DNA from: Halostella salina | GTDB taxonomy: Archaea; Halobacteriota; Halobacteria; Halobacteriales; Natronoarchaeaceae | Direction: 5' to 3' | Length of the DNA: 64,000 nt | NCBI RefSeq assembly: GCF_003675855.1 | Contig: NZ_RCIH01000013.1 | Coordinates: 1-64,000, forward strand | Shown: positions 1-64,000 of the stretch, one piece after another | How positions within the stretch are numbered: the first letter of the stretch is position 1 | How the letters are laid out: every line of letters begins with the position of its first letter | The notes under the pieces: generated by a model | Told to the model about the DNA's origin: nothing | Databases searched by the model: none | The model's input: only the letters and a program-made list of their open reading frames with translations | Position numbers and translations under genes: made by a program

Positions 1-84
1 GTAACGGATATCTGGAGAGTGTTAAAATGTGGGAATATCGGGCGGACCGATACCCGTGGTTTGCTCCCCAGTTGTCGGCTTCAT

Positions 85-115
85 CCCACGGCTAAAACCG
101 TGGGCTTTCGCCTCG
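85..115 (+). mobile_element. IS200/IS605-type right-end hairpin (remnant or edge of an element)
   Basis: A 7-bp perfect stem (cccacgg at 85-91, ccgtggg at 98-104) with an A-rich 6-nt loop is followed directly by ctttcgcctcg. This hairpin plus tail resembles, from memory, the right ends of haloarchaeal IS200/IS605 (IS1341-like, TnpB-only) elements, where it also forms the 3' part of the TnpB guide RNA. No transposase or TnpB reading frame is recognisable in the first 84 bases, so the gene, if present, lies left of the window or has been lost. Confidence 0.45.
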
Positions 116-153
116 CTACCGCTGTAATACGACGTCGCGGTTTGTCGCATAGT

Positions 154-330
154 ATGGATCGGACGGAACTGTTCCTCGCCCTGATCGTGTTCCTCCTGGC
201 TGCCCTGGTGTACGAGACGGGGGACGGACAGACACCCGAGTTCATCGTGATCCCCGTGATGCTGATACTGTTCCTGTTCCCGTTTTATATCGCGGGTTCC
301 GCCATCGTCGAGAACGTCGTCACCGAATGA
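154..330 (+). CDS. 58-residue hypothetical membrane protein
   Basis: A short protein with two hydrophobic segments (about residues 5-20 and 28-52), a charged acidic linker between them, and an acidic C-terminus; probably an integral membrane protein. I chose the ATG at 154 rather than an upstream in-frame start because the longer version would read through the IS-like hairpin. A TATA-like tgtaatac at about 123-130 lies the right distance upstream for a leaderless transcript. I do not recognise a family and assign no function. Confidence 0.55.
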   Translation: MDRTELFLALIVFLLAALVYETGDGQTPEFIVIPVMLILFLFPFYIAGSAIVENVVTE

Positions 331-567
331 GCCACCCGTAACCCGCAACACCCCATCGGTGACTGGGTCGTCGTACTGTTCGGCGACAGCCTCCCGACGG
401 CTGAAAGCAGGCCAGCCGACAGCCTGCCCTCCCCCGAAGCGGGACACGCTCCGCGGGGCGGAGCGGTCCCCGCCCGGCCCACCGGTGGCTAGATCAGCTG
501 GTGGTACGCCGTCGCCGACCGGCCGCGCGAACCGCCCTTTTTTGCCCCGGCCGTGCCATTCCGACGT
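331..567. other. intergenic stretch, no gene seen
   Basis: A GC-rich gap between the small membrane protein and aroD. It has a T-run (tttttt) at about 537-542, some 25 bases upstream of the aroD start. Several short GC-rich self-complementary patches are present, but nothing I can assign. Frames across it carry no recognisable protein. Confidence 0.4.
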
Positions 568-1251
568 ATGCGCTTCGACTCGTTCGTCCTGGCGGCGGCG
601 ACCGCCGACCTGGACGACGAACCCGCCGCCCGGGAGCACGCCGACGCCGTCGAGTTCCGGATGGACCTGGCCGACGAGCCGCTGGCCCAGCTAGCGGCCT
701 ACGACGGCGTCCTGCCGCTGATCGCCACCAACCGCGCCGAGTGGGAGGGCGGCGAGGCGGGCGACGCGGGACGGCTGGACGACCTCGCGGCGGCCGCCGA
801 GTACGACGCCGTCGAGGCCGTCGACGTGGAACTGAACGCCATCAGACACGGCGGGGGGAGCGGCGTCGTCGACCACGCTCGGGAGCACGACGCGGCGGCC
901 ATCGCCTCGCTGCACGACTTCGACGGGACGCCCGCGGCGGACGAGATGCGGGAGATGCTCGACGACGCCGTCGACAACGCCGACGTGGGGAAACTGGCGG
1001 TGACCGCGACCGACCCGGCGGACGTGCTCACCCTGCTGATGCTCACCCGCGAGTTCAGCGCGCGCGGCGAGACCGTCGCGACGATGGCGATGGGCGAACC
1101 GGGCCGTCACTCGCGGGCCGTCGCGCCGGTGTACGGCTCCCGGATCGGCTACGCGCCGGTCGACCCCGACGAGGCGACCGCGCCGGGCCAGTACGACCTC
1201 GCGACGCTCCGGGAACTGATCGAACAGTTGCGTTCGAAACCCGAAGCTTAA
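568..1251 (+). CDS. aroD: 3-dehydroquinate dehydratase, type I
   Basis: Converts 3-dehydroquinate to 3-dehydroshikimate, the third step of the common shikimate pathway, by a Schiff-base mechanism in the cytoplasm. The 227-residue length fits the type I class. The expected catalytic pair is visible: His116 in SLHDF and the Schiff-base Lys142 in GKLAVTA. The C-terminal region GEPGRHSR with SRIGYAP is also typical. The ATG at 568 is preferred over the in-frame GTG at 553 because the conserved N-terminus (MRFDSFVL) begins there. The gene lies beside, but is convergent through one small gene with, the dehydroquinate synthase that makes its substrate. Confidence 0.93.
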   Translation: MRFDSFVLAAATADLDDEPAAREHADAVEFRMDLADEPLAQLAAYDGVLPLIATNRAEWEGGEAGDAGRLDDLAAAAEYDAVEAVDVELNAIRHGGGSGVVDHAREHDAAAIASLHDFDGTPAADEMREMLDDAVDNADVGKLAVTATDPADVLTLLMLTREFSARGETVATMAMGEPGRHSRAVAPVYGSRIGYAPVDPDEATAPGQYDLATLRELIEQLRSKPEA

Positions 1252-1280
1252 CGGCCGGCGACTGACAACGTCGGGTCAGT

Positions 1281-1685
1281 ATGTCCCGCTTACGGTCGGC
1301 GCTGGCGGTCGGCCTCTCGCTGCTGTTTCCCGGACTCGGCCACGCCTATCTGCGGCAGTGGGTGCGAGCGCTGCTGTGGGCCGCGCTCTCCGTCTCCGCG
1401 TCGGCGCTGTTGCTGCCCGAACCGGCCACGTCCGGCACGCTGCTGGAGCGGGCCACGGCGACCGTGCAGGCCATGTCGCAAACCGAGACGTTCGTCCTGC
1501 TCTCGATGAGCGTCTTCGCCGCCATCGACGCGTTCGTCATCTCGGTCCAGCAGGCGAACTACGACCCCGACGCGGTCCACTGCCCCAACTGCGGGAACGA
1601 GATAGACGAGGACCTGGACTTCTGTCACTGGTGTACCAGCCGGATCGGCGAGCCGGGCGACGAGGCCGAGGAGTCGGCGACGTGA
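1281..1685 (+). CDS. membrane protein with C-terminal zinc ribbon
   Basis: A 134-residue haloarchaeal protein. The N-terminus (about 5-45) has the LFPGLGHAY pattern seen in small membrane proteins, and a second hydrophobic segment lies near residues 70-92. The C-terminus holds a rubredoxin-like zinc ribbon with two CxxC knuckles (CPNC and CHWC, about residues 99-117). This matches uncharacterised haloarchaeal families of the DUF7575 kind, from memory. The stop codon sits at the left end of a 78-bp inverted-repeat element separating it from the convergent dehydroquinate synthase gene. Function unknown. Confidence 0.7.
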   Translation: MSRLRSALAVGLSLLFPGLGHAYLRQWVRALLWAALSVSASALLLPEPATSGTLLERATATVQAMSQTETFVLLSMSVFAAIDAFVISVQQANYDPDAVHCPNCGNEIDEDLDFCHWCTSRIGEPGDEAEESAT

Positions 1686-1686
1686 T

Positions 1687-1764
1687 AGTGTTTCTTCTCA
1701 CTGGTTACCAGTAGTCGCCCCCACCGGTACTGGCGACCACCGGTAATTGGCGAGAAGAAACACT
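1687..1764. repeat. 78-bp inverted-repeat element, copy 1, in a convergent junction
   Basis: Perfect 13-bp terminal inverted repeats (agtgtttcttctc at 1687-1699, gagaagaaacact at 1752-1764; extendable to 15 bp) enclose a 52-bp core. The core contains two accggta boxes and two gaccac-type boxes. A second copy with the same arm and core lengths lies at 9312-9389. The element fills almost the whole gap between two converging genes, so it could be a bidirectional terminator as well as a small mobile or palindromic repeat. Confidence 0.75.
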
Positions 1765-1769
1765 ATGAG

Positions 1770-2945
1770 CTATTTCTCGATGATGCTCTCCTCGACGGCC
1801 TCGCCGAAGTGCCGGGCGGTGTCCTCGTAGTACACCCGCACCCGGTCGCCCTCCTCGAGGTCGGTGACGGCGGTGCGGCCGTCCTCCGTGGCGACTTTCA
1901 CCGTCTCGGCGTTCTGGATCAGCGTCTCGAAGCGGTCGCCGTTGTCGGCCTCCAGCTCGACGCGGAACATCGGCCGCTGCTCGATCTTCGCCCGCCCGAC
2001 GACCGCCTCGCGGGTGTTGCCGTCGGTGTCGACGACCTGCACCTCGTCGCCACTGCGCAGTTCCGAGAGGTACTTCGTGCCGCCGTCGGGCGTCCGGACG
2101 TACGCGTGGACCGCGCCGGCGTTGACCCGGAACGGGCGCGAGGCGACGTACGGCGACTCGGCGGTCTCGGCGTGGACGAAGACGAGGCCGCGGGACATCG
2201 AGCCGACGAGCATTCCCTCGTCGTGGTCCATCAGGCTCCCCGTGTCGACGCAGACGCGGTCGGCGCTCCCGGCGCGCTCGACGGTGCGGACCGTCGCCGA
2301 CTCCAGGTCGAGCGTCTCGCGCTCGGCCTCGTCGCGGACCGCGACCGTCTCCCGGATCTCGTCGGGGTCGTCGCTGTCCAGCAGGACGGCGTCGGCCCCG
2401 AGTTCCAGCGTCTCGTAGGCCGTCTCGGCCTCCTCGGCGCTCGTGACGCCGGCGATCAGTTCCGTCTCCGAGCCGATCCGGGCGATGAGGTTCTCCAGCG
2501 GGATGATCGTCCAGTCCTCGCCGACGACGATGGTGTAGTCGGCCTCGGTCGCCGCCGCCTCCGCGAACGATTCGTAGTCCTCGTCGAAGATACGGACGTA
2601 CGCGCCGTCGGCCCGCTCGTCGTCGCGCCGGAGCGTCGACAGGTCCGCCGACCCCGAGAAGTCATTGGGCAGGTCGACCGTGCCGTCCCCCTCGCCGTCC
2701 TTGCCGACGACGTAGGCGTCGGCCCTCGCGCCGCCCTCGCTCTCGGGGTCGTCGATCACGTCCACGTCGCCGCCGGTGACGAAGGCGGCCACGTTCACGT
2801 CGCCCAGTTCGCGGACGCGCTCCACGTCGTGGTCGTCGACGAGTACCCAGTCCACGCCGGACTCCAGCCCGGCCGTGATCCGCCGCCGTCGCGCCTCCCA
2901 GTCGCCGACGCTGCCGTCGGCCTTGAGCCACACCGATCGTGTCAT
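1770..2945 (-). CDS. aroB': 3-dehydroquinate synthase II (archaeal type)
   Basis: Catalyses NAD-dependent oxidative deamination and cyclisation of 2-amino-3,7-dideoxy-D-threo-hept-6-ulosonate (ADH) to 3-dehydroquinate, replacing the DAHP-based route. At 391 residues it matches the archaeal DHQS-II family in length. The start [10 protein letters not shown] and the C-terminal half (VCVDTGSLM, then [13 protein letters not shown], then [13 protein letters not shown]) are characteristic. It is the last gene of the minus-strand aromatic cluster and works directly after the ADH synthase encoded two genes upstream. Its stop codon abuts the 78-bp inverted-repeat element. Confidence 0.92.
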
Positions 2946-3024
2946 GTCCTACCGCTCGCACGGTGTAGCCATGAACGTGGCGGAACCGACACCGTTGGCC
3001 GGCCGTGGTCGACACGCTGCCGCT

Positions 3025-3801
3025 TCAGCAGATCTGCCAGCCGCCGTCGACGTGGACCAGTTCGCCCGTCGTGTAGCTCGCGGCGTCGCTGGCGAGGAAC
3101 AGCGTCGCGCCCGCGACGTCCTCGGGCCGGCCCGCGCGACCCTGCGGGACGGGCTTCAAGAACTCGCCCTCCTCGGCCTCCTCGGTCCACCCCTCGGATA
3201 TCTCGGTGGCGATCTGGCCGGGTGCGACGCCGTTGACGCGGATGCCGTGTTCGGCCAGTTCCAGCGCCGCGCCGCGGGTGATCATCCGGACCGCGCCCTT
3301 CGAGGTGTCGTAGGCCACCTGCCCGTGCTGGGCGAGGTTGGAGCTGATCGACGCGGTGTTGACGATCGCACCCGGCTCCTCGCGCTCGATCATGTCCTGG
3401 GCGGCGGCCTGACAGCCGACGAACACGCCGCGGACGTTCACGCCGAGCAGGCCGTCGAGCGTGTCGGGGTCGGTTTCGAGGATCGACCCGCCGCCGAAGA
3501 TGCCCGCGTTGTTCACCATGACGTCGACGCCGCCGAAGTCGCGGGCGGCCTCGACGACCGAGCGCACCTGGTCGGGGTCGGACACGTCGGTCTCGACGAA
3601 CTCGGCGCGGCCGCCGGCGTCCTCGATCGCCTCGTGGGTCGGCAGGTCGGCGTCCACGTCCTTCGGCTCCTCGCGGAGGTCGGCGACGATCACCGTCGCC
3701 CCCGCGTCGCCGAACGCCCTCGCTATCGCGCGCCCGATGCCCGAACTGCCGCCGGTGACGATCGCCGTCTCGCCCTCGAAGTCGAAGTTCGCGTCTCCCA
3801 T
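3025..3801 (-). CDS. SDR-family oxidoreductase
   Basis: A classical short-chain dehydrogenase/reductase of 258 residues with a Rossmann fold. It has the nucleotide motif TGGSSGIGRA near the N-terminus, NNAG in the middle, the catalytic YxxxK in AYDTSKGA, and the C-terminal HVDGGW. The Asp-rich turn after strand 2 (VADLREE) suggests NAD preference. The ATG at 3801 is chosen because it precedes the conserved N-terminus; an in-frame start 18 bases upstream is less likely. It sits between ADH synthase and dehydroquinate synthase on the same strand, but its substrate cannot be read from the sequence, and a pathway role is only inferred from position. Confidence 0.85.
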   Translation of the reverse strand: MGDANFDFEGETAIVTGGSSGIGRAIARAFGDAGATVIVADLREEPKDVDADLPTHEAIEDAGGRAEFVETDVSDPDQVRSVVEAARDFGGVDVMVNNAGIFGGGSILETDPDTLDGLLGVNVRGVFVGCQAAAQDMIEREEPGAIVNTASISSNLAQHGQVAYDTSKGAVRMITRGAALELAEHGIRVNGVAPGQIATEISEGWTEEAEEGEFLKPVPQGRAGRPEDVAGATLFLASDAASYTTGELVHVDGGWQIC

Positions 3802-3847
3802 ACCCGCGGCGTACGGCAAACGACGAGAAAACAGTAGCGGCTCGGGG

Positions 3848-4642
3848 CTACGCCTCGACGGCCAGCCCGGACTCGTGGAGCGCGTCCTCCGCGCTCGCGT
3901 CGTCGTGGACGACGGCGGCGACCGCCGCCGCGATCGCGCCGGGGTCGTCGTGCTGGAAGATCGAGCGCCCCATCGAGACGCCCGCGCCGCCGGCGTCCAT
4001 CACGCCGCGGACCATCGACAGCGTCTCGCGGTCGGTCCCCTTGCTCCCGCCGGCGATGACGACCGGCAGGCGCGTCGACTCGACGACGCGCTCGAAGCTC
4101 GCGGCGTCGCCGCTGTACCCCGTCTTCACGATGTCCGCGCCCAGTTCCTCGGCGAGGCGGACCGCGTGCCCGAGCGACTCGGGGTCCGTCGAGTCGACGC
4201 CCGGCCCGCGAGCGTACGCCATCGCGAGAACAGGCATGCCGAGCCGGTCGGCCTCGGCGGTCAGCTCGGCGAGCTGGCTGAGCTGGTCCGGCTCGTGGTC
4301 GCTGCCGACGTTGATGTGGAAGGAGACGGCGTCGGCGCCGGCCCGGACGGCCTCCTCGACGGTGCCCGTGAGGCGCTTGTCCGCCTCGTCGGGACCGATC
4401 GTGGTCGAGCCGTTGAGGTGGACGATGTACCCCTGTCCGTTCTTGTTGTCGTGGACGCGCGGGGCGATCCCCTTCTGCGTGAGGACGGCGTCCGCGCCGC
4501 CGCGGGTCACCGCGTCGATCGTCGATTCGATGTCCGCGAGGCCTTTGACGGCCCCCATCGTGATCCCGTGGTCCATCGGGACGATGACGTGTCGCCCCTC
4601 TGTCCCGATCCGTTCGAGTCGCGCCTCGATACCGGTGGTCAT
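3848..4642 (-). CDS. aroA': 2-amino-3,7-dideoxy-D-threo-hept-6-ulosonate (ADH) synthase
   Basis: A class I aldolase-fold enzyme (DeoC/FbaB type). In the archaeal aromatic pathway this family condenses L-aspartate semialdehyde with a 6-deoxy-5-ketofructose phosphate to give ADH. The 264-residue protein shows the family start MTTGIEARLERIG, the PMDHG motif near residue 22, HINVGSDHE in the middle, the Schiff-base lysine segment DIVKTGYSGD, and the phosphate-binding GGSKG. Archaeal fructose-bisphosphate aldolase is the main alternative. The presence of dehydroquinate synthase II two genes downstream and of trp genes immediately upstream decides for ADH synthase. Confidence 0.9.
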   Translation of the reverse strand: MTTGIEARLERIGTEGRHVIVPMDHGITMGAVKGLADIESTIDAVTRGGADAVLTQKGIAPRVHDNKNGQGYIVHLNGSTTIGPDEADKRLTGTVEEAVRAGADAVSFHINVGSDHEPDQLSQLAELTAEADRLGMPVLAMAYARGPGVDSTDPESLGHAVRLAEELGADIVKTGYSGDAASFERVVESTRLPVVIAGGSKGTDRETLSMVRGVMDAGGAGVSMGRSIFQHDDPGAIAAAVAAVVHDDASAEDALHESGLAVEA

Positions 4643-4669
4643 GGTATGTGAATCTGTGGCAAGTCCGCG

Positions 4670-5506
4670 TTATGTGTGTTCTGGTTCGGGCACGCGTTGC
4701 TCGTAGCCGGCCGCCGCGCCCTCGGCGAGTTCTCGCGCTTTCGCTTCGAGGTCGGTAGCCACCTCGTCGACGGGGCGGTCGGTCTCGTGGCCCGCGGCGA
4801 CGATGTCGACCAGCGCCGACCCGACGATGATCCCGTCCGCGCCGCCAGCGACGATGCGCTCGGCGTGCTCGCCGGTCTTGATCCCGAAGCCGACCGCCTT
4901 CGGCACGTCCCACGCTTCGAGGCGGGCGAGGGCCTCGTCGGTCTGCCCGCTCACGTCGTCGCGCGCGCCGGTGACGCCCAGGCGGGCCTGCACGTACACG
5001 TAGCCCGACACCTGCGCCATGATCCGCTCCAGGCGCTCGCCCTCGGTCGTCGGGGCGACGATGAACACCAGGTCGAGGCCGTGGTCGTCGCAGGCCTCGC
5101 GGAGCGGGTCGGCCTCCTCGGCCGGGAGGTCCGGGACGACGAACCCCTCGATTCCGGCCTCGGCGGCACGCTCGACGAAGGGGCGAGGGCCTTCTTCGGA
5201 CCCATACTGATAGATCAGGTTGTAGTACGTCATGCAGACCAGCGGAACGTCCACGTCGAGTTCCTCCACGAACTCGAAGTAGCGGTCCGGCGTCATTCCG
5301 GCGTCCAGCGCGCGGGTCACCGCGCCCTGGATCGTCGGCCCCTCCGCGACGGGTTCGGAGAACGGCAGGCCGAGTTCGATCACGTCCGCGCCGCCGCGGG
5401 CCAGCGCCTCGACGTACGCCTTCGAGGACTCGTAGTCGGGGTCACCGACCGCGAGGTAGGGGATGAACGCGGGGCCGTCCGCGAACGCCTCGTCGATGCG
5501 GCTCAC
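4670..5506 (-). CDS. trpA: tryptophan synthase alpha chain
   Basis: Cleaves indole-3-glycerol phosphate to indole and glyceraldehyde 3-phosphate, channelling indole to TrpB. The 278-residue TIM barrel has the substrate motif ELGLPFSEP (catalytic Glu), [13 protein letters not shown] and the C-terminal phosphate loop [10 protein letters not shown]. At the position of the second catalytic acid (Asp60 in enterobacterial TrpA, ADGPTIQ) this protein has Glu (AEGPTIQ), which I recall being usual in haloarchaea. The start overlaps the end of trpB by 4 bases, indicating translational coupling. Confidence 0.95.
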
Positions 5507-6741
5507 AGTCCATCCCCCGCGAACGCGTCCATGTCGGGCGCGGCCGCCAGGTCGCGCTCCGCGCTCTCCTCGATGACGCTCTCCAGGTCCTTGTCGCCGC
5601 GACCGGAGACGTTGATCACGGTCACGTCGCCGAGTTGCTCGGGGTGCTCGTGCGCGAACGCGAACGCGTGGGCCGTCTCCAGCGCGGGGATGATCCCCTC
5701 CTCCTGCGAGAGCCGGTGGAACGCCTCCAGTGCGGCGTCGTCGCCGACGTTGACGGGCGTCACCCGTTCCTCGTCGACGAGGTGGGCCAGCTCCGGCCCG
5801 ACGCCGGCGTAGTCCAGCCCGGAGGAGACGCTGTGGGACTCCATCACCTGCCCGTCCGTGTCCTGCAGGAGCTTCGTCCGCGCGCCGTGGAGCACGCCCT
5901 CGTCGCCGGTCGACAGCGACGCGGAGTTGGGCGCGACGCCCGCTTCCTCGTCCACGTCGAGGGAGCTACCGCCGGCCTCGACGGCGTAGAGGTCGACGTC
6001 GGCGTCGTCGACGAACTCGTGGAACGCACCCATCGTGTTCGAGCCGCCGCCGGCACAGGCGACGACGCTGTCGGGCAGCCCGCCAGCCTGCTCTTTGACC
6101 TGCTCGCGGGCCTCCTCGCTGATGACCGACTGGAAGTCCCGGACCATCCGCGGGAACGGGTGCGGGCCGACGACCGAGCCGATGACGTAGTGGGTGTCCT
6201 CGACGTTCGTCGCCCAGTCGCGCATCGTCTCGTTGATCGCCTCCTTCAGCGTGCCGCGCCCGACCGTGACCGGATTGACTTCGGTCCCGTTGAGTCGCAT
6301 CCGGAACACGTTGGGGCGCTGGCGGTTGATGTCGCGCTCGCCCATGTACACCTCGCAGGGCATCCCGAGGTGGGCGGCGGCCATCGCCGTCGCGGTGCCG
6401 TGCTGGCCCGCCCCGGTCTCGGCGACGATCCGCTCTTTCCCCATGTACTTCGCCAGCAGCACCTGCCCCAGCGCGTTGTTCAGCTTGTGCGCGCCGCCGT
6501 GGAGCAGGTCCTCGCGTTTGAGGTACACCTCGCTGTCGTACCGCGCCGACAGCTGTTCCGCGTGCTGGAGCGGCGTCGGCCGCCCGCCGAAGTCCCGAAG
6601 TCGCCGCCGGAACTCGTCCATGAAGCCGTCCTCGTTGCCTCTGACGTACCGCTCGTAGGCGTCCGCCAGTTCCTCGACGGCCGGCATCAGCGCCTCCGGC
6701 ACGTACTGTCCGCCGTACTCTCCGAACTTGCTCGTGCTCAT
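5503..6741 (-). CDS. trpB: tryptophan synthase beta chain
   Basis: A PLP enzyme that condenses indole with L-serine to form tryptophan. At 412 residues it is the canonical TrpB1 form. It has [11 protein letters not shown] at the N-terminus, the PLP lysine in [17 protein letters not shown], the PLP phosphate loop CAGGGSN, and a C-terminal GRGDKD. It pairs with TrpA, whose gene overlaps it by 4 bases, and follows trpC after a 31-bp gap. The three genes supply the last two steps of tryptophan synthesis; trpD, trpE, trpF and trpG are not in this window. Confidence 0.96.
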
Positions 6742-6772
6742 CGTGTGGGTGTGCCGCGTGTCCGTGGTCCTG

Positions 6773-7564
6773 TCATCGTGTCAGTCGCTCCGTGTTCGTC
6801 CGGACGACCGCGTCCGGCGCTCGCTCGTCGTCCGCGTCCCGCACGCCGTCCATCACCGCCGACCCGATCAGCAGGCCGTCCGCGCCCGCCGCCCGCATCC
6901 GCGTCGCGTCCTCCCGCGTCCCTATGCCGCTCTCGGCAATGAGTGTCACGTCCCGCGGCGCGTCGGCCGCGACCCGCTCGAACGTCCCGAGATCGACCTC
7001 CAGCGCGGCCAGGTCACGGTTGTTCACGCCGACGATGTCGGCACCGGCGTCGACCGCCCGCGCCAGTTCCTCGGGCGTGTGGACCTCGACGAGGACCTGA
7101 AAGCCCCGGTCGCGCGCCGCCGCGATCAGGTCGGGTAAGTCGTCGCCGACGAACCGCGCGATCAGCAGGACGGCGTCGGCCGCCACCGCGTCGAGTTGCG
7201 CCTCGCGCAGGACGAAGTCCTTCCGCAGGACCGGCACGTCGACGGCCTCGCGCACGTCACGGAGGGAGGCCGGCGACCCGCCGAAGTGGTCCGGTTCGGT
7301 CAGCACGGACAGCGCCGCCGCGCCGCCCTCGACCATCGCCGTCGCCAGTGCCACGGGGTCCTCGTGGGCGGTCCCGTCGGTCGTCGGACTCGTCGGCTTC
7401 ACCTCGGCGATGACCGGCACGCGCCCGTCGGCCTCGGCGGCCGACAGCGCGTCCGGCAGCGAGCGAGCGTCGACGCTCACCCGTCCGTTGTCCTCGTCGC
7501 CGCGCTTTCGGGCGGCGTCGAGTATCGACCGCACCGCCGGCGCGACCTCGTCGGCGTTCATCAT
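6773..7564 (-). CDS. trpC: indole-3-glycerol phosphate synthase
   Basis: Converts carboxyphenylaminodeoxyribulose phosphate to indole-3-glycerol phosphate, the substrate of TrpA. A 263-residue TIM barrel with [10 protein letters not shown] (catalytic Lys and Glu region), [16 protein letters not shown] and IAESGIG, all expected for the family. Two adjacent ATG codons start the gene, and a TATA-like sequence centred about 26 bases upstream makes a leaderless mRNA likely, so this is probably the first gene of the trp/aromatic cluster running leftwards. Confidence 0.95.
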
Positions 7565-7585
7565 CGTACATTAACGGACGGATCT

Positions 7586-7595
7586 GTACATAAGG
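7586..7595 (-). promoter_or_regulatory. probable TATA box of the trpC-led cluster
   Basis: On the minus strand ccttatgtac lies with its centre about 26 nt before the first trpC ATG, which would place transcription start at or next to the start codon. The palindrome tgtaca overlaps the box and a related gtaca recurs just before the ATG. That could be a repressor site, but this is only a possibility. Confidence 0.5.
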
Positions 7596-7673
7596 CTTGC
7601 GGGCCGGCGGCGTCAGGTAGCAGCAGTCAGACAGTCGGGAAAGAATCTTTGGCCCGACGGTCGAACCGGGACC

Positions 7674-8048
7674 GTGAAGCGACGAACCCTCCTCGCGTCC
7701 GGGGTCGGCCTCGCGGGCGCGGCCGTTGCGGGCGGAGTCGGATGGATGACGGGGAACGACGCGTCGGTTCGGATAGCGAACGCCGGCGAGGAGCGGGCGG
7801 ACGTGACGCTGACGGTCCGGACGGCGGCCGGCGAACGCGTGTACCGCGACGCGTTCGAGCTCCCCGCGAACGACGCCGTCGAACGGCCCGACGTGGCAAG
7901 CCCCGGCCACGAAGTCGCCGTCTCCGTCGGGGAGTTCTCCCTCGACCGGACCGTCGAGATGCGGGTCTGTCGGGACCCGCTAATCCGTGCCGAAGTCGGT
8001 CCCGGTGATGCGGTCGCGATGGGACAGCGATGCCGGCGTCGCTGGTGA
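7674..8048 (+). CDS. small exported hypothetical protein
   Basis: A 124-residue protein with an N-terminal KRR followed by a hydrophobic Ala/Gly stretch (about residues 5-22), consistent with a Tat or Sec signal. The short beta-rich acidic domain has no motif I recognise and contains two cysteines (MRVCRDP and GQRCRR). There is no lipobox. The start is a GTG at 7674. It stands alone between trpC (divergent) and the DUF2178-like operon. Function unknown. Confidence 0.6.
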   Translation: MKRRTLLASGVGLAGAAVAGGVGWMTGNDASVRIANAGEERADVTLTVRTAAGERVYRDAFELPANDAVERPDVASPGHEVAVSVGEFSLDRTVEMRVCRDPLIRAEVGPGDAVAMGQRCRRRW

Positions 8049-8112
8049 GACGCACGAACCGACAGTTGCCGTCCGGGGTCGACCGACCCCACCGCCAGAA
8101 CTAAGTAGCAGT

Positions 8113-8145
8113 GTAAAGTACACTTTACTGTAAAGCCCGCTTTAC
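8113..8145 (+). promoter_or_regulatory. tandem GTAAAG-N4-CTTTAC operators
   Basis: Two perfect inverted repeats of the same type lie one base apart: gtaaag-taca-ctttac at 8113-8128 and gtaaag-cccg-ctttac at 8130-8145. The half-sites are identical while the 4-nt centres differ, which points to a protein binding site rather than a simple duplication. They end 23 bases before the ATG of the DUF2178-like gene, whose operon encodes a Cro/CI-type HTH protein, so autoregulation is the obvious model. The AT-rich half-sites could also overlap the TATA element. Confidence 0.75.
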
Positions 8146-8168
8146 ACCATCGGGTTTGCACCACACCC

Positions 8169-8585
8169 ATGACACAGACAGCACTCTCCGCCACGGACCG
8201 GGTCGCCAGCCGCCGGCGCTACCGGCGGCTGATGTTCGGTAGCATCGCCGTCGCGGTCGTCCTCTCGCTGACGCTTCGCTTCCTCGACTACCCGCTGATC
8301 GGCGAGGCCGTGTACTGGCTCGGCATCGTCGGCTTCCTCGCCGCGGCGTGGCTCTCCCCGGTGACGCTGTTCGACGAGCGCGACGAAACGCTCGAACGGA
8401 AGGCGAGCCAGACCGCCATCGGCGTTATCGGCGTGGTGCTGGTCGTCGGCGCGTCCGCGGCCCGCACCGTCACCGCCCTCGAACTCTACACCGTTCCGAC
8501 GGTCGTCTGGGGCGCGCTGTACGGCTACGTCCTGCTGTTCGTGGTGTTCGCGCTCGCCTACGGCTGGGTCAGCCGTCGACCATGA
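8169..8585 (+). CDS. DUF2178-type membrane protein
   Basis: A 138-residue protein with four predicted membrane helices (about residues 22-40, 45-64, 80-102 and 112-134). Between helices 2 and 3 a charged cytoplasmic loop (LFDERDETLERKAS) has the DERD-type signature of DUF2178 proteins. In archaea these are commonly paired with a small HTH regulator, as here. Its stop codon overlaps the start of the HTH gene (ATGA). Role unknown; such pairs are thought of as stress- or membrane-linked regulatory modules. Confidence 0.75.
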   Translation: MTQTALSATDRVASRRRYRRLMFGSIAVAVVLSLTLRFLDYPLIGEAVYWLGIVGFLAAAWLSPVTLFDERDETLERKASQTAIGVIGVVLVVGASAARTVTALELYTVPTVVWGALYGYVLLFVVFALAYGWVSRRP

Positions 8586-8782
8586 AAAACGACCTCAGGG
8601 AGCGCCGCGACCGCGCGGACATGAGCCAGGCCGACCTCGCGGCGGCCGTCGACGTGACCCGCCAGACCATCAACGCCATCGAGCGCGAGCGGTACGACCC
8701 CTCGCTCGAACTGGCGTTCAAGCTCGCCGACCACTTCGGCTGTCGGGTCGAGGACCTGTTCTTCCCGGAGTCGGAGGACTGA
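8582..8782 (+). CDS. Cro/CI (XRE)-family HTH regulator
   Basis: A 66-residue single-domain DNA-binding protein. The helix-turn-helix is clear (MSQADLAAAV, then VTRQTINAIER), followed by the YDPSLELAFKLA and VEDLFFPE tail typical of the short YozG/MJ-type XRE regulators. It overlaps the upstream membrane protein gene by 4 bases and is surely co-translated. The tandem inverted repeats at 8113-8145 are its most likely target. The partner membrane protein may control its activity, as proposed for similar pairs. Confidence 0.88.
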   Translation: MKNDLRERRDRADMSQADLAAAVDVTRQTINAIERERYDPSLELAFKLADHFGCRVEDLFFPESED

Positions 8783-8854
8783 CTCCCATCGGAACGGACG
8801 ACCGCCGCCGCGTCCGTGCGAACGTTCAAGTCCGACACGCCCCTCCGCCGAGGC

Positions 8855-9313
8855 ATGGACGACGCCGGCATCTACGCGCGGGAGTCGCCGTACCTCGACA
8901 GCCACGTGCAGCTGGGGATCGCAAGCGGCCGCGTCGTGAGTGTCTCGTTTCCCGAGACGCCCGAGGACAACGCCGACCCCGACCACGACCTGCTGGACCG
9001 GGTGTTCGCCTATCTGGAGGGGACTGAGGACGACTTCGCGGACGTGCAGGTGGCGCTGACCGTTCCGACGGACCGACGGAAGGTGCTCGAAACCGTCCGG
9101 GACCTGCCGTACGGCGAGAGCGTGACCGTCGCGGCGCTGGCGCGGATGACCCCCGGGATCGACGCCGACGACGAGGAGGACCTGCGGCTCGTCCGGACGG
9201 CGCTGTCGGACAACCCCGCGCCGCTTTTCATCCCCGACCACAGGGTGAACGACGGGCCGAGCGCCGCGCCGCCCGCGGTCGAACAGCGGTTGCGGTCGCT
9301 GGAAGGGCTGTAG
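8855..9313 (+). CDS. MGMT (alkylguanine alkyltransferase)-fold protein lacking the active-site Cys
   Basis: A 152-residue homologue of O6-alkylguanine-DNA alkyltransferase. The C-terminal helix-turn-helix part is recognisable (LPYGESVTVAALARM, then VRTALSDNP). The catalytic motif, normally IPCHRV, reads IPDHRV, with Asp128 in place of the acceptor cysteine, and no other Cys exists in the protein. It therefore cannot act as a suicide methyltransferase. Alkyltransferase-like (ATL) proteins, which flag O6-alkylguanine for nucleotide excision repair, are a precedent, although they usually carry Trp or Ala there. The ATG at 8855 is chosen over a GTG at 8816. Confidence 0.8.
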   Translation: MDDAGIYARESPYLDSHVQLGIASGRVVSVSFPETPEDNADPDHDLLDRVFAYLEGTEDDFADVQVALTVPTDRRKVLETVRDLPYGESVTVAALARMTPGIDADDEEDLRLVRTALSDNPAPLFIPDHRVNDGPSAAPPAVEQRLRSLEGL

Positions 9314-9389
9314 TGTTCGCTCTCGCCACGTACCGGGGACCACCCGCACCGGTACCGGGGACCACCGGTACCCAGTGAGAGCAAACACT
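9312..9389. repeat. 78-bp inverted-repeat element, copy 2, in a convergent junction
   Basis: Terminal repeats agtgttcgctctc (9312-9324) and gagagcaaacact (9377-9389) pair with one mismatch and enclose a 52-bp core, exactly the arm and core lengths of copy 1 at 1687-1764. The core shares the accggta and ggaccac boxes. Two of the differences between copies within the arms are compensated on the opposite arm, which supports selection for a folded structure. It again overlaps a stop codon and separates two converging genes. Confidence 0.75.
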
Positions 9390-9412
9390 GTGACCGGGGC
9401 GACGGTCGTCCG

Positions 9413-9769
9413 CTACGCTCCGATCCGCGGCCGGATGAACAGTTCGAAGGCGTACAGCGAGAACGCGGCGAGCAGGAGCAGGCTCACCGCGCCCTCGCCG
9501 AACGGCGGGGCGTCGACCAGGAGCAGGTACGCCTGCGCGAGCCCGGCGGCGGCGAAGAGCCCGCCCGACACCCGCATCCCACGCACGTCGGGGTTACGGA
9601 CGCGGAGCAGAACGCCGAACGCGACCATCACGAGCGAGAACGTCACGTCGGCGAACAGCGTCGCGGTCGGGTCGTTCGTGGTAAAAGCGTACCCCGCCGC
9701 CAGCAGGTAGACGATGGCGACGACGACGGTCAGCGCGCGCACGTCGACATCGTCGCCGATGGAGACCAT
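9413..9769 (-). CDS. small hypothetical membrane protein
   Basis: A 118-residue protein with four hydrophobic segments (about residues 10-28, 35-55, 65-85 and 90-110), short charged loops and no cysteines or catalytic motifs. It is convergent with the MGMT-like gene and lies just downstream of, and on the same strand as, the LonB-CPBP pair; the 48-bp gap allows read-through. I do not recognise a named family. Confidence 0.6.
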   Translation of the reverse strand: MVSIGDDVDVRALTVVVAIVYLLAAGYAFTTNDPTATLFADVTFSLVMVAFGVLLRVRNPDVRGMRVSGGLFAAAGLAQAYLLLVDAPPFGEGAVSLLLLAAFSLYAFELFIRPRIGA

Positions 9770-9817
9770 GCCCGTGACGACTCACAGCGGCGACAAGTGT
9801 TTTTCCATGCCGGGGGG

Positions 9818-10747
9818 TCACTCCCCGGCCCACTCCACCCCGATTCCCTCGTGGACCACGAACTCCAGCGCGTTCACGAGGTAGTGGGCGACCACGACGA
9901 CGAAGAGGCTCCCGGTGACGACGAAGGCGGCGGCCAGCACGAACCCGAGCGCGCCGGTGACGGCGACGCCGCCCGGCCCCTGCATCCCGTGGCCGAGCGC
10001 GAACGCGACCGTCGAGACGACCGCCATCGCCCACGGCGAGACGGCGAAGCCGGTCGACACCACGCCGACCAGCGCCGCGCGAAACAGCAGTTCCTCGAAC
10101 AGCGCGATGACCGGCAGGACCGTGCCGAGCAGGACCACCCACCCGGTCAGGCTGTCGGGCGCGAGCAGTTCGCGCAGTTCCTCGTCCGGTTCGACGCCGG
10201 CTCGCCGGAACCCGGCCGCGGCGACCTCGTTGCCGGCGTACAGCAGGAGGCCCAGACCGACGCCGACGGCGAGCGCCGGCCACCCGGTGCTCGCGGCCGT
10301 CGGCTCGATCCCGAGCGCGGCCGCCGGGACCTCGGTGTACAGCGCCGCGCCGACGAGCACCGCGCCGAACAGCCCCTGCGAGAGCGCGACGTTGGCCAGC
10401 AGCGCGCCCGTCGTCAGCGACGGGTCGTCGTCGGGCCGGAGCGTCTCGTGGGACGGCGTGCCGGGCGGGAACGGGGTGCTCGTGTCCGCCGACGCGGTGC
10501 CGTCACCCCCCGGCGCGGCGGAGTCGGTCCCGGCGTCGACTGCCCGCGGTTCGGCCGGCGTCGGTTCGGGCGGGGTGTCAGCGTCGACCGCCGGCGAATC
10601 GGCTGCGGGCCGCGTTCCGCCGGTCTCGTCCGGTCCTGTCTCGACGGCGGTCCCGCCGCTCATGGCGGTCTGTGTCGCACGCGAGAGCAACAGCAGTAAA
10701 GAGAGGACGACGAAGGAGACGCCGGTGAACGTCGCCCAGTCGGGCAC
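9818..10747 (-). CDS. CPBP-family intramembrane metalloprotease
   Basis: A 309-residue multi-pass membrane protein of the CPBP (CAAX protease and bacteriocin-processing, Abi) family. After an N-terminal helix (about 8-25) comes a long acidic Ala/Pro-rich linker (about 30-110), then the membrane core. The catalytic elements are visible: FEELLFR (the EExxxR motif), ALGHGMQG (His) and AHYLVNALE. It starts 3 bases after the LonB stop codon, so the two proteases are probably one transcript, which suggests linked roles in membrane protein turnover. The substrate is unknown. Confidence 0.85.
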   Translation of the reverse strand: MPDWATFTGVSFVVLSLLLLLSRATQTAMSGGTAVETGPDETGGTRPAADSPAVDADTPPEPTPAEPRAVDAGTDSAAPGGDGTASADTSTPFPPGTPSHETLRPDDDPSLTTGALLANVALSQGLFGAVLVGAALYTEVPAAALGIEPTAASTGWPALAVGVGLGLLLYAGNEVAAAGFRRAGVEPDEELRELLAPDSLTGWVVLLGTVLPVIALFEELLFRAALVGVVSTGFAVSPWAMAVVSTVAFALGHGMQGPGGVAVTGALGFVLAAAFVVTGSLFVVVVAHYLVNALEFVVHEGIGVEWAGE

Positions 10748-10750
10748 GCG

Positions 10751-12889
10751 TTACTGCGGGCTGGGGCTGGAGCTGCCGCGGCCGACCTGCCGTTCGAGGG
10801 CCGACCCGGTGATGCTCTTGATGCGGTCGACGAGCCCGTCGTTCTCGGTCTCGCCGGCCAGCGCGACCTCCAGCACCTCGCTGATGTGGGAGACGGGGAC
10901 GATCTCGACCTGTTCCTCGTACTCCTCCTCGATCATCACGTCCTGCTCGTTGGCGGCCGGGATGATCACGGTGTCGAGGCCCGACTTCGCCGCGGCCTCG
11001 ATCTTGTGGGTGACGCCGCCGACCGGGAGCACGTCGCCCCGGACGGAGAGGGAGCCGGTCATCGCCAGGTCCTGCCGGACCGGCGCGTCCTCCAGCGCGG
11101 AGACGACGGCGGTCGCCACCGTGATGGAGGCGGAGTCGCCGTCGACGCCCTGCTGGCCCGCCTGCACGAACTGGATGTGGACGTCCTTCTCCGAGATGTC
11201 CTCGTCGGAGAACTTCTTGATGATCGCCGAGACGTTCTGGACGGCCTCCTCGGCCATCTCCTGGAGCTTCCCGGTGGCGATCACCTGACCGGGCCCCTGC
11301 GAGGGGGTCACCTCGGCCATCACGGGGAGGACGATGCCGCTGTCCTCGCCCATGACCGCGAGGCCGTTGACGCGGCCGACCACGTCGCCCTCGGAGACGG
11401 TGAGCTCGTAGTCCTTGCGGCGCTCGATGTAGTCGTCCGCGAGCTGCTGCTCGATGGAGCGGCTCCGGCGTTTCGCCTGCAGCACGTGGTCGCGGGTGGT
11501 GTACTCGGCGTCCTCGGCGCGGGCGATGTCGCCCGCGACGCGGACCAGCCCGCCGAGGTCGCGCAGCTTCAGCGTCAGGTGGCCCTTGCGGCCCGCGCGG
11601 CGCTTGGCTTCGAGGATGACCTCCTCGATAGCCTCGGGCGTGTAGTGGGGCAGGCGGCCGTCCTTCTCGACCTCCTGCGCGATGAAGCGCGCGTACTTGC
11701 GGCGCATCTCGGGGGTGTCGTCGATGGTGTCGTCCATGTACACCTCGTACCCGTACCCCTTGATGCGGGAACGGAGCGCGGGGTGCATGTTCTCCATCGC
11801 GTCGAGGTTCCCCGCCGCGATCATGATGAAGTCACAGGGGACCGGCTCGGTCTGGACCATCGCGCCCGAGGAGCGCTCGGACTGGCCCGTGATCGAGAAC
11901 TCGCCCTCCTGGATCGCGGTCATCAGCTTCTGCTGGGAGCGGATGTCGAGCGTGTTGATCTCGTCGACGAACAGGACACCCTTGTTCGCCTTGTGGATCG
12001 CCCCGGGCTCGACGCGGTCGTGGCTGGGCGTCTCCATGCCGCCGGACTGGAACGGGTCGTGGCGGACGTCGCCCAGCAGCGCGCCGGCGTGAGCGCCCGT
12101 CGCGTCCTCGAACGGCGCGGTGCTCTCGTCGGCGGCGTTGACGATGAGGTTCGGGATCATCGCGTCGCTACCGCGGTTGGAGTAGCGGAAGGCGAGGTAG
12201 ACCACGCCGGCCGCGAGGATGCCGAGCAGGATGCTCGCGGGCGACAGCAGCGTGTAGCCCAGCACGATGGCGATGATGATCCACATCAGGAACGAGCGCA
12301 TCCGGTTTTTCTTCCGGGCCTCGTCCTTGTGGGCCTCCACGATCTGCTCGCCCTTGCCGGCCGGCACCGTCCGGACCTTCGGCTCGTTGCCGTCGTCGGG
12401 GTTGTGGTAGACGAGTACGTCCTGCAGGTCCTCCTTCGGGAGGAGTTCGCTCATCGCCTTCGCCAGCATCGACTTCCCCGTCCCCGGGGTGCCGATCATC
12501 ATCACGTGGCGGCGCTGCTTGGCGGCCTTCTTGACGATGTCGCGGGCGTCGTCCTGCCCGATCACCTGGTCGACGAGCTTGTCCGGGACATCGATGTCCT
12601 CGGTCGAGTCGATCTGGAGTCCGCCCAGCAGGTTGTCCTCCTCGTCGTCGTCGATGAGGTCCCTGTCGACCTGGCTACCGAGGTCCTCCAGCGGGTCGTC
12701 GTCGCCCGCGTCGGCGTCCGTCGCCTCCGTAGACGGGCGCTCGCTTCGCCCCGGGGAGTCACCCGACTCCAGGGGTTCGTCCGGGTCGGGATCGACGCCC
12801 TCCTGGTCGGTGGGGGCGTCGACCCCCTCGCCGGGGTCGTGTTCCTCCGGCTCCGGGGAAACGTCGTCCGTGTCCGTATCGTTGCTCAT
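10751..12889 (-). CDS. lonB: archaeal LonB membrane-bound ATP-dependent protease
   Basis: The membrane-anchored Lon protease of archaea, which degrades regulatory and damaged proteins. The 712-residue protein has an acidic halophile N-terminal extension (about 1-85), then an AAA+ domain (Walker A GTPGTGKSM, Walker B LFVDEINTL) interrupted by two adjacent membrane helices (about 205-245, MWIIIAIVLGY onwards). The Lon protease domain follows, with the Ser-Lys dyad in DGDSAS and GVTHKIEAA. The ATG at 12889 is chosen because an upstream in-frame extension of 45 residues is Arg-rich and unlike the acidic family N-terminus. A TATA-like aagtatatc lies about 40 nt upstream. Confidence 0.95.
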   Translation of the reverse strand: MSNDTDTDDVSPEPEEHDPGEGVDAPTDQEGVDPDPDEPLESGDSPGRSERPSTEATDADAGDDDPLEDLGSQVDRDLIDDDEEDNLLGGLQIDSTEDIDVPDKLVDQVIGQDDARDIVKKAAKQRRHVMMIGTPGTGKSMLAKAMSELLPKEDLQDVLVYHNPDDGNEPKVRTVPAGKGEQIVEAHKDEARKKNRMRSFLMWIIIAIVLGYTLLSPASILLGILAAGVVYLAFRYSNRGSDAMIPNLIVNAADESTAPFEDATGAHAGALLGDVRHDPFQSGGMETPSHDRVEPGAIHKANKGVLFVDEINTLDIRSQQKLMTAIQEGEFSITGQSERSSGAMVQTEPVPCDFIMIAAGNLDAMENMHPALRSRIKGYGYEVYMDDTIDDTPEMRRKYARFIAQEVEKDGRLPHYTPEAIEEVILEAKRRAGRKGHLTLKLRDLGGLVRVAGDIARAEDAEYTTRDHVLQAKRRSRSIEQQLADDYIERRKDYELTVSEGDVVGRVNGLAVMGEDSGIVLPVMAEVTPSQGPGQVIATGKLQEMAEEAVQNVSAIIKKFSDEDISEKDVHIQFVQAGQQGVDGDSASITVATAVVSALEDAPVRQDLAMTGSLSVRGDVLPVGGVTHKIEAAAKSGLDTVIIPAANEQDVMIEEEYEEQVEIVPVSHISEVLEVALAGETENDGLVDRIKSITGSALERQVGRGSSSPSPQ

Positions 12890-13025
12890 AGAATGCGTTG
12901 CTGGCTGATCCGAAGGCTGGGGAACTGATATACTTTCTCCCTCCTTTTCCGATCTCCCATACGCCCGAAAACACCAGCAGCGCAACTGTATCGTCCGATC
13001 TCTCCGAAGGGGGTGACTCGCCACC

Positions 13026-13034
13026 CTTATAAAC
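13026..13034 (+). promoter_or_regulatory. probable TATA box of nadM
   Basis: The sequence cttataaac is centred about 27 nt before the nadM ATG at 13057, which fits a leaderless transcript. It lies in the short divergent gap between lonB and nadM. Confidence 0.55.
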
Positions 13035-13056
13035 AGACAGGTCGCACGTACGAACG

Positions 13057-13575
13057 ATGCAACGGGGCTTCTACATCGGCAGGTTCCAGCCCTTCCACAA
13101 CGGTCACCGGAGCATGGTGCAGGCGATCGCGGAGGACGTGGACGAACTCGTCCTCGGCATCGGGAGCGCCGGGGACTCCCACAGCAAGCACGACCCGTTC
13201 ACCGCGGGCGAGCGGATCATGATGGTGACGAAGTCGCTGGTCGACGTCGACCTCGTGACCTACGCCGTGCCAATCGAGGACCTGGACCGCAACTCGGTGT
13301 GGGTGAGCCACGTCCAGAGCATGAGCCCCGACTTCGACGTCGCCTACTCGAACAACCCGCTCGTGATCCAGCTGTTCGAGGAGGCCGGCGTGGAGGTGCG
13401 CCAGTCCCCGATGTTCAACCGCGACGTGCTGGAGGGGACGGAGGTCCGCGAGCGCATGATCAAGGGGACGAACTGGCAGCCGCTGGTGCCGGACCCGGTC
13501 GTCGAGGTCATCGAGGAGATCGGCGGCATCGAACGCATCCAGCGCGTCAGCGAGACCGACAGCAACGGCGACTGA
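13057..13575 (+). CDS. nadM: nicotinamide-nucleotide adenylyltransferase
   Basis: Transfers AMP from ATP to nicotinamide or nicotinate mononucleotide, giving NAD or its deamido form. The 172-residue length and motifs fit the archaeal NMNAT family. The nucleotidyltransferase signature GRFQPFHNGH is at residues 8-17, IGSAGDSHSKHDPFTAGER follows, and the second signature GTEVRERMI (SxTxIR-like) is near residue 128. The downstream SAM-hydrolase-type gene starts within its stop codon (TGATG), so the two are co-translated. Other NAD salvage genes occur further along at 26285-27433 and 30732-31304. Confidence 0.94.
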   Translation: MQRGFYIGRFQPFHNGHRSMVQAIAEDVDELVLGIGSAGDSHSKHDPFTAGERIMMVTKSLVDVDLVTYAVPIEDLDRNSVWVSHVQSMSPDFDVAYSNNPLVIQLFEEAGVEVRQSPMFNRDVLEGTEVRERMIKGTNWQPLVPDPVVEVIEEIGGIERIQRVSETDSNGD

Positions 13576-14336
13576 TGATCACGCTCGCCTCCGACTTCGG
13601 CTCGCCGTACCCCGCCGCGATGAAAGGCGTGATCCTGCAGGAGTCGGACGCGCGGCTGGTCGACGTGGCCCACGACTTTCCGCGGCAGGACGTGCGCGCC
13701 GCGGCGTTCTGGCTCCGCGAGGTGCTCCCGTGGTTCCCGCCGGCGGTTCACCTCGCCGTGATAGACCCGGGCGTCGGCACCGACCGCGCCGCCGTCGTCG
13801 CCCGCGCCGGCGACCACGCGCTCGTCGGGCCGGACAACGGCGCCCTCGTCCCGGCGGCTCGGGAGTTGGCCGAGAAGCCCGACGGCGTGGAGTGGTTCCG
13901 GATCGACGACGCGGACGCCGAAAGCACAACGTTTCACGGCCGCGACGTGTTCGCGCCGGCGGCCGCCGCAGTCCACGAGGCCGGCGTCGTCGGGCTGGAT
14001 TCGCTGGACCTGCTGACCCCCGTCGACGATTTCGAGGCGCTCTCCTTCCCCGAGCCGACCGTCCGGGACGACGCCGTCGTCGGCGAAGTGCTGGTCGTCG
14101 ACGGCTTCGGCAACGCGATCACGAACGTCCCCGGGGACGTGGTGTCGGGGCTGGACGCGGTGACCGTGAACGGCCAGTCGGTCCCCGTCGGCGAGACGTT
14201 CGCCGCGGTGCCCGAGGGCCAGTGGCTCGTCACCGTCGGCAGCCACGGCAACGTCGAACTCGACGTGAACCGGGGGCGCGGCGACGAGGCGTTCGGCGTG
14301 GACCCGGGCGACGAGGTACGGCTAACGTTCCGGTAG
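13575..14336 (+). CDS. SAM hydrolase / SAM hydroxide adenosyltransferase (DUF62 family)
   Basis: A 253-residue member of the DUF62 family, whose characterised archaeal members hydrolyse S-adenosylmethionine to adenosine and methionine. The N-terminal LASDFG and DVAHDF motifs, the central VIDPGVGT and GPDNGAL, and the C-terminal DGFGNAITN are all present. It begins in the stop codon of nadM, an arrangement that may link SAM or adenosine turnover with NAD metabolism. A related fluorinase or chlorinase activity is very unlikely. Confidence in the family is high, in the exact reaction moderate. Confidence 0.88.
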   Translation: MITLASDFGSPYPAAMKGVILQESDARLVDVAHDFPRQDVRAAAFWLREVLPWFPPAVHLAVIDPGVGTDRAAVVARAGDHALVGPDNGALVPAARELAEKPDGVEWFRIDDADAESTTFHGRDVFAPAAAAVHEAGVVGLDSLDLLTPVDDFEALSFPEPTVRDDAVVGEVLVVDGFGNAITNVPGDVVSGLDAVTVNGQSVPVGETFAAVPEGQWLVTVGSHGNVELDVNRGRGDEAFGVDPGDEVRLTFR

Positions 14337-14410
14337 ACGCCGCTGTTCGACGAGGGAGTCCGACGCGGCCGCCAATATTTTTACCGGCGGATATGTAGGA
14401 TGACTCATCT

Positions 14411-17400
14411 ATGGGATCCGATCGGTCAACGGGGGATGACTCGGCGGGTGCGGACGACGGGGGCGACCTGCCGGTCGCGCGGCGGACGGTGCTCAAGTCG
14501 GCCGCCGGGGCGCTGGGCGTCGGGGTCGGAGTCGCGGGCACGACGGGGGCAGCCGCCGCCCGGCGCGACGCGGTCCTCTCGGAAGGGTTCGAGGACTACT
14601 CGGTCGGCGGCTACCCGAACGGCTGGAAGAAAAACGGCAACAGCGACCAGGGGGTCGTCGACTCGCCAGCGGCCAGCGGCGACCGGGCGCTGCGGCTGAC
14701 CGGCAGTTCGGGCGGCTGCTGGGAGGCCATCGCCAACGCGCCGATCGACCTGCCGGAGTCGGGGTCGGCGACCCTCCGGCTGTCGGTGTATCCGACGACG
14801 AACGGCGAGGTGGGCTGCCACGACAACCGCGGGGATATCGGGCTCGGGACGAGCGCGGAGTCGTGGAACGCCGGCGACGGGTGGCGGCTGGTCCAGTTCG
14901 GCACCGACGACCGCCTCGTCGGCCCCGGCGGCACCGACCTCGGCCCGTACGAGACCGGCGCGTGGCAGACCCTGGAGTTCACCTACGAGCGGACCGAGCG
15001 GGGCGTCCGGGTCAGCTTCGCCGTCGACGGGGCGGAACGGGGGTCGGCCGTCCGCCCGGTCAGCGAGTTCGAGAACGACATCTCGTGGCTGACGCTGTCG
15101 AGCGGCGAGTTCACGATCTATTTCGACGACGTGACGCTGACGACCGGTGACGGCGGCGGGCCGACGGCGTCCTTTACGTTCTCCCCCTCGGACCCGGAGA
15201 CGAACGAGACGGTGCAGTTCGACGCCAGCGGCTCCGAGGACCCCGACGGCAGCATCGAGCGCTACGAGTGGGACTTCACCGGCGACGGCACGTTCAACGT
15301 CACCGGACAGACTGTCGACCACCGGTTCACCGACGACGTCGACTACGACGTGACGCTCCGCGTGACCGACGACGCCGGCAACCGGGACACGGTGACCAAA
15401 ACGGTCCCCGTCAGCGGCAGCAACAGCGCGCCCGACGCCGCATTCACCTACTCCCCCTCGGACCCGGCGGTCGGCGACGAGGTCACGTTCGACGCCGGCC
15501 CGTCCGCGGACCCCGACGGGACGATCCAGTCGTACAACTGGGACCTGAACGCGGACGGCACCGCGGACGTGCAGGGGGAGGTCGTCTCCGAGACGTACGA
15601 CTCGGCCGGGGAATACACGGTGACGCTCGCCGTCGAGGACGACGCCGGGAGCCACGACACGGTCCAGCGGACGGTGTCGGTCGGCGAGGGCAACGCAAGC
15701 CCCACCGCCGACTTCACCGTCTCGCCGGACGCCCCGGCGGTCGGCGAGCAGGTGACGCTCGACGCCAGCGCCGCCAGCGACCCCGACGGCAGCATCGCCA
15801 GCTACGAGTGGGACGTGGACGGCGACGGCTCGGTCGAGACGCAGGGGCAGGCGGTCGGGGTGGCCTACGACGAGTCCGGGACGTACACGGTCACGCTCGA
15901 AGTCCGTGACGACGACGGAGCGACCGACACCGCCCGGCGGACCATCGGCGTCGAGACCTCGAACACGCCGCCGTCCGCCGCGTTCGAGTACACACCCGGC
16001 GACCCCGCAGTGGGCGAGACGGTCACGCTCGACGCCTCCGGTTCGTCCGACCCCGACGGCTCGGTCGTCTCGTACGAATGGGACGTGGACGGCGACGGCA
16101 GCTACGAGCGGTCCGGCCGGACCGTCGACTACGCGTTCGAGTCGGCGGGCGACCACCCGGTCACGCTACGCGTCACGGACGACGCCGGCGCGACCGACGA
16201 GGTGACCGACACCGTCCCCGTCGTCGAACTGGAGGGGCCCGAGCCGTCCTTTACCATCTCGAACCCCGAGCCGATGCTCGGCGAGGCAGTCACGCTCGAC
16301 GCCTCCGGCTCGTCCGACCCCGACGGCACCGTCAGGGCCTACGAGTGGGACGTCGACGGCGACGGCGAGTACGAGAAACGCGGCGTGGAGGTGACCCACC
16401 GGTTCGAGAGCACCGATGCGACGCAGGTGTCCCTTCGGGTCACCGACGGCGACGGGCTGCAGGGGACCTCGCGGCAGAACGTCGCCGTCGCGCAGACGTT
16501 CCGGAGCCGGCGCTCGCGGAAGTTCGACCTCGCGGACTCGATCGACGACGACTCGGTCCTCGCGACGCTGGAACCGCTTGCGGACGTACCGGGCGACAGG
16601 GAACTGGCGGAGTACACGTTCGGCGAACTGGAGACGGCGGCGGGCACCGGGGAGATCGACCCGGGTACGGCCAACGAGGCCGCCCGCCGGCTGCTGATCG
16701 GCGAGCGGGCGACCCACGGGATCGTCGAGACCATCGGCCCGGGCAACGACACGACCGGGCTGCGGTTCGCCCGGCGGATCGCGGAGTCGGTGTGCAGCGT
16801 CGGGATCAAGCTCCTGCTGTTCAAGGTCGCTATCGGCGAGAAGCTCGCGTCGCTGGCGTCAGGCCTCGTTGCGAGCACGCTGCTGTACACGGCCGGGGAG
16901 ACGATCGCAGACGGGATCGACTACCTCTTTACCAACATGCTCCCGGCCGACGACGGGCGGACCGAGGCGCGCACGGAGGCGAAATCGAAGGCCCGGGGCC
17001 TCTGGGACGACATCGCCGCGGGCGCGGCGGCGACCGCCGAACTCATCGCCGAGGCCATCGAGACCCTCGCGGACGTCGTCGAGGGGATCGTCCGTGCGAC
17101 CGTCGAGTTCAGCCGGGTCGCCCCGCTGTCGATGACCACGTCGCCGGAGTCGCTCGGGGAGCTCGCGTTCGGCAACAGCATCTGGCGGGAACAGATACGA
17201 CTGCACAGCGACCTCCAGCCCGATAGCGTCGCCGGCGGGCTCCCGGGAAGCACGGAGACGGTCGCCCAGGCCCGGGAGGACGGCGTGACCACCGTCAGAA
17301 CGAACTTCGAGAACATCGCGTCGGATCTGGACACGCTGAAAAACGACCTCGGGGACTTCAACGTCGTCGACTCCGTCGCGGACATCGGCGAAGCGGACTC

Positions 17401-17593
17401 GTGGGCCGACTACGGCCTGCAGGCGCTGCAGGCGCTGGCCTCGCTGCTGTCCAGCATCTTCAGCCTGCTCGTGGAGAGCTTCGCCATCGGGGCGACCGGG
17501 ACGGCGATCCTCATGGCTCGCAAGATACACGCGGAAGTCATCGACAGCGTGCTGGCGGGAGAACATCGCGTCGACGGCTGGGCACCGGTGTAA
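14411..17593 (+). CDS. Tat-exported PKD-domain surface protein
   Basis: A 1060-residue secreted protein. It starts with a twin-arginine signal (ARRTVLKSAAG, about residues 23-48). A jelly-roll domain follows (about 55-245), resembling LamG/laminin-G or carbohydrate-binding folds and ending in FTIYFDDVTL. Five PKD domains come next (about 250-695), each with the DPDG and YEWD(V/F) signature. The last 360 residues are mainly helical, with one strongly hydrophobic patch (KLLLFKVAIGEKL, about 797-830) and another near the end (LLSSIFSLLVESFAIG), so the C-terminus may insert in the membrane. It heads a three-gene operon (spacing 3 bp to the next gene). An A/T-rich aatattttta at about 14374-14383 is a plausible TATA box. 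Confidence 0.8.
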   Translation: MGSDRSTGDDSAGADDGGDLPVARRTVLKSAAGALGVGVGVAGTTGAAAARRDAVLSEGFEDYSVGGYPNGWKKNGNSDQGVVDSPAASGDRALRLTGSSGGCWEAIANAPIDLPESGSATLRLSVYPTTNGEVGCHDNRGDIGLGTSAESWNAGDGWRLVQFGTDDRLVGPGGTDLGPYETGAWQTLEFTYERTERGVRVSFAVDGAERGSAVRPVSEFENDISWLTLSSGEFTIYFDDVTLTTGDGGGPTASFTFSPSDPETNETVQFDASGSEDPDGSIERYEWDFTGDGTFNVTGQTVDHRFTDDVDYDVTLRVTDDAGNRDTVTKTVPVSGSNSAPDAAFTYSPSDPAVGDEVTFDAGPSADPDGTIQSYNWDLNADGTADVQGEVVSETYDSAGEYTVTLAVEDDAGSHDTVQRTVSVGEGNASPTADFTVSPDAPAVGEQVTLDASAASDPDGSIASYEWDVDGDGSVETQGQAVGVAYDESGTYTVTLEVRDDDGATDTARRTIGVETSNTPPSAAFEYTPGDPAVGETVTLDASGSSDPDGSVVSYEWDVDGDGSYERSGRTVDYAFESAGDHPVTLRVTDDAGATDEVTDTVPVVELEGPEPSFTISNPEPMLGEAVTLDASGSSDPDGTVRAYEWDVDGDGEYEKRGVEVTHRFESTDATQVSLRVTDGDGLQGTSRQNVAVAQTFRSRRSRKFDLADSIDDDSVLATLEPLADVPGDRELAEYTFGELETAAGTGEIDPGTANEAARRLLIGERATHGIVETIGPGNDTTGLRFARRIAESVCSVGIKLLLFKVAIGEKLASLASGLVASTLLYTAGETIADGIDYLFTNMLPADDGRTEARTEAKSKARGLWDDIAAGAAATAELIAEAIETLADVVEGIVRATVEFSRVAPLSMTTSPESLGELAFGNSIWREQIRLHSDLQPDSVAGGLPGSTETVAQAREDGVTTVRTNFENIASDLDTLKNDLGDFNVVDSVADIGEADSWADYGLQALQALASLLSSIFSLLVESFAIGATGTAILMARKIHAEVIDSVLAGEHRVDGWAPV

Positions 17594-17596
17594 CCA

Positions 17597-18589
17597 ATGA
17601 CCGACATTCCACACCACCACGACCGACTCGCGGAGGCAGTCCGGACCGGGGACATCGAGACGGCGCTGGACGCCCAGCGCGCGATAGCGACCAGCAGCCC
17701 GCCGCTGCCCGAACTGCTCGACGAGTTCCGGGCCGCGGTGGACGCCGGCGACGACGCGCGGGCGGAGACGGTCCTGACGAAGATCGACGACCGGATCGAG
17801 GAGCGCCGGCCGGCCGAGCAGGCATCCGTCGAACAGGCGGCGCTCACCCGCGAGGAGAACGACCCGGACCGGGAGACGCTGACGGAACTGCAGACACACA
17901 TCGAGAACGCGACCGAGACGAGCCTCGACAGGGCGGGGTTTCTCGGGGTCGCGACGACGTATCTGGAGGACGGCTGGGACGACACCAGCGAGGTCACCGA
18001 GGCCGCCGACACGCTCGGCAGCAAGGAACGGGAGCTCCAGTCGTCGGTCGAGCGCGTCGAGGAGACGCTCGACTCGACGACGCTCCCCGCCAGCGTCGAG
18101 GTCGTCGCCATCGGCAACGCGACCGCCCGCCGGCAGGTCGACGAGGAGTTCGCCGTCACCGCGACCGTCGAGAACCTCGGCGACCGGCGCGCCACGGACG
18201 TGACGGTGCGCGTGGAGCCCGGCGACGGGCTGGCCGCCAGCCCGGGCGAACGGGGACCGATCGCGGTCGAACCGGGCCAGCGCCGGGAGGTGGAGTTCAC
18301 GGTCGTCGGAACCCGCTCGGGCGAGTTCACGCTCGGGTTCCGGGTCGATTCGGAGAACGCCGGCGTCTCCAGCGGCGAGACGACCGTCATCGTGCGGTCG
18401 GAGGCTGATCCCCCTGCCACGCCCGTCGAGGCTCTCGCCGGCACGGACGGCGAGGTGACGTTCGACGACGTGATCACCGCGATCAGCCTCTACAATCAGG
18501 ACGAACCGGTCCCCGAGACGGACGGGATGACCCTCGACTTCGGCGACGTGGTCGGCGTCATCGCCGCGTACAACGAGCGTGAGACATGA
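17597..18589 (+). CDS. CARDB-like protein with dockerin-like C-terminus
   Basis: A 330-residue protein without a signal peptide. The first 155 residues are acidic helices of coiled-coil or TPR-like character. A CARDB-type beta domain follows (about 165-275; VTATVENLGDRRATDVTV, then EPGQRREVEFTV). The C-terminus (about 285-328) has two similar calcium-loop-like segments (GEVTFDDVITAI and MTLDFGDVVGVI, each followed by YN), which look like a degenerate dockerin or EF-hand pair. The genes on both sides encode exported proteins and the spacing is 3 bp upstream with a 4-bp overlap downstream, so it probably works with them, though how it reaches the outside is unclear. Confidence 0.65.
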   Translation: MTDIPHHHDRLAEAVRTGDIETALDAQRAIATSSPPLPELLDEFRAAVDAGDDARAETVLTKIDDRIEERRPAEQASVEQAALTREENDPDRETLTELQTHIENATETSLDRAGFLGVATTYLEDGWDDTSEVTEAADTLGSKERELQSSVERVEETLDSTTLPASVEVVAIGNATARRQVDEEFAVTATVENLGDRRATDVTVRVEPGDGLAASPGERGPIAVEPGQRREVEFTVVGTRSGEFTLGFRVDSENAGVSSGETTVIVRSEADPPATPVEALAGTDGEVTFDDVITAISLYNQDEPVPETDGMTLDFGDVVGVIAAYNERET

Positions 18590-20085
18590 GACGGGTCGTC
18601 GTCCTCGCCGTCGTGGCGTCGCTGCTGGCCGTCCCGGTCGCGGCGGCGACCGTGCCGATCTCCCTCTCGGCGAGCCACCCCGGCGAGACGACGCCCGGCA
18701 GCACCGTCGCGGTGACGCTGTCGGTGACAAACGACGGCGACCAGCCGTCCGACGCGATGGGCGTGCAGGTCGAGGACGTCCCCGAGGCGCTGACCGTCGC
18801 CGAGATCCGGTCGCCGAACGGCTCGGTCGCGGCGAACCGCAACGCCGTCTTCTGGACCGACCCCGTGCCGGCCGGGGAGACGGTGACCGCGACGTACGTC
18901 GTCGCAGTCGACGGCGACGCCCCGGCCGAGACCTACGAGTTCACGGCCCGGGCCGCCAGCGGCGACAGCGAGGTCCAGCAGGCCGTGACCGTCGACGTGG
19001 TTCCCCCGAACCAGCCCCCCGAGGCGTCGGTCGACGCGCCGAGCGAGGCCACCGTCGGGGAGCCGGTCACGTTCGACGGCAGCGGCTCGTCGGACCCCGA
19101 CGGCACGGTCGCGTCGTACGAGTGGGACCTGGACGGCGACGGCGAGTACGAGGCGACCGGTCCGACGGTCGAGCACAGCTTCGACGAACCCGGCGAACGG
19201 GCCGTGGAACTGCAGGTCACCGACGACGATGGGGCGGTCGCAATGGTAGTGCGCGACGTGCAGGTACGCGAGGCGCAGGACGGCGGCAACGACGGCGACG
19301 GCTCCGACGACACGGAGAACGCATCGGCGGCGGCCGTCGCCAGCGACGGGTCGCCGTTCGACCTGGAGAACGCGCCCATCCTGCTGGGAGCCGTCGCCGT
19401 CGCGCTTGTGGTGCTGTTCGTCGGGTGGTATCTCGTCCGTGGCGGCGATGACGGGGACGACGCGGCCCCCGCCGACGACACCGGTCCCGGCGGTGCGGAC
19501 GGCCCCTCGGAGTTCGGGGAGCCGCAGCCGTCGAGCGACGGCGCGCCGCCGTCCGACCAGCCTCCGCCGCGGGAACGCACCGGGCACGAGCAGGGGGCGG
19601 CAAACGACGGGCCGCCCGGTGCCGGTCCCGCAGAGGGCGGTGCGCCAGTCTCGGGTGGAGCCGGACGGGCGGCCCGCAACGAGCCGGACCGACCGGCGCA
19701 CGGTGAACCGAACCGACCGGCTCGCGATGCGCCTGACCGGGCGGTTCGGGACGAGGCGGGCCGGCCGGGCGAACCAGCCGAGCGCGAGCCGCCCCGGCAG
19801 CCCGGCGGCGAGGGCTCCGGCACGGAGCCGCGACGGAACCCCGAGCACGACCGGGCGCGCGACGATCCCGGCCGGCCGAACAGCGACCCGGATCCGCCAA
19901 CCGACGACGCCGGTGGCGACCCAGCGGCCGGGGACGGCACCGACGGCGACCCAGCCGGGGGTACCGAGCCCGAAGGCACCATCGAGTCACCGGCGTACTG
20001 TCCGCACTGCGGGGCGGCGATCGCGGAGTACGACCTGCCGACGCTGGAGTTCTGTCCGGACTGCGGCTCCGACCTGCAGGAGTGA
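18586..20085 (+). CDS. membrane protein: extracellular PKD domain, cytoplasmic zinc ribbon
   Basis: A 499-residue type I membrane protein. It has a Sec signal (about 1-20), a DUF11/CARDB-like beta domain (about 22-140), one PKD domain (about 145-228; GTVASYEWDLDGDGEYE), an acidic linker and a single membrane helix (about 264-284; ILLGAVAVALVVLFVGWYLV). Inside, a long Pro/Arg/Gly/Asp disordered region (about 290-460) ends in a zinc ribbon (CPHCG and CPDCG, about 468-495). The topology suggests transmission of an outside binding event to a cytoplasmic partner. It overlaps the preceding gene by 4 bases (ATGA) and ends the operon. Confidence 0.75.
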   Translation: MRRVVVLAVVASLLAVPVAAATVPISLSASHPGETTPGSTVAVTLSVTNDGDQPSDAMGVQVEDVPEALTVAEIRSPNGSVAANRNAVFWTDPVPAGETVTATYVVAVDGDAPAETYEFTARAASGDSEVQQAVTVDVVPPNQPPEASVDAPSEATVGEPVTFDGSGSSDPDGTVASYEWDLDGDGEYEATGPTVEHSFDEPGERAVELQVTDDDGAVAMVVRDVQVREAQDGGNDGDGSDDTENASAAAVASDGSPFDLENAPILLGAVAVALVVLFVGWYLVRGGDDGDDAAPADDTGPGGADGPSEFGEPQPSSDGAPPSDQPPPRERTGHEQGAANDGPPGAGPAEGGAPVSGGAGRAARNEPDRPAHGEPNRPARDAPDRAVRDEAGRPGEPAEREPPRQPGGEGSGTEPRRNPEHDRARDDPGRPNSDPDPPTDDAGGDPAAGDGTDGDPAGGTEPEGTIESPAYCPHCGAAIAEYDLPTLEFCPDCGSDLQE

Positions 20086-20100
20086 GGGGGTCGAGCCCGG

Positions 20101-21405
20101 TCAGATCCGCTTCTCGACCCGTCGGATGCCCTCGGCGACCGACCCCCGCTCGAAGTACGCCAGTTCGACGGCAAGCACCAGCGCGGCGGCGGCCAGCACC
20201 GTCACGAACACGCCGCGCTGGTCGGCGTAGAGGTGCCACAGCAACAGCGGGAGGAAGAGCGCGGTCCCGGCGAGGCCGACGGCGGGGACGGCCCGCGACC
20301 ACCCCTCGGCTTCCCCGAGCGCGAGATAGCTCATGGCGCCGAACACGACGATGAAGGCGAGCGACGCGAAGGAGGTGATCCCCTGAAGGCTCCCGTAGAC
20401 GGTGAAGGCGAGCGTGAGCGCGCCGAGGCCGAGGACGATCCGCGGCGGCACCGCGCCCGCCCCGTCGCCCTCGAACCGGTCGGGCATGAGGCCGTCCGCG
20501 ACGAGGCCGTCGGCGAACTGGACGCCGCTGAACAGCGTCGCGTTGATCGCGCTCGCGGTGGAGAACAGCGCCGACAGCGAGATGACGAGGCGGCCGGTCC
20601 CCCCGCCGAACCGCTCGGCCGCCGCGGCGAGCGCCGTCTCGGGGTGCCGGACGACCAGCGAGGTTTCGACGAGGCTCGTGGTGACGACGGCGACGCCGAC
20701 GTAGACGAGAACGGCGACGGGGATCGAGACGTAGATCGCCCGGCGGATCGTCTCGACGGGGTCCGCGATCGCGTCCTGGTCGTACAGCAGTAGCTGCCAG
20801 CCCTGGAACGCGACGAACGACACCGCCGCGGCCACGACCGGTCCCGCACCGACCGAGCCGACGCCGGTCGCCACGCCGTCGCCCCCGACGGCTTCGGCGA
20901 GCCCCAGTGCGACGAACCCCGCGAGGACGGCGATCTTCGCCGCGACCAGCACGACCTCGACCAGCCCCGTCTCCTTCACGCCGACGAGGTTGAGACCGAC
21001 GAACGCGGCGACGACCAGCGCCGACACGGCCGGGCGCGCCGGCACCCCGGCGACGGAGCCGAGGCCGGCGATGTCGACGAAGTAGCTCCCGAACGCGAAG
21101 GCGTACATCGCCATCGAGCCGACGTAGCCGACGAGCAGGGTCCAGCCGGCCATCCCGGCCAGCGTCGAACTACCCGCGAACGACTCGATGAACGTCGGCG
21201 AACCGCCCCGGTCATCGCATGCGCGGTTGAGGACGACGTAGGAGTAGCCCGCACACAGCGCCACCCCGCCGGCGATGGCGAAGGCGAGCCACGCGAGCGC
21301 CCCCGACACCTTGACGACGACGCCGAGGACCGCGTAGATCCCGCCGCCGATCATCCCGCCAAGTGCGATCGCCACGGCCTCCGTGAGACCGAATCGACCG
21401 CTCAT
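20101..21405 (-). CDS. APC-superfamily amino acid/polyamine permease
   Basis: A 434-residue transporter with about 12 membrane helices. The helix 1 motif (ALGGMIGGGIYAVLG) is the typical APC substrate-binding break, and the central GWQLLLYDQDAI and LFSTASAINATLF segments also fit the family. The substrate cannot be read from sequence. Amino acid uptake is usual for the family. It is convergent with the surface-protein operon and divergent from nothing close; the thermosome gene lies 66 bp upstream on the same strand with its own promoter. Confidence 0.88.
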   Translation of the reverse strand: MSGRFGLTEAVAIALGGMIGGGIYAVLGVVVKVSGALAWLAFAIAGGVALCAGYSYVVLNRACDDRGGSPTFIESFAGSSTLAGMAGWTLLVGYVGSMAMYAFAFGSYFVDIAGLGSVAGVPARPAVSALVVAAFVGLNLVGVKETGLVEVVLVAAKIAVLAGFVALGLAEAVGGDGVATGVGSVGAGPVVAAAVSFVAFQGWQLLLYDQDAIADPVETIRRAIYVSIPVAVLVYVGVAVVTTSLVETSLVVRHPETALAAAAERFGGGTGRLVISLSALFSTASAINATLFSGVQFADGLVADGLMPDRFEGDGAGAVPPRIVLGLGALTLAFTVYGSLQGITSFASLAFIVVFGAMSYLALGEAEGWSRAVPAVGLAGTALFLPLLLWHLYADQRGVFVTVLAAAALVLAVELAYFERGSVAEGIRRVEKRI

Positions 21406-21471
21406 GGGGCGGGGTTGGCAGGCGAGGCTGGTAAAAATTGTTCGCAGCGGTCCGAGGTGTACGCTACCGCG

Positions 21472-23058
21472 CTACTCCGCGGAGATCACGTCGTCGATCC
21501 GGGCGATCATCGTCGCCGCCTCGGTCGCGGACTCGACGGCCTCGCGCTTGACGGCGACGGGGTCGACGATCCCGTGTTCGACGGGGTCGCCGACCTCGCC
21601 CGCCTCGCCGTCGGTGATGAGGCCCGCACGGCCCTCCGCGTCGAAGGCGGACCGGAGGTCGACGAGCGCGTCGATGGGGTCCATGCCCGCGTTCTCGGCG
21701 AGCGTGCGCGGCAGCACGTCGATCGCGTCGGCGAACGCCTCGACGGCGAGCTGCTCGCGCCCCTCGGTCCCGGTCGCGGCGTCGCGCACGGCGTCGGCGG
21801 CCGCGATCTCGCTCGCGCCGGCACCGGGGACGACGCCGCCGGTCTCGGCGGCGGCGATGACCACGTCGAGCGCGTCGTTGACCGCGCGCTCCAGTTCGTC
21901 GGCGACGTGGTCGGTGCCGCCGCGGACAAAGAGCGTGACGGACTCGGCGGCCGCGCCGCCCTCGACGAACGCGAGTTCGTCGTCGCCGAACGTCTCGGTG
22001 CGGACGCGCTCGGCGTGGCCGAAGTCCTCGTCCGCGAGGTCGTCGAGCGCGCCGACGCGGGCGGCACCGGTCGCCCGGGCGATCCCCTTCGCGTCGTCGT
22101 CGTCGACGCTGGAGAAGGCGAGGACCCCGCGCTTCGAGAGGTAGGAGGCGACGCGGTCGTCGAGGTCGCCCGTGGTAAAGGCGACGTCGACGCCGGCGTC
22201 GTCGAGCGTCTCGGCGTACTCGCGGAGTTCGCGCTCCTCGGACTCCATGGCAGTCGTCAGCTGGTCGACGGAGTCGACCGAGTACTCGGCGTCCACGTCG
22301 CCCGTGTTGACCTCGAGGTCCACGTCGAGGACGGCGATCGTCGCGTCCTCGACCGCGGCGGGCATGCCGTCGGTCGCGGGGTCCTCGTCGAGGACGATCC
22401 CCTCGACGAGTTCCGTCGCCGTCGAACTCGCGCCGACGCGGGTGTGGACGGTGACGGCGTCGCGGTCGACGCCGTCGCCGGTCTCGGCGTGGCGGACCGC
22501 GTCGACGACCGTCTCGGCGAGCGTCTCGGCGGCGACGCCGCCGGTGCCCTTGCCGGTCATGCTGGACTCGGCGACCTGCGCGAGCAGGTCGTCGTCCACG
22601 TCGGCGTCGATGGCCTGATCCTCGACCGCGTCGACGGCGACCTCGGCCGCGGCGTGGTACCCCTGGACGATCGTCGTCGGGTGGACGTCGTCCTCCAGCA
22701 GGCTCTCGGCCTTCGCGAGCAGCTGGCCCGCGAGGACGGCCGCCGTCGTCGTGCCGTCACCGACTTCCTCCTCCTGTGTCTCCGCGACCTCGACGATCAT
22801 CTCGGCCGCCGGATGCTCGATGTCCATCTCCTGGAGGATCGTCGCCCCGTCGTTGGTGATGACCACGTCCCCGGAGTCGGAGACGAGCATCTTGTCCATC
22901 CCCCGCGGGCCGAGCGTCGTGCGGACGGCCTCGTTGACCGCCTTGCCGGCCGCGATGTTGGACTGCTGGGCGTCCTTGCCCTGGGTTCGCTGGCTGTCCT
23001 CCGAGAGAACGAACATCGGCTGTCCGCCCATGCGCTGCTGTGGGTTCGACTCTGCCAT
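21472..23058 (-). CDS. thermosome subunit (group II chaperonin)
   Basis: An ATP-driven protein-folding chaperonin that assembles into double rings in the cytoplasm. The 528-residue protein has all nucleotide motifs: [10 protein letters not shown] near residue 49, [21 protein letters not shown] with the catalytic Asp, and [11 protein letters not shown]. The C-terminus stops at IDDVISAE with no Gly/Met-rich tail, so it resembles the shorter, divergent third haloarchaeal subunit (Cct3) more than Cct1 or Cct2. That assignment is from memory of lengths. A Shine-Dalgarno-like gaggtgagg precedes the ATG, unlike the leaderless neighbours. Confidence 0.95.
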
Positions 23059-23090
23059 GGTGAATCCTCACCTCTGAATCGTTTGCGGTT

Positions 23091-23100
23091 CTATATAAAT
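23091..23100 (-). promoter_or_regulatory. TATA box of the thermosome gene
   Basis: The minus strand reads atttatatag, a near-perfect halophile TATA element, centred about 37 nt before the ATG. The predicted start gives a leader of about 10 nt that includes a Shine-Dalgarno-like sequence. Strong, possibly heat-inducible expression is expected for this gene class. Confidence 0.75.
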
Positions 23101-23222
23101 TTTGCTGGTCCGGTCGGGCGGAACCGCAAGCAACCAGCGGGGTGGCGGCCGGTCGCCGTCCCGCCGGTCCGCGACCGCGAAAACCGGTGCGAAAAAATAC
23201 CACGGGGGGAAAGCACTACTGA

Positions 23223-24047
23223 ATGCTGGAGCTGGAACACCGGTTCCGCGTGGTCGACGTGCACGCGCGGCTGAATCCGGACGACATGTCGGCGGTCCGC
23301 GGCCGGGCCATCTCGCCGGACAAGCTGGAGCGCGAGATGCACCAGGCGGGCGTCGTCCGCTCGGTCGTGTTCCCGAGTTCCGCCGACGACCGGAGCTACC
23401 TGCAGGCGAACAACGCCGTCGCCCGGCTCTCCGTCGAGCGACCGTTCGTCGCCTTCGCCCGGATCAACGGGCCGCGGACGCCCGGCGAGTCGGCCGGTGC
23501 GCGGCTGCGCAACCTCACCGCCTCGCGCGACGACAGCCACACCTCCCCGGAAGACGTCGAGCAGTACGCCTACGACGACCGCTTCTACGGGTTCAAAATA
23601 AACCCCGGCACCGACGGCCTCCCCGACGAGGACGTGCTGGACGAACTCGACGACGTGGGGCTGCCGGTGCTGGTCCACGGCGGCGAGTCCTGCCCGCCCG
23701 AGGTCGTCGCGGACGAACTGCTCGACCGCTCGTTCCCGGTCATCCTCGCGCACTTCGGCGGCCACCCGCTCGACCGCGGGCTGATGGACGAGGCGATAGA
23801 CCTGCTCGGCGAGTACGACGGCTACTACCTCGACACGAGCTTCGTCCGGTACCGCGAACAGCTGGAGCGTGCCCTGCTCGAACACCCCGACCGCGTCATG
23901 TTCGGCAGCGGCGCGCCCTCGGCTCACCCGAACGTCGGCGTCATGGAGATACTGACGCTCGACGTCTCCGAGGACAAGATGCGCCGTGCGTTCTCGAAGA
24001 ACGCGGTCCGCGTGGTCGACGCCCTCGCGCCCGAGAGCGAGCGATAG
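23223..24047 (+). CDS. amidohydrolase-fold protein with altered metal site
   Basis: A 274-residue TIM-barrel protein of the amidohydrolase_2 (ACMSD-like) type. The family landmarks are visible but degenerate. The N-terminal DxHxH is DVHAR, so the second His is Arg; the central LVHGGES and LAHFGGH segments are present; and the C-terminal FGSDxP reads FGSGAP, losing the usual Asp ligand. It could bind one metal differently or be catalytically inactive. It is divergent from the thermosome gene with a 164-bp gap containing the thermosome TATA box. Substrate unknown. Confidence 0.75.
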   Translation: MLELEHRFRVVDVHARLNPDDMSAVRGRAISPDKLEREMHQAGVVRSVVFPSSADDRSYLQANNAVARLSVERPFVAFARINGPRTPGESAGARLRNLTASRDDSHTSPEDVEQYAYDDRFYGFKINPGTDGLPDEDVLDELDDVGLPVLVHGGESCPPEVVADELLDRSFPVILAHFGGHPLDRGLMDEAIDLLGEYDGYYLDTSFVRYREQLERALLEHPDRVMFGSGAPSAHPNVGVMEILTLDVSEDKMRRAFSKNAVRVVDALAPESER

Positions 24048-24181
24048 AACCGCGGCGTTCGTCGCACCGGGGCGGTGACGGGACGGCGACGGCAACGGCG
24101 ACACGGACGCCGCCGGCCGCGACGGCACGCCCGACGGGAGCGGCGGCTAACGGCGATTCGACACGTCCGGGAGAGCGGTCG

Positions 24182-24784
24182 CTACAGTTCCTCGGTGCTT
24201 CCTTCCGGTTCGCGCTCGCGGAAGATCTGTCCCTCGAACAGGTTCACCATCACGTCGTCGTTTTGCCAGGCGTCCGGGGAGAGGCCGGCCTTCCGGCAGA
24301 CCCGGGCGAGGTACTCGGCCTCGGACCAGTCGTTCTCGACGGGGACCGTGGGGTAGAGCCAGCCGCTGTCGCGGCCGTCGTCGACGGCGACGCCGTGTGT
24401 GCCGAGCTCCATGTCCGACACCGGGTCATCCGTGAGGACGACGTTGCGGACGGCACAGACGGAGACGGTGAGGTTCGACAGTTCGGCGGGCGTGACCTCG
24501 GAGCCACAGGAGTCGTCGCTGGCCGCGCGAATGGCGGAGTCAACGATGACGTGTCCGAGCTGTTCGTCGCCCTGATACCCGCCGGAGCAGCCCCGGAGAC
24601 TCCCCCGTCCCCGCGTCGATTCGAGACGGACGAACGCGCCGGTGCGCGCGTAGAACGCGTCGCGCATGCTCCCCGGCTGCTCGCGCTGTCCGTTTCGAAC
24701 GTACGACTCGACGGCTTCCCGCGCCAGTTCCACCGCTCGCGCGCCGTCTTCGTACGAGAGATCGACGCTCTGTACCTGAGACAT
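24182..24784 (-). CDS. AMMECR1-domain protein
   Basis: A 200-residue member of the AMMECR1 family (TIGR00296 type), conserved from archaea to humans but of uncertain biochemical role. The invariant LRGCxG motif appears as SLRGCSGG (about residues 61-68), and SVxxLxxLxVSV is represented by AELSNLTVSV. The ATG at 24784 is preferred, since an upstream in-frame extension of 56 residues is basic and unconserved in character. The gene is on its own, downstream of the divergent RNase P RNA locus. Confidence 0.87.
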   Translation of the reverse strand: MSQVQSVDLSYEDGARAVELAREAVESYVRNGQREQPGSMRDAFYARTGAFVRLESTRGRGSLRGCSGGYQGDEQLGHVIVDSAIRAASDDSCGSEVTPAELSNLTVSVCAVRNVVLTDDPVSDMELGTHGVAVDDGRDSGWLYPTVPVENDWSEAEYLARVCRKAGLSPDAWQNDDVMVNLFEGQIFREREPEGSTEEL

Positions 24785-24989
24785 ACACAGTCCAATGGGG
24801 CAGACGGCCTTCAACCCTTCCCTTCGAACGGTCGAAACCGTGTTCGTACGCGGGAAAGCGGCTCCGAAACGTTGGTATTCGGTACGCAGCTGGTACGTAT
24901 CTCGCACCCACCCAGTCGCCGGCCGAAGCCGGAACCTACCGTCGGTAAGCACGACTTACTGCGCCGCTGTGGGGCGATCCGACCGAACC
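24785..24989. other. intergenic stretch upstream of RNase P RNA, no gene seen
   Basis: About 205 bases between the AMMECR1 gene start and the RNase P RNA promoter. Frames on both strands look like unconserved, basic read-through and carry no recognisable protein. It should contain the AMMECR1 promoter, but I see no convincing TATA box. Confidence 0.4.
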
Positions 24990-24997
24990 ACTTAACC
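24990..24997 (+). promoter_or_regulatory. probable TATA box of RNase P RNA
   Basis: The sequence acttaacc is centred about 26 nt upstream of the predicted 5' strand of helix P1 (25019), the spacing expected for an archaeal promoter. Confidence 0.5.
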
Positions 24998-25018
24998 GCG
25001 GGAGCGGACTACGATCGG

Positions 25019-25423
25019 ACGGTAGAGAGAGCCCGACTGCCGCGGCGCGCGGGCCGGCGACGGCTCGCGCGTGCCACGCGGGACCGTCCCCCCGGGACGC
25101 TCCGCGCCCGCGAGGAAAGTCCCCCCACCGCCGGGCGGGCGACCGGGCACAAGCCCGGAGCGGGAGACCGCTGGCTCTGGAACAGAAACGACACGTCTCC
25201 GTCCGACCGATGAGGCGCGCGAACCCGACCGAGAGGGAGGGGAGCTAACCCGCCGAGGGAAGGGTGGCCGCGGAAGCGACCACGCGGGCGGAGGACCGAT
25301 GGAACGGCGAACCCTCGCCGGTGCAAGTCCGCGCGACAGGTAGCCCGGCGAACCCTTCGGGGTGGCGCGGACGCTCAGCCGAATGTCGGGCCGAACAGAA
25401 GGGGGCTTACTCCTCTCTGCCGT
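25019..25423 (+). ncRNA. rnpB: RNase P RNA, archaeal type A
   Basis: The catalytic RNA of RNase P, which matures tRNA 5' ends. The conserved blocks appear in the right order: gaggaaagtcc at 25112-25122, acagaaac at 25182-25189, gcaagtcc at 25323-25330, and gaacagaagggggcttac at 25393-25410, which is the 3' strand of the P4 core. The ends are set by an 11-bp helix P1: acggtagagag at 25019-25029 pairs with ctctctgccgt at 25413-25423 with one G-U. The length (about 405 nt) is normal. Exact ends are uncertain by several bases. Reading frames that cross it are chance. Confidence 0.92.
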
Positions 25424-25511
25424 TCTCCGTGCCGAGACGGCCGTCCGTCCAGCGCCGCACCCGGCCTCGTCCCGACCGAACGAACGACCCCCTTCGCGTC
25501 GTACGTCGGAC

Positions 25512-26279
25512 GTGTCAACCGCACGTTCGGTGGTGACGCTCGTCCGGGACCGGAACCTCACCTTTCTCGCGGCGAGCATCGCCTACTACGCGTTCGTCTC
25601 GCTGATCCCGCTCATGCTGCTCGCGCTGGTCGTCGCCTCGGCGGTCGGCGGGCAGGCGTTCGCCGACCAGGTCGTCGCGTTCCTCGGACAGTACCTCTCC
25701 GGCTCCGGCCAGGAGGTCGTGACGGAGGCGCTGACGAACGCCGAGGGCCGGGTCGGCGCGTCGGTGGTCAGCCTCGTCGCGCTGACCTGGAGCGGCCTGA
25801 AGCTGTTCCGCGGGCTCGACATCGCGTTCGACGAGGTGTACGGTGACGAACAACAGCCCGGGCTGGGCGAGCAGGTCCGGGACGCGCTCGTCGTCGTCGC
25901 GGCGGTCGGCGCGGCCGCGGTGCTGGTGATCGCCGTCGCCGTCGCGTACCGGACGGTCGACCCGGCGATCCCGTTCGTCAGCGTGTTCGGTTCGCTCGCG
26001 CTGGTCGCGGTGCTCGCCGTCGCGTTCCTCCCGCTGTTTTACTTCCTGCCGCCGCGGCGCGTGTCGCTCCGGGAGGCCCTTCCCGGGACGGTGGTCGCCG
26101 CTGGCGGGTGGGTCGTCCTCCAGATCGGCTTCCGCGTGTACGCCGGCTACGCCGCGACGTACGAGGCGTACGGCTACATCGGCGGGGTGTTGCTGTTCGT
26201 CACGTGGCTGTACTTCGCCAGCATCGTGATCCTCCTCGGGGCGGCCGTCAACGTCGCGCTGGAGTCCGTCGAGCGCTGA
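25512..26279 (+). CDS. YihY/BrkB-family membrane protein
   Basis: A 255-residue inner-membrane protein with six helices of the YihY (virulence factor BrkB) family, from which transport or export roles have been proposed but not settled. Family features are SIAYYAFVSLIPLMLL in the first helix, LVALTWSGLKLFRGL, and GYIGGVLLFVTWLYFASIVILLGA at the end. A longer in-frame reading to 25362 would run into the RNase P RNA, so the GTG at 25512 is taken as the start. It lies 88 bp after the RNA and may be transcribed from the same promoter or one inside the gap. Confidence 0.85.
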   Translation: MSTARSVVTLVRDRNLTFLAASIAYYAFVSLIPLMLLALVVASAVGGQAFADQVVAFLGQYLSGSGQEVVTEALTNAEGRVGASVVSLVALTWSGLKLFRGLDIAFDEVYGDEQQPGLGEQVRDALVVVAAVGAAAVLVIAVAVAYRTVDPAIPFVSVFGSLALVAVLAVAFLPLFYFLPPRRVSLREALPGTVVAAGGWVVLQIGFRVYAGYAATYEAYGYIGGVLLFVTWLYFASIVILLGAAVNVALESVER

Positions 26280-26284
26280 CCGCG

Positions 26285-27433
26285 CTACTCGAACCCGACC
26301 GATTCGGCGTCCGCCCGTGCGCGGGCCGCCGCCTCGTCGATGTCGAACTCCCGGACCACCTCGCCGTCGCGGACCAGCGGCTCCAGCAGTGACTCGGCGT
26401 CGGCGGGCGCGTCGGCGGCCGCGAGCCCGACGTGGTGGCGGCCGTCGGGCGTCCGGTAGACCTGCTTGACTCCCGAGAGCTTCCCGCGCTTGGCGACGGG
26501 GTCGCCGTCGACCGAAACGATGTCCAGCCCGAAGTCCAGCGGGTCGGCGTCGGTGACGTAGCTCCCGACGCCGAAGCCGTCGGCCACGTCCCGGAGGTTC
26601 CGGAGCGCGTCGGGCGTCAGGCCACCGGAGAGGAAGATGCCCACGTCCTCGCGACCGCGGGCGTCGAGTTCCCAGCGCACCTCGCGGACGATGTGCCGGA
26701 AGTCGCCGCGTCGCGAGCCAGTGGTGTCGAGGCGGACGCTGTCCAGGGCGTCGCCGAGCGTCTCGGCCGCGCGGATGGACTCGTCTTTCTCGTCGGTGAA
26801 CGTGTCACAGAGCGCGACGCGGGGCACGTCCTCGCCGACGGCCTCGTCGAACGCCGCCCACGCGGCCTCCTGATTTCCTCGGCCGAAGCAGATCACCAGC
26901 GCGTGGGGCATCGTGCCACCGGCCTCCCGGCCGAGCACCTCGCCGGCGGCGACGTGGGAGAAGCCGTCGAGTCCGGCGACCAGCCCCGCCCGCTCGACGA
27001 CCGGCGTGATCGTCGGGTGGACGTGGCGCGCACCGAACGAGAGCACCAGCGACTCGGGGGCTGCCTTGCGCGCCCGGAGCGCGTTCGTCGTGAAGGCGCT
27101 GGCCCCCGAGAGGAAGCCGAGCAGCGACGTCTCGAAGCGGGCGAACTCCAGATACGGCCCCTCGATCCGGAGGACCGGCCCCCCGTCGAACAGCCGGCCC
27201 TCGCGGAGCGCGTCCACGTCGACGTTCCGCCCCTCGAACAGCGTCGCCACGTCCTTGACGCCCGCGAACGCGTGGAACTCGCCGGTCGGGAACTGGTCCT
27301 GGGTCACTTCGGCGACGACCCGCGGGTTCCTGCCGGCGTGTTCGAGCGTCCGCTCCGTGCGCTCGAAGTAGGCGTCCGTCGCGGTGCCGTCGAGGATCGC
27401 GTCGGCCGACACCGTGTCGAACGGGTTGCTCAT
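26285..27433 (-). CDS. pncB: nicotinate phosphoribosyltransferase
   Basis: Forms nicotinate mononucleotide from nicotinate and PRPP, the entry step of NAD salvage from nicotinate. The 382-residue protein matches archaeal NAPRTase. It has the N-terminal TDAYFERT, a histidine region (FGARHVHPTI), VALCDTFTDEKDE, RLDTTGSRRGDF, and the phosphate-binding FLSGGLTPD with FGVGSYV. Its product is the substrate of the NadM-type enzyme encoded at 13057-13575, and the isochorismatase-fold protein at 30732-31304 could supply nicotinate. It is convergent with the BrkB gene, with only 5 bp between stops. Confidence 0.92.
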   Translation of the reverse strand: MSNPFDTVSADAILDGTATDAYFERTERTLEHAGRNPRVVAEVTQDQFPTGEFHAFAGVKDVATLFEGRNVDVDALREGRLFDGGPVLRIEGPYLEFARFETSLLGFLSGASAFTTNALRARKAAPESLVLSFGARHVHPTITPVVERAGLVAGLDGFSHVAAGEVLGREAGGTMPHALVICFGRGNQEAAWAAFDEAVGEDVPRVALCDTFTDEKDESIRAAETLGDALDSVRLDTTGSRRGDFRHIVREVRWELDARGREDVGIFLSGGLTPDALRNLRDVADGFGVGSYVTDADPLDFGLDIVSVDGDPVAKRGKLSGVKQVYRTPDGRHHVGLAAADAPADAESLLEPLVRDGEVVREFDIDEAAARARADAESVGFE

Positions 27434-27502
27434 ACGGTCACTTCCCGGCGCGCTCGAAAAAGCTATCCGGTACGGGCCGCCGGGCCGGCGGCGGTCCCCC
27501 GC

Positions 27503-28810
27503 CTATCCGGCACGCTCGGCGTGGACGGCCGACAGGTCGGCGACCGTCGGCGCGTTGACGACCCGCACGGTCCGCCCCTCGCGGACGACCCGGAACGCAT
27601 CGCCGAACGGGTCGTCCTCGGGCACGCGGTAGACGCCGTCCCCGACCCGCTCCGCGCCGCGCCCGTCGAGCAGGTCGCGGTACGCGGCGGCGAACTCGCG
27701 GGCGTCGGCCCGACTCTCCCACTCGCTTGCGAACACGTAGCCGTACTCGCCGTCGGCGCGGTACGGCACCACCGTATCGCCCGCCCACCCCTCCGTTATC
27801 GGGTGGGAGTAGTTGTACCGCCGGTCGTCGCTGGTCAGGTGTGCGTCGGGGATCACGCCGTTGTGCTGGAACGTCGCGTACAGCGTCGCCTCGCCGAGCG
27901 TCTCCGTCCCGCCGAACCGCTCCCAGCCGTCGGCCGAGCGGTCCGGCACCGTCACGTTCACCGGGCCGTCGTCGGGGTAGCGCTCGGGGTGGATCAGCTG
28001 TTCGGTGCTCGCCGGGAACGCGTCGTACGCGTCGTCGACGGCGTCCCAGCCGCCCCGCTCCCGGAGGTCACCGACGAACGTCGGCCCGTCGGAGTAGGGG
28101 GCGAACGTGGCGAGGAACAGGCCGCGGTTGTACGACCGCGACGACGGGACCCGGGGAGCCTGCTCGATGCAGTCCCACTCCTCGCCGCAGCGCTCCTCGT
28201 AGCGGTCCATCACGTAGTTCGCGTCGCCCTCAACCAGCCCGGTCGCGGCGCGTCGCCCGTCGAGCGACGAGGCCGACCCGCCGAGCCGGAGGTGCTGGGC
28301 CTGAAGCGCGTGGACGAGTTCGTGGACGAGCGTCGCCCGGGAGACTGCCGCGGCGTCCGGGTCGTCGGCGACGACCACGATCCGGCCGCCCGAGTAGTAG
28401 CCCGCGACCGAGCCGCCGTACACCTCGGCGAAGGCCGCCTCGGCGGTCGTGTCCTCGCCGACGATCATGGCGGCCTCCCACACCACGTCGTCACGGGCCG
28501 TGTAGGACCGCCCCAGCCCGCCGCGCTCCCGGAACGCCTCGCGGGAGATCACCTCCACCGGCACGTCCTCCTCGAACTCCAGCCCCCGGATCCGTTCGAT
28601 CCGGGCCATCGCGCGGACGGTGACGGCGTCGAGTTCCGCCTCGTCGAGTCCGTCGCTGGCGTCGACGTCGACCGCGTCGTCGTACCAGTAGCCGCCCTCC
28701 CAGCCGCGGGGGTCCTCGTCGTAGCCGGGCGGGGTGTCGGTACCCCCCAGCGGCGACGCACAGCCGGCGGTCACGAGCAGGCAGGCGACGACGAGGACGC
28801 GAGCGCGCAT
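27503..28810 (-). CDS. Hvo_1808-like surface lipoprotein with HExxH motif
   Basis: A 435-residue exported protein starting with a lipoprotein signal (lipobox LVTAGC at about residues 12-17). The body shares its organisation with the protein encoded upstream (28849-30630) and with the haloarchaeal Hvo_1808 surface family. It carries an intact zincin-like motif HELVHALQ (His163 and His167) and a downstream GDANYVMDRY that could supply the third ligand, so a metallopeptidase role is plausible but unproved. One Cys pair (ERCGEEWDC) probably forms a disulphide. No C-terminal sorting tail is present, so anchoring is by lipid. Confidence 0.78.
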   Translation of the reverse strand: MRARVLVVACLLVTAGCASPLGGTDTPPGYDEDPRGWEGGYWYDDAVDVDASDGLDEAELDAVTVRAMARIERIRGLEFEEDVPVEVISREAFRERGGLGRSYTARDDVVWEAAMIVGEDTTAEAAFAEVYGGSVAGYYSGGRIVVVADDPDAAAVSRATLVHELVHALQAQHLRLGGSASSLDGRRAATGLVEGDANYVMDRYEERCGEEWDCIEQAPRVPSSRSYNRGLFLATFAPYSDGPTFVGDLRERGGWDAVDDAYDAFPASTEQLIHPERYPDDGPVNVTVPDRSADGWERFGGTETLGEATLYATFQHNGVIPDAHLTSDDRRYNYSHPITEGWAGDTVVPYRADGEYGYVFASEWESRADAREFAAAYRDLLDGRGAERVGDGVYRVPEDDPFGDAFRVVREGRTVRVVNAPTVADLSAVHAERAG

Positions 28811-28848
28811 CGTGCAAACGGGAGGACCGCGGGAAAATAACGGTTGGC

Positions 28849-30630
28849 CTACGCGCGCCGCCGGGCGAGCAGGAGCGACGCGAGCAGGGCCGCGACCGCG
28901 GCACCGACGCCGAAGCCGGGTTGGCCGCCGGAGTCAGTGCTGTTGTCCGACCCCGAGTCGTCGCTCTCGGAGGCGGAATCGCTGTCGGAGTCGCCGTCGT
29001 CCGAGTCGCTATCCGAATCGGAGTCGCTGTCGTCCGAGTCGGAACCGCTGTCGTCCGAATCGCTGTCGCCCGAGTCGCTATCGTCCGAATCACTGCCGTC
29101 GTCCATGTCGGCCGCGGTCACGTTCGGCGCGTCCGCGTGGACCGCGTCGAGGCCGTCAAGCGTCGGCGCGTTGACGATGGTGACGGTTGTGCCGTCCTGT
29201 ACGACCGCGAAGGCGTCGCCGAAGGCCGCGTCGTCGGGGATCCGGTAGACGCCGTCGGCCGCCTCGACGGACTCGGCGTTGCGGTACTCGAGCACCTGCC
29301 GGTAGCCCTCGACGAACTCGGACGCGTCGGCCTCGGAGTCCCACGTCGTGTTCCAGACGTACGCCGTCTCGTTCGTGGCGGCGTCGTCGCTCACGAACGG
29401 CACGAGCTTGTCACCGTCCCAGCCGGCGGTGTAGGGGTGCGAGTAGTTGTACGGGTCGACCGGGTCGGGCTGCCCGTCGCTCCCGCGGTTGATGAAGCTC
29501 TGCGTGCGGATGATCTGGGTCGCCCCGTTGCTGTCGTAGGTGGGGTACAGCAGCATCGAGAACATCCCGGCCTCGCCGAAGCTGGCGTGGTCGATGCCGC
29601 CCTCGATCTCCAGGCGCTCCCAGTCGTCGCTCGGCGGCGTGGCGACCGACACGTTCGTCGGCGCGTCCTCGCCGTACTTCTCGGGGTGGATCACCTGCTC
29701 GGTGCTCGCCGGCGGGTTCTCGTACACCGCGTTGACGCCCTCCCAGCCTGCTTCCTCGTAGATGCCCTCGACGAACGCCGGGCCGTCGCTGTAGGGCTGG
29801 AAGATCGTGAGGTAGATACCGAGGTGGATGTTACCGCCGCCCCCAGCGCCGCCGCCCTGGGGCATCAGGCAGTCCCACTCGGCCTCACAGCGCTGGCCGT
29901 ACCGGTAGTCGACGTAGTTGCCGTCGCCCTCGATGATCCCGTCCTTGGCGTTGTGCAGTTCCCGCGTCGACTGGTTGTACCGCGAGGTGTTGAACTGCTG
30001 GTCCTGCAGCGCGTGGAACAGCTCCTGCGAGAGGGTGATCTCGTTCATCTTCGGAGCGGTCGTGTTCTCCGAGACGATCACGATCCGCTCCTCCGTGGGG
30101 CTGTAGTAGCCCGCGACGCTGGAGCCGTAGAGCGCCTCCTGTTCGGCGATCGCGGACGAGTCCTCGCCGACCATCAGCGTGGCCTCCCACTTGACGTTCT
30201 GGTGGAGCGCCTCGGCGTCGGTGACGTTCGTGAACTGCCCGGCGTTCTCCTCGCGGTACTGCTCGCGGGAGATCACGTCCACGGGCACCGTCCGCTGGAA
30301 CTCGAGCTGGCGGACCACCTCGACGCGGGCCATCCCGCGGGCGACGACCGCGTCGAGTTCGCTGTCGTTCAGGCCGTCGCTCCGGTCCACGTCGATGCTC
30401 TCGTTGTACCAGTAGCCGTTCTCCCACCCGATCACGTCCTCGTCGGGGTCGGGCGGTGCGGTGTGGTTGTCGGTCTGGTCGTCCGTCGCCGACGACGGGG
30501 CGGCGTCGGCCGAGCCGTCCGAGTCGGTCTCGACTGTTGGCCGGTCCGTCGCGTCCGCCGCGACTGCACCCGGCACCACCGCCGAGAGGGCGACGACCGT
30601 CGCGATCATGAGTACGGGTAACGCTCGCAT
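28849..30630 (-). CDS. Hvo_1808-like surface protein with PGF-CTERM-type tail
   Basis: A 593-residue exported paralogue of the downstream lipoprotein. It has a Sec signal (about 1-24) instead of a lipobox, the same extracellular core, and a long Ser/Asp linker (SDSDD repeats, about 510-565). The C-terminal sorting signal PGFG plus hydrophobic helix plus RRR is the signature processed by archaeosortase A. In the core the metal motif reads QELFHALQ, with Gln202 in place of the first His, so the zincin site is broken while the fold is kept. The ERC..C disulphide motif (CEAEWDC) is conserved. A TATA-like cttttttac lies about 30 nt upstream of the ATG. Confidence 0.8.
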   Translation of the reverse strand: MRALPVLMIATVVALSAVVPGAVAADATDRPTVETDSDGSADAAPSSATDDQTDNHTAPPDPDEDVIGWENGYWYNESIDVDRSDGLNDSELDAVVARGMARVEVVRQLEFQRTVPVDVISREQYREENAGQFTNVTDAEALHQNVKWEATLMVGEDSSAIAEQEALYGSSVAGYYSPTEERIVIVSENTTAPKMNEITLSQELFHALQDQQFNTSRYNQSTRELHNAKDGIIEGDGNYVDYRYGQRCEAEWDCLMPQGGGAGGGGNIHLGIYLTIFQPYSDGPAFVEGIYEEAGWEGVNAVYENPPASTEQVIHPEKYGEDAPTNVSVATPPSDDWERLEIEGGIDHASFGEAGMFSMLLYPTYDSNGATQIIRTQSFINRGSDGQPDPVDPYNYSHPYTAGWDGDKLVPFVSDDAATNETAYVWNTTWDSEADASEFVEGYRQVLEYRNAESVEAADGVYRIPDDAAFGDAFAVVQDGTTVTIVNAPTLDGLDAVHADAPNVTAADMDDGSDSDDSDSGDSDSDDSGSDSDDSDSDSDSDSDDGDSDSDSASESDDSGSDNSTDSGGQPGFGVGAAVAALLASLLLARRRA

Positions 30631-30731
30631 ACGATAGTCGACGGTTGGACCGAACGTGTAAAAAAGATCGGGAAAGCGACGGGTCGCGACGCGGCGCAAA
30701 CGGTTTTTCGACCGAACGCGTACGGCCGCGC

Positions 30732-31304
30732 ATGCGACTCGATCCCGACTCGACGGCCGTCGTGGTCGTGGACATGCAGAACGGCTTCGCCCACCCGGAC
30801 GGGAGCCTGTACGCGCCCGCAAGCGAAGACGCGATCGACCCGATCGACGAACTGCTCGGTCGCGCCCGCGACGCCGGCGCGTCCGTGGTGTTCACCCGCG
30901 ACGTGCACCCGCCCGAGCAGTTCGAGGACGCCCACTACTACGACGAGTTCGACCGCTGGGGCGAACACGTCGTCGAGGGGTCCTGGGAGACGGAGATCGT
31001 CGACGGCCTGCCCGTCGCCGAGGACGACCACGTCGTCACGAAACACACGTACGACGCGTTCTATCAGACCGACCTCGAAGGCCATCTCGACGCCCACGGG
31101 ATCGACGACCTGCTGATCTGTGGCACGCTCGCGAACGTCTGTGTGCTCCACACCGCCGGGAGCGCCGGCCTGCGGGACTACCGCCCGGTGCTCGTCGAGG
31201 ACGCCGTCGGCTTCATCGAGGAGGACCACCACGAGTACGCGCTGGACCACGCCGACTGGCTGTTCGGGGAGGTCGAATCGCTGGACGACATCGCGTTCGC
31301 CTAG
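30732..31304 (+). CDS. isochorismatase-fold cysteine hydrolase, probable nicotinamidase
   Basis: A 190-residue cysteine hydrolase. The catalytic triad of the family can be placed: Asp in VVDMQNGF (about residue 14), Lys in TKHTYDAF, and the nucleophile Cys in CGTLANVCV. The N-terminal DMQNGFAHPDGSL is close to that of nicotinamidases. Nicotinamidase, which makes nicotinate from nicotinamide, fits the nicotinate phosphoribosyltransferase gene 3 kb away, but the two are not adjacent and isochorismatase-like hydrolases with other substrates are an alternative. The ATG at 30732 begins the conserved N-terminus. It ends by overlapping the convergent kinase stop by 4 bases. Confidence 0.8.
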   Translation: MRLDPDSTAVVVVDMQNGFAHPDGSLYAPASEDAIDPIDELLGRARDAGASVVFTRDVHPPEQFEDAHYYDEFDRWGEHVVEGSWETEIVDGLPVAEDDHVVTKHTYDAFYQTDLEGHLDAHGIDDLLICGTLANVCVLHTAGSAGLRDYRPVLVEDAVGFIEEDHHEYALDHADWLFGEVESLDDIAFA

Positions 31305-33658
31305 CGGAACTCGACGCCGGTGACCTCGAAACGCGCGCCGCCGTCGGTCGATTCGGTCGCCGCGACCGACCAGCCGTGCGCCTCCGCCACGTCGCGAACG
31401 ATCGCCAGACCCAGCCCGGTCCCGTCGTCGTCGGTCGTGTAGCTCCGCTCGAACACCGCCTCCTGATTTTCCGGCGGGATCCCGAGGCCGTCGTCGGCGA
31501 CGTAGAACCCGGTCGCCCCTGCCTCGCGGTCGGAACCGACCCGTTCGAGCGTGCCAACCCGGACGGTCACCGGCGGGCGCTGTGCCGGCCCGCCGTCCGC
31601 GCTCTCGGCAGACCGGTACAGCGGGGCCCCGGAGTCGCCGTCGGCCGGGGAATCCCCCGGCGAGCCGTGTTCCACGCTGTCCTGCCGAGCCTGCGAGGCA
31701 GGGCCCGTCGAACCATGTTCGACGGCGTCATCGGAACGCGACGCGTTCCGATTGCTCGTGGAACCGTGTTCCACGCTATCCTGCCGAGTCTGCGAGGCAG
31801 GGCCCGTCGAACCATGTTCGACGGCGTTCCGAAACAGGTTCTCGAACAGCTGGCGGAGCCGCGACCGGTCGGCGGCGACGACCGCATCCTGGGCCGTGAC
31901 CTCGAATGCGGCGTCGGCCGAGTCGATCCCGTCCCAGGCGTCCCGCGCAACGTCGGCCAGCCGCACCGGTTCGGGGTCGGTCACGTCCCGGCCGCTCCGG
32001 GCGAGTTCGAGGAGGTCGTCGACGAGCACCTCCATCCGGTCGAGCGCTTCGTCGACCTCCGCGAGCGCCGTCTCGTCGTCCGTCTCCCGGGCCACGTCGA
32101 GGTAGCCCTGTGCGACCGACAGCGGGTTGCGGAGGTCGTGGCTGACGATGTCGGCGAACTCGTCGAGCCGCTCGTTCTGCCGCGCGAGGTCGCACTCCCG
32201 TTCGGCCCGGGTCAGCGCGGCGGTCGCGTTGGCCGCCAGCACGGCAGTGAGCTGGACGGCCGTGTCGTCGCGACTGAACGGCTCCTCTGAACCGGCCCCG
32301 AGGACGCCGTACTCGCCCAGCGGGAACAGCGCGACGCCGCGGACCGGCGTCGACTCGTCCTTGAGGGCGCAGTCGGCGTCGTGGACGTTTTCGACGACCA
32401 GGCGCTCGCCGCGCTCGTACACCGTCCCCTGGAGTCCCTCCCCGACGGCGTACGAGGGGACGGGGTCGTACAGGTCGCGGAGTTCGTCCGTGGTGGCGAC
32501 CGGAACCAGCCGCCCGTCCTCGTAGGCGTGGATCCCGACGTACTCAAGGTCGAGGACCTCGCGGACCGCCTCGACCGTCCGTTCGCACACCGCTTCCGGC
32601 GTGCTCGCCCCCATGAGGTCGCGGCTGGCGTCCTGTATCGCCGCGAGCGACCGCTCCCGCTCCCGACGCCGGGTCACGTCGCGGAGAACGACGACCGCCC
32701 CCTTGTTGCCCGAGAGCGGCGTCACCCGGGAGTCGAAGGAACGGCGATCACCGTCGACTGCGACCGCCACCGCCTCGTCGTCGTGGGCGCTGTCGACATC
32801 GACCGCCGCGGCGATCGACGGGAACGCGTCCCCGAACCGCCCGCCGAGCGGCGCGGCGCGCGGCGACAGTCGCTCCGCCGCGGGGTTGACGTCGACGACG
32901 TACCCTTCGCCGTCGACGGCGACCATCGGGTCGTCCATCGTGTCGACGACCGCCGACCGTGCGACCGGGGAGCGGTCGAACAGCCCGTACCCGAACAGCG
33001 CCCAGAACACGACGACGCCCTCGACGATGAACGCGAAGGGCGTCAGGTCGAGTTCCGGGACGGGCGAGACGCCGGCGTAGTAGACGGCGTTCGCGGCCGC
33101 CGGCGGCAACGCCCCGGAAAGCACCAGCAACGACTGCTTCCGGTAAAGACCGGTCGACGCCGCCGCGACGCCCGCGATCAGCACGACGCCGGCGGCGATG
33201 AGCAGGTAACTGTACGCGACGCTGGCCCACCAGCCGGCGGCGTAGTCGACGACCAGCAGGCGGAACGACCCCCGGGTGACCATCTCCGGGGCCGACCAGA
33301 GGACGCCGCCGGAGCCGTTGGCGAGCGTGAGCGCCGCTGTGACCGCCGGCACCGCGTACGTCGCGGCGGCGAACCGTCGGGTCGATCCCTCGCCGTACTC
33401 GCTGTAGTCCACGGCGAACAGCAGCCACGTCGCTGGAACGAAGAGGAGCACCGCCATCCGGATCTGGAACCAGGGCAGCGCCCCGGCGACGTCCGTCGCC
33501 GCGAGTTCGGCCGCGAACGCCGCCAGCCAGACGGCGTTTGCCCCCATCATCGCGGCGAACGGCCGCGCTCCGCGGCGGTCGCGCCGCTGCCACGACAGCA
33601 CCGCGAGCACCAGCGCCACGCACGCCGCTACGCCGGCGGCGGCGGAGAGCGCGGCCAT
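31301..33658 (-). CDS. 7TM sensor histidine kinase with PAS and GAF domains
   Basis: A 785-residue membrane sensor kinase. An N-terminal 7-helix sensor (about 1-215) is followed by PAS (about 225-325; VVDTMDDPMVAVDGEG), GAF (about 335-490), HisKA (about 500-570) with the phosphorylated His in FADIVSHDLRNPL, and HATPase_c. The ATPase N-box (NAVEHGST) is followed by an insertion of about 65 residues in which VEHGS recurs four times before the G1 box (DDGLGIPP). No response regulator is adjacent, as is common in haloarchaea. The ATG at 33658 is preferred over a TTG 36 bases upstream. Confidence 0.88.
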   Translation of the reverse strand: MAALSAAAGVAACVALVLAVLSWQRRDRRGARPFAAMMGANAVWLAAFAAELAATDVAGALPWFQIRMAVLLFVPATWLLFAVDYSEYGEGSTRRFAAATYAVPAVTAALTLANGSGGVLWSAPEMVTRGSFRLLVVDYAAGWWASVAYSYLLIAAGVVLIAGVAAASTGLYRKQSLLVLSGALPPAAANAVYYAGVSPVPELDLTPFAFIVEGVVVFWALFGYGLFDRSPVARSAVVDTMDDPMVAVDGEGYVVDVNPAAERLSPRAAPLGGRFGDAFPSIAAAVDVDSAHDDEAVAVAVDGDRRSFDSRVTPLSGNKGAVVVLRDVTRRRERERSLAAIQDASRDLMGASTPEAVCERTVEAVREVLDLEYVGIHAYEDGRLVPVATTDELRDLYDPVPSYAVGEGLQGTVYERGERLVVENVHDADCALKDESTPVRGVALFPLGEYGVLGAGSEEPFSRDDTAVQLTAVLAANATAALTRAERECDLARQNERLDEFADIVSHDLRNPLSVAQGYLDVARETDDETALAEVDEALDRMEVLVDDLLELARSGRDVTDPEPVRLADVARDAWDGIDSADAAFEVTAQDAVVAADRSRLRQLFENLFRNAVEHGSTGPASQTRQDSVEHGSTSNRNASRSDDAVEHGSTGPASQARQDSVEHGSPGDSPADGDSGAPLYRSAESADGGPAQRPPVTVRVGTLERVGSDREAGATGFYVADDGLGIPPENQEAVFERSYTTDDDGTGLGLAIVRDVAEAHGWSVAATESTDGGARFEVTGVEFR
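31665..31827 (-). repeat. palindrome-rich coding repeats inside the kinase ATPase domain
   Basis: Two 64-bp direct repeats (31665-31728 and 31764-31827) differ at only 2 positions and have a 99-bp period, so the frame is kept. Each consists of short palindromes: gtggaaCACGGTTCCAC-type sequences encoding VEHGST, and cctgcc/ggcagg arms. A 19-nt palindrome with a single central base (31732-31750) lies in the spacer between them. They follow the native N-box, whose coding sequence is itself one of the palindromes. Confidence 0.85.
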
Positions 33659-33712
33659 GGAAGGGGAGTAGTACCCGAACAACCTACGATACAATCAGGT
33701 TGCGTGAAAATA

Positions 33713-34573
33713 TCAGTGTCGGTTCGTGACCGTAACACATACGCGGTCACCCGCCGCGAAGTCGGCGTCCGGACACACTAGTTTCGCGCCGGTGCGATCC
33801 CGCCCGAAAAAAAGCGAGAGGCCGGTGACCGGGTCGCCGTTCGCCGACACCGTCACGTCGTCCCAGGCGACGGTGCGCCCGTCGGCAACGCCGACGCTGT
33901 CGCCGAACAGCGAGACGGACCCGTCCCCACCGCCAGCGAGCAGGCCGCCCCCGGTGTAGTGTGGGAGGCCGCCGTCGAGCACGCCACCGTCGTCAGCGCC
34001 GACGCCCGCGTAGTACGTGTCCGGTTCGGGATGGACGGGCGCGTCCAGAACCACGTACGTCTCCGCCGACTCCACGACCCGCCCGGTCCCGTCCCAGTCG
34101 AGCGGGCGAACGTCCGCATCCAGCGACAGCGGGAGCGACCCCGCGGCGCGATACGGGTTCGCGTCCGGGTCGCGGAAGCCGAGATGCAGGTGGTTGTCGA
34201 CCCACGGAGCGAAAAAGCCCGAGCGAATCATCTCGCCGATCGAGTCGCCGACCCCGACGGTGTCGCCCGGTTCGACGGCCGGGTCGACGTGCAGGACGCG
34301 AGCGACGAGGCCGTCGCCGTCCGGACGCTCGACCGGCGACCGGGACCGGTCCACGTCGATCAGGATCAGGTGGTCGTGCTCGACGGCGTACGGCTGCTCC
34401 GGCGCGGTCACCGTCCGGGTGTCGACCACCTCGCCGGCGACTGGGCTGGGCGCGGTGTTCGACGCCGGGTAGAGGTCGACCGCACACCCCCGGTCGTGGG
34501 CGTCGTACGGCGAGTTGTACAGCGAGAGCCGCGGGTACGGCGAGTCGACTGGCACCGACAGCGTGACGGCCAT
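33713..34573 (-). CDS. M23/LytM-like protein, haloarchaeal hypothetical
   Basis: A 286-residue soluble acidic protein with no signal peptide. The first 150 residues follow the M23 (LytM) peptidase plan: HDRGCAVDLYP (His and Asp ligand positions), APSPVAGEVV, then DPAVEPGDTVGVGDSIG, and the closing HLHLGF (HxH). Archaea lack murein, so a classical endopeptidase role is unlikely. The last 130 residues are beta-rich and unfamiliar. The gene is divergent from the lipoate-ligase-type gene, 51 bp away. Function unknown; a fold-level relationship to M23 is my inference. Confidence 0.6.
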   Translation of the reverse strand: MAVTLSVPVDSPYPRLSLYNSPYDAHDRGCAVDLYPASNTAPSPVAGEVVDTRTVTAPEQPYAVEHDHLILIDVDRSRSPVERPDGDGLVARVLHVDPAVEPGDTVGVGDSIGEMIRSGFFAPWVDNHLHLGFRDPDANPYRAAGSLPLSLDADVRPLDWDGTGRVVESAETYVVLDAPVHPEPDTYYAGVGADDGGVLDGGLPHYTGGGLLAGGGDGSVSLFGDSVGVADGRTVAWDDVTVSANGDPVTGLSLFFGRDRTGAKLVCPDADFAAGDRVCVTVTNRH

Positions 34574-34624
34574 CGTCCGGCGTTGGGACCGAGGCGTTTA
34601 GTCGTCTCGGGTCCAGGAACCGGC

Positions 34625-35302
34625 ATGCGCGTACTGCGGGGCCGCGCGGCAACGATCGACGCCGACCGGGACGCGACGGCTCAGTTGGTGACGGCAGCGG
34701 GCGAGCACGACGAGCGCGCGCTCCGGGTCTGGACGCCTCACCGACAGGTGGCCTTTGGCCGCCGGGACGCCCGGGCGGACGGTTACGAGGCAGCGCGAGT
34801 CGCGGCGGAGGAACAGGGGTTTCCCCCGGTCGAACGCGACGTCGGCGGCCGCGCCGTCGCGTACGCCGGCAGCACGCTCGCGTTCGCGCTCGCGGAGCCG
34901 GTTTCGGACCTGCGCGGCGGGATCGACGAGCGCTACGAACGCGCCACGACGGCGGTCGAACGCGCGCTGCAGCGCGTGGGCGTCGACGCCGAACGCGGCG
35001 AACCGGACGACGCGTTCTGCCCGGGGACACACTCGCTCCAGTGCTGCGGGAAGGTCGTCGGCATCGCCCAGCGCGTCCGGCAGGACGCCGCGCTCACCGC
35101 CGGCGTCGTGGTCGTGGCCGACCGGGAGGGGATAGCCGCGGTGCTGGCCGACGTGTACGCCGCGCTGGCCGTGCCGTTCGACCCCGAGTCCGTCGGCAGC
35201 GTGGCCGCCGCTGGCGGCCCCGCGGACCCCGACGAGGTCCGGAATGCGGTCGAACGCGCGTTCGTCGGCGACGCCGACGCGACGGTCGAGCGCGTGGACT
35301 GA
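34625..35302 (+). CDS. lipoate-protein ligase-type (BPL/LPL) protein
   Basis: A 225-residue protein of the biotin/lipoate ligase catalytic family. Family landmarks are WTPHRQVAFGRRD near residue 36, the RDVGGRAVAYAGSTLAF loop, and the lysine segment CCGKVVGIAQRVRQDA that corresponds to the lipoyl-AMP binding lysine. It is smaller than full-length LplA and lacks the accessory C-terminal domain, as in archaeal two-part ligases. Attachment of lipoate to 2-oxoacid dehydrogenase or glycine cleavage proteins is the likely role, but octanoyl or biotin transfer cannot be excluded. Confidence 0.78.
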   Translation: MRVLRGRAATIDADRDATAQLVTAAGEHDERALRVWTPHRQVAFGRRDARADGYEAARVAAEEQGFPPVERDVGGRAVAYAGSTLAFALAEPVSDLRGGIDERYERATTAVERALQRVGVDAERGEPDDAFCPGTHSLQCCGKVVGIAQRVRQDAALTAGVVVVADREGIAAVLADVYAALAVPFDPESVGSVAAAGGPADPDEVRNAVERAFVGDADATVERVD

Positions 35303-35341
35303 TCCGGGGGACTTACCGACCAGCCCCGCCGAGTGGCACGC

Positions 35342-36631
35342 ATGATCATCGGGTCGGCGACGCTACCGGACGGCCGCGAACGCGACGTGCGGATCGAGGA
35401 CGGAACCATCGCCGCGGTCGGCGGGAACCTTGGCGAAGCGGACATCGACGCGACGGGGAAACGACTGTTCCCGGGTGCAGTCGACGTACACGTCCATTTC
35501 CGACAGCCCGGGTTCCCGCACAAGGAGACGTGGGAAACGGGGAGCCGAAGCGCCGCCGCGGGCGGCGTGACGACCGTCGTCGACCAGCCGAACACCGACC
35601 CGGCGACGGTGACCGGCGCGGCGTTCGACGAGAAGGCGGAACTCGCCCGCGAGTCGCTCGTCGACTACGGGATCAACGGCGGCGTGTCGCCGGAGTGGGA
35701 CCCCGATTCGTTGTTCGAGCGGCCGCTGTTCGCGCTCGGCGAGGTGTTCCTCGCCGACTCGACCGGCGACATGGGGATCGACGCCGACCGCTTCGCCGAC
35801 GCCGTGGCGCTGGCGAGCGACGAGAACGTGCCCGTGACGGTCCACGCGGAGGACGCCGACCTGTTCGACGAGGCCGCGCTGGAGCGGGCCGGCGACGGCA
35901 CCGGTCGCGACGCGGACGCCGACGCGTGGTCGGCCTACCGGACCGCCGCCGCCGAAGCGGCCGCGGTGGAGCGTGCGGTCGAAGTGGGAGCGGACGCCGG
36001 CGTCTCGCTCCACATCGCTCACACCAGCACGCCGGAGGGCATCGACGCCGCCAGCGAGGCGGGCGCGACCTGCGAGGTGACGCCCCACCACCTGTTTCTC
36101 TCGCGGGACGACCTCGACGACCTCGGGACGTTCGGGCGGATGAACCCGCCGCTCCGGAGCGAGGACCGGCGGGAGGCGGTGTCCGAGCGCGTCGCCGACG
36201 GCACCGTCGACGTGGTCGCCACCGACCACGCGCCCCACACCCGCGAGGAGAAAGACGCCGGGATCCGGGACGCGCCGAGCGGCGTCCCCGGCGTGGAGAC
36301 GATGCTCCCGCTGTTGCTGGAGGAGGCCCGACAGGGTCGGCTGTCCTACGAGCGGGTTCGGGACCTCGTGGCGGCCAACCCGGCCGAGATATTCGGCCTG
36401 CCGACCAAGGGCCGGATCGAGGCGGGCCGGGACGCCGACCTCGTGCTGTTCGACCCGGACGACGCCCGCGAGATCCGTGGCGACGACCTCCACTCGAAAC
36501 CCGGGTGGACGCCGTTCGAGGGGCGGACGGCCGTCTTCCCGGAGCTGACGCTCCTGCGCGGCGCGGTCGCCTACGACGGACGGGACGGAGAGCGGTTCGG
36601 CGACGCCGTCGGTGAGAACGTCCGAGCGTAA
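35342..36631 (+). CDS. pyrC: dihydroorotase
   Basis: Catalyses the reversible ring closure of N-carbamoyl-aspartate to dihydroorotate in pyrimidine synthesis. The 429-residue protein has the binuclear metal site pieces DVHVHFRQPG (about 47-56), HAEDADL, SLHIAHTST and TDHAPHT, in order. Allantoinase is the nearest alternative, but the DVHVHFRQPGF and AGGVTTVVDQPNT segments favour dihydroorotase. The ATG at 35342 gives the standard N-terminus; a GTG 9 bases upstream is less likely. It is 39 bp from the ligase gene and on the same strand. Confidence 0.9.
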   Translation: MIIGSATLPDGRERDVRIEDGTIAAVGGNLGEADIDATGKRLFPGAVDVHVHFRQPGFPHKETWETGSRSAAAGGVTTVVDQPNTDPATVTGAAFDEKAELARESLVDYGINGGVSPEWDPDSLFERPLFALGEVFLADSTGDMGIDADRFADAVALASDENVPVTVHAEDADLFDEAALERAGDGTGRDADADAWSAYRTAAAEAAAVERAVEVGADAGVSLHIAHTSTPEGIDAASEAGATCEVTPHHLFLSRDDLDDLGTFGRMNPPLRSEDRREAVSERVADGTVDVVATDHAPHTREEKDAGIRDAPSGVPGVETMLPLLLEEARQGRLSYERVRDLVAANPAEIFGLPTKGRIEAGRDADLVLFDPDDAREIRGDDLHSKPGWTPFEGRTAVFPELTLLRGAVAYDGRDGERFGDAVGENVRA

Positions 36632-36649
36632 CCGTCACCACCCTATCGA

Positions 36650-36724
36650 GTTGTATTCCGTCTATACAACCCGATTTGATGGTACAACCGATTTGGGAGA
36701 TATAAGAGTGTCGCAGTCTTTAAT
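36650..36724 (+). promoter_or_regulatory. AT-rich promoter with repeated TACAAC sites, upstream of SatD
   Basis: The inverted repeat gttgta-N9-tacaac spans 36650-36670. A direct repeat tacaacccgatttg / tacaaccgatttg follows at 36665-36678 and 36683-36695, so three tacaac/gttgta half-sites lie in 40 bp. They are followed by two possible TATA boxes, gatataag (36699-36706) and ctttaata (36717-36724). The second is placed for a leaderless start at the SatD ATG (36750). The pattern suggests an operator next to the TATA box. Confidence 0.6.
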
Positions 36725-36749
36725 AGGTGTACCGCTGAAAAAGCGGCCG

Positions 36750-37388
36750 ATGGAAAAGGCGTTCGTCGTACTTGGAGACGTCGTCGGATCACGTGAAGTA
36801 GCGGACAGGGAATCTCTACAGCTAAGTTTACAGAATTCAATAGAGAAAATAAATAAACGGCACGCGAACGATATCCGGGCGGACTTTTCCCTCCTGAAGG
36901 GGGTCGACGAACTGGGCGGGGTGCTCACTGGGGTGTCGCCGCTGTACGAGGTCATCAAAACGATCTACAGAGGCACCTTTCCGACGGGGGTCAGATTTGC
37001 GGGGGTGTACGACAGGGTGGACGTCGGTAGCGAACAGAACGACGTTGCGGAGATGGACGGGCCGGCCTTCCACCTTGCAGACGGTCTCCTCTCCGACCTC
37101 GACGCCGACGGCCGACTGTTCTCCCTCTATACTGGCGACGATCTGTTGGATGTACTCATAGGAAACTACGTGAATCTTTGCCTGATGCAGATGAACGAAT
37201 GGACGCGCCGTGAGATGGAGATCGTCGACACGTACGAACGGGTGGGGACACAGAACGAGGCCGCAGGAGAACTCGACGTGTCCCAACAGCGCGTGTCGAA
37301 CGTGATCGGAGAAACCAACTGGAAGCAGTTTCACCGAATGGAATCCGATCTGAACGACGCTCTCGCGACCTACGACGAGTTGTTATGA
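36750..37388 (+). CDS. SatD-family protein with C-terminal HTH
   Basis: A 212-residue protein. The N-terminal half (LGDVVGSREVADRESLQ) is the SatD signature, and the middle (GVRFAGVYDRVDVG, then MDGPAFHLADG) also fits. The last 60 residues include a clear helix-turn-helix (TQNEAAGELDVSQQRVSNVI) of sigma region 4 or MarR style, so it can plausibly bind DNA. The codon use and GC of the start region are lower than the surroundings. It overlaps the small membrane protein gene by 4 bases (ATGA). In bacteria SatD is typically next to a DUF3307 membrane protein; the pair here looks equivalent. The molecular role is not known. Confidence 0.75.
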   Translation: MEKAFVVLGDVVGSREVADRESLQLSLQNSIEKINKRHANDIRADFSLLKGVDELGGVLTGVSPLYEVIKTIYRGTFPTGVRFAGVYDRVDVGSEQNDVAEMDGPAFHLADGLLSDLDADGRLFSLYTGDDLLDVLIGNYVNLCLMQMNEWTRREMEIVDTYERVGTQNEAAGELDVSQQRVSNVIGETNWKQFHRMESDLNDALATYDELL

Positions 37389-37744
37389 TCGGGATTCCGA
37401 TGTCTGGGTCCCCCGTTCTCGTCGCCGGCGGCGTTTTCCTCCTGGCGACCAGCGGCTGGGTACTCGAATCGGTCCTCAATCACCTCCTCGAGGAGAACCC
37501 GACCGAAAACCTCGACAAGACCCAGCGGGACACCGGACGGATCATCGGCAAGTGCGAGAACGTGTTGGTGTATCTCTTCATGGTACTGGGGGCGTACACC
37601 GCGCTCGGACTGATCTTCGCCGCTAAGTCGTTGGTCCGGAAGGAGGACATCGACAGCGACGACACGTCGTACTACCTGACCGGCACGCTCGTGAACTTCA
37701 CGTACTCCATCGTGGTTGCAGTCGTCTTCCGGACGGTCGCCTGA
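37385..37744 (+). CDS. small membrane protein paired with SatD
   Basis: A 119-residue protein with three hydrophobic segments (about residues 10-30, 55-78 and 95-117) and a charged loop after the first (LEENPTENLDKTQRD). Translation is coupled to SatD through a 4-base overlap. It may be the haloarchaeal counterpart of the DUF3307-type partner that accompanies SatD elsewhere, but the similarity I can see is limited to arrangement and topology. Confidence 0.6.
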   Translation: MIGIPMSGSPVLVAGGVFLLATSGWVLESVLNHLLEENPTENLDKTQRDTGRIIGKCENVLVYLFMVLGAYTALGLIFAAKSLVRKEDIDSDDTSYYLTGTLVNFTYSIVVAVVFRTVA

Positions 37745-38083
37745 TCACAGCCCCGCGGTCGCGACCGACGCCGCGACCATCACGCCGACGCCGAACCCGG
37801 TGACCCGGCTCATCGCCCGCCGGGAGTCCGATTCGGTCCAGTCCGACCCGGTGTCGAGGTAACGCTGCATGTTCTCGAAGCCGCGGCCGGCCATGACCGA
37901 CCCGGACCAGCCGAGCAGGCCGACCCCGAAGGCGAGCGCGCCGAGCGCGAACACCTGCTCGGTCGCCGTCCGGAGGCCGTCCCGAAGGGCGAAGGCGACC
38001 ACGCCGCCGACGCCCACCGCCACGCCGGCCGCGACGGCGAGGAGGACGCGCCGAGCAGCGGCCCGGAGCCAGGCGGGAAGCAC
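37745..38083 (-). CDS. hypothetical membrane protein downstream of ABC permeases
   Basis: A 112-residue protein with three membrane helices (about 12-32, 42-62 and 92-110) and an acidic soluble loop (about 70-85, RYLDTGSDWTESDSRR). It is a haloarchaeal type I have no name for. It lies 2 bp after the last ABC permease gene and abuts the convergent SatD-partner gene, so it may be the tail gene of the ABC operon without being part of the transporter. Confidence 0.6.
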   Translation of the reverse strand: MLPAWLRAAARRVLLAVAAGVAVGVGGVVAFALRDGLRTATEQVFALGALAFGVGLLGWSGSVMAGRGFENMQRYLDTGSDWTESDSRRAMSRVTGFGVGVMVAASVATAGL

Positions 38084-38085
38084 GG

Positions 38086-39048
38086 TCAGTCGACCGCTTC
38101 CCGCATCCGCGGGTCCAGCGCGTCGCGCATCCCGTCACCCAGGAGGTTGAACCCGAGGACGGTGACGGCCAGGAACAGGCCGGGGAAGAACGACCACCAC
38201 CACACCCCGGCGAGCAGGCCGTTGCGGACGCCGTTCGAGAGCATCAGCCCCCACGACGGCGTGCCGGCCTGCGCGCCGAAGCCCAGGAACGACAGGGCCG
38301 CCAGGTCGATGATCGCCAGCCCGAAGTTGAGCGTGCTCTGGACGGTGATGGGCGCGAGCGAGTTCGGCAGGACGTGCCGGACGAGCACACGCGCGTCGCG
38401 CGCGCCGAGCGCCACGGAGGCGTCGATGTACTCGTCCTCGAGCACCTTCAGCGCCGCCCCGCGGACGACACGGGCGAAGCGGGGCGTGTACACCAGCGTC
38501 AGCGCGAGGACGGCCTTCCAGAGGCCGACGCCGAAGATGGCCACCAGCGCGAGCGCCAGCAGGAGCGACGGGAACGAGAGCAGCACGTCCATCGTCCGCA
38601 TGATCACGTTGTCGACCCAGCCGCCGTAGTAGGCGGCGATGATGCCGAGCCCGACGCCCAGCGTCGTCGACGCGGCGACCGTGACGGTGCCGTACTTCAG
38701 CGCCAGCCACGCCCCGTACTGGGTGCGCAGGAACACGTCGCGGGCCTGGATGTCCGTCCCGAACGGGTGCGGACACGACCCGGCGTTGCCGAGCGAGTCC
38801 GTGACCGTCCGGCTGCCACAGGGTCCGTCGAGCTGTGGGTTGGAGCCGAGCGCGGTGTCGCTGATCGCGCCGAGGTCGATGAACAGCCGCGAGTAGAGCG
38901 CGGTGACGACCATCGCGAGGATGATGATGAGGCCGAAGACGGCCAGACGGTTCGACAGGAGTTCGGAGAGGAACGGCGACGCCCGCAGCCTGTCGATCAG
39001 GCCCCGGCTCGCGCGCTCCTCGGCGGCGGATTCGGTGTCCGTGCTCAT
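38086..39048 (-). CDS. peptide/nickel-type ABC permease (DppC-like)
   Basis: The second transmembrane subunit of a peptide-type importer, 320 residues, with an N-terminal OppC-like helix (about 33-53), a periplasmic-side loop of about 60 residues with a probable disulphide (CGSRTVTDSLGNAGSC), and five further helices. The EAA-type coupling motif EYIDASVALGARDARVLVRH is present. Its start overlaps the stop of the DppB-like gene by 4 bases. It forms the pore with that subunit and is energised by the fused ATPase at 41867-44374. Confidence 0.92.
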   Translation of the reverse strand: MSTDTESAAEERASRGLIDRLRASPFLSELLSNRLAVFGLIIILAMVVTALYSRLFIDLGAISDTALGSNPQLDGPCGSRTVTDSLGNAGSCPHPFGTDIQARDVFLRTQYGAWLALKYGTVTVAASTTLGVGLGIIAAYYGGWVDNVIMRTMDVLLSFPSLLLALALVAIFGVGLWKAVLALTLVYTPRFARVVRGAALKVLEDEYIDASVALGARDARVLVRHVLPNSLAPITVQSTLNFGLAIIDLAALSFLGFGAQAGTPSWGLMLSNGVRNGLLAGVWWWSFFPGLFLAVTVLGFNLLGDGMRDALDPRMREAVD

Positions 39049-40058
39049 TGTTCGATCCTCGGGTCGAGATACGAGTAGGTCAGGTCGACGAGCAGGTTCA
39101 CCAGCGTGAACACGAACGCGAAGATCAGGACGGTCCCCTGCACGAGCGGGTAGTCACCGTCCCGGATGGCGTCGACCAGTAGCTGGCCGATGCCGGGGAT
39201 GGCAAACACCGTCTCGGTCAGCACCGCGCCGCCGAGCAGGCTGCCGAACTGGATGCCGATGACGGTCACCACGGGGATCAGGGCGTTGCGGAACCCGTGT
39301 TTCATCAGCGTGATCTTCGTGCCCTGGCCCTTCGCGCGGGCGGTCCGGATGTAGTCCTGCCGGATCACCTCGAGCATCGACGAGCGCATCATCCGGGAGA
39401 TGAGCGCCATCGAGTAGATGCCGATGACCAGCGACGGCAGCAGCAGGTGGTGGACCGCCGAGAGGAACGCGTCGTACTGGCCGAGCAACAGCGTGTCGAG
39501 GGTCAGTATCCCCGTCAACTGCGGCACCACGAAGTCCGTGCTGATCCGACCGCTCGTGGGGAACCACCCCAGTTCGACGGCAAAGAGCAGGATCAGCAGC
39601 GGCCCGCTCCAGAAGATGGGGACGCTGATCCCCGCGAGCGCACCGAAGCGGGAGAGGTGGTCGGTGATCGTGTCCTGTTTGACCGCGCTGATGATCCCGA
39701 CCGGGATGCCAAAGAGGATACCGAACAGCTGCCCGTACACGGCGAGCTCAAGGGTGATCGGGAACTTCCAGCGGAGGACGCTGGTGACGGGCTGGCCCCG
39801 GCGGATGATGTAGGACTCGCCCAGGTCGAACTGGAGCAGGTCAAACAGGAACCGGCCGTACTGGACCCAGATGGGGTCGTTCAGTCCGAGCTGGCGCTCC
39901 ACCTCCCGGACGGCCGCCTCGCTCGCGCGCTGCCCGGCGATCACCCGCGCGGGGTTCCCCGGCGAGAGGTGGAGGATGGAGAACACCAGCGTCGCCACTC
40001 CCGCCAGCACCGGGATCAGCAACAGCAACCGCTTCAGCACGTATCGCTTGCTAATCAT
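39045..40058 (-). CDS. peptide/nickel-type ABC permease (DppB-like)
   Basis: The first transmembrane subunit, 337 residues. The N-terminus YVLKRLLLLIPVLAGVATLVF and the LSPGNPARVIAG segment are standard for DppB/OppB. The coupling motif is YIRTARAKGQGTKITLMKHG. It sits between the substrate-binding protein gene (16 bp upstream) and the DppC-like gene (4-bp overlap). The substrate specificity is decided by the binding protein, not this subunit. Confidence 0.93.
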   Translation of the reverse strand: MISKRYVLKRLLLLIPVLAGVATLVFSILHLSPGNPARVIAGQRASEAAVREVERQLGLNDPIWVQYGRFLFDLLQFDLGESYIIRRGQPVTSVLRWKFPITLELAVYGQLFGILFGIPVGIISAVKQDTITDHLSRFGALAGISVPIFWSGPLLILLFAVELGWFPTSGRISTDFVVPQLTGILTLDTLLLGQYDAFLSAVHHLLLPSLVIGIYSMALISRMMRSSMLEVIRQDYIRTARAKGQGTKITLMKHGFRNALIPVVTVIGIQFGSLLGGAVLTETVFAIPGIGQLLVDAIRDGDYPLVQGTVLIFAFVFTLVNLLVDLTYSYLDPRIEQ

Positions 40059-40074
40059 CAGGTGAGCGTGGGGG

Positions 40075-41724
40075 TTAGCTCAGCTGCACCTGATTGAGGA
40101 ACGGCCCGCCGATCAGTTCGACGACGTAGTTCTCGACGTCGGGGCCGACCCCGCGGATCTCCTCGGCGTGGACCATCGGCACCCACGGACACTCCTCGTG
40201 GAAGATCGCGCCGGCCTCCTGGTAGAGCTCCGCGCGCTCGTCGTCGTTGTACGTGGTCTGGCCCTGCTCGACGAGGTCCATGAACTCGCTGTTGGCCCAG
40301 GCGGCGCGGTTCGAGGTGTTGTAGTTCTCGGTGTCCCAGCTCACCCAGTCCTGTCCCTCGGGAACGTCGACCTGCGGGTGGAGCAGGGCGTAGTAGAAGT
40401 TGTCCGGGTCGCCGTTGTCGGTCATCCAGCCGAGGAACGCGGCGTCGTGGTTCCCCTGGCCGGTGTAGCTGAGGTACGACTCCCAGGTCCGCTGCTCGAT
40501 GGTGACGTTGATGCCCACGTCCTCCAGGTAGGAGGCGACCGTCTCGGCGGCCTGCACCGGCGAGGGGTTGTACGCGCGGGGGTTCTGGAACGTCGCCACC
40601 TCGAGGTCGAAGCCGTCGCCGTAGCCGGCCTCCTCGAGCAGGCTCTGGGCCTGTTCGGGGTCGTGCTCGTAGACGCTCAGTTCGTCGTTGTAGCCGAGGA
40701 TATCCTCGGTGATCGGCTGGCTCGCGGCGGTCGCGATCCCCTGGTAGATGCTCCCGGCGATCTCCTCGGTGTCGACCGCGTAGTTCATCGCCTTCCGGAC
40801 GCGCTTGTCGCGGAACGGCTCGAACTGCGCCATGTTCAGCGCGAGGTAGCCGACGTTCATCCCCTTGATGCGGCGGACCTCGCCGCTGCCGTTCTCGACC
40901 TGCGTGAGCGTCTGGGCGTCGAGGCCGTCGATGATGTCGACCTCGCCGGCGTTGAGCGAGGACGCGCGGGTGGAGTTCTCGCTGATGACCTCGAAGACGA
41001 CCTCGTCGACGTGGGGGCCCTCGCCGTAGTAGTCGTCGTAGCCCGAGAGCCGGACCAGGCCGCTCCCCTCGTCCATGGTCTCGAACTGGAAGGCGCTGGT
41101 GCCGACCATCGTCGTCGCGAAGTCGGTCCCGCTTTCGATCTCCGACTTGGGGAGGACGGCCAGGGCGAACACCGTCAGGTTCGCGAGGAACGGTGCGTAG
41201 CGTTTGTTGAGTTCGAACGTCAGCGTGTAGTCGCCGTCGGCGCTGACCTCGTCGACGACGCCGAGCAGGTACGAGCCGTAGATCGACCCGTCCTCCCCGA
41301 CGTAGTACTCGTAGTCCTCGTCGAGGAAGCGCCGGTACGTGGCGATGAAGTCGTCGGCGGTGAACTCGTCGCCGTTGTGGAACGTGACGCCCTCGCGGAG
41401 TTCGAGGGTCGCCGTCGTCCCGTCGAGGCTGAAGTTCGTCGCCAGCGACTCCGTGAGCGCGGATCCGCCCGGCTCGAAGCCGATGAGCTTGTCATACACC
41501 TGATTGGTCACCTTGGCGACCTCGCCGCTGGTGGTCGCCTGCGGGTCGAGCGTGGAGGAGGCCGCGCCGCGACCGTAGGTGAGGGTGCCACCCCCACCGC
41601 CGTCACCATCGCCGTCCCCGCCTTCGCCGACGAGACCGGAGATGCATCCGGCGGTCATCGAAGTCGCTGCTGCGGCACCGCCCGCCGCGGTCAGGAACGT
41701 GCGACGGTCCATATCCTGTGCCAT
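40075..41724 (-). CDS. ABC transporter substrate-binding lipoprotein (family 5)
   Basis: A 549-residue extracellular solute-binding protein of the peptide/nickel cluster. It starts with a Tat signal (MDRRTFLTAAGG) and a lipobox (MTAGC), followed by a Gly/Asp linker, so it is exported folded and lipid-anchored. Family 5 features include LREGVTFHNGDEFTADD and LALNMAQFEPFRDKRVRKAMNYA. Oligopeptide binding is the usual role but sugars or other ligands also occur in this family. A very AT-rich TATA box lies about 31 nt upstream, so it has its own promoter separate from the ATPase gene. Confidence 0.92.
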   Translation of the reverse strand: MAQDMDRRTFLTAAGGAAAATSMTAGCISGLVGEGGDGDGDGGGGGTLTYGRGAASSTLDPQATTSGEVAKVTNQVYDKLIGFEPGGSALTESLATNFSLDGTTATLELREGVTFHNGDEFTADDFIATYRRFLDEDYEYYVGEDGSIYGSYLLGVVDEVSADGDYTLTFELNKRYAPFLANLTVFALAVLPKSEIESGTDFATTMVGTSAFQFETMDEGSGLVRLSGYDDYYGEGPHVDEVVFEVISENSTRASSLNAGEVDIIDGLDAQTLTQVENGSGEVRRIKGMNVGYLALNMAQFEPFRDKRVRKAMNYAVDTEEIAGSIYQGIATAASQPITEDILGYNDELSVYEHDPEQAQSLLEEAGYGDGFDLEVATFQNPRAYNPSPVQAAETVASYLEDVGINVTIEQRTWESYLSYTGQGNHDAAFLGWMTDNGDPDNFYYALLHPQVDVPEGQDWVSWDTENYNTSNRAAWANSEFMDLVEQGQTTYNDDERAELYQEAGAIFHEECPWVPMVHAEEIRGVGPDVENYVVELIGGPFLNQVQLS

Positions 41725-41750
41725 AGGCGGCTATGTGACCACAACTATGT

Positions 41751-41760
41751 ATAAATATAA
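41751..41760 (-). promoter_or_regulatory. TATA box of the substrate-binding protein gene
   Basis: The minus strand reads ttatatttat about 31 nt before the ATG at 41724. It stands out in otherwise GC-rich DNA, implies a leader of about 5 nt, and suggests strong expression of the binding protein relative to the membrane subunits. Confidence 0.65.
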
Positions 41761-41866
41761 CGGACTTACGGCAGGAATTGCCACACAGGGATCGCCCCAC
41801 ATGGCGCGTTTTACTACTGTCGTAGTTCCAGTTCGAGGCCGATACTAAGTTCGTCCGTAGACGGCG

Positions 41867-44374
41867 TCAGCTCTCCGGATGGAGATGACACGCCGCCGGG
41901 TGGCGTACGTCGCCGAGCGTCGGCTCCTCGCGCTCGCAGACGCTCTCGAACCGGTCGCGGAGCAGGTCGGCCGCCTCGTCCCACTCGTCGTCGCCGATCA
42001 GGCGGAGGGACTCGTCGACGGCGTCGCGCACCTCGGCGGGGAGCTGCGTATCGAACAGACGGTCCCGGAGTTCGGCCACGGACGGGTCGCCGTCGGCCGA
42101 CTCGCCGGCCGACGCGCCGGACGACGCCTGGCCGCCGTCGGTCGCCGCTCGCGTCCCCGACGCGTCCGCGGCCGACCCCTCGATCGCCTCGACGGCGATG
42201 GACTCGTTCTCGACGCGCTCGCGGAAGTCCATCACCTCGCGGTAGGCGTCCTGGTCGATATCGAGGTCGTCGGGCGGGATCACCTTCGGACACCGCGTGC
42301 GGAACCGGCAGCCACTCGGCGGATCGATCGGGCTCGGCACGTCGCCTTCCAGAATGATCCGGTCGTCGGTGTCGGCCAGCGGGTCCGGTTCGGGGATCGA
42401 GGAGAGGAGCGCCTCGGTGTAGGGGTGTTTGGGGTCGGCGAACAGCTCGGCGGTTTCGGCGACCTCCACTATCTCCCCGAGGTACATCACGGCCACGCGG
42501 TCGCTGATGTGGCGCACCACCGAGAGGTCGTGGGCGATGAAGAGGTACGTCAGGTCGAACTCCTCCTGTAAGTCCTCCATGAGGTTCAGGATCTGGGCCT
42601 GCACGGAGACGTCCAGCGCCGACACCGGCTCGTCGGCGACGATGAAGTCGGGATCAACGGCGAGCGCACGGGCGATGCCGACGCGCTGGCGCTGCCCGCC
42701 GGACAGCTCGTGGGGGTATCGGTCCCGCTGCTCGACGTCGAGCCCGACCGCCTCGATGAGTTCGTCGACGCGCTCCTGGCGAGCCTCCCGGGCCGACCGG
42801 TCGTCGTCCGGGTCCCGCTCGGGCAGGTCGTGGATCTTCAGCGGCTCCATCACCGTCTGGGCGACGGTCATCCGCGGGTCCAGCGACGACAGCGGGTCCT
42901 GGAAGATCATCTGCATGTCCTTCCGGCGCTCGCGCAGGTCGTCGCCGTCGAGCGTTGCGAGGTCCTCGCCCGCGAACAGCACGGTCCCGTCGGTCGGCTC
43001 GATGAGGCGAAGCAGCGCCCGGCCGGTGGTCGACTTGCCACAGCCGGACTCCCCGACCAGCCCGAGCGTCTCGCCCTCGTAGAGGTCGAAGTCGACGCCG
43101 TCGACGGCCCGGACCGCCTGCGGCTCGTCGGCGAGCCAGCGGTCGAGCAGGTCGTCGGCCTCCGAGAAGTGTTTCGTCAGCCCGTCGACGGAGACGAGCG
43201 GGTCGCCGGTGAACGTCTCGCTCTCGGCGGCCATCCCGCCCCCGGCCTCGCCGTACTCGGACTTGTCGAACTCCTGGAGGACGCATTTCGAGCGGTGGTG
43301 GACGTCCTCGGGGCCGTGCTGGAGGAACGGGATCTCGCCCTCGGTACACTCGGGCTGTGCCCACGGACACCGCGGGGCGAAGTGACAGCCGTCGGGCATG
43401 TCGATCAGGTCCGGCACGTTGCCCTCGATCGGCGTCAGCCGGTCTTTCTCCTCGCGGGGGATCGACTCCAGCAGAGTGTACGTGTAGGGGTGGCTCGGGT
43501 CGTGGAAGATCTCCTCGACGGGCCCCTCCTCGACGATCTCGCCGGCGTACATCACCGCGACGCGGTCGCAGGTCTCGGCGACGACGCCCAGGTCGTGCGT
43601 GATGAACAGGACGGACATCCCGAGGTCGTCCTGCAGGTCGTCGATGAGGTCTAAGATCTGTGCCTGGATCGTCACGTCGAGCGCCGTCGTCGGCTCGTCG
43701 GCGATCAGCAACTGGGGCTGGCAGGCGAGCGCGATGGCGATCAGGACGCGCTGGCGCATCCCGCCGGAGAACTCGTGGGGGTAGTCGTCGAGCCGCGCCT
43801 CCGGCTCGGGGATCCCCACGTCCGCCAGTATCTCGGCGGTCGCCTCCAGCACCTCCTCGCTGATCCCGCTCCCGCGCAGCGAGGGCAGCGTCTCGCGGAG
43901 CGCGTTCCACCACGAGTCGGGGTTCCGGCCGCCGTACTGGTGGAGTTGGAGGCTCTCGGCGACCTGCTCGCCGACGGTGAGGGCGGGGTTGAGCGAGGTC
44001 ATCGGGTCCTGGAAGATCATGCTCATCTCGCCGCCGCGGATCGAGCGCATCGCCGGCTCGGGGGCGCTCGTGAGGTCGACGAACCCTTCGGACCGGTCGA
44101 CGAACTCGTCGGCCTGCTCGGGGAACTCCTCGGCGAGGCGGTCCGCGAGGTCGGGGTCGTGGAACCGCACGTCGCCGCCGACGACCTCGCCGGGGTCTTC
44201 GACCAGGTCCATCGCCGACAGCGCCGTCACGCTCTTGCCCGAGCCGCTCTCGCCGACGAGACCGACCGTCTCACCCTCGCGGATCGTCAGGTCGATCCCG
44301 TCGACGGCCTTCACCTGGCCGCGGTCGGTGGCGAACTGCGTTCGGAGGTCGGAGAGTGACAGTAGATCGCTCAC
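41867..44374 (-). CDS. fused peptide-type ABC ATPase (DppD-DppF in one chain)
   Basis: An 835-residue ATPase carrying both nucleotide-binding halves. Half 1 (about 1-340) has Walker [11 protein letters not shown] near residue 40, the ABC signature FSGGMRQR and Walker [13 protein letters not shown]. It ends with the oligopeptide C-terminal Cys region ([14 protein letters not shown]). Half 2 (about 390-720) repeats this with [30 protein letters not shown] and a second Cys region (CRFRTRCPK). The last 100 residues are an acidic extension. It is the first gene of the importer cluster; the binding protein gene follows 142 bp later. Confidence 0.94.
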
Positions 44375-44478
44375 TATGTCGCGATCCGACGGTCACAGGT
44401 AAAATAGCTTTCTACACGATCGACGACCCGGAACTAAGAAACGAAGGTTTTTGCCCGTCGACCCTCGCGGTGTCGAGT

Positions 44479-44961
44479 ATGACAGGCCGCGGAACCGACA
44501 CCAACGTCCCCGACTTCTGGGACGAGGTCGTCGACGACATGGAGGCCACGGCGGCGGAGTACCGCGAAAACGGCTGGGAGCCGATCGAGGTCCATCCCGG
44601 CGACATCACCCCGCTTCCGCCGGACCACGAACGGTTCGGGCTGGACGTGCTCGTTCCCGACGACGAGTTCGAAACCGTCTCGGCCGCCGTCGGGGAGCCC
44701 GACGCCGAGTTCGACTCCGTCGAGGTGTTTCGCGCGTCGACGCGTGGCACCGTCTTCCTCGTCGTGGCCGTCGAGGACGAGGCCAGCGGGCGCGTCGTCC
44801 TCGTCCCCGCGTTCTACGTCGTGCGGGAGGCGTCCGAGATGCTAGAGGGCACGCGGTCCCGCGGCGAGTTGCCGATCCACCTCCGGACGCTCTCGAACGA
44901 CGAGGTCGTCACGTTCGAGCCGTCGGACCCGACGCCGCTGCTGCCGGCCGAGCAGAACTGA
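44479..44961 (+). CDS. haloarchaeal hypothetical protein (DUF7529-like)
   Basis: A 160-residue acidic soluble protein (FWDEVVDDMEATAAEYRE at the start) with an alternating beta pattern and no catalytic motif that I recognise. It matches, from memory, a haloarchaeal family numbered DUF7529. An upstream in-frame extension to 44356 is not used because it overlaps the divergent ABC ATPase start. No neighbours on its strand suggest a function. Confidence 0.65.
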   Translation: MTGRGTDTNVPDFWDEVVDDMEATAAEYRENGWEPIEVHPGDITPLPPDHERFGLDVLVPDDEFETVSAAVGEPDAEFDSVEVFRASTRGTVFLVVAVEDEASGRVVLVPAFYVVREASEMLEGTRSRGELPIHLRTLSNDEVVTFEPSDPTPLLPAEQN

Positions 44962-45051
44962 TACGGACGTGTCCCCTCCCGGTCGACGTCGACCACCGGA
45001 TTGGCGGTCGATACCTGACGCATAACAACCGGGTAGGGGACCGAACACCGC

Positions 45052-45075
45052 AAAAAACGGAACCGCTGTTTTCCG
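45052..45075 (-). terminator. probable hairpin/T-run terminator of the propeller surface gene
   Basis: Just past the stop of the minus-strand gene at 45080, the minus strand has cggaa (from 45075) and its complement ttccg separated by 8 nt, followed at once by six Ts (45057-45052). A short stem plus T-run is compatible with an archaeal terminator. The stem is weak, so the T-run is the main support. Confidence 0.5.
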
Positions 45076-45079
45076 GTCG

Positions 45080-48000
45080 TTACCGGTCGCGACGACGGAG
45101 CGCGACGAGCGCGCCGGCGAGCGCGATGATCGCCGCGGTGGCGGTGAAGCCGGGCAGGCCGCCGCCGTCGGAACTACCATCCGTCGAGTCGTCGCTCGAC
45201 GAATCAGTCGCCGACGTGTCGTCAGTCGGGGCGGCCGTCGTCTCCTCGGCCGTGGTCATCGTCGCCGTGGTCGTTGCTTCGGTGGGCTCCGCAGTCGTGG
45301 TCGTGGTCGTCGTGGTCGTCGTCTCCGTGTCCCGTTCGACTTCGACGACGGCGAACAGCGAGAACGAACCGGTCTCGGCAGTCAGCGTCACCTCGCCGTC
45401 GCCGACGTCCTGCACGGTCGTCGCCAGTTCCGTCCAGCCGTCAGCGGTCCGGTGGACGATTACCGCGTTCGACGGGTCGTCCAACTCGTCGCGGTCGACT
45501 GTCAGTTCCACCGTCGCCGACGCGTTCGCCGCCGTTTCGGTCGACGGCGAGATGTCGGCAACTGACAGTACATCGGGGTCGGTGTCCCCGTCGTCCGCGA
45601 CGGCCGCGCCGACCTCGCGCTCGACGGATGCAGGCGGTTCGTCGTACTCCGCGACCGTCACGGTGCCGTTGGCGGAATCGTTCTCGAAGGCGACCGCCTC
45701 GACCTGGTCGGTCCCGTTGAACGACGCGGTCGAGTTCTCGATCGTCGCCTCGACGACGACGTCCGGTTCGGCGTCTAAGTCCGTTCCGTCGTCGGTCGCA
45801 TCGTCGTCGCTGTCGTCGCTGTCGTCGGGAGTCGGGTCGTTGTCCAGGGAATCATCGCCGTCGGTACCGTCGTCCGTTCCGTCGTCGGATCTATCGTTGT
45901 CGTCGGTGCTGTCGTCCGTCCCATCGTCGCCGCTACCCCCGACGCTCACATCGACCGATCCGGACGTGGTGCCGTCGGCGGCGTCGTTGCCCGCGACGTC
46001 CTTCGCGGTGGTCAGCGTCGCGGTGTACGTTCCGTCGGTGCTCCCGTCGTACGTGGCAGTGTAGACGAACGCCCCGTCCGACGGGCCGGATTCGGCGAAG
46101 TCGCCGCGGTCGAGCGTCGCGGTCTCCGCGCCCGAGAGCGCGACCGAGATGTCGCCGTCGGCAGCCCCGAGCTGCTCGTCCGTGGTGACTTCGACCCGGA
46201 CCTCGCGCCCGGACGGGTTGCGCACGTCGAAGCGCTCGACGGTCGGCGCGGTGGTGTCGACGGTGACCTCCGCGGCAGCGGTCCCGTCGATGCCGGCCTC
46301 GTCAGTCGCGGTCACCCGCAGCGTCGCCGGTCCGTCCGAGGGGACGGCACCGACGCTCCCGACGGTGATCGTCGCGCTGTAATCGTCGTCGTCGGGCGCG
46401 GAGGCCGGGCCGTCGTCGTCGAGTCCGACGCTCCCGGCTCCGAGCGCGCTCGCGTCGAGGGTCACGGAGGTGACGGCCGTGTCCGCGTCGGTCACGCCGC
46501 CAGCGGTGACTGTGACTTCGTCGCCCGGCGCAACGACGCCGTCGTCGCTGTCCACCTCGGTCACCCGCACCGCCTCGATGGCGGGCGTGGAGCGGTCGAC
46601 GGTGAGGCCGGTCGCGGTGACCGAGCGCTCCTCGCTGTCGACCGTCGCGGACACGACGAGGTCGGGCGTGCCCGTCGCGGACTCGCCCCCGATGGTGAAC
46701 GTCCCGCTGTACGTGTCGTCGTCCGCGGTCTCGTCCGCGCCGGTACCGTCGTCGGCCAGCGTGAGACTGCCGGCGTCGAACGCGGACGCGTCCGCCTCGA
46801 CGCTGCCGACGTTCCCGAGGTCGGGGTCGAGGCTCGCGGTCACGACCACGGTGTCGCCCGGCTCGACGACGCCGTCGCCGTCGGTACCGTCGACGATCCG
46901 GCTCCGCGTGATCGCCGCGCCGGCGATGTCGACCGACAGCGTGGCCGACTCGCCCCCGGCGGCGACGGTGCGGTCGCCGGTCTCGGTCGGCGTGTACTCG
47001 GTGCTGACGGTGGTGCGTTCGCCGCCGGCGAGGGTGACCGTCTCGGACCCGACATCCGTACCGTCGACCGTGAAGGTGACAGTCTCGGTTCCCTCACGGT
47101 CGCCGGCGTTCTCGACGGTCGCCTTCAGCGTCACCGACCCGTCCACCACGGCGGTCGACGGCGCGTCGAGGTTCGTCACCGACAGCGACGCCGGCTCGTC
47201 GACCTGCAACGTGGTCGACTGTGCCCCGACCGCCACCGTGCGGTCGCCCGCCCGCTGGAGGGTGTACTCGGTGCTGACGGTGGTGCGCTCGCCGCCGGCG
47301 AGGGTGACCGTCTCGGAGCCAACCTCGGCCCCGTCGACGGTGAAGGTGACCGTCTCCGTTCCCTCGCGGTCGCCGGCGTTCTCGACGGTCGCCTGCAGGG
47401 TGACCGTCTCGCCGACGACGCCGGTCGACGGCGCGTCGACGCCCGTCGCGGAGACCGATGCGGGGTCGTCGACGGTCAGCGTGGTCGACCGCGACCCCGC
47501 CGCCAGCGTCACGTCCCCGCTCTGCGGGGGCGTGTAGTCGATACTCACGGTCCGGCTGTCGCCGGCGGCGACCGTTACCGTCCGCGAGTCGACCGTCTCG
47601 CCGCCGGCGGTCAGCGTCGCCGTGTAGCTGCCGCCCGCCAGGCCGTCGTTCGCGACGGTCACGTCGACGGTGACCGGCTCGCCGGTCAGCGCCGACGACG
47701 GGGCGGAGACGTCGCTCACCGAGAACGACGGATCCGCGTCGACGAACTGCTCGACCGTCCCGTCGCTCGTGCCGACGTAGACGCTCGGACCGACGACCGT
47801 CGGGGCCGTCAGGAGCGCGCCGGAGCCGACCGACGCGTTGTCCCTCTCGCTCCCGTCCGCGCCGTCGAGCACCACGACCGACCCCTCGTCGGTGCCGACG
47901 AAGACCGTGCCGCCCGCGGCCGAGACCGACGCGCCGAACGTCCCCTTCGTGTCGACGGTCGCGCTCCATGCGGTCGCCCCGTCGCTCAGCGCGTGGCTCC

Positions 48001-48925
48001 CGACGAGGCCGTTCGACCCGCCGACGACGGCGTCATCGCCGTCGATCGCGGCGCTGCCGTACACGGCGTCGTACGTGCTCGTGTCGCGCCACAGCCGCTC
48101 GCTCAGGTCGCTCGCATAGGCGGCGACCGTCCCGTCGGTGGCCGTCGCGACGACGGTGCCCGAGTCGGCGTCGACCGCCGGCGAGTTCAGCGCGCCGCCG
48201 GCCACGTCAGCGGTCGCGACGCCGCTGCCGTCGGCCGCAGCGACGGCGTGGAGCGTCCCGCTCGCGTCCCCGACGTACACCGTCCCGTCGTGGACGGCGG
48301 GCGTCGACGTGCGCGCCGGGCTCCCGAGGTCGTAGGACCACCGTGCCGTGCCGTCGCTGCCGATGGCGTGGAGCGTCCCGCTCTCGGTCGCGACGTACAC
48401 CGTCCCGTCGCTTCCGACCGTCGGCGACCCGACGACGGCACCGATGTCGCCGCCGTCGACGCCCGTCGTCACGGGCCAGTCGGCGACGGTCGCGCCGGTG
48501 TCCGCGTCGAGCGCGACGACCGATCCGGCGTCGGTCGCGGCGTAGACGGTCCCGTCGTGGACCGCTGGCGTCCCGAACACCTGTCCGGTGACCGTCGTCG
48601 ACCAGGTTTCCGCGCCGTCGCCCGCGCCGAACGCCCGGACGGCGTCGCCGTCGCCCGCGTAGACTGTGCCGTCGACGACCGCCGGGCCGGACGCCACGTC
48701 CGTGTCGCCGGTCGCCGACCAGCCGGCGCTGATGTCGCCGTAGTCGGCCGCCGTCGACCCGTTGCCGGCGTTTGCGGCTCCGGACTGGAACCCTGTCCAG
48801 CCGACGTTGCCCGCGGCCTGTGCCGTGCTGTCGACGCCGGTCGGTGCCGCGAGCGCGGCCGGTGTCGCGGCGACCATGGCGACCGTCACCGCCAGAACCA
48901 GCAGCTTCCGGACGGAACCGTTCAT
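45080..48925 (-). CDS. PQQ-propeller and CARDB surface protein with PGF-CTERM tail
   Basis: A 1281-residue cell-surface protein. It has a Sec signal (about 1-27) and a PQQ/BamB-like beta-propeller (about 40-395; repeated AVxDGTVYxG and V(V/T)ALDADTG units). Three CARDB domains follow (about 395-665), the last two nearly identical, then two or three Ig-like bacterial domains (about 665-945). A Ser/Thr/Asp-rich linker leads to a beta domain of the PGF-pre-PGF kind and the C-terminal PGF-CTERM signal (LPGF, hydrophobic, RRR). It is probably anchored by archaeosortase A. Its start overlaps the stop of the GH97 gene by 4 bases, so it is the second gene of that operon. Confidence 0.8.
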   Translation of the reverse strand: MNGSVRKLLVLAVTVAMVAATPAALAAPTGVDSTAQAAGNVGWTGFQSGAANAGNGSTAADYGDISAGWSATGDTDVASGPAVVDGTVYAGDGDAVRAFGAGDGAETWSTTVTGQVFGTPAVHDGTVYAATDAGSVVALDADTGATVADWPVTTGVDGGDIGAVVGSPTVGSDGTVYVATESGTLHAIGSDGTARWSYDLGSPARTSTPAVHDGTVYVGDASGTLHAVAAADGSGVATADVAGGALNSPAVDADSGTVVATATDGTVAAYASDLSERLWRDTSTYDAVYGSAAIDGDDAVVGGSNGLVGSHALSDGATAWSATVDTKGTFGASVSAAGGTVFVGTDEGSVVVLDGADGSERDNASVGSGALLTAPTVVGPSVYVGTSDGTVEQFVDADPSFSVSDVSAPSSALTGEPVTVDVTVANDGLAGGSYTATLTAGGETVDSRTVTVAAGDSRTVSIDYTPPQSGDVTLAAGSRSTTLTVDDPASVSATGVDAPSTGVVGETVTLQATVENAGDREGTETVTFTVDGAEVGSETVTLAGGERTTVSTEYTLQRAGDRTVAVGAQSTTLQVDEPASLSVTNLDAPSTAVVDGSVTLKATVENAGDREGTETVTFTVDGTDVGSETVTLAGGERTTVSTEYTPTETGDRTVAAGGESATLSVDIAGAAITRSRIVDGTDGDGVVEPGDTVVVTASLDPDLGNVGSVEADASAFDAGSLTLADDGTGADETADDDTYSGTFTIGGESATGTPDLVVSATVDSEERSVTATGLTVDRSTPAIEAVRVTEVDSDDGVVAPGDEVTVTAGGVTDADTAVTSVTLDASALGAGSVGLDDDGPASAPDDDDYSATITVGSVGAVPSDGPATLRVTATDEAGIDGTAAAEVTVDTTAPTVERFDVRNPSGREVRVEVTTDEQLGAADGDISVALSGAETATLDRGDFAESGPSDGAFVYTATYDGSTDGTYTATLTTAKDVAGNDAADGTTSGSVDVSVGGSGDDGTDDSTDDNDRSDDGTDDGTDGDDSLDNDPTPDDSDDSDDDATDDGTDLDAEPDVVVEATIENSTASFNGTDQVEAVAFENDSANGTVTVAEYDEPPASVEREVGAAVADDGDTDPDVLSVADISPSTETAANASATVELTVDRDELDDPSNAVIVHRTADGWTELATTVQDVGDGEVTLTAETGSFSLFAVVEVERDTETTTTTTTTTTAEPTEATTTATMTTAEETTAAPTDDTSATDSSSDDSTDGSSDGGGLPGFTATAAIIALAGALVALRRRDR

Positions 48926-51900
48926 CCGTCGGTCACCTCCGCTGCGAGCGTGCGAACGTCGTCGTACGTCGGCACCAGTCCGCCGGTGCCGTCGACGGCC
49001 TCGCCGTTCTCGTAGGCCGCCTGCACCGTCTCGAAGTGGCGCTCGGTCACCGGGCCGTCCCCGGCCACCGCCTCCCGGATGGTGTTCGCGCGGTCGGCGA
49101 GCGAGACGTACGGGATGTCGTACCCGGTGAACTTGTCGTCCGGCGTGATGTCACTCGCGGTCGGGTCCAGAATCTCCGCCTGCGAGACGCCGTCCGGGAG
49201 CACGATATCGAGGATGTTGTTGTGGTGGTAGCTCGACGGCGCGCCGCCGAAGTCGTAGCTACCCCCGACGTTGCCGTCGGATTCGACTTTTCGGATCTCG
49301 CCGACGCCGCCGCCGGCGTAGTTGAACATCATGGGGACGATGGAGACGTCCCTGATGTCCGAGGGGATCACGCTTTGCGGGACCGTGATCTCGATGGCAT
49401 CGATCGGCTTGATACCGCGCGTGCTCACGCCGCCGGTGGCATCCGCGACGACCTCCCAGTAGCCGTTCTCGACGACCGGGTACGTGCCACCCTCGTCGAA
49501 CACGCTGGTGTCGATCTGCCTGTCGAAGCCGTGGGCGACGATCCGCCGGTGGTAACTGTCGGCGAATATCTCGTCGCGCCCGTCGAAGGCGTGCACGCCG
49601 TCGCGACAGCCGACGCTACCTTTCTCCCCTGCGGGGTCCTGCACGTAGATCTGGACGTGCTGGAGCCCGTAGCCGTAGGCGCTGTTCTTGGCGAACGCCT
49701 GCGGGTTGCGCAGGTTCGGCAGGCGGACGAGGAACGTGTACTCGCTATCGTTCTCGTATATCTCGACCCGCTGGATGTCGTGGTCCTCGGGGGTGATGTC
49801 ATCGGTGGACGGGTAGCTGAACGCGTTCTCGCCGTCGGCCGACGTCGCGGGACCGTACGGATCGCCGGAGTCGTCCGACAGCGTCGCCACCCGGTCTACG
49901 TCGCCGAGCCGACCGGTGTACACGGGCGTGAACGGGATCCGCGCCCGTTCGGTCGCAGAGTAGCCGAGCGCCTCGGCGTTGTCGACGCCGGGCGGCGTGA
50001 TCACGTCCATGAGCCGCGGCGCGTTCTCGGCCGCGTCGGGGTCGACGCCGCCGAACTGGCCCTCTCCGGCGCTCTCCGCGACGGTGCGCATGCCACCGAA
50101 GCTCTCCGAGTGCACGCCGGCGACGAACTCCATATCCCAGAGGTCCGTCCCGTCGAGCGCGCTCTTGGGAACCTGCAGCGTCACCGTGTCGTTTGCCCTG
50201 TCGACGGAGACGGTCGGCGACACCGGGTTCCCCTCGGCATCCGTCAGCGCGGCACCGTTGTGGTCGATGGCGTTCTCGCCGAACCCGTACGCGTCGACCC
50301 GGTAGTGCCAGGCCGACCCGAAGTCCGCGTTCAGCCCGGGATCGCCGAGGTCCCCGGCCTCGGTCACCGCGCCGTCGCTCCGGGTCGGGTCCCGGAGCCA
50401 GACGAAGAACCACTGCGGCGAGAACGGGTTGCTTCCGTTCGTCTCGGCGTCGTACAGGTCGTTGAGCGCCCCGACGGTGAACTCGAAGATAGCGTTCGAC
50501 GGCGTCTCCTTCACCGCGAACTCCCGAATGTCCATCGACCCGTCCGCGAAGTTCGTCGCGTTGACGTACGACCCGGGCCCGAGCGCGTCGGGCGCGTCCT
50601 CGGGGTCGCTGAACCGCGCGACGGTGGTCGGGTCCGTGACGCTCACCGTCTTCGAGGCGAGTGTGGTCCCGTCGAGCGCGCGGAGTTCGACGGAGAACTC
50701 CCCGGTCTCCGAGAACGTCGCGCCGAGGTCGATCGTCCGTGCGTCCGCGTTCGGCGGGAGCCTGATGTTTTCGAGGGAGTCGACGGTGCCGTCGACGACG
50801 ACCTCGACGGTCTGCCCGCTGATGAAGTCCGTCACGTTCGAGCCGGTCGCCCGGGCGAACGGCTCGCTCACGACGGTCTCGCCGTCGATCTCGAACGAGA
50901 GGTCCTGGGCGGGCTGCTGGTACGACTGGAGCGACGACGCCTCGGACGACGTCGCAGGGACCAGCCTGACGGCCGTCCCGCCGCCGCGCGCCGCCGACAG
51001 CGTCACCGTGTCGCCGGCGGCGAGGATCGACTCGGTCGTCCGCACGCCCGTCGGGTTCTGATCGACGTTCGTGCCGTAGGCGTCGGTGTACAGTTCCATC
51101 TTCCAGCCGTTGGGCTGGCTGTCGAGGAAGTCCGTGGTCACCTGGAACGACCGGCCGTTGTCGTCGTTCATCGCGCCGACGTACCACTCCTCGCCCTGCC
51201 GGCGCGCGATGACGAGGTACTCGCCGATGGCGCTGTCGAGCACGCGCGTCTCGTCCCAGTCGCCGGCCGGCACGTCCTCGATGTACTTGAACTCGCGTTC
51301 GGTGTCGAAGTTCTCGTTTGCGGCGTGTGTCTCGTCGAAGTCGGTGTACGACGCCGGGAACGGCGCGCCAGCTCCCTGTTCGGTGACGCCGACGGTGTTG
51401 AGGTTGAACCCGCCCACGTCGTCGGCGCCGAGCTTGACCGAGACGGTGTTGTCGCCGCTCTCGAGTTCGACCGAGACCGTGTGGACCTCCCAGGCGTCCC
51501 AGTAAGCGGTGAACGGCGGTGCGAGCTCCTGTTCCGTGCCGTTGACGACCAGCGTCGCCTGCGGGTTGCCGTTGTCGATGACCGACTGGAGGTTGTTCTC
51601 GGCGTCGCTCGCGTACCGGAGGTGGAGGTCGTACGTCCCCGGACTCGGGACGTTCTCGACGGTGAACGACACCGTGGCACCGTCCGGCTCGCGGTTGGCG
51701 TCGATCGGGACGTAGTGGGCACCGTACGCGTTGCGCCACTTGTCAGCCGTTATCGTCCCGTCGAGGTCGCCGGCCTGTGCCTGCACGAACTCGCCCACCG
51801 AGAACGTCGAGTCGACGTACGCCTCGATCCGGTCCGCGGCCATCTGGATGCCGCCGTGGTAAGCCGGGTACATCGCGAGCTGTTTGGCCAGCGTCGTCTG

Positions 51901-53772
51901 GACCTGCCCGCCGGTCGAGTCGTTGAACGTGATGTCGAAGATACCGGGCTGGTAGCTGGTCGGCCCGGCAAGCATCCGCGTGAACGGGAGCGTCACGTGG
52001 TGGTCGCGGCCGACGCTCGCACCCAGCGCACCGAAGCCGTCGTACTCCTGCGCTCTGACGACCTCGCGAGCCGCCACGTTCGGGTACGTCCGGCGCTCAC
52101 CCGTCGGCTTGATCCCCTCGTGGATCTCGAGCATCTGCCGGTTGGCTGCGGCCTCCCGGATCACGCGCCGGTGGTGGTTGACCGCCTCCTGGGAGTGCTG
52201 GTTGGTCGTGACTTCCGTCGGGTTGTCCGCGTCCGCGAACAGCCCCGGGTCGGAGACGTAGCCGTTCTTGATCGTTCGGATGCCGATGTCGTCGTACCCC
52301 TGGAAGACGTTCTGCGTGAATATCTCGTTCTCGTAGTTCGAGAGGTTCCCGGAGGTTTCGTTGTGGATGGTCATCTCGACCGGACTGTCGAGGGACTGTC
52401 CGTAGTTGACCACCTCCGGCACGTCGAAGTCGGGGTAGGTGTCGTCGGTCCCCATCTTCAGTCCGAGTCCGTCGTCCGCGGCGCTCGCGCCGTAGGAACC
52501 CCAGCCCTGGTTCCAGCCCTCGACGAGCACGCTGTCGATGGCGTTCTCGCTGGAGAACTGCATGTAGCGTTTCATCCGCTCGGTGCGCGCACCGTGGACG
52601 TACTGGGCCGGGTCGTTCCCATTGTTTTCGACCTGCGTATCGCTCTTGTACTGCCACCGCGCGCTGCCGGCGATCATCGTCCACCAGATACCGACGTACA
52701 TCCGCGGCGTTAGCCAGCTCGTGTCCGCGCCGCCGTTCCCGTCGGCCGGGAGCGCCTCCGTGTCCAGGTCCTCGTTCAACAGCGGGATCAGCGACGACTC
52801 GATGAGGTCGCCCGGCGTGCTGCCGACCTGCACGGTCCGCCACGGTGTGACGTGTGGTGCGGACGCGGAGACCTTGGTCCCGTCCGGCTTCGGGGCCAGT
52901 TCGGCCGACAGTTCCGTCCCGTCGCCGTCGACTTTCGGGGCGATCGACATGGTCGAGTAGTCCTCGAGGTTCGCCTCGTGAAGGCTGAGATACGTGCCGT
53001 CGCCCGTGTCGATCGTCAGCGGCGTGTGCGCGCCGGCCCGTCGGTCGTTCTCGCCAGCCGGCCCTACGCCCTCGTCGTTCGCGATGTCCTTCGTCCCCGA
53101 AGGGAGACCGCTGATCGGTGTTTCCCGATACTCCTGCTCGAAGCGCGGGTTGACGAACGTGTTCTCGATCCACCACGACGTGTAGTCCCCGGCGAAGTTG
53201 AACTCGGTGTTCTCCGAGGCGATGACGAGTTTGCCGCTGTTGGCGGCGAAGTCCTCGTCGAAGGCAAAGCGAAAGCCCAGTCCGTCGTCGAACACCCGGA
53301 TCTCCAGGTTCCCCGAGCGGCCCGGACTGGCCGACTCCTCGAGTCCCAGCTTCAGATAGCTGTAATCCGCCGAGACGCTGTCGTACTGGTCCCAGAGCGG
53401 GTCCCAGTTCTCGGTCGCCGTCCCGCTCTCGCTGCCGGTGACGGTGACACTGCTCCCGGACGTGCCGTCGGCAGCCGCCCCGAACGTCGGCTGGTTCTGG
53501 AAGTCGAACCCGAGGTCGGACGGCGTGATGTACGTCGTCCCGCCGACCGAAACCTCGTACGACGGAACGCCGTCGGAGACGTCGACGGTCACCGTGATGC
53601 TGCCGTCGGGCGACGACACGGACTGCACGTTCGAGTCGTCACCCGATGTGACCTGTGCCGCCACCTCGTCGGGGACCTGCAGGGAGTACGCCGACGCGGC
53701 GAGCAGTCCCGACACGCCACCCAGGAAGTTCCGTCTGTCCATGGCCCAACTTGGAATGCCATTGCCTGCCAT
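48922..53772 (-). CDS. GH97-family glycoside hydrolase with two DOMON-like C-terminal domains
   Basis: A 1616-residue secreted enzyme. The Tat signal contains MDRRNFLGGVSG; translation could begin at 53772 (leaderless with the TATA box) or 53742. The N-terminal beta-sandwich and TIM barrel (about 45-700) are GH97. Glu472 (HNETSG), Glu552 (HEGIKPTGERRTYPN) and Glu576 (AQEYD) occupy the positions of the two base glutamates and the acid in inverting GH97 alpha-glucosidases, with the same 24-residue spacing between the last two. A galactose-binding-like insert follows (about 700-830). Two glucodextranase-type DOMON-like modules (about 1000-1295 and 1300-1560) end the protein. It is far longer than ordinary GH97 (about 700 residues). 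Probable substrate: an alpha-glucan. Confidence 0.85.
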   Translation of the reverse strand: MAGNGIPSWAMDRRNFLGGVSGLLAASAYSLQVPDEVAAQVTSGDDSNVQSVSSPDGSITVTVDVSDGVPSYEVSVGGTTYITPSDLGFDFQNQPTFGAAADGTSGSSVTVTGSESGTATENWDPLWDQYDSVSADYSYLKLGLEESASPGRSGNLEIRVFDDGLGFRFAFDEDFAANSGKLVIASENTEFNFAGDYTSWWIENTFVNPRFEQEYRETPISGLPSGTKDIANDEGVGPAGENDRRAGAHTPLTIDTGDGTYLSLHEANLEDYSTMSIAPKVDGDGTELSAELAPKPDGTKVSASAPHVTPWRTVQVGSTPGDLIESSLIPLLNEDLDTEALPADGNGGADTSWLTPRMYVGIWWTMIAGSARWQYKSDTQVENNGNDPAQYVHGARTERMKRYMQFSSENAIDSVLVEGWNQGWGSYGASAADDGLGLKMGTDDTYPDFDVPEVVNYGQSLDSPVEMTIHNETSGNLSNYENEIFTQNVFQGYDDIGIRTIKNGYVSDPGLFADADNPTEVTTNQHSQEAVNHHRRVIREAAANRQMLEIHEGIKPTGERRTYPNVAAREVVRAQEYDGFGALGASVGRDHHVTLPFTRMLAGPTSYQPGIFDITFNDSTGGQVQTTLAKQLAMYPAYHGGIQMAADRIEAYVDSTFSVGEFVQAQAGDLDGTITADKWRNAYGAHYVPIDANREPDGATVSFTVENVPSPGTYDLHLRYASDAENNLQSVIDNGNPQATLVVNGTEQELAPPFTAYWDAWEVHTVSVELESGDNTVSVKLGADDVGGFNLNTVGVTEQGAGAPFPASYTDFDETHAANENFDTEREFKYIEDVPAGDWDETRVLDSAIGEYLVIARRQGEEWYVGAMNDDNGRSFQVTTDFLDSQPNGWKMELYTDAYGTNVDQNPTGVRTTESILAAGDTVTLSAARGGGTAVRLVPATSSEASSLQSYQQPAQDLSFEIDGETVVSEPFARATGSNVTDFISGQTVEVVVDGTVDSLENIRLPPNADARTIDLGATFSETGEFSVELRALDGTTLASKTVSVTDPTTVARFSDPEDAPDALGPGSYVNATNFADGSMDIREFAVKETPSNAIFEFTVGALNDLYDAETNGSNPFSPQWFFVWLRDPTRSDGAVTEAGDLGDPGLNADFGSAWHYRVDAYGFGENAIDHNGAALTDAEGNPVSPTVSVDRANDTVTLQVPKSALDGTDLWDMEFVAGVHSESFGGMRTVAESAGEGQFGGVDPDAAENAPRLMDVITPPGVDNAEALGYSATERARIPFTPVYTGRLGDVDRVATLSDDSGDPYGPATSADGENAFSYPSTDDITPEDHDIQRVEIYENDSEYTFLVRLPNLRNPQAFAKNSAYGYGLQHVQIYVQDPAGEKGSVGCRDGVHAFDGRDEIFADSYHRRIVAHGFDRQIDTSVFDEGGTYPVVENGYWEVVADATGGVSTRGIKPIDAIEITVPQSVIPSDIRDVSIVPMMFNYAGGGVGEIRKVESDGNVGGSYDFGGAPSSYHHNNILDIVLPDGVSQAEILDPTASDITPDDKFTGYDIPYVSLADRANTIREAVAGDGPVTERHFETVQAAYENGEAVDGTGGLVPTYDDVRTLAAEVTDG

Positions 53773-53790
53773 GCTGCTGTGAGCATTAAC

Positions 53791-53800
53791 AATTATAATA
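53791..53800 (-). promoter_or_regulatory. probable TATA box of the GH97 operon
   Basis: The minus strand reads tattataatt, centred about 25 nt from the first ATG (53772), which would give a leaderless mRNA. The 60 bases around it are very AT-rich compared with the flanks. Confidence 0.6.
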
Positions 53801-53972
53801 GTAAAGTTTTCTGGATTTGGCGAGTTCCTCGGCGGCGACAGATCCCGGTCCCGGTGAGTCGTCGACCGACACGCGAAACGGGACGGCCGGGGCTACAGGC
53901 TGTGATGACATCGCGGAACCGACCGACGTAAGCGTCGGAAAACCGCTCGTAACCGGAAACGACGGTCGTCAG
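53801..53972. other. intergenic stretch between GH97 operon and surface pseudogene
   Basis: About 170 bases with an AT-rich part next to the GH97 TATA box. No gene or further repeat was seen. It should contain the GH97 control region and the terminator of the upstream pseudogene. Confidence 0.4.
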
Positions 53973-55672
53973 CTACTCCGTTCGCCGCCGGAGTGCGACC
54001 AGCGCGCCGGCGAGCGCGATGATCGCCGCGGTGGCGGTGAAGCCGGGCAGGCCGCCGCCGTCGGAACTACCATCCGTCGAGTCGTCAGTCGACGAGTCGG
54101 CCGCCGTGGTGTCGTCTGCCGCCGTCGTCTCGTCGGTCGCCGCAGTCGTCGTGGTCGTCGGCTCCGTCGTCTCGGTGTCCGTTTCGACCTCGACGACGGC
54201 GAACAGCGAGAAGGAGTCCGTCTCGGCGGCCAGCGTCACCTCGCCGTCGCTGACGTTGCGCACGGTCGTGTTCAGTTCCTCCCAGCCGTCGGCCGTCTCG
54301 TGGGTCACCACTACGTCTTCGGGGTCGTTCAGTTCGGCGGTGTTGACGGTCAGTTCCACCGTCGCTGAGGCGTTCTCGGCCTCCTCGTCGGTCGGCGAGA
54401 TGTCGACCACCGACACCACGTCGGCCTCGACATCGTCCCCGGTGTCGCCGTCGTCGTCGTCACCGGCATCGGTGGCCGTAACCGCGTCGGTGACTTCCTC
54501 GGTGACGGTCTCCGGCGGGTCGTCGTACTCCTCGACCTCGACCGAGGTGTTGACAGTCTCCGTCTCGAACGCGACCTCGTCGACCAGGTCCGCCTCGTCG
54601 AACTCGGCCGTCGAGTTCTCGACCGTCGCCTCCTCGACCGTGTCCGGTTCGGCGTCGATCTCGGTGTCGTCCGGGTCGGTGTCGTTGCCGTCCACCGTTT
54701 CGTTATCGCTCACCGTCTCATTGTCCCCTATCGTGTCGTCAGGGACTGTCTCCTCGTCAGTGTCATCGTCTCGGGTTGGATCGTTGGACGGGGCACGGAT
54801 GACGCTCAACGACGACGCGACGGCGACACCGATTTCGCCGTTCGCGAACTCGTTCCCCGCAACCACCGTCTGTTCATCGGTGCTGTACCCGTAGAGAATC
54901 ACGTTAGCGGTGCCGACCGGAGGTTCCCCGGTGTAATCGTGACCCGTAACGGTGTTGTTCCGGATCTCACCGACCGCAGACCCGGAAATCTGGATGCCGT
55001 TTTGACCGATCTCGCTGGTGGTTCCGGCGCCAGTTACGTTGCTCCCGAGAACACGGGCTGTCAGACTCTCTCCGGTACCGACGAAGCCGTTCTTTTGATA
55101 CCCGACGAGTTTCGAATCACGGAGGGTAACCGTTCGCTCGGTACCATCACGGTTGAACGCCGCGAACGCGACCCCGTGTTGGACACCTGATAGCGGGGAT
55201 TCCCGTACGTCGGTCACGGTGATGTTTTCCGCGGTTCCGCTTGCATTCACGTATGCGATGCCGTAGAATGCATCGTGGCCATTGTCCTGGCCATCGCCAT
55301 CGACTGAAAGATCCTGTATGTCAGCATCGGTTTCGTTGACCGTAACGATCGAATACTGATTCCGTTGATTGCGTGTGAACGTTGGATCAAGATCGTCCGG
55401 CGATTTGATAACCGTTTCATCGGCTCCAGCGCCAACTAGCGTGACACTTTTGTTGAGTACGACTGCTCGGTGCAGGTTCCGGAGGTGATCTCGATGGTGT
55501 CGCCTGTGTCTGCCCGATTAATTGCCTCCTAGATCGATTCGCCCTCTTCGACCACGAGATGATTCGCAACCGCGTCGGCCGCCCCACCCAGCGCCGCCGT
55601 CGCGGCGATCGCCGACGAAGCGACCAGTACGGCGACTAGCAACACACGGACCTTCGGCCCTGGCCCGGTCAT
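53973..55672 (-). pseudogene. beta-helix (NosD-like) surface protein gene with nonsense and frameshift lesions
   Basis: Three fragments line up as one former gene. The signal peptide is at 55672-55532 (VRVLLVAVLVASSAIAA). Then EEGESI is followed by TAG (55531-55529) where CAG (Gln) is expected before EAINRADTGDTIEI. A single missing G near 55464 shifts the frame from GTCTEQ into VVLNKSVTLVGAG. From there the frame is open to 53973. That part encodes a right-handed beta-helix (NNTVTGHDY, GNEFANGEIGV), an acidic linker, a PGF-pre-PGF-like domain, a Thr-rich stretch and a PGF-CTERM tail. Its last segment equals that of the gene at 45080-48925 over 86 bp. Confidence 0.8.
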
Positions 55673-55937
55673 ACGCCGACACCCGTCCGTGGTCCTCCGA
55701 CTACCCGTCGGATCCATCACCGCGGTCCGCCGGTCACTCGGATCATCCCTCGCTGAACATGGTTGATACATAATACTACTCGGATATCGTGTTTTCCAAT
55801 TGATTAGAAGGGCTGGTGTAGGAAAATAAATGACTGTACAAAATAATTATTTGTTTGAAAATTCCCGTGACGGCCCAACCGACACCGGGTGGACCGACTG
55901 GCGTGCAGAAGGAGAGGCAGTTCCGGCAGTCGACCGA
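55673..55937. other. AT-rich intergenic stretch, no gene seen
   Basis: A 265-bp gap whose centre (about 55765-55870) is the most AT-rich DNA in the window, with runs such as aaaataaatgac and aataattatttg. It probably holds the old promoter of the surface pseudogene (gatacataatacta near 55764). The composition contrast marks the right border of the surface-protein island. No terminal repeats or target duplications were identified. Confidence 0.45.
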
Positions 55938-56672
55938 TCAGTCGTCGCCGGCGATCTCGTGCCCGCAGTTCGGGCACTCCGTCCCCTCGTGGCGGAGCTG
56001 TTCGCTCGACGCCCGAACCTCGCGCATCACGGCCGAGATGCGGTCCTCCGCCTCCAGTTCCTCCTCGACGGAGAGGTCGACGCCTTCGACCTCCAGCAGG
56101 AACTTCGCTACCTCCGTCGTCTCGTACATCAGTTCGTCCAGCTCCTCAGCGGTGAAGAAGTCACACATCGCGCCGTAGAGGAAGGTAGCGCCGGCCTTCC
56201 GGACCTTCTCCTCGAAGGAGGCGCGGGCCTGGTTGACCGCCTGCGGCGTGTACGTGTCGGTCATGAAGGGGACCAGGTCGGGCAGGTTCTCGCCGATCTT
56301 CGTCATCTCGACGCCGGTCTCCGTGCGGAAGTCGGCACAGAGCCGCGCGATCGCCCACTCGCGGGCGGTGATGTACGTGCGGTCCCGCAGGAACTCGTTG
56401 GCGCGGTCGTACTGCGCCCCGTCCATCTTCCGGAACCGGTCGTACTTCCGCACGTCCTCCGGAACGCCGGGCTGGGGGTCGGCCGACTCGGTCCCGTCTC
56501 CCCCGGATTCGCCGTCCGTCCCCTCGCCGGTCGCGGCGTCCGCGTCGTCGTCGGCCGGGGCGGCGGGCGTACCGCCGTCCGTCGGCGCGGCCTCCGTGTC
56601 GTCCTCTCCGTCGCGGTTCTCGACAGGGGGCGTCCGCTCGTCGTCGGCAGTCGGCGGCGCGTCGTCGGTCAT
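55938..56672 (-). CDS. haloarchaeal DUF5806-like protein with zinc ribbon end
   Basis: A 244-residue soluble protein. The first 70 residues are acidic and disordered, the middle is helical (YDRANEFLRDRTYITAREWAIARLCADFRT onwards), and the C-terminus has half of a zinc ribbon (CPNCGHE). It corresponds to an uncharacterised haloarchaeal family that I recall as DUF5806. The short region YITAREWAIARL looks like a DNA- or RNA-binding helix pair, but this is only a resemblance. The ATG at 56672 is chosen because longer in-frame readings overlap the divergent USP gene. Confidence 0.7.
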   Translation of the reverse strand: MTDDAPPTADDERTPPVENRDGEDDTEAAPTDGGTPAAPADDDADAATGEGTDGESGGDGTESADPQPGVPEDVRKYDRFRKMDGAQYDRANEFLRDRTYITAREWAIARLCADFRTETGVEMTKIGENLPDLVPFMTDTYTPQAVNQARASFEEKVRKAGATFLYGAMCDFFTAEELDELMYETTEVAKFLLEVEGVDLSVEEELEAEDRISAVMREVRASSEQLRHEGTECPNCGHEIAGDD

Positions 56673-56753
56673 ATCTCCCCCTTTCCAACCGGCGGGCAAA
56701 AGGGTTGCCACGCCGGGGGAACTGTTTTGACACGGGGCGCGGAACACGAGCGC

Positions 56754-57122
56754 ATGAGAGTGCTGCTCGGACTCGCGGGAAGCGACGAGATGGACGAGAC
56801 GCTCCGCGAGGCCGTCGAGCGAGCGGCGGAAGCCGGCGACGACCTGACCGTCGCCGTACTGGAGGGCGGCGACTACGACCGCTCGCCCGACGAGATGGAG
56901 GCGGAAGTCGAACGGGCGGTCGACGACGCCGGCGTCGACGCGACGATCCGCCGCGTCGCCGGCGATCCGGGGAGCGAGCTGGTCCGGATCGCGGAGGACG
57001 AGGCGTACGACCGGCTCGTCATCGGCGGCGGGCAGCGGAGCCCGATGGGAAAGATCCAGCTGGGGTCGATCACGGAGTTCGTCCTCCTGAACGCCCGCAT
57101 CTCGGTGACGCTGGTACGATGA
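56754..57122 (+). CDS. universal stress protein-like (UspA fold), short form
   Basis: A 122-residue alpha/beta protein of the Usp fold. It starts with MRVLLGLAGSDEMDE and ends with the nucleotide-loop-like segment YDRLVIGGGQRSPMGKIQLGSITEFVL, where the GGGQRSPMGK stretch corresponds to the ATP-binding G-2x-G-9x-G(S/T) motif of ATP-binding Usp proteins. It is shorter than classical UspA. Its stop overlaps the start of the GNAT gene, so the two are co-translated. Confidence 0.78.
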   Translation: MRVLLGLAGSDEMDETLREAVERAAEAGDDLTVAVLEGGDYDRSPDEMEAEVERAVDDAGVDATIRRVAGDPGSELVRIAEDEAYDRLVIGGGQRSPMGKIQLGSITEFVLLNARISVTLVR

Positions 57123-57655
57123 GCGACGACCGCATCTACCCGGACGAGCCGGTCGGCGACTTCCCCGAGCCGCCGGTGTCGTTCGAGGACCGCGAGGGTC
57201 GCGGGATCGTCGTCCGCGCGTTCGACCCGGACGAGCTCGACGCCGTCGTCGAGATGTATTCCGACTTCGACCCGAAGGACCGGGCGCAGGGGATCCCACC
57301 GACCGGCGAGACGCGGATCCGGTCGTGGCTGGACACGCTCGTCGACGATGGGCTGAACGTCGTCGCCTGGCACGACGACCGGGTCGCCGGCCACGCGACG
57401 CTGGTGCCGGACGTCGGCGAGGGGGAGACGACGTACGAACTCGCCATCTTCGTCCTGCAGGCGTACCAGGAGGCGGGCATCGGGAGCCGGCTCATCGAGG
57501 CGCTGCTGGGGTACGGCAAGGAGGAAGGGGTCGAGCGCGTGTGGCTGTCCGTCGAGCGGTGGAACACCGCCGCGGTCAACCTCTACGAGAAGATGGGGTT
57601 CGAGACGTGCAACGCCGAGAGCTTCGAGCTGGAGATGTCCCTGCGGCTACACTGA
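57119..57655 (+). CDS. GNAT-family N-acetyltransferase
   Basis: A 178-residue acetyltransferase. The acetyl-CoA binding motif A is visible as QEAGIGSRLIEALLGYGKEEG, after the strand ELAIFVL; the following VWLSVERWNTAAVNLYEKMGF is typical motif B. The N-terminal region (FDPKDRAQGIPPTGETRI) is the form seen in haloarchaeal homologues. Acceptor unknown. It is coupled to the Usp-like gene by a 4-base overlap and overlaps the convergent Usp gene by 9 bases at its 3' end. Confidence 0.88.
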   Translation: MSDDRIYPDEPVGDFPEPPVSFEDREGRGIVVRAFDPDELDAVVEMYSDFDPKDRAQGIPPTGETRIRSWLDTLVDDGLNVVAWHDDRVAGHATLVPDVGEGETTYELAIFVLQAYQEAGIGSRLIEALLGYGKEEGVERVWLSVERWNTAAVNLYEKMGFETCNAESFELEMSLRLH

Positions 57656-58123
57656 CAGCACGGGCTGGCTGGCGTACAGCAGGACGTATTCGGCCGCCTT
57701 CGACAGCACCTCGCCGGGTTCGCCCGTGAGCTGTTCGCGCGGGACGACGATGAAGTCGGCGTCGAGGTCCTCGGCCGTGTCCAGCACGACGCTGCCGGGG
57801 TGGGTCATCTTGCTGCTGGTCGAGAAGCCGTACGCCGTCGAGTTCGCCACCGGAACGCCGTGTTCGTCCGCGTCGTCGGCGATGTCCTCGATGAACGCCT
57901 GCGCCTCGGCCGCCGCCGTCTCCTCGTCTATCGTGTCGCTCTCTATCGCCCGGACGAGCTCCTCGCCGAGGACGTACAGCGCGTGGACGCCGGCGTCGTA
58001 CCGGTCCGCCACCGCGACGGCGTACTCGGCGGCCCGGACCGACGCCTCGCTCCCGTCGACGGGGACGAGCACCGTCTCGACGGTCAGCGGGCCGTCCGCG
58101 GCGGACGCTTGCTCCGTGTGCAT
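57647..58123 (-). CDS. universal stress protein (UspA family)
   Basis: A 158-residue Usp with the family start TVLVPVDGSEASVRAAEYAV and HALYVL. The usual C-terminal G-2x-G-9x-GS loop is replaced by VPREQLTGEPGEVLSKAAEYVL, so ATP binding is doubtful. It faces two plus-strand Usp genes across an 84-bp divergent gap. Confidence 0.85.
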   Translation of the reverse strand: MHTEQASAADGPLTVETVLVPVDGSEASVRAAEYAVAVADRYDAGVHALYVLGEELVRAIESDTIDEETAAAEAQAFIEDIADDADEHGVPVANSTAYGFSTSSKMTHPGSVVLDTAEDLDADFIVVPREQLTGEPGEVLSKAAEYVLLYASQPVLSV

Positions 58124-58207
58124 ACATCACCCTGCGAAACCGGGGAGCAAAAACCCTCGCCCTTCGAAAGGACATGATTTATCGTGGGGTGGAAAAAACG
58201 GCCGGGC

Positions 58208-58654
58208 ATGGAGCGTGTGCTTGCAGTCGTCGACGGCGAGGAGTCGACAAAGGAACTGCTGCGCGAGGCGGGTGAGATCGCCGACGGCGTCGGTGCGGAA
58301 CTCGTCCTCCTTCACGTCACCAGCGAGGAGGAGTTCGCGGAGCGCGAGGAGGCGCTGGCCAGCATCACCGACTACGACGCGCAGTACGGCATCAGTCAGG
58401 CCAAGGAGGGAGCCGGGCAGTTCGCCCGTGACCTCGGCCGGGAGGTGCTCGCGGACGTCGACGTGGAGTTCGAGGCCGTCGGCCGCCTCGGCGACGAGGT
58501 CGAGGAGATACTGGCGGCCGCCGACGAGCACGGGGCCGACCACGTGTTCGTTCAGGGCCGCACCCGGTCGCCGACCGGGAAGGCGCTGTTCGGCGACCGG
58601 GCACAGCAGGTCGCCCTCGACTTCGACGGGCCGGTGACGGTGCTGACCGCGTAG
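58208..58654 (+). CDS. universal stress protein (UspA family)
   Basis: A 148-residue Usp beginning MERVLAVVDGEESTKELLREA, with LLHVTSEEEF in the middle. The C-terminal loop is VQGRTRSPTGKALFGDRAQQV, close to the ATP-binding form. The ATG at 58208 is used because the in-frame start 24 bases upstream precedes a basic, unconserved stretch. It lies 39 bp before the next Usp gene on the same strand. Confidence 0.85.
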   Translation: MERVLAVVDGEESTKELLREAGEIADGVGAELVLLHVTSEEEFAEREEALASITDYDAQYGISQAKEGAGQFARDLGREVLADVDVEFEAVGRLGDEVEEILAAADEHGADHVFVQGRTRSPTGKALFGDRAQQVALDFDGPVTVLTA

Positions 58655-58693
58655 GACGATGGTTTAAAGCCCCATCCCCCGGAACTCACGCGT

Positions 58694-59119
58694 ATGATCG
58701 ACACCGTCGTCATCGCCACGGACGGCTCCGAGAGCGTCGAACGGGCCGTCGACGTGGCGCTCGACCTCGCGCGGCGCTTCGACGCCGCGGTCCACGCGCT
58801 GTACGTCGTCGACGAGAGCGACGTGGACTCCTCGCCGGAGTCGATCCGCGAGGAGCTACAGACCGCGTTAGAGGAGACGGGCGAGGAGGCGCTCGCGGCC
58901 GTCCGCGACCGGGCTGACCGCGAGGTCGAGACGGTCGTCCGCGAGGGCCGGCCGGCCGCGGAGATCTGCGAGTACGCCCGCGAGGAGGACGTCGACGTGG
59001 TCGCAACCGGCACCCGCGGCCGCCACGGCGAGAACCGGTTTCTCATCGGCAGCGTCGCCGAGCACGTCGTTCGCACCTGTCCCGTCCCGGTGCTGACGGT
59101 GCGGCAGCTGGGCGAGTAG
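58694..59119 (+). CDS. universal stress protein (UspA family, ATP-binding type)
   Basis: A 141-residue classical Usp: MIDTVVIATDGSESVERAVDVA at the start, HALYVVDES, then the complete ATP loop GTRGRHGENRFLIGSVAEHVV and the closing CPVPVLTVR. Of the four Usp-type proteins in this 2.4-kb stretch it is the most canonical. A TATA-like tttaaagc about 25-30 nt upstream of the ATG suggests an own, leaderless promoter. Confidence 0.92.
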   Translation: MIDTVVIATDGSESVERAVDVALDLARRFDAAVHALYVVDESDVDSSPESIREELQTALEETGEEALAAVRDRADREVETVVREGRPAAEICEYAREEDVDVVATGTRGRHGENRFLIGSVAEHVVRTCPVPVLTVRQLGE

Positions 59120-59209
59120 CCGCGTTGCCGTTCCGCGCAGGCCTCCCCAGCGACCGGACCCGACCCCGCGAACCGGCGGGTTCTTGCCGCGCCGGCCGGA
59201 CGTACCGGT

Positions 59210-60442
59210 ATGGACGACGCGATCATCGAGGACGACGACCTGTCGCTCGGCCGCAAGTCAGTGATCCCGGGGGAGGGGTTTTTCGTCCCGGACTCGCTGG
59301 AGGAGAGCCACGAGGAGGAGGCCGCCGCCGAAGCGCTCGACGGCGCGAGCGTCGCCGTCGTCGCGGACCCCGACGCAGACGGGCTGGCCTGCGTGGCGCT
59401 CCTGCGGGAACTGTACGGCGACGAACCGCCCGCGGAACCGGCGGTGGGCGACGAGGCTGCCGGTGAAGAGGACGAGACGGACCCCGATACACCCGTCGAC
59501 GTCGCCGAGGAAGCCCCTGGCCGCGTCTCCCGGGACGTGGCGCTGATCCCGGCGGGCCCCCACGACCTGGAGGAGGGCATCGAGTACGTCGCCGAGTACG
59601 GGGCCGCGGGGATCGACCTCTTCGTCTGTGACCTCTGTCCCGACCGCTACGAGTACGTCGAGTCGGAGCTCGAAGCCGCGGTCGAGACGGCCGATTCGGT
59701 TCGCTGGTTCGACCACCACCAGTGGGACGACGCGGTGGCCGAGCAGGTGCGGGCCGCCGGCGTCGAACTGGTGGTCGGCGACAGCGACGAGGAGTGCACC
59801 GCCGACGTGGCGCTGCGCTCGCTCGACCACGAGTTCCCCGAGCGCTTCGCCGAACTGGCCGCCGTCACCCGGGACCACGACCTCTGGATCCGCGAGGACC
59901 CCCGGAGCGACGACCTGGCGGACTTCTCGTACTGGAGCGACCCCGGGGAGTACGTCGACGTGGTGATGCGCCACGGGCCGGACCTGCCCGAGGAGACGCT
60001 GGCGTTCGTCGAGGAGCGCCGCGTCGAGAAGCAGGCGCTCATCGACCGCGCCGTCTCCCGCGCCGACATGCGCGAGGTCGGGCCGTGGACGGTCGGCGTC
60101 ACGTACGGCCGGTGTTCGCAGAACGAGGTCGCGGAGGCGCTGCGCGAGCAGGGCGCGGACGCCTCGGTGGTCGTCAAGCCGGCCGGGTCGGCCTCGATCC
60201 GCGGCACGGACGCGTTCGAGCGCTGCCACGAGGTCGCCCGGCAGGTCAACGGCGGCGGCCACCCGAAGGCGGCGGGCTGCAAGCCCGACATCTACGACGA
60301 CATGCTGGACTACGCGAACCACTGGACCACCCGCGGCGCGGTGACCAAGCAGGTCATCCTCGACGCGTTCCGGACGCTGGTGCCCGAAAATGGAGAGAGT
60401 GAGGAGATACCCGAGCCGACAGAAGAGGACGCCGAGGAATGA
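59210..60442 (+). CDS. DHH-family phosphoesterase (RecJ/NrnA-like)
   Basis: A 410-residue metal-dependent phosphoesterase. The DHH signature motifs appear in order: DPDADGLAC (about 53-61), a CDLCPDR segment, the DHH triad in WFDHHQWD, DHDLW, and the DHHA1 motif NGGGHPKAAGC. An acidic insert (about 80-105) is probably a halophile loop. Members act as 5'-3' exonucleases, nanoRNases or cyclic-dinucleotide phosphodiesterases; which applies here cannot be read off. The BtpA-family gene overlaps its stop by 4 bases. Confidence 0.88.
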   Translation: MDDAIIEDDDLSLGRKSVIPGEGFFVPDSLEESHEEEAAAEALDGASVAVVADPDADGLACVALLRELYGDEPPAEPAVGDEAAGEEDETDPDTPVDVAEEAPGRVSRDVALIPAGPHDLEEGIEYVAEYGAAGIDLFVCDLCPDRYEYVESELEAAVETADSVRWFDHHQWDDAVAEQVRAAGVELVVGDSDEECTADVALRSLDHEFPERFAELAAVTRDHDLWIREDPRSDDLADFSYWSDPGEYVDVVMRHGPDLPEETLAFVEERRVEKQALIDRAVSRADMREVGPWTVGVTYGRCSQNEVAEALREQGADASVVVKPAGSASIRGTDAFERCHEVARQVNGGGHPKAAGCKPDIYDDMLDYANHWTTRGAVTKQVILDAFRTLVPENGESEEIPEPTEEDAEE

Positions 60443-61269
60443 CCTTCGACGCCACCGACGCCGACAAGCCGGTCGTCGGCATGGTCCACCTCCCGCCGCT
60501 GCCCGGCGCGCCGAAAAGCGACGGCGACCTCGGCGCAGTCCGCGAGGCCGCGCTGCGCGACGCCCGCCGACTGGCCGAGGGCGGCGTCGACGCCCTCATG
60601 CTGGAGAACTTCGGCGACGCGCCGTTCTACCCCGACGACGTGCCCGAACACGTCGTCGCGTCGATGACCCGCGTCGCCGGTGCGGTCGCGGACGCCGTCG
60701 ACCTGCCGCTCGGCGTGAACGTCCTCCGGAACGACGCCGCGGCCGCGCTGTCGGTCGCCGCCGCGGTCGACGCCGCGTTCGTCCGCGTGAACGTCCACGT
60801 CGGCGCGCGTGTGACCGACCAGGGCGTCGTCGAGGGGCGGGCCCACGAGACGGTCCGCCTGCGCGAGCGACTCGACTGCGACGCGGCGATACTGGCCGAC
60901 CTCGACGTGAAACACTCCGCCCCGCTGGCGCGCCGCGACGCGGCGGCCGACGACGGGGTCGACCCCGAGCGCGTCGCCGAACCCGTCGAGCGCGGCCTCG
61001 CGGACGGCGTGGTGGTCAGCGGCGCTGGCACCGGCCACGCCGTCCCGGCGGAGCGCGTCGCGGCGGTTGCGGACGCACGGGACGAGGCGGGGCTGGACGC
61101 CCCCGTCGTCGTCGGGAGCGGCGTCTCGGCGGCGAACGCGGCGGACCTGTTCGCCGTCGCCGACGGGGCCATCGTCGGCACGGCGCTGAAGGAGGGCGGG
61201 GAGACGACGAACCCGGTCGACGTTGCACGGGTCGAGCGACTCGTCACGGCCGTCGACGAAGCGCGGTAG
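60439..61269 (+). CDS. BtpA/SgcQ-family TIM-barrel protein
   Basis: A 276-residue member of the BtpA family, named for a cyanobacterial photosystem I biogenesis factor but widespread in archaea with unknown enzymatic role. The family pieces are VVGMVHLPPLPGAP, LMLENFGDAPFY, VNVLRNDA, FVRVNVHVGA and ILADLDVKHS. The C-terminal VGSGVSAANAADLFAVADGAIVGTALKEGG is a phosphate-binding barrel end. The start overlaps the DHH phosphoesterase by 4 bases, hinting at a shared pathway, perhaps nucleotide or sugar-phosphate turnover (inference). Confidence 0.88.
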   Translation: MTFDATDADKPVVGMVHLPPLPGAPKSDGDLGAVREAALRDARRLAEGGVDALMLENFGDAPFYPDDVPEHVVASMTRVAGAVADAVDLPLGVNVLRNDAAAALSVAAAVDAAFVRVNVHVGARVTDQGVVEGRAHETVRLRERLDCDAAILADLDVKHSAPLARRDAAADDGVDPERVAEPVERGLADGVVVSGAGTGHAVPAERVAAVADARDEAGLDAPVVVGSGVSAANAADLFAVADGAIVGTALKEGGETTNPVDVARVERLVTAVDEAR

Positions 61270-61303
61270 GCGTCCCGCCACCGACATCCGCGACCGAAAC
61301 GGG

Positions 61304-61311
61304 TATATTAT
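61304..61311 (+). promoter_or_regulatory. TATA box of the 62-residue membrane protein gene
   Basis: The sequence gtatatta lies centred about 25 nt before the ATG at 61333, consistent with a leaderless transcript. Confidence 0.6.
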
Positions 61312-61332
61312 CTCGTTTTGCGGATAGAAACA

Positions 61333-61521
61333 ATGGCTGACGAACGAGTGATCCGTCGTCTGAACGTGATCATCGTCCTCCTGCTCGTCATTCTGGCTGT
61401 ACTGCTCCAGTCGATCCTCCCCACGCTGTTGGCGGTCGTCGCCGGATTCGCAGTCCTCGCGTGGTGGGTGGCGATGGGCTGGGCGCTGCTGCCGCTAGCT
61501 CGCGATGCCGTCCCGTGGTGA
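61333..61521 (+). CDS. 62-residue two-helix membrane protein
   Basis: A small protein with two hydrophobic helices (about residues 10-30 and 33-52) joined by a short PTLL turn, and a positively charged N-terminus (DERVIRRLN). The ATG at 61333 is favoured over an upstream in-frame start because of the TATA box spacing. Small double-helix proteins like this are frequent in haloarchaea; the function is unknown. The frameshifted reading of the next gene runs antisense across it. Confidence 0.65.
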   Translation: MADERVIRRLNVIIVLLLVILAVLLQSILPTLLAVVAGFAVLAWWVAMGWALLPLARDAVPW

Positions 61522-61552
61522 CCGCCGCGACCCTTCGGCTCGGTGTGTCCGG

Positions 61553-61916
61553 TTACGGCCGCCGGAACTCGTAGGAGCGATCCCCGCCCTCGATCCGGAT
61601 CCGGCCGCGCTCGTGCTCGACGTACAGCGCGTCGACGCCGTCGTCGGCGTACTCGTGGAGCGGCATCCCCGCCCTCGATCCGGATCCGGCCGCGCTCGTG
61701 CTCGACGTACAGCGCGTCGACGCCGTCGTCGGCGTACTCGTGGAGCGGCATCCCCGCCTCGACGCGACCGTCGCGGGTGACGGAGAACCGCGCGCCGCCG
61801 ACCGTGACCGCGATATGCTCGTCGCCCGCAGTCACCTCGCCGCCGCCCGCGAACCGCCGGAGGTGGGCCTCGACGGCGGCCCAGTCGTCGACCGCGACTC
61901 GTTCGTACTCGCTCAT
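61553..61916 (-). pseudogene. haloarchaeal hypothetical gene broken by an 85-bp tandem duplication
   Basis: The gene begins MSEYERVAVDDWAAVEAHL and encodes a small beta-rich protein up to IRIEGGD. An 85-bp duplication then shifts the frame, and the frame runs on into Arg-rich nonsense and antisense to the neighbouring gene. Removing one 85-bp copy restores a 92-residue protein ending RSYEFRRP with a stop at 61553-61555. The family is not one I can name. If the duplication is real, the protein now has an abnormal C-terminus. Confidence 0.75.
61580..61749. repeat. 85-bp perfect tandem duplication
   Basis: Copies at 61580-61664 and 61665-61749 are identical. The 9-bp sequence atccccgcc starts each copy and occurs once more right after the second copy, so the ancestral single copy was flanked by 9-bp direct repeats, the usual substrate for slippage or unequal recombination. 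Because 85 is not a multiple of 3, the duplication frameshifts the gene it lies in. Confidence 0.92.
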
Positions 61917-61968
61917 ACTCGACGGAGGACGCGACGGGCCAAAACTTCCCGGCCCGCGACGCGCGGCG

Positions 61969-62400
61969 TCAGCGCTCGCCGACGACCCACTTCTGGGAGT
62001 ACGCCTCGCCGCAGTCACACTGCGCGTAGGCGTGGATCACGTCGCCATCGGCGTAGATGCCGCCGACCTCCTCGTTCTGTTCCTCGGCGAAGGCGAACAC
62101 GAACCGCGCCTCGTGGGCCGCGCCGTCGCCCTCGGGGCAGTCGCCGCCTTCGAGGTCGGCGTCGATGGTGCTCTCCGCGCCCATCGCCTCCTTGGCGAAG
62201 CCCATCGGGTCCAGCCCGGTCGCGGCCTGGAAGGCGTTCCGGCCGTCGTCGCCGTCGACCACGATCACGATGCCGTCGGCCACTCGTTCGCCGTACCCCT
62301 CCAGTTTGCCGAGGTCGTCGACGGCGTCCTCGGCGAGGTAGAAGGCAACGTCCTCCGGGCGCTCGCCGGCGAGGAACGCCTCGCGCTTCGAATCGGTCAT
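61969..62400 (-). CDS. haloarchaeal DUF5807-like protein
   Basis: A 143-residue acidic protein (DSKREAFLAGERPEDVAFYLA at the start). It has a CPEGDG and a C-terminal CDCGEAYSQKW segment whose cysteines could bind a metal. It corresponds to an uncharacterised haloarchaeal family I recall as DUF5807. It shares its direction with the next two genes and S6e, with gaps of 49 and 36 bp, so they may be one transcription unit starting with the ribosomal protein. Confidence 0.7.
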   Translation of the reverse strand: MTDSKREAFLAGERPEDVAFYLAEDAVDDLGKLEGYGERVADGIVIVVDGDDGRNAFQAATGLDPMGFAKEAMGAESTIDADLEGGDCPEGDGAAHEARFVFAFAEEQNEEVGGIYADGDVIHAYAQCDCGEAYSQKWVVGER

Positions 62401-62449
62401 ACCCGCGGTTGCCGGGCGACCGGGAAAAAGGGTCCGCTACGGGTTCGGG

Positions 62450-62896
62450 TCAGCCGTCCTCCAGCTGCTCGGCGATCGAGGCGAGACCCTCGTCGGGCGA
62501 CTCGGTCGCCTCGTACACGACGCGCTCGCCGGGGGCGCGAACGCCGTACTTGAACCCGTCCTCGACGACGTCGACGAGGACGGAGCCGCCGACCGAGACG
62601 GCGTCGGTCGCGTCGACCCACGCGAGCAGTCGGTTCGGCGCGTCGCCGGGGTCGCGTGCGAGCCGGGGCGCGTCGTACGCGCCGGGGATCACGCGCCGAT
62701 CGTCGCCCAGTGCCGTCTCGATCCGGGCGTGGCGCTCGGTCCCGTCGACGACCAGCCGGACGACATCGTCGGCAGGGAACTCGTGGGCTGCGTCCGCCGG
62801 GATCTCGATCCGGGGCCTGCTGGTCGACCCGACGGTCCCGAGGGTCGCCCGGACGGTGGTGACGGCGTCGTGGTCGCTGGGGAGGCGGTCCGTCAT
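62450..62896 (-). CDS. haloarchaeal DUF7112-like protein
   Basis: A 148-residue soluble protein with a beta-barrel-like pattern (TVRATLGTVGSTSRPRIEIP, then VVRLVVDGTERHARIE) and an acidic helix at the end. It corresponds to a haloarchaeal family of unknown function, which I recall as DUF7112. It lies 36 bp after the S6e gene on the same strand, in an arrangement that suggests co-transcription with the ribosomal protein. Confidence 0.65.
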   Translation of the reverse strand: MTDRLPSDHDAVTTVRATLGTVGSTSRPRIEIPADAAHEFPADDVVRLVVDGTERHARIETALGDDRRVIPGAYDAPRLARDPGDAPNRLLAWVDATDAVSVGGSVLVDVVEDGFKYGVRAPGERVVYEATESPDEGLASIAEQLEDG

Positions 62897-62932
62897 GAGA
62901 ACTGAGAGAAGCCGTGTAGAACGCGTGTCGCG

Positions 62933-63319
62933 TTACTCCTCGTCGGCGAGGAGGTCCTCGACCGACTCGTCGCCGCGGCCGACGATCTTCGCGTTGATCT
63001 GGGCGACGGCGTCGCTGATCTCGCTGCCGCGGACGGTGACACGCTTGCGCTCGCCCTCGCGGGTCGGGTTGAAGCCGGTGCCGCCGTCGGAGAGGATCTC
63101 CTGCAGGTCCGGGCCGTCGACGTCGGCGCGGAGGGGGCGGCCGGCGTCGTCGGAGCCGCCGGTGAGTTCGAGCGTGTAGCCGTCGAGGCCGACGGCACCG
63201 CCGTCGACCTCCTCGCCGAGCGACCGGCCGAGGAATCGGGTCGCGTCCTGGTCGTCCGCCTCGCGCTGGTACGTCTCGCCCGTTTCGGGGTCCGAGACGA
63301 CGACTTTGAAGCTTGCCAT
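62933..63319 (-). CDS. rps6e: 30S ribosomal protein S6e
   Basis: A 128-residue archaeal/eukaryotic-type ribosomal protein of the small subunit. The start [20 protein letters not shown], the [12 protein letters not shown] segment, the [17 protein letters not shown] loop and the [10 protein letters not shown] segment are characteristic. The ATG at 63319 is used, since an in-frame start 27 bases upstream would add an unconserved extension. Confidence 0.95.
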
Positions 63320-63405
63320 GCGTGCAACGAGTCGGTCCCCGCCCAAAAGGACATCGAAACGGTTGCGGCGGGAGAGTCAAGCCCCCCGAGCACGAACCCC
63401 GGGGT

Positions 63406-63696
63406 ATGGACCGGGAGGTGCTGATGCTCCAGTTGCGCCAGGCGTTCGGCGGCACGCCAGCGGAGCGTCGCGCCGTCGCCCGCGCCGCCACCGACCTCGT
63501 CGACTCCGGCCAGTTCGCTGACGACCGCGGGGACGAACTGACGCCCGAACTCGTCGTGGAGAACCTCGCCGACTGCCGCGAGGGGTCACCCGCGGAGCGC
63601 TGGAACTGGTGGATGGGCGCGCTGGAGGCCGCGTTCGGCGGCTACGAGCGGTTCGTCGTGACCCGGTGGGACGAGGAGGACGCCCCGAACGCTTGA
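63406..63696 (+). CDS. haloarchaeal hypothetical protein, 96 residues
   Basis: A small helical acidic protein (LMLQLRQAFGGTPAERRAVARAATDLVDSG). Mid-protein LTPELVVENLADCREGSPAERWNWWMGAL and the C-terminal RFVVTRWDE have no known catalytic pattern. The ATG at 63406 is taken over an earlier in-frame start because the upstream part would run towards the divergent S6e gene. Role unknown. It is directly convergent with the last gene: the two stop codons are adjacent. Confidence 0.6.
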   Translation: MDREVLMLQLRQAFGGTPAERRAVARAATDLVDSGQFADDRGDELTPELVVENLADCREGSPAERWNWWMGALEAAFGGYERFVVTRWDEEDAPNA

Positions 63697-64000
63697 TCAC
63701 TCGACTGCGTCGCCGTCCCGAACCGCCGCGCGGCGCTCGGGGATCAGGTCCAGTTCGTCGTCGATGTCGCCGAGCACGAGCAGCGCGTAGTAGCGCAGGT
63801 ACGTTATCACGGGGACCTGCGCGAGCGCGACGGCGGCCAGCACCGCAACCACGAACAGCAGCCCGAGTACGACGAACGCCGCGATCCCGACCGGACCAGC
63901 GGCCATCAGCAGGAGGAACGCGAACAGGCCGAGGACCCCAAAGGGGATCAACAGCGCGGCCGCAGCGACGCCGACGGCGACACCGACGACGACCCCGCCC
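63697..64000 (-). CDS. membrane protein, C-terminal part (start lies beyond the window)
   Basis: The frame is open from the right edge to the stop at 63697, giving about 100 residues: a Gly/Val/Ala-rich hydrophobic region with at least two membrane helices, then ALAQVPVITYLRYYALLVLGDIDDELDLI and an acidic tail. The end VITYLRYYALLVLG is what I recall from large haloarchaeal multi-helix proteins related to DUF4013/DUF7544. The N-terminus is not in this window, so topology and length are unknown. Confidence 0.7.
   Translation of the reverse strand, partial: GGVVVGVAVGVAAAALLIPFGVLGLFAFLLLMAAGPVGIAAFVVLGLLFVVAVLAAVALAQVPVITYLRYYALLVLGDIDDELDLIPERRAAVRDGDAVE

Follow-up and report, generated by a model that had tools for sequence, protein, structure and literature searches.

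The window, that is, the whole stretch of 64,000 nucleotides of Halostella salina DNA analyzed here, carries two copies of a short hairpin element, each placed between a gene on the plus strand and a converging gene on the minus strand. The features at the two loci are as follows.

1281..1685, plus strand: upstream gene of copy 1, 134 aa, with a C-terminal DUF7575/DUF7577 zinc ribbon
1683..1685, plus strand: left 3-bp direct repeat TGA, which is the stop codon of the 1281-1685 gene
1686..1765, plus strand: copy 1 of the hairpin element, 80 bp, TAGTGTTTCTTCTCACTG...GGCGAGAAGAAACACTA (covariance model R1, E=1.5e-22)
1766..1768, plus strand: right 3-bp direct repeat TGA of copy 1 (target duplication)
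1770..2945, minus strand: 3-dehydroquinate synthase II (PF01959), converging on copy 1
8816..9313, plus strand: upstream gene of copy 2, 165 aa, with a PF01035 alkyltransferase-like DNA-binding domain
9311..9390, minus strand: copy 2 of the element, 80 bp, in the orientation opposite to copy 1 (E=5.9e-18)
9391..9393, plus strand: TGA to the right of copy 2
9413..9769, minus strand: gene converging on copy 2, 118 aa, no Pfam match

The original prediction had described a 78-bp inverted repeat occurring twice. Both copies were recovered, and their borders are slightly wider than claimed, at 80 bp each plus a 3-bp flanking repeat. The 13-bp arms were found as described. They differ at three positions, two of which are compensated, and the third gives C-A on the plus strand, equivalent to G-T on the minus strand. 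The palindrome spans nearly the whole 80 bp in both copies, and the arms of copy 1 are 35 nt long and 83% complementary. The two copies match at 59 of 80 bases when copy 2 is reversed and at 55 of 80 in the direct comparison. The hairpin energy gave z-scores of about -8.8 for copy 1 and about -4.7 for copy 2, and the core pattern had no match in 100 shuffles. At copy 1, an in-frame TAG of the element directly follows the stop TGA, and the gene at 1770..2945 has its TAG stop one base past the right repeat. Copy 2 has no intact duplication, the left repeat having been lost or changed (CTG at 9308-9310), and the TAG stop of its upstream gene (9311-9313) consists of the first three bases of the element. 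The Rfam search returned nothing above the gathering score; mir-3198, a microRNA model, matched far below the cut-off at 9313-9388 and 1688-1763. This is a chance hairpin match and a trap for automatic annotation. Elsewhere in the window, within 31660-31826, a stretch of about 60 bp ending in the palindrome CCGTCGAACCATGTTCGACGG is present twice, 99 bp apart.

Approximately 16 clear copies were found by DNA search in the window's own genome. A covariance-model search for further copies had been proposed with the original prediction, and model R1, built from 15 own-genome copies, located 29 sites in that genome, 24 of them at E<1e-6. Model R2 (threshold E<=1e-6) detected the element in 41 of 77 genera of Halobacteriales, or 95 of 243 genomes, a patchy distribution; the E-values are rough, and the genome searches scored best candidates only. 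It was also present, with the same 3-bp repeats, in metagenome assemblies of Halococcaceae. Most copies are 76-82 bp long, and many have 14 of 14 terminal bases complementary. At both ends the sequence reads TA and then G, C or A, depending on the subfamily. L088 and L106, two copies from separate loci, do not differ at any of their 80 bp and are placed in opposite orientations with respect to the gene. The Halomicrobium genome G171 holds at least 40 copies that are 96-100% identical, indicating that the element moved recently.

Perfect 3-bp direct repeats flanked 98 of 123 copies, and 97 of these repeats were TGA or TCA and one was TAA. In a first set of 69 copies with recognizable ends, 46 had perfect direct repeats (TCA 27, TGA 18, TAA 1), and a perfect inverted 3-bp arrangement occurred only once. 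The set from G171, G102 (Halomicrobium mukohataei DSM 12286, NC_013201) and G111, which includes many young copies, gave perfect repeats at 52 of 54 copies, all TGA or TCA. The joined flanks of copies were searched in two congeners, G002 and Halostella pelagica (G004, CP040680), and contiguous matches were obtained, i.e., sites without the element plus 3 bp. At L090, the window's genome reads TTTCA TCA, the element, and TCA GCTCG; G002 reads TTCA TCA GCTCG, and G004 likewise lacks the element. Similarly clean empty sites were found in congeners for L095 and L098. At L106 the break lies exactly after the stop TGA, and in G002 some 29 more bases are missing as well. Among about 20 orthologous stretches examined, only one copy (L100) was clearly common to both species. 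A faint remnant lies at the G002 site orthologous to copy 1. At the site of copy 2, the G002 gene likewise ends in TAG and the element was not found. On a plasmid of Haloarcula sp. JP-L23 (L251, 2406-2568), two different copies lie head to tail with one TGA common to both, as if the target duplicated by the first copy had then served as insertion site for the second.

The element thus occurs in either orientation between 3-bp direct repeats that are nearly always TGA (TCA on the other strand), and congeners carry the empty site. A family of small non-autonomous elements was one of the two readings first offered for this locus, and it is upheld by the copy number, the 3-bp target duplications, the empty orthologous sites and the clusters of identical copies. 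We consider it likely, with a probability of roughly 85%, that the hairpin belongs to a family of MITE-like mobile elements of Halobacteriales that are about 80 bp long, non-coding and almost fully palindromic, and that duplicate TGA.

The position of the element relative to stop codons was compared with expectation. In the first set, 36 of 47 TGA/TCA copies lie on stops, against the 15% expected if all intergenic TGAs are equal (p=7e-21), and TGAs within 60 bp downstream are much less used. In the G171, G102 and G111 set, 18 of 54 copies lie on stops (9% expected). Annotated plasmids of named species, including Natrialba magadii, Halococcus dombrowskii, Halobellus and Halomontanus, provided an independent annotation. 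On pHmuk01, PGAP stops coincide exactly with the ends of 9 of 14 copies, and over all annotated plasmid copies the TGA is the stop codon of the neighboring gene at 14 of 24. Also on pHmuk01 (L303, 24009-24209), the annotated hypothetical protein HMUK_RS17945 runs into an element copy; the end of this gene is probably spurious or altered. The target consensus, C-TSA-G (CTSAG), has A at -2 and C at +3 and approaches a dyad, and a target of the CTSAG type fits haloarchaeal gene ends. Stops were nevertheless over-used beyond this sequence preference (37 of 65 CTGA sites vs. 19% expected; 19 of 33 CTGAG sites vs. 28%), being used two- to three-fold above the prediction from target preference. We infer that survivorship accounts for the excess, although it could have other causes. 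In the open-access literature, we found no paper that describes elements of this type inserting at TGA or in stop codons.

Both window copies lie in convergent junctions, as the original prediction had noted, but this is not a trait of the family. Of 79 copies from 12 genomes, 46 lie in tandem, 20 in convergent and 9 in divergent junctions, 3 inside gene calls and 1 at an edge; gene calls outside PGAP records came from a codon-usage model caller and are approximate, and the expected window genes were recovered. Convergent contexts were not enriched among the 75 classifiable copies; the junction composition predicts 14.6, and 20 were observed (p=0.14). Specificity for convergent junctions was therefore rejected, and the proposal that the element lands safely between converging genes was not supported. 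One end of the element usually falls on a stop codon, and the element points either way relative to the gene about equally often (27 vs. 21).

The hairpin structure was assessed in 44 diverse copies, in which 93% of cells pair and double changes occur at 18 of 20 pairs. The covariation score was 0.604; shuffled pairings gave 0.186, and slid pairings reached no more than 0.133. Within genomes, an arm matches its own partner at 0.90 vs. 0.79 for shuffled partners. The arm sequences drift, and the hairpin is kept intact by paired changes. This very strong covariation, the strong folding on both strands and the placement of copies directly 3' of stop codons would suit a bidirectional transcription terminator or a 3'-UTR RNA hairpin that is selected and was multiplied between genes. 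However, when RNA-level selection was sought, the coding strand showed nearly as many A-C (16) as G-U mismatches (18), and arm stability was equal between strands, so that the bidirectional terminator, the other reading first offered, gained no positive support. Moreover, the lack of convergent enrichment and the occurrence of divergent contexts speak against it, and the 3-bp target duplications and empty sites show insertion. We regard a selected terminator as very improbable; termination may be a by-product of the element.

The covariation had been taken as a sign of a selected hairpin. The covariation is borne out, but it does not by itself imply selection on an RNA hairpin. In some near-identical Halomicrobium copies, the central loop is inverted relative to the arms (L271 3731; L276, L287, L288, L289 3004), and in L262 and L263 a mismatch has turned into a perfect pair in copies that are otherwise near-identical. 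The loop inversions and the repaired mismatch are DNA-level hairpin events, and the retention of the hairpin during arm drift, together with the inverted loops, points to a DNA-level hairpin. The compensatory changes might stem from template switching (quasipalindrome correction), by which one arm is repaired from the other, and not from hairpin selection. This proposal addresses how the covariation arose and can hold together with the MITE-like mobile element. It agrees with the repaired pairs of L262 and L263 and with the inverted loops of L271, L287, L288 and L289, yet such correction would be incomplete, as evidenced by the core mismatches (ACTG vs. the opposite arm) that persist in most copies of the different families. 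We hold it to be possible, at somewhat less than even odds, and arm correction and hairpin selection can act together.

Several candidates for the mobilizing enzyme were considered. The DDE domains PF01609 and PF13586, two main ones of the IS4/IS5 type, are absent from the window's genome, no recurring gene family lies beside the copies as a candidate mobilizer, and no autonomous version was seen by terminal pattern or BLAST among the best-scoring candidates. The plasmid and phage matches included no version longer than the element itself, and a search for viral carriers gave one chance pattern match and no phage match. The IS1595 transposase on pHmuk01 was rejected as the mobilizer, being without matching inverted ends. 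Three IS200-type tnpA genes only were found in the window's genome (G000:C1:4362-4721, C12:48598-48945, C2:45628-45873); two of them carry in-frame stops, the C12 gene adjoins tnpB, and one Y1 gene is intact. This intact gene, a structure more conserved than the arm sequence and the hairpin-type inversions would all agree with a REP-like single-stranded DNA element moved by an HUH transposase (Y1, IS200/RAYT-type) that recognizes the folded hairpin, in which case only one of the two flanking TGAs would be target sequence, the other belonging to the element. However, Y1 genes are absent from the nearly complete, copy-rich genomes G074, G030, G211 and G062 and present in many genomes without the element, and no element copy was found near Y1 loci. 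IS200/Y1 as the sole mobilizer was rejected on these grounds. The occurrence of both orientations relative to TGA and the roughly palindromic target also fit double-strand cutting better, and we consider movement by an HUH enzyme improbable. The roughly palindromic target, the 3-bp duplication and the two orientations suggest a DDE enzyme.

For the MITE-like element that we favor, a DDE-type transposase supplied in trans would cut TGA with a 3-bp stagger. Where the TGA is a stop codon, insertion would duplicate the stop and leave the protein unchanged, and insertions inside genes would be lost by selection. Such survivorship, combined with the local sequence preference, would give rise to the residence at stop codons. 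The arms may stay complementary because the hairpin is recognized or copied as DNA, whether as a folded single strand, as a cruciform or through self-templated repair. A bolder proposal, which we think rather unlikely, is that order-wide archaeal mobile hairpins are recognized through their folded shape and not through the sequence of their ends, are moved by a novel enzyme and reach stops by more than the local sequence, e.g., by coupling to the end of translation or transcription. A mobile element of the favored kind would be tolerated in a gene-dense genome, the stop-codon TGA being duplicated without cost to the protein. A hairpin kept despite arm change raises the question of what is recognized during movement. 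Since the cultured Halomicrobium mukohataei holds many near-identical copies, the mobilizer and effects on transcript 3' ends are directly testable there. Annotators who assign haloarchaeal intergenic hairpins to terminators or small RNAs should know this family.

The TGA element shares with MITEs its short length, lack of coding capacity, terminal inverted repeats, target duplication, multiple copies and empty-site polymorphism. It differs in that no parent transposon was seen among the best candidates scored, its ends drift yet stay complementary, and it resides at stop codons. IS1031-type elements of the IS5 family make TNA duplications. A 3-bp duplication is also known for PIF/Harbinger (PMC2213677), to which the Tourist MITEs belong. 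A 3-bp duplication of the TNA type and a roughly palindromic target are common to these elements and ours, but the TGA element uses almost only TGA/TCA, and the window's genome lacks both of the above DDE domains. REP sequences are short extragenic palindromes whose ends often give flanking genes a TAG stop (PMC3733652). Unlike the REP/RAYT system, the TGA element has no one-sided GTAG or CGTC tag, has a symmetric 3-bp duplication and shows no link to a Y1 transposase. The PATEs of Haloquadratum, with near-terminal palindromes but neither terminal inverted repeats nor target duplication (PMC3119063), are likewise non-coding palindromic mobile DNA of haloarchaea, whereas the TGA element has both of these features. 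SMR-A and SMR-B of Haloquadratum walsbyi, reported in 2011, are 80-110 bp long with prominent inverted terminal repeats and many copies, are unrelated to known transposons and have an unknown mobilizer; HqIRS41 measures 80 bp (PMC3119063). The SMRs and the TGA element thus have size, inverted terminal repeats and many copies in common. As compared by description only, the SMRs are reported without target duplication and in other mobile elements (PMC3119063), whereas the TGA element duplicates TGA and does so mostly on stop codons.
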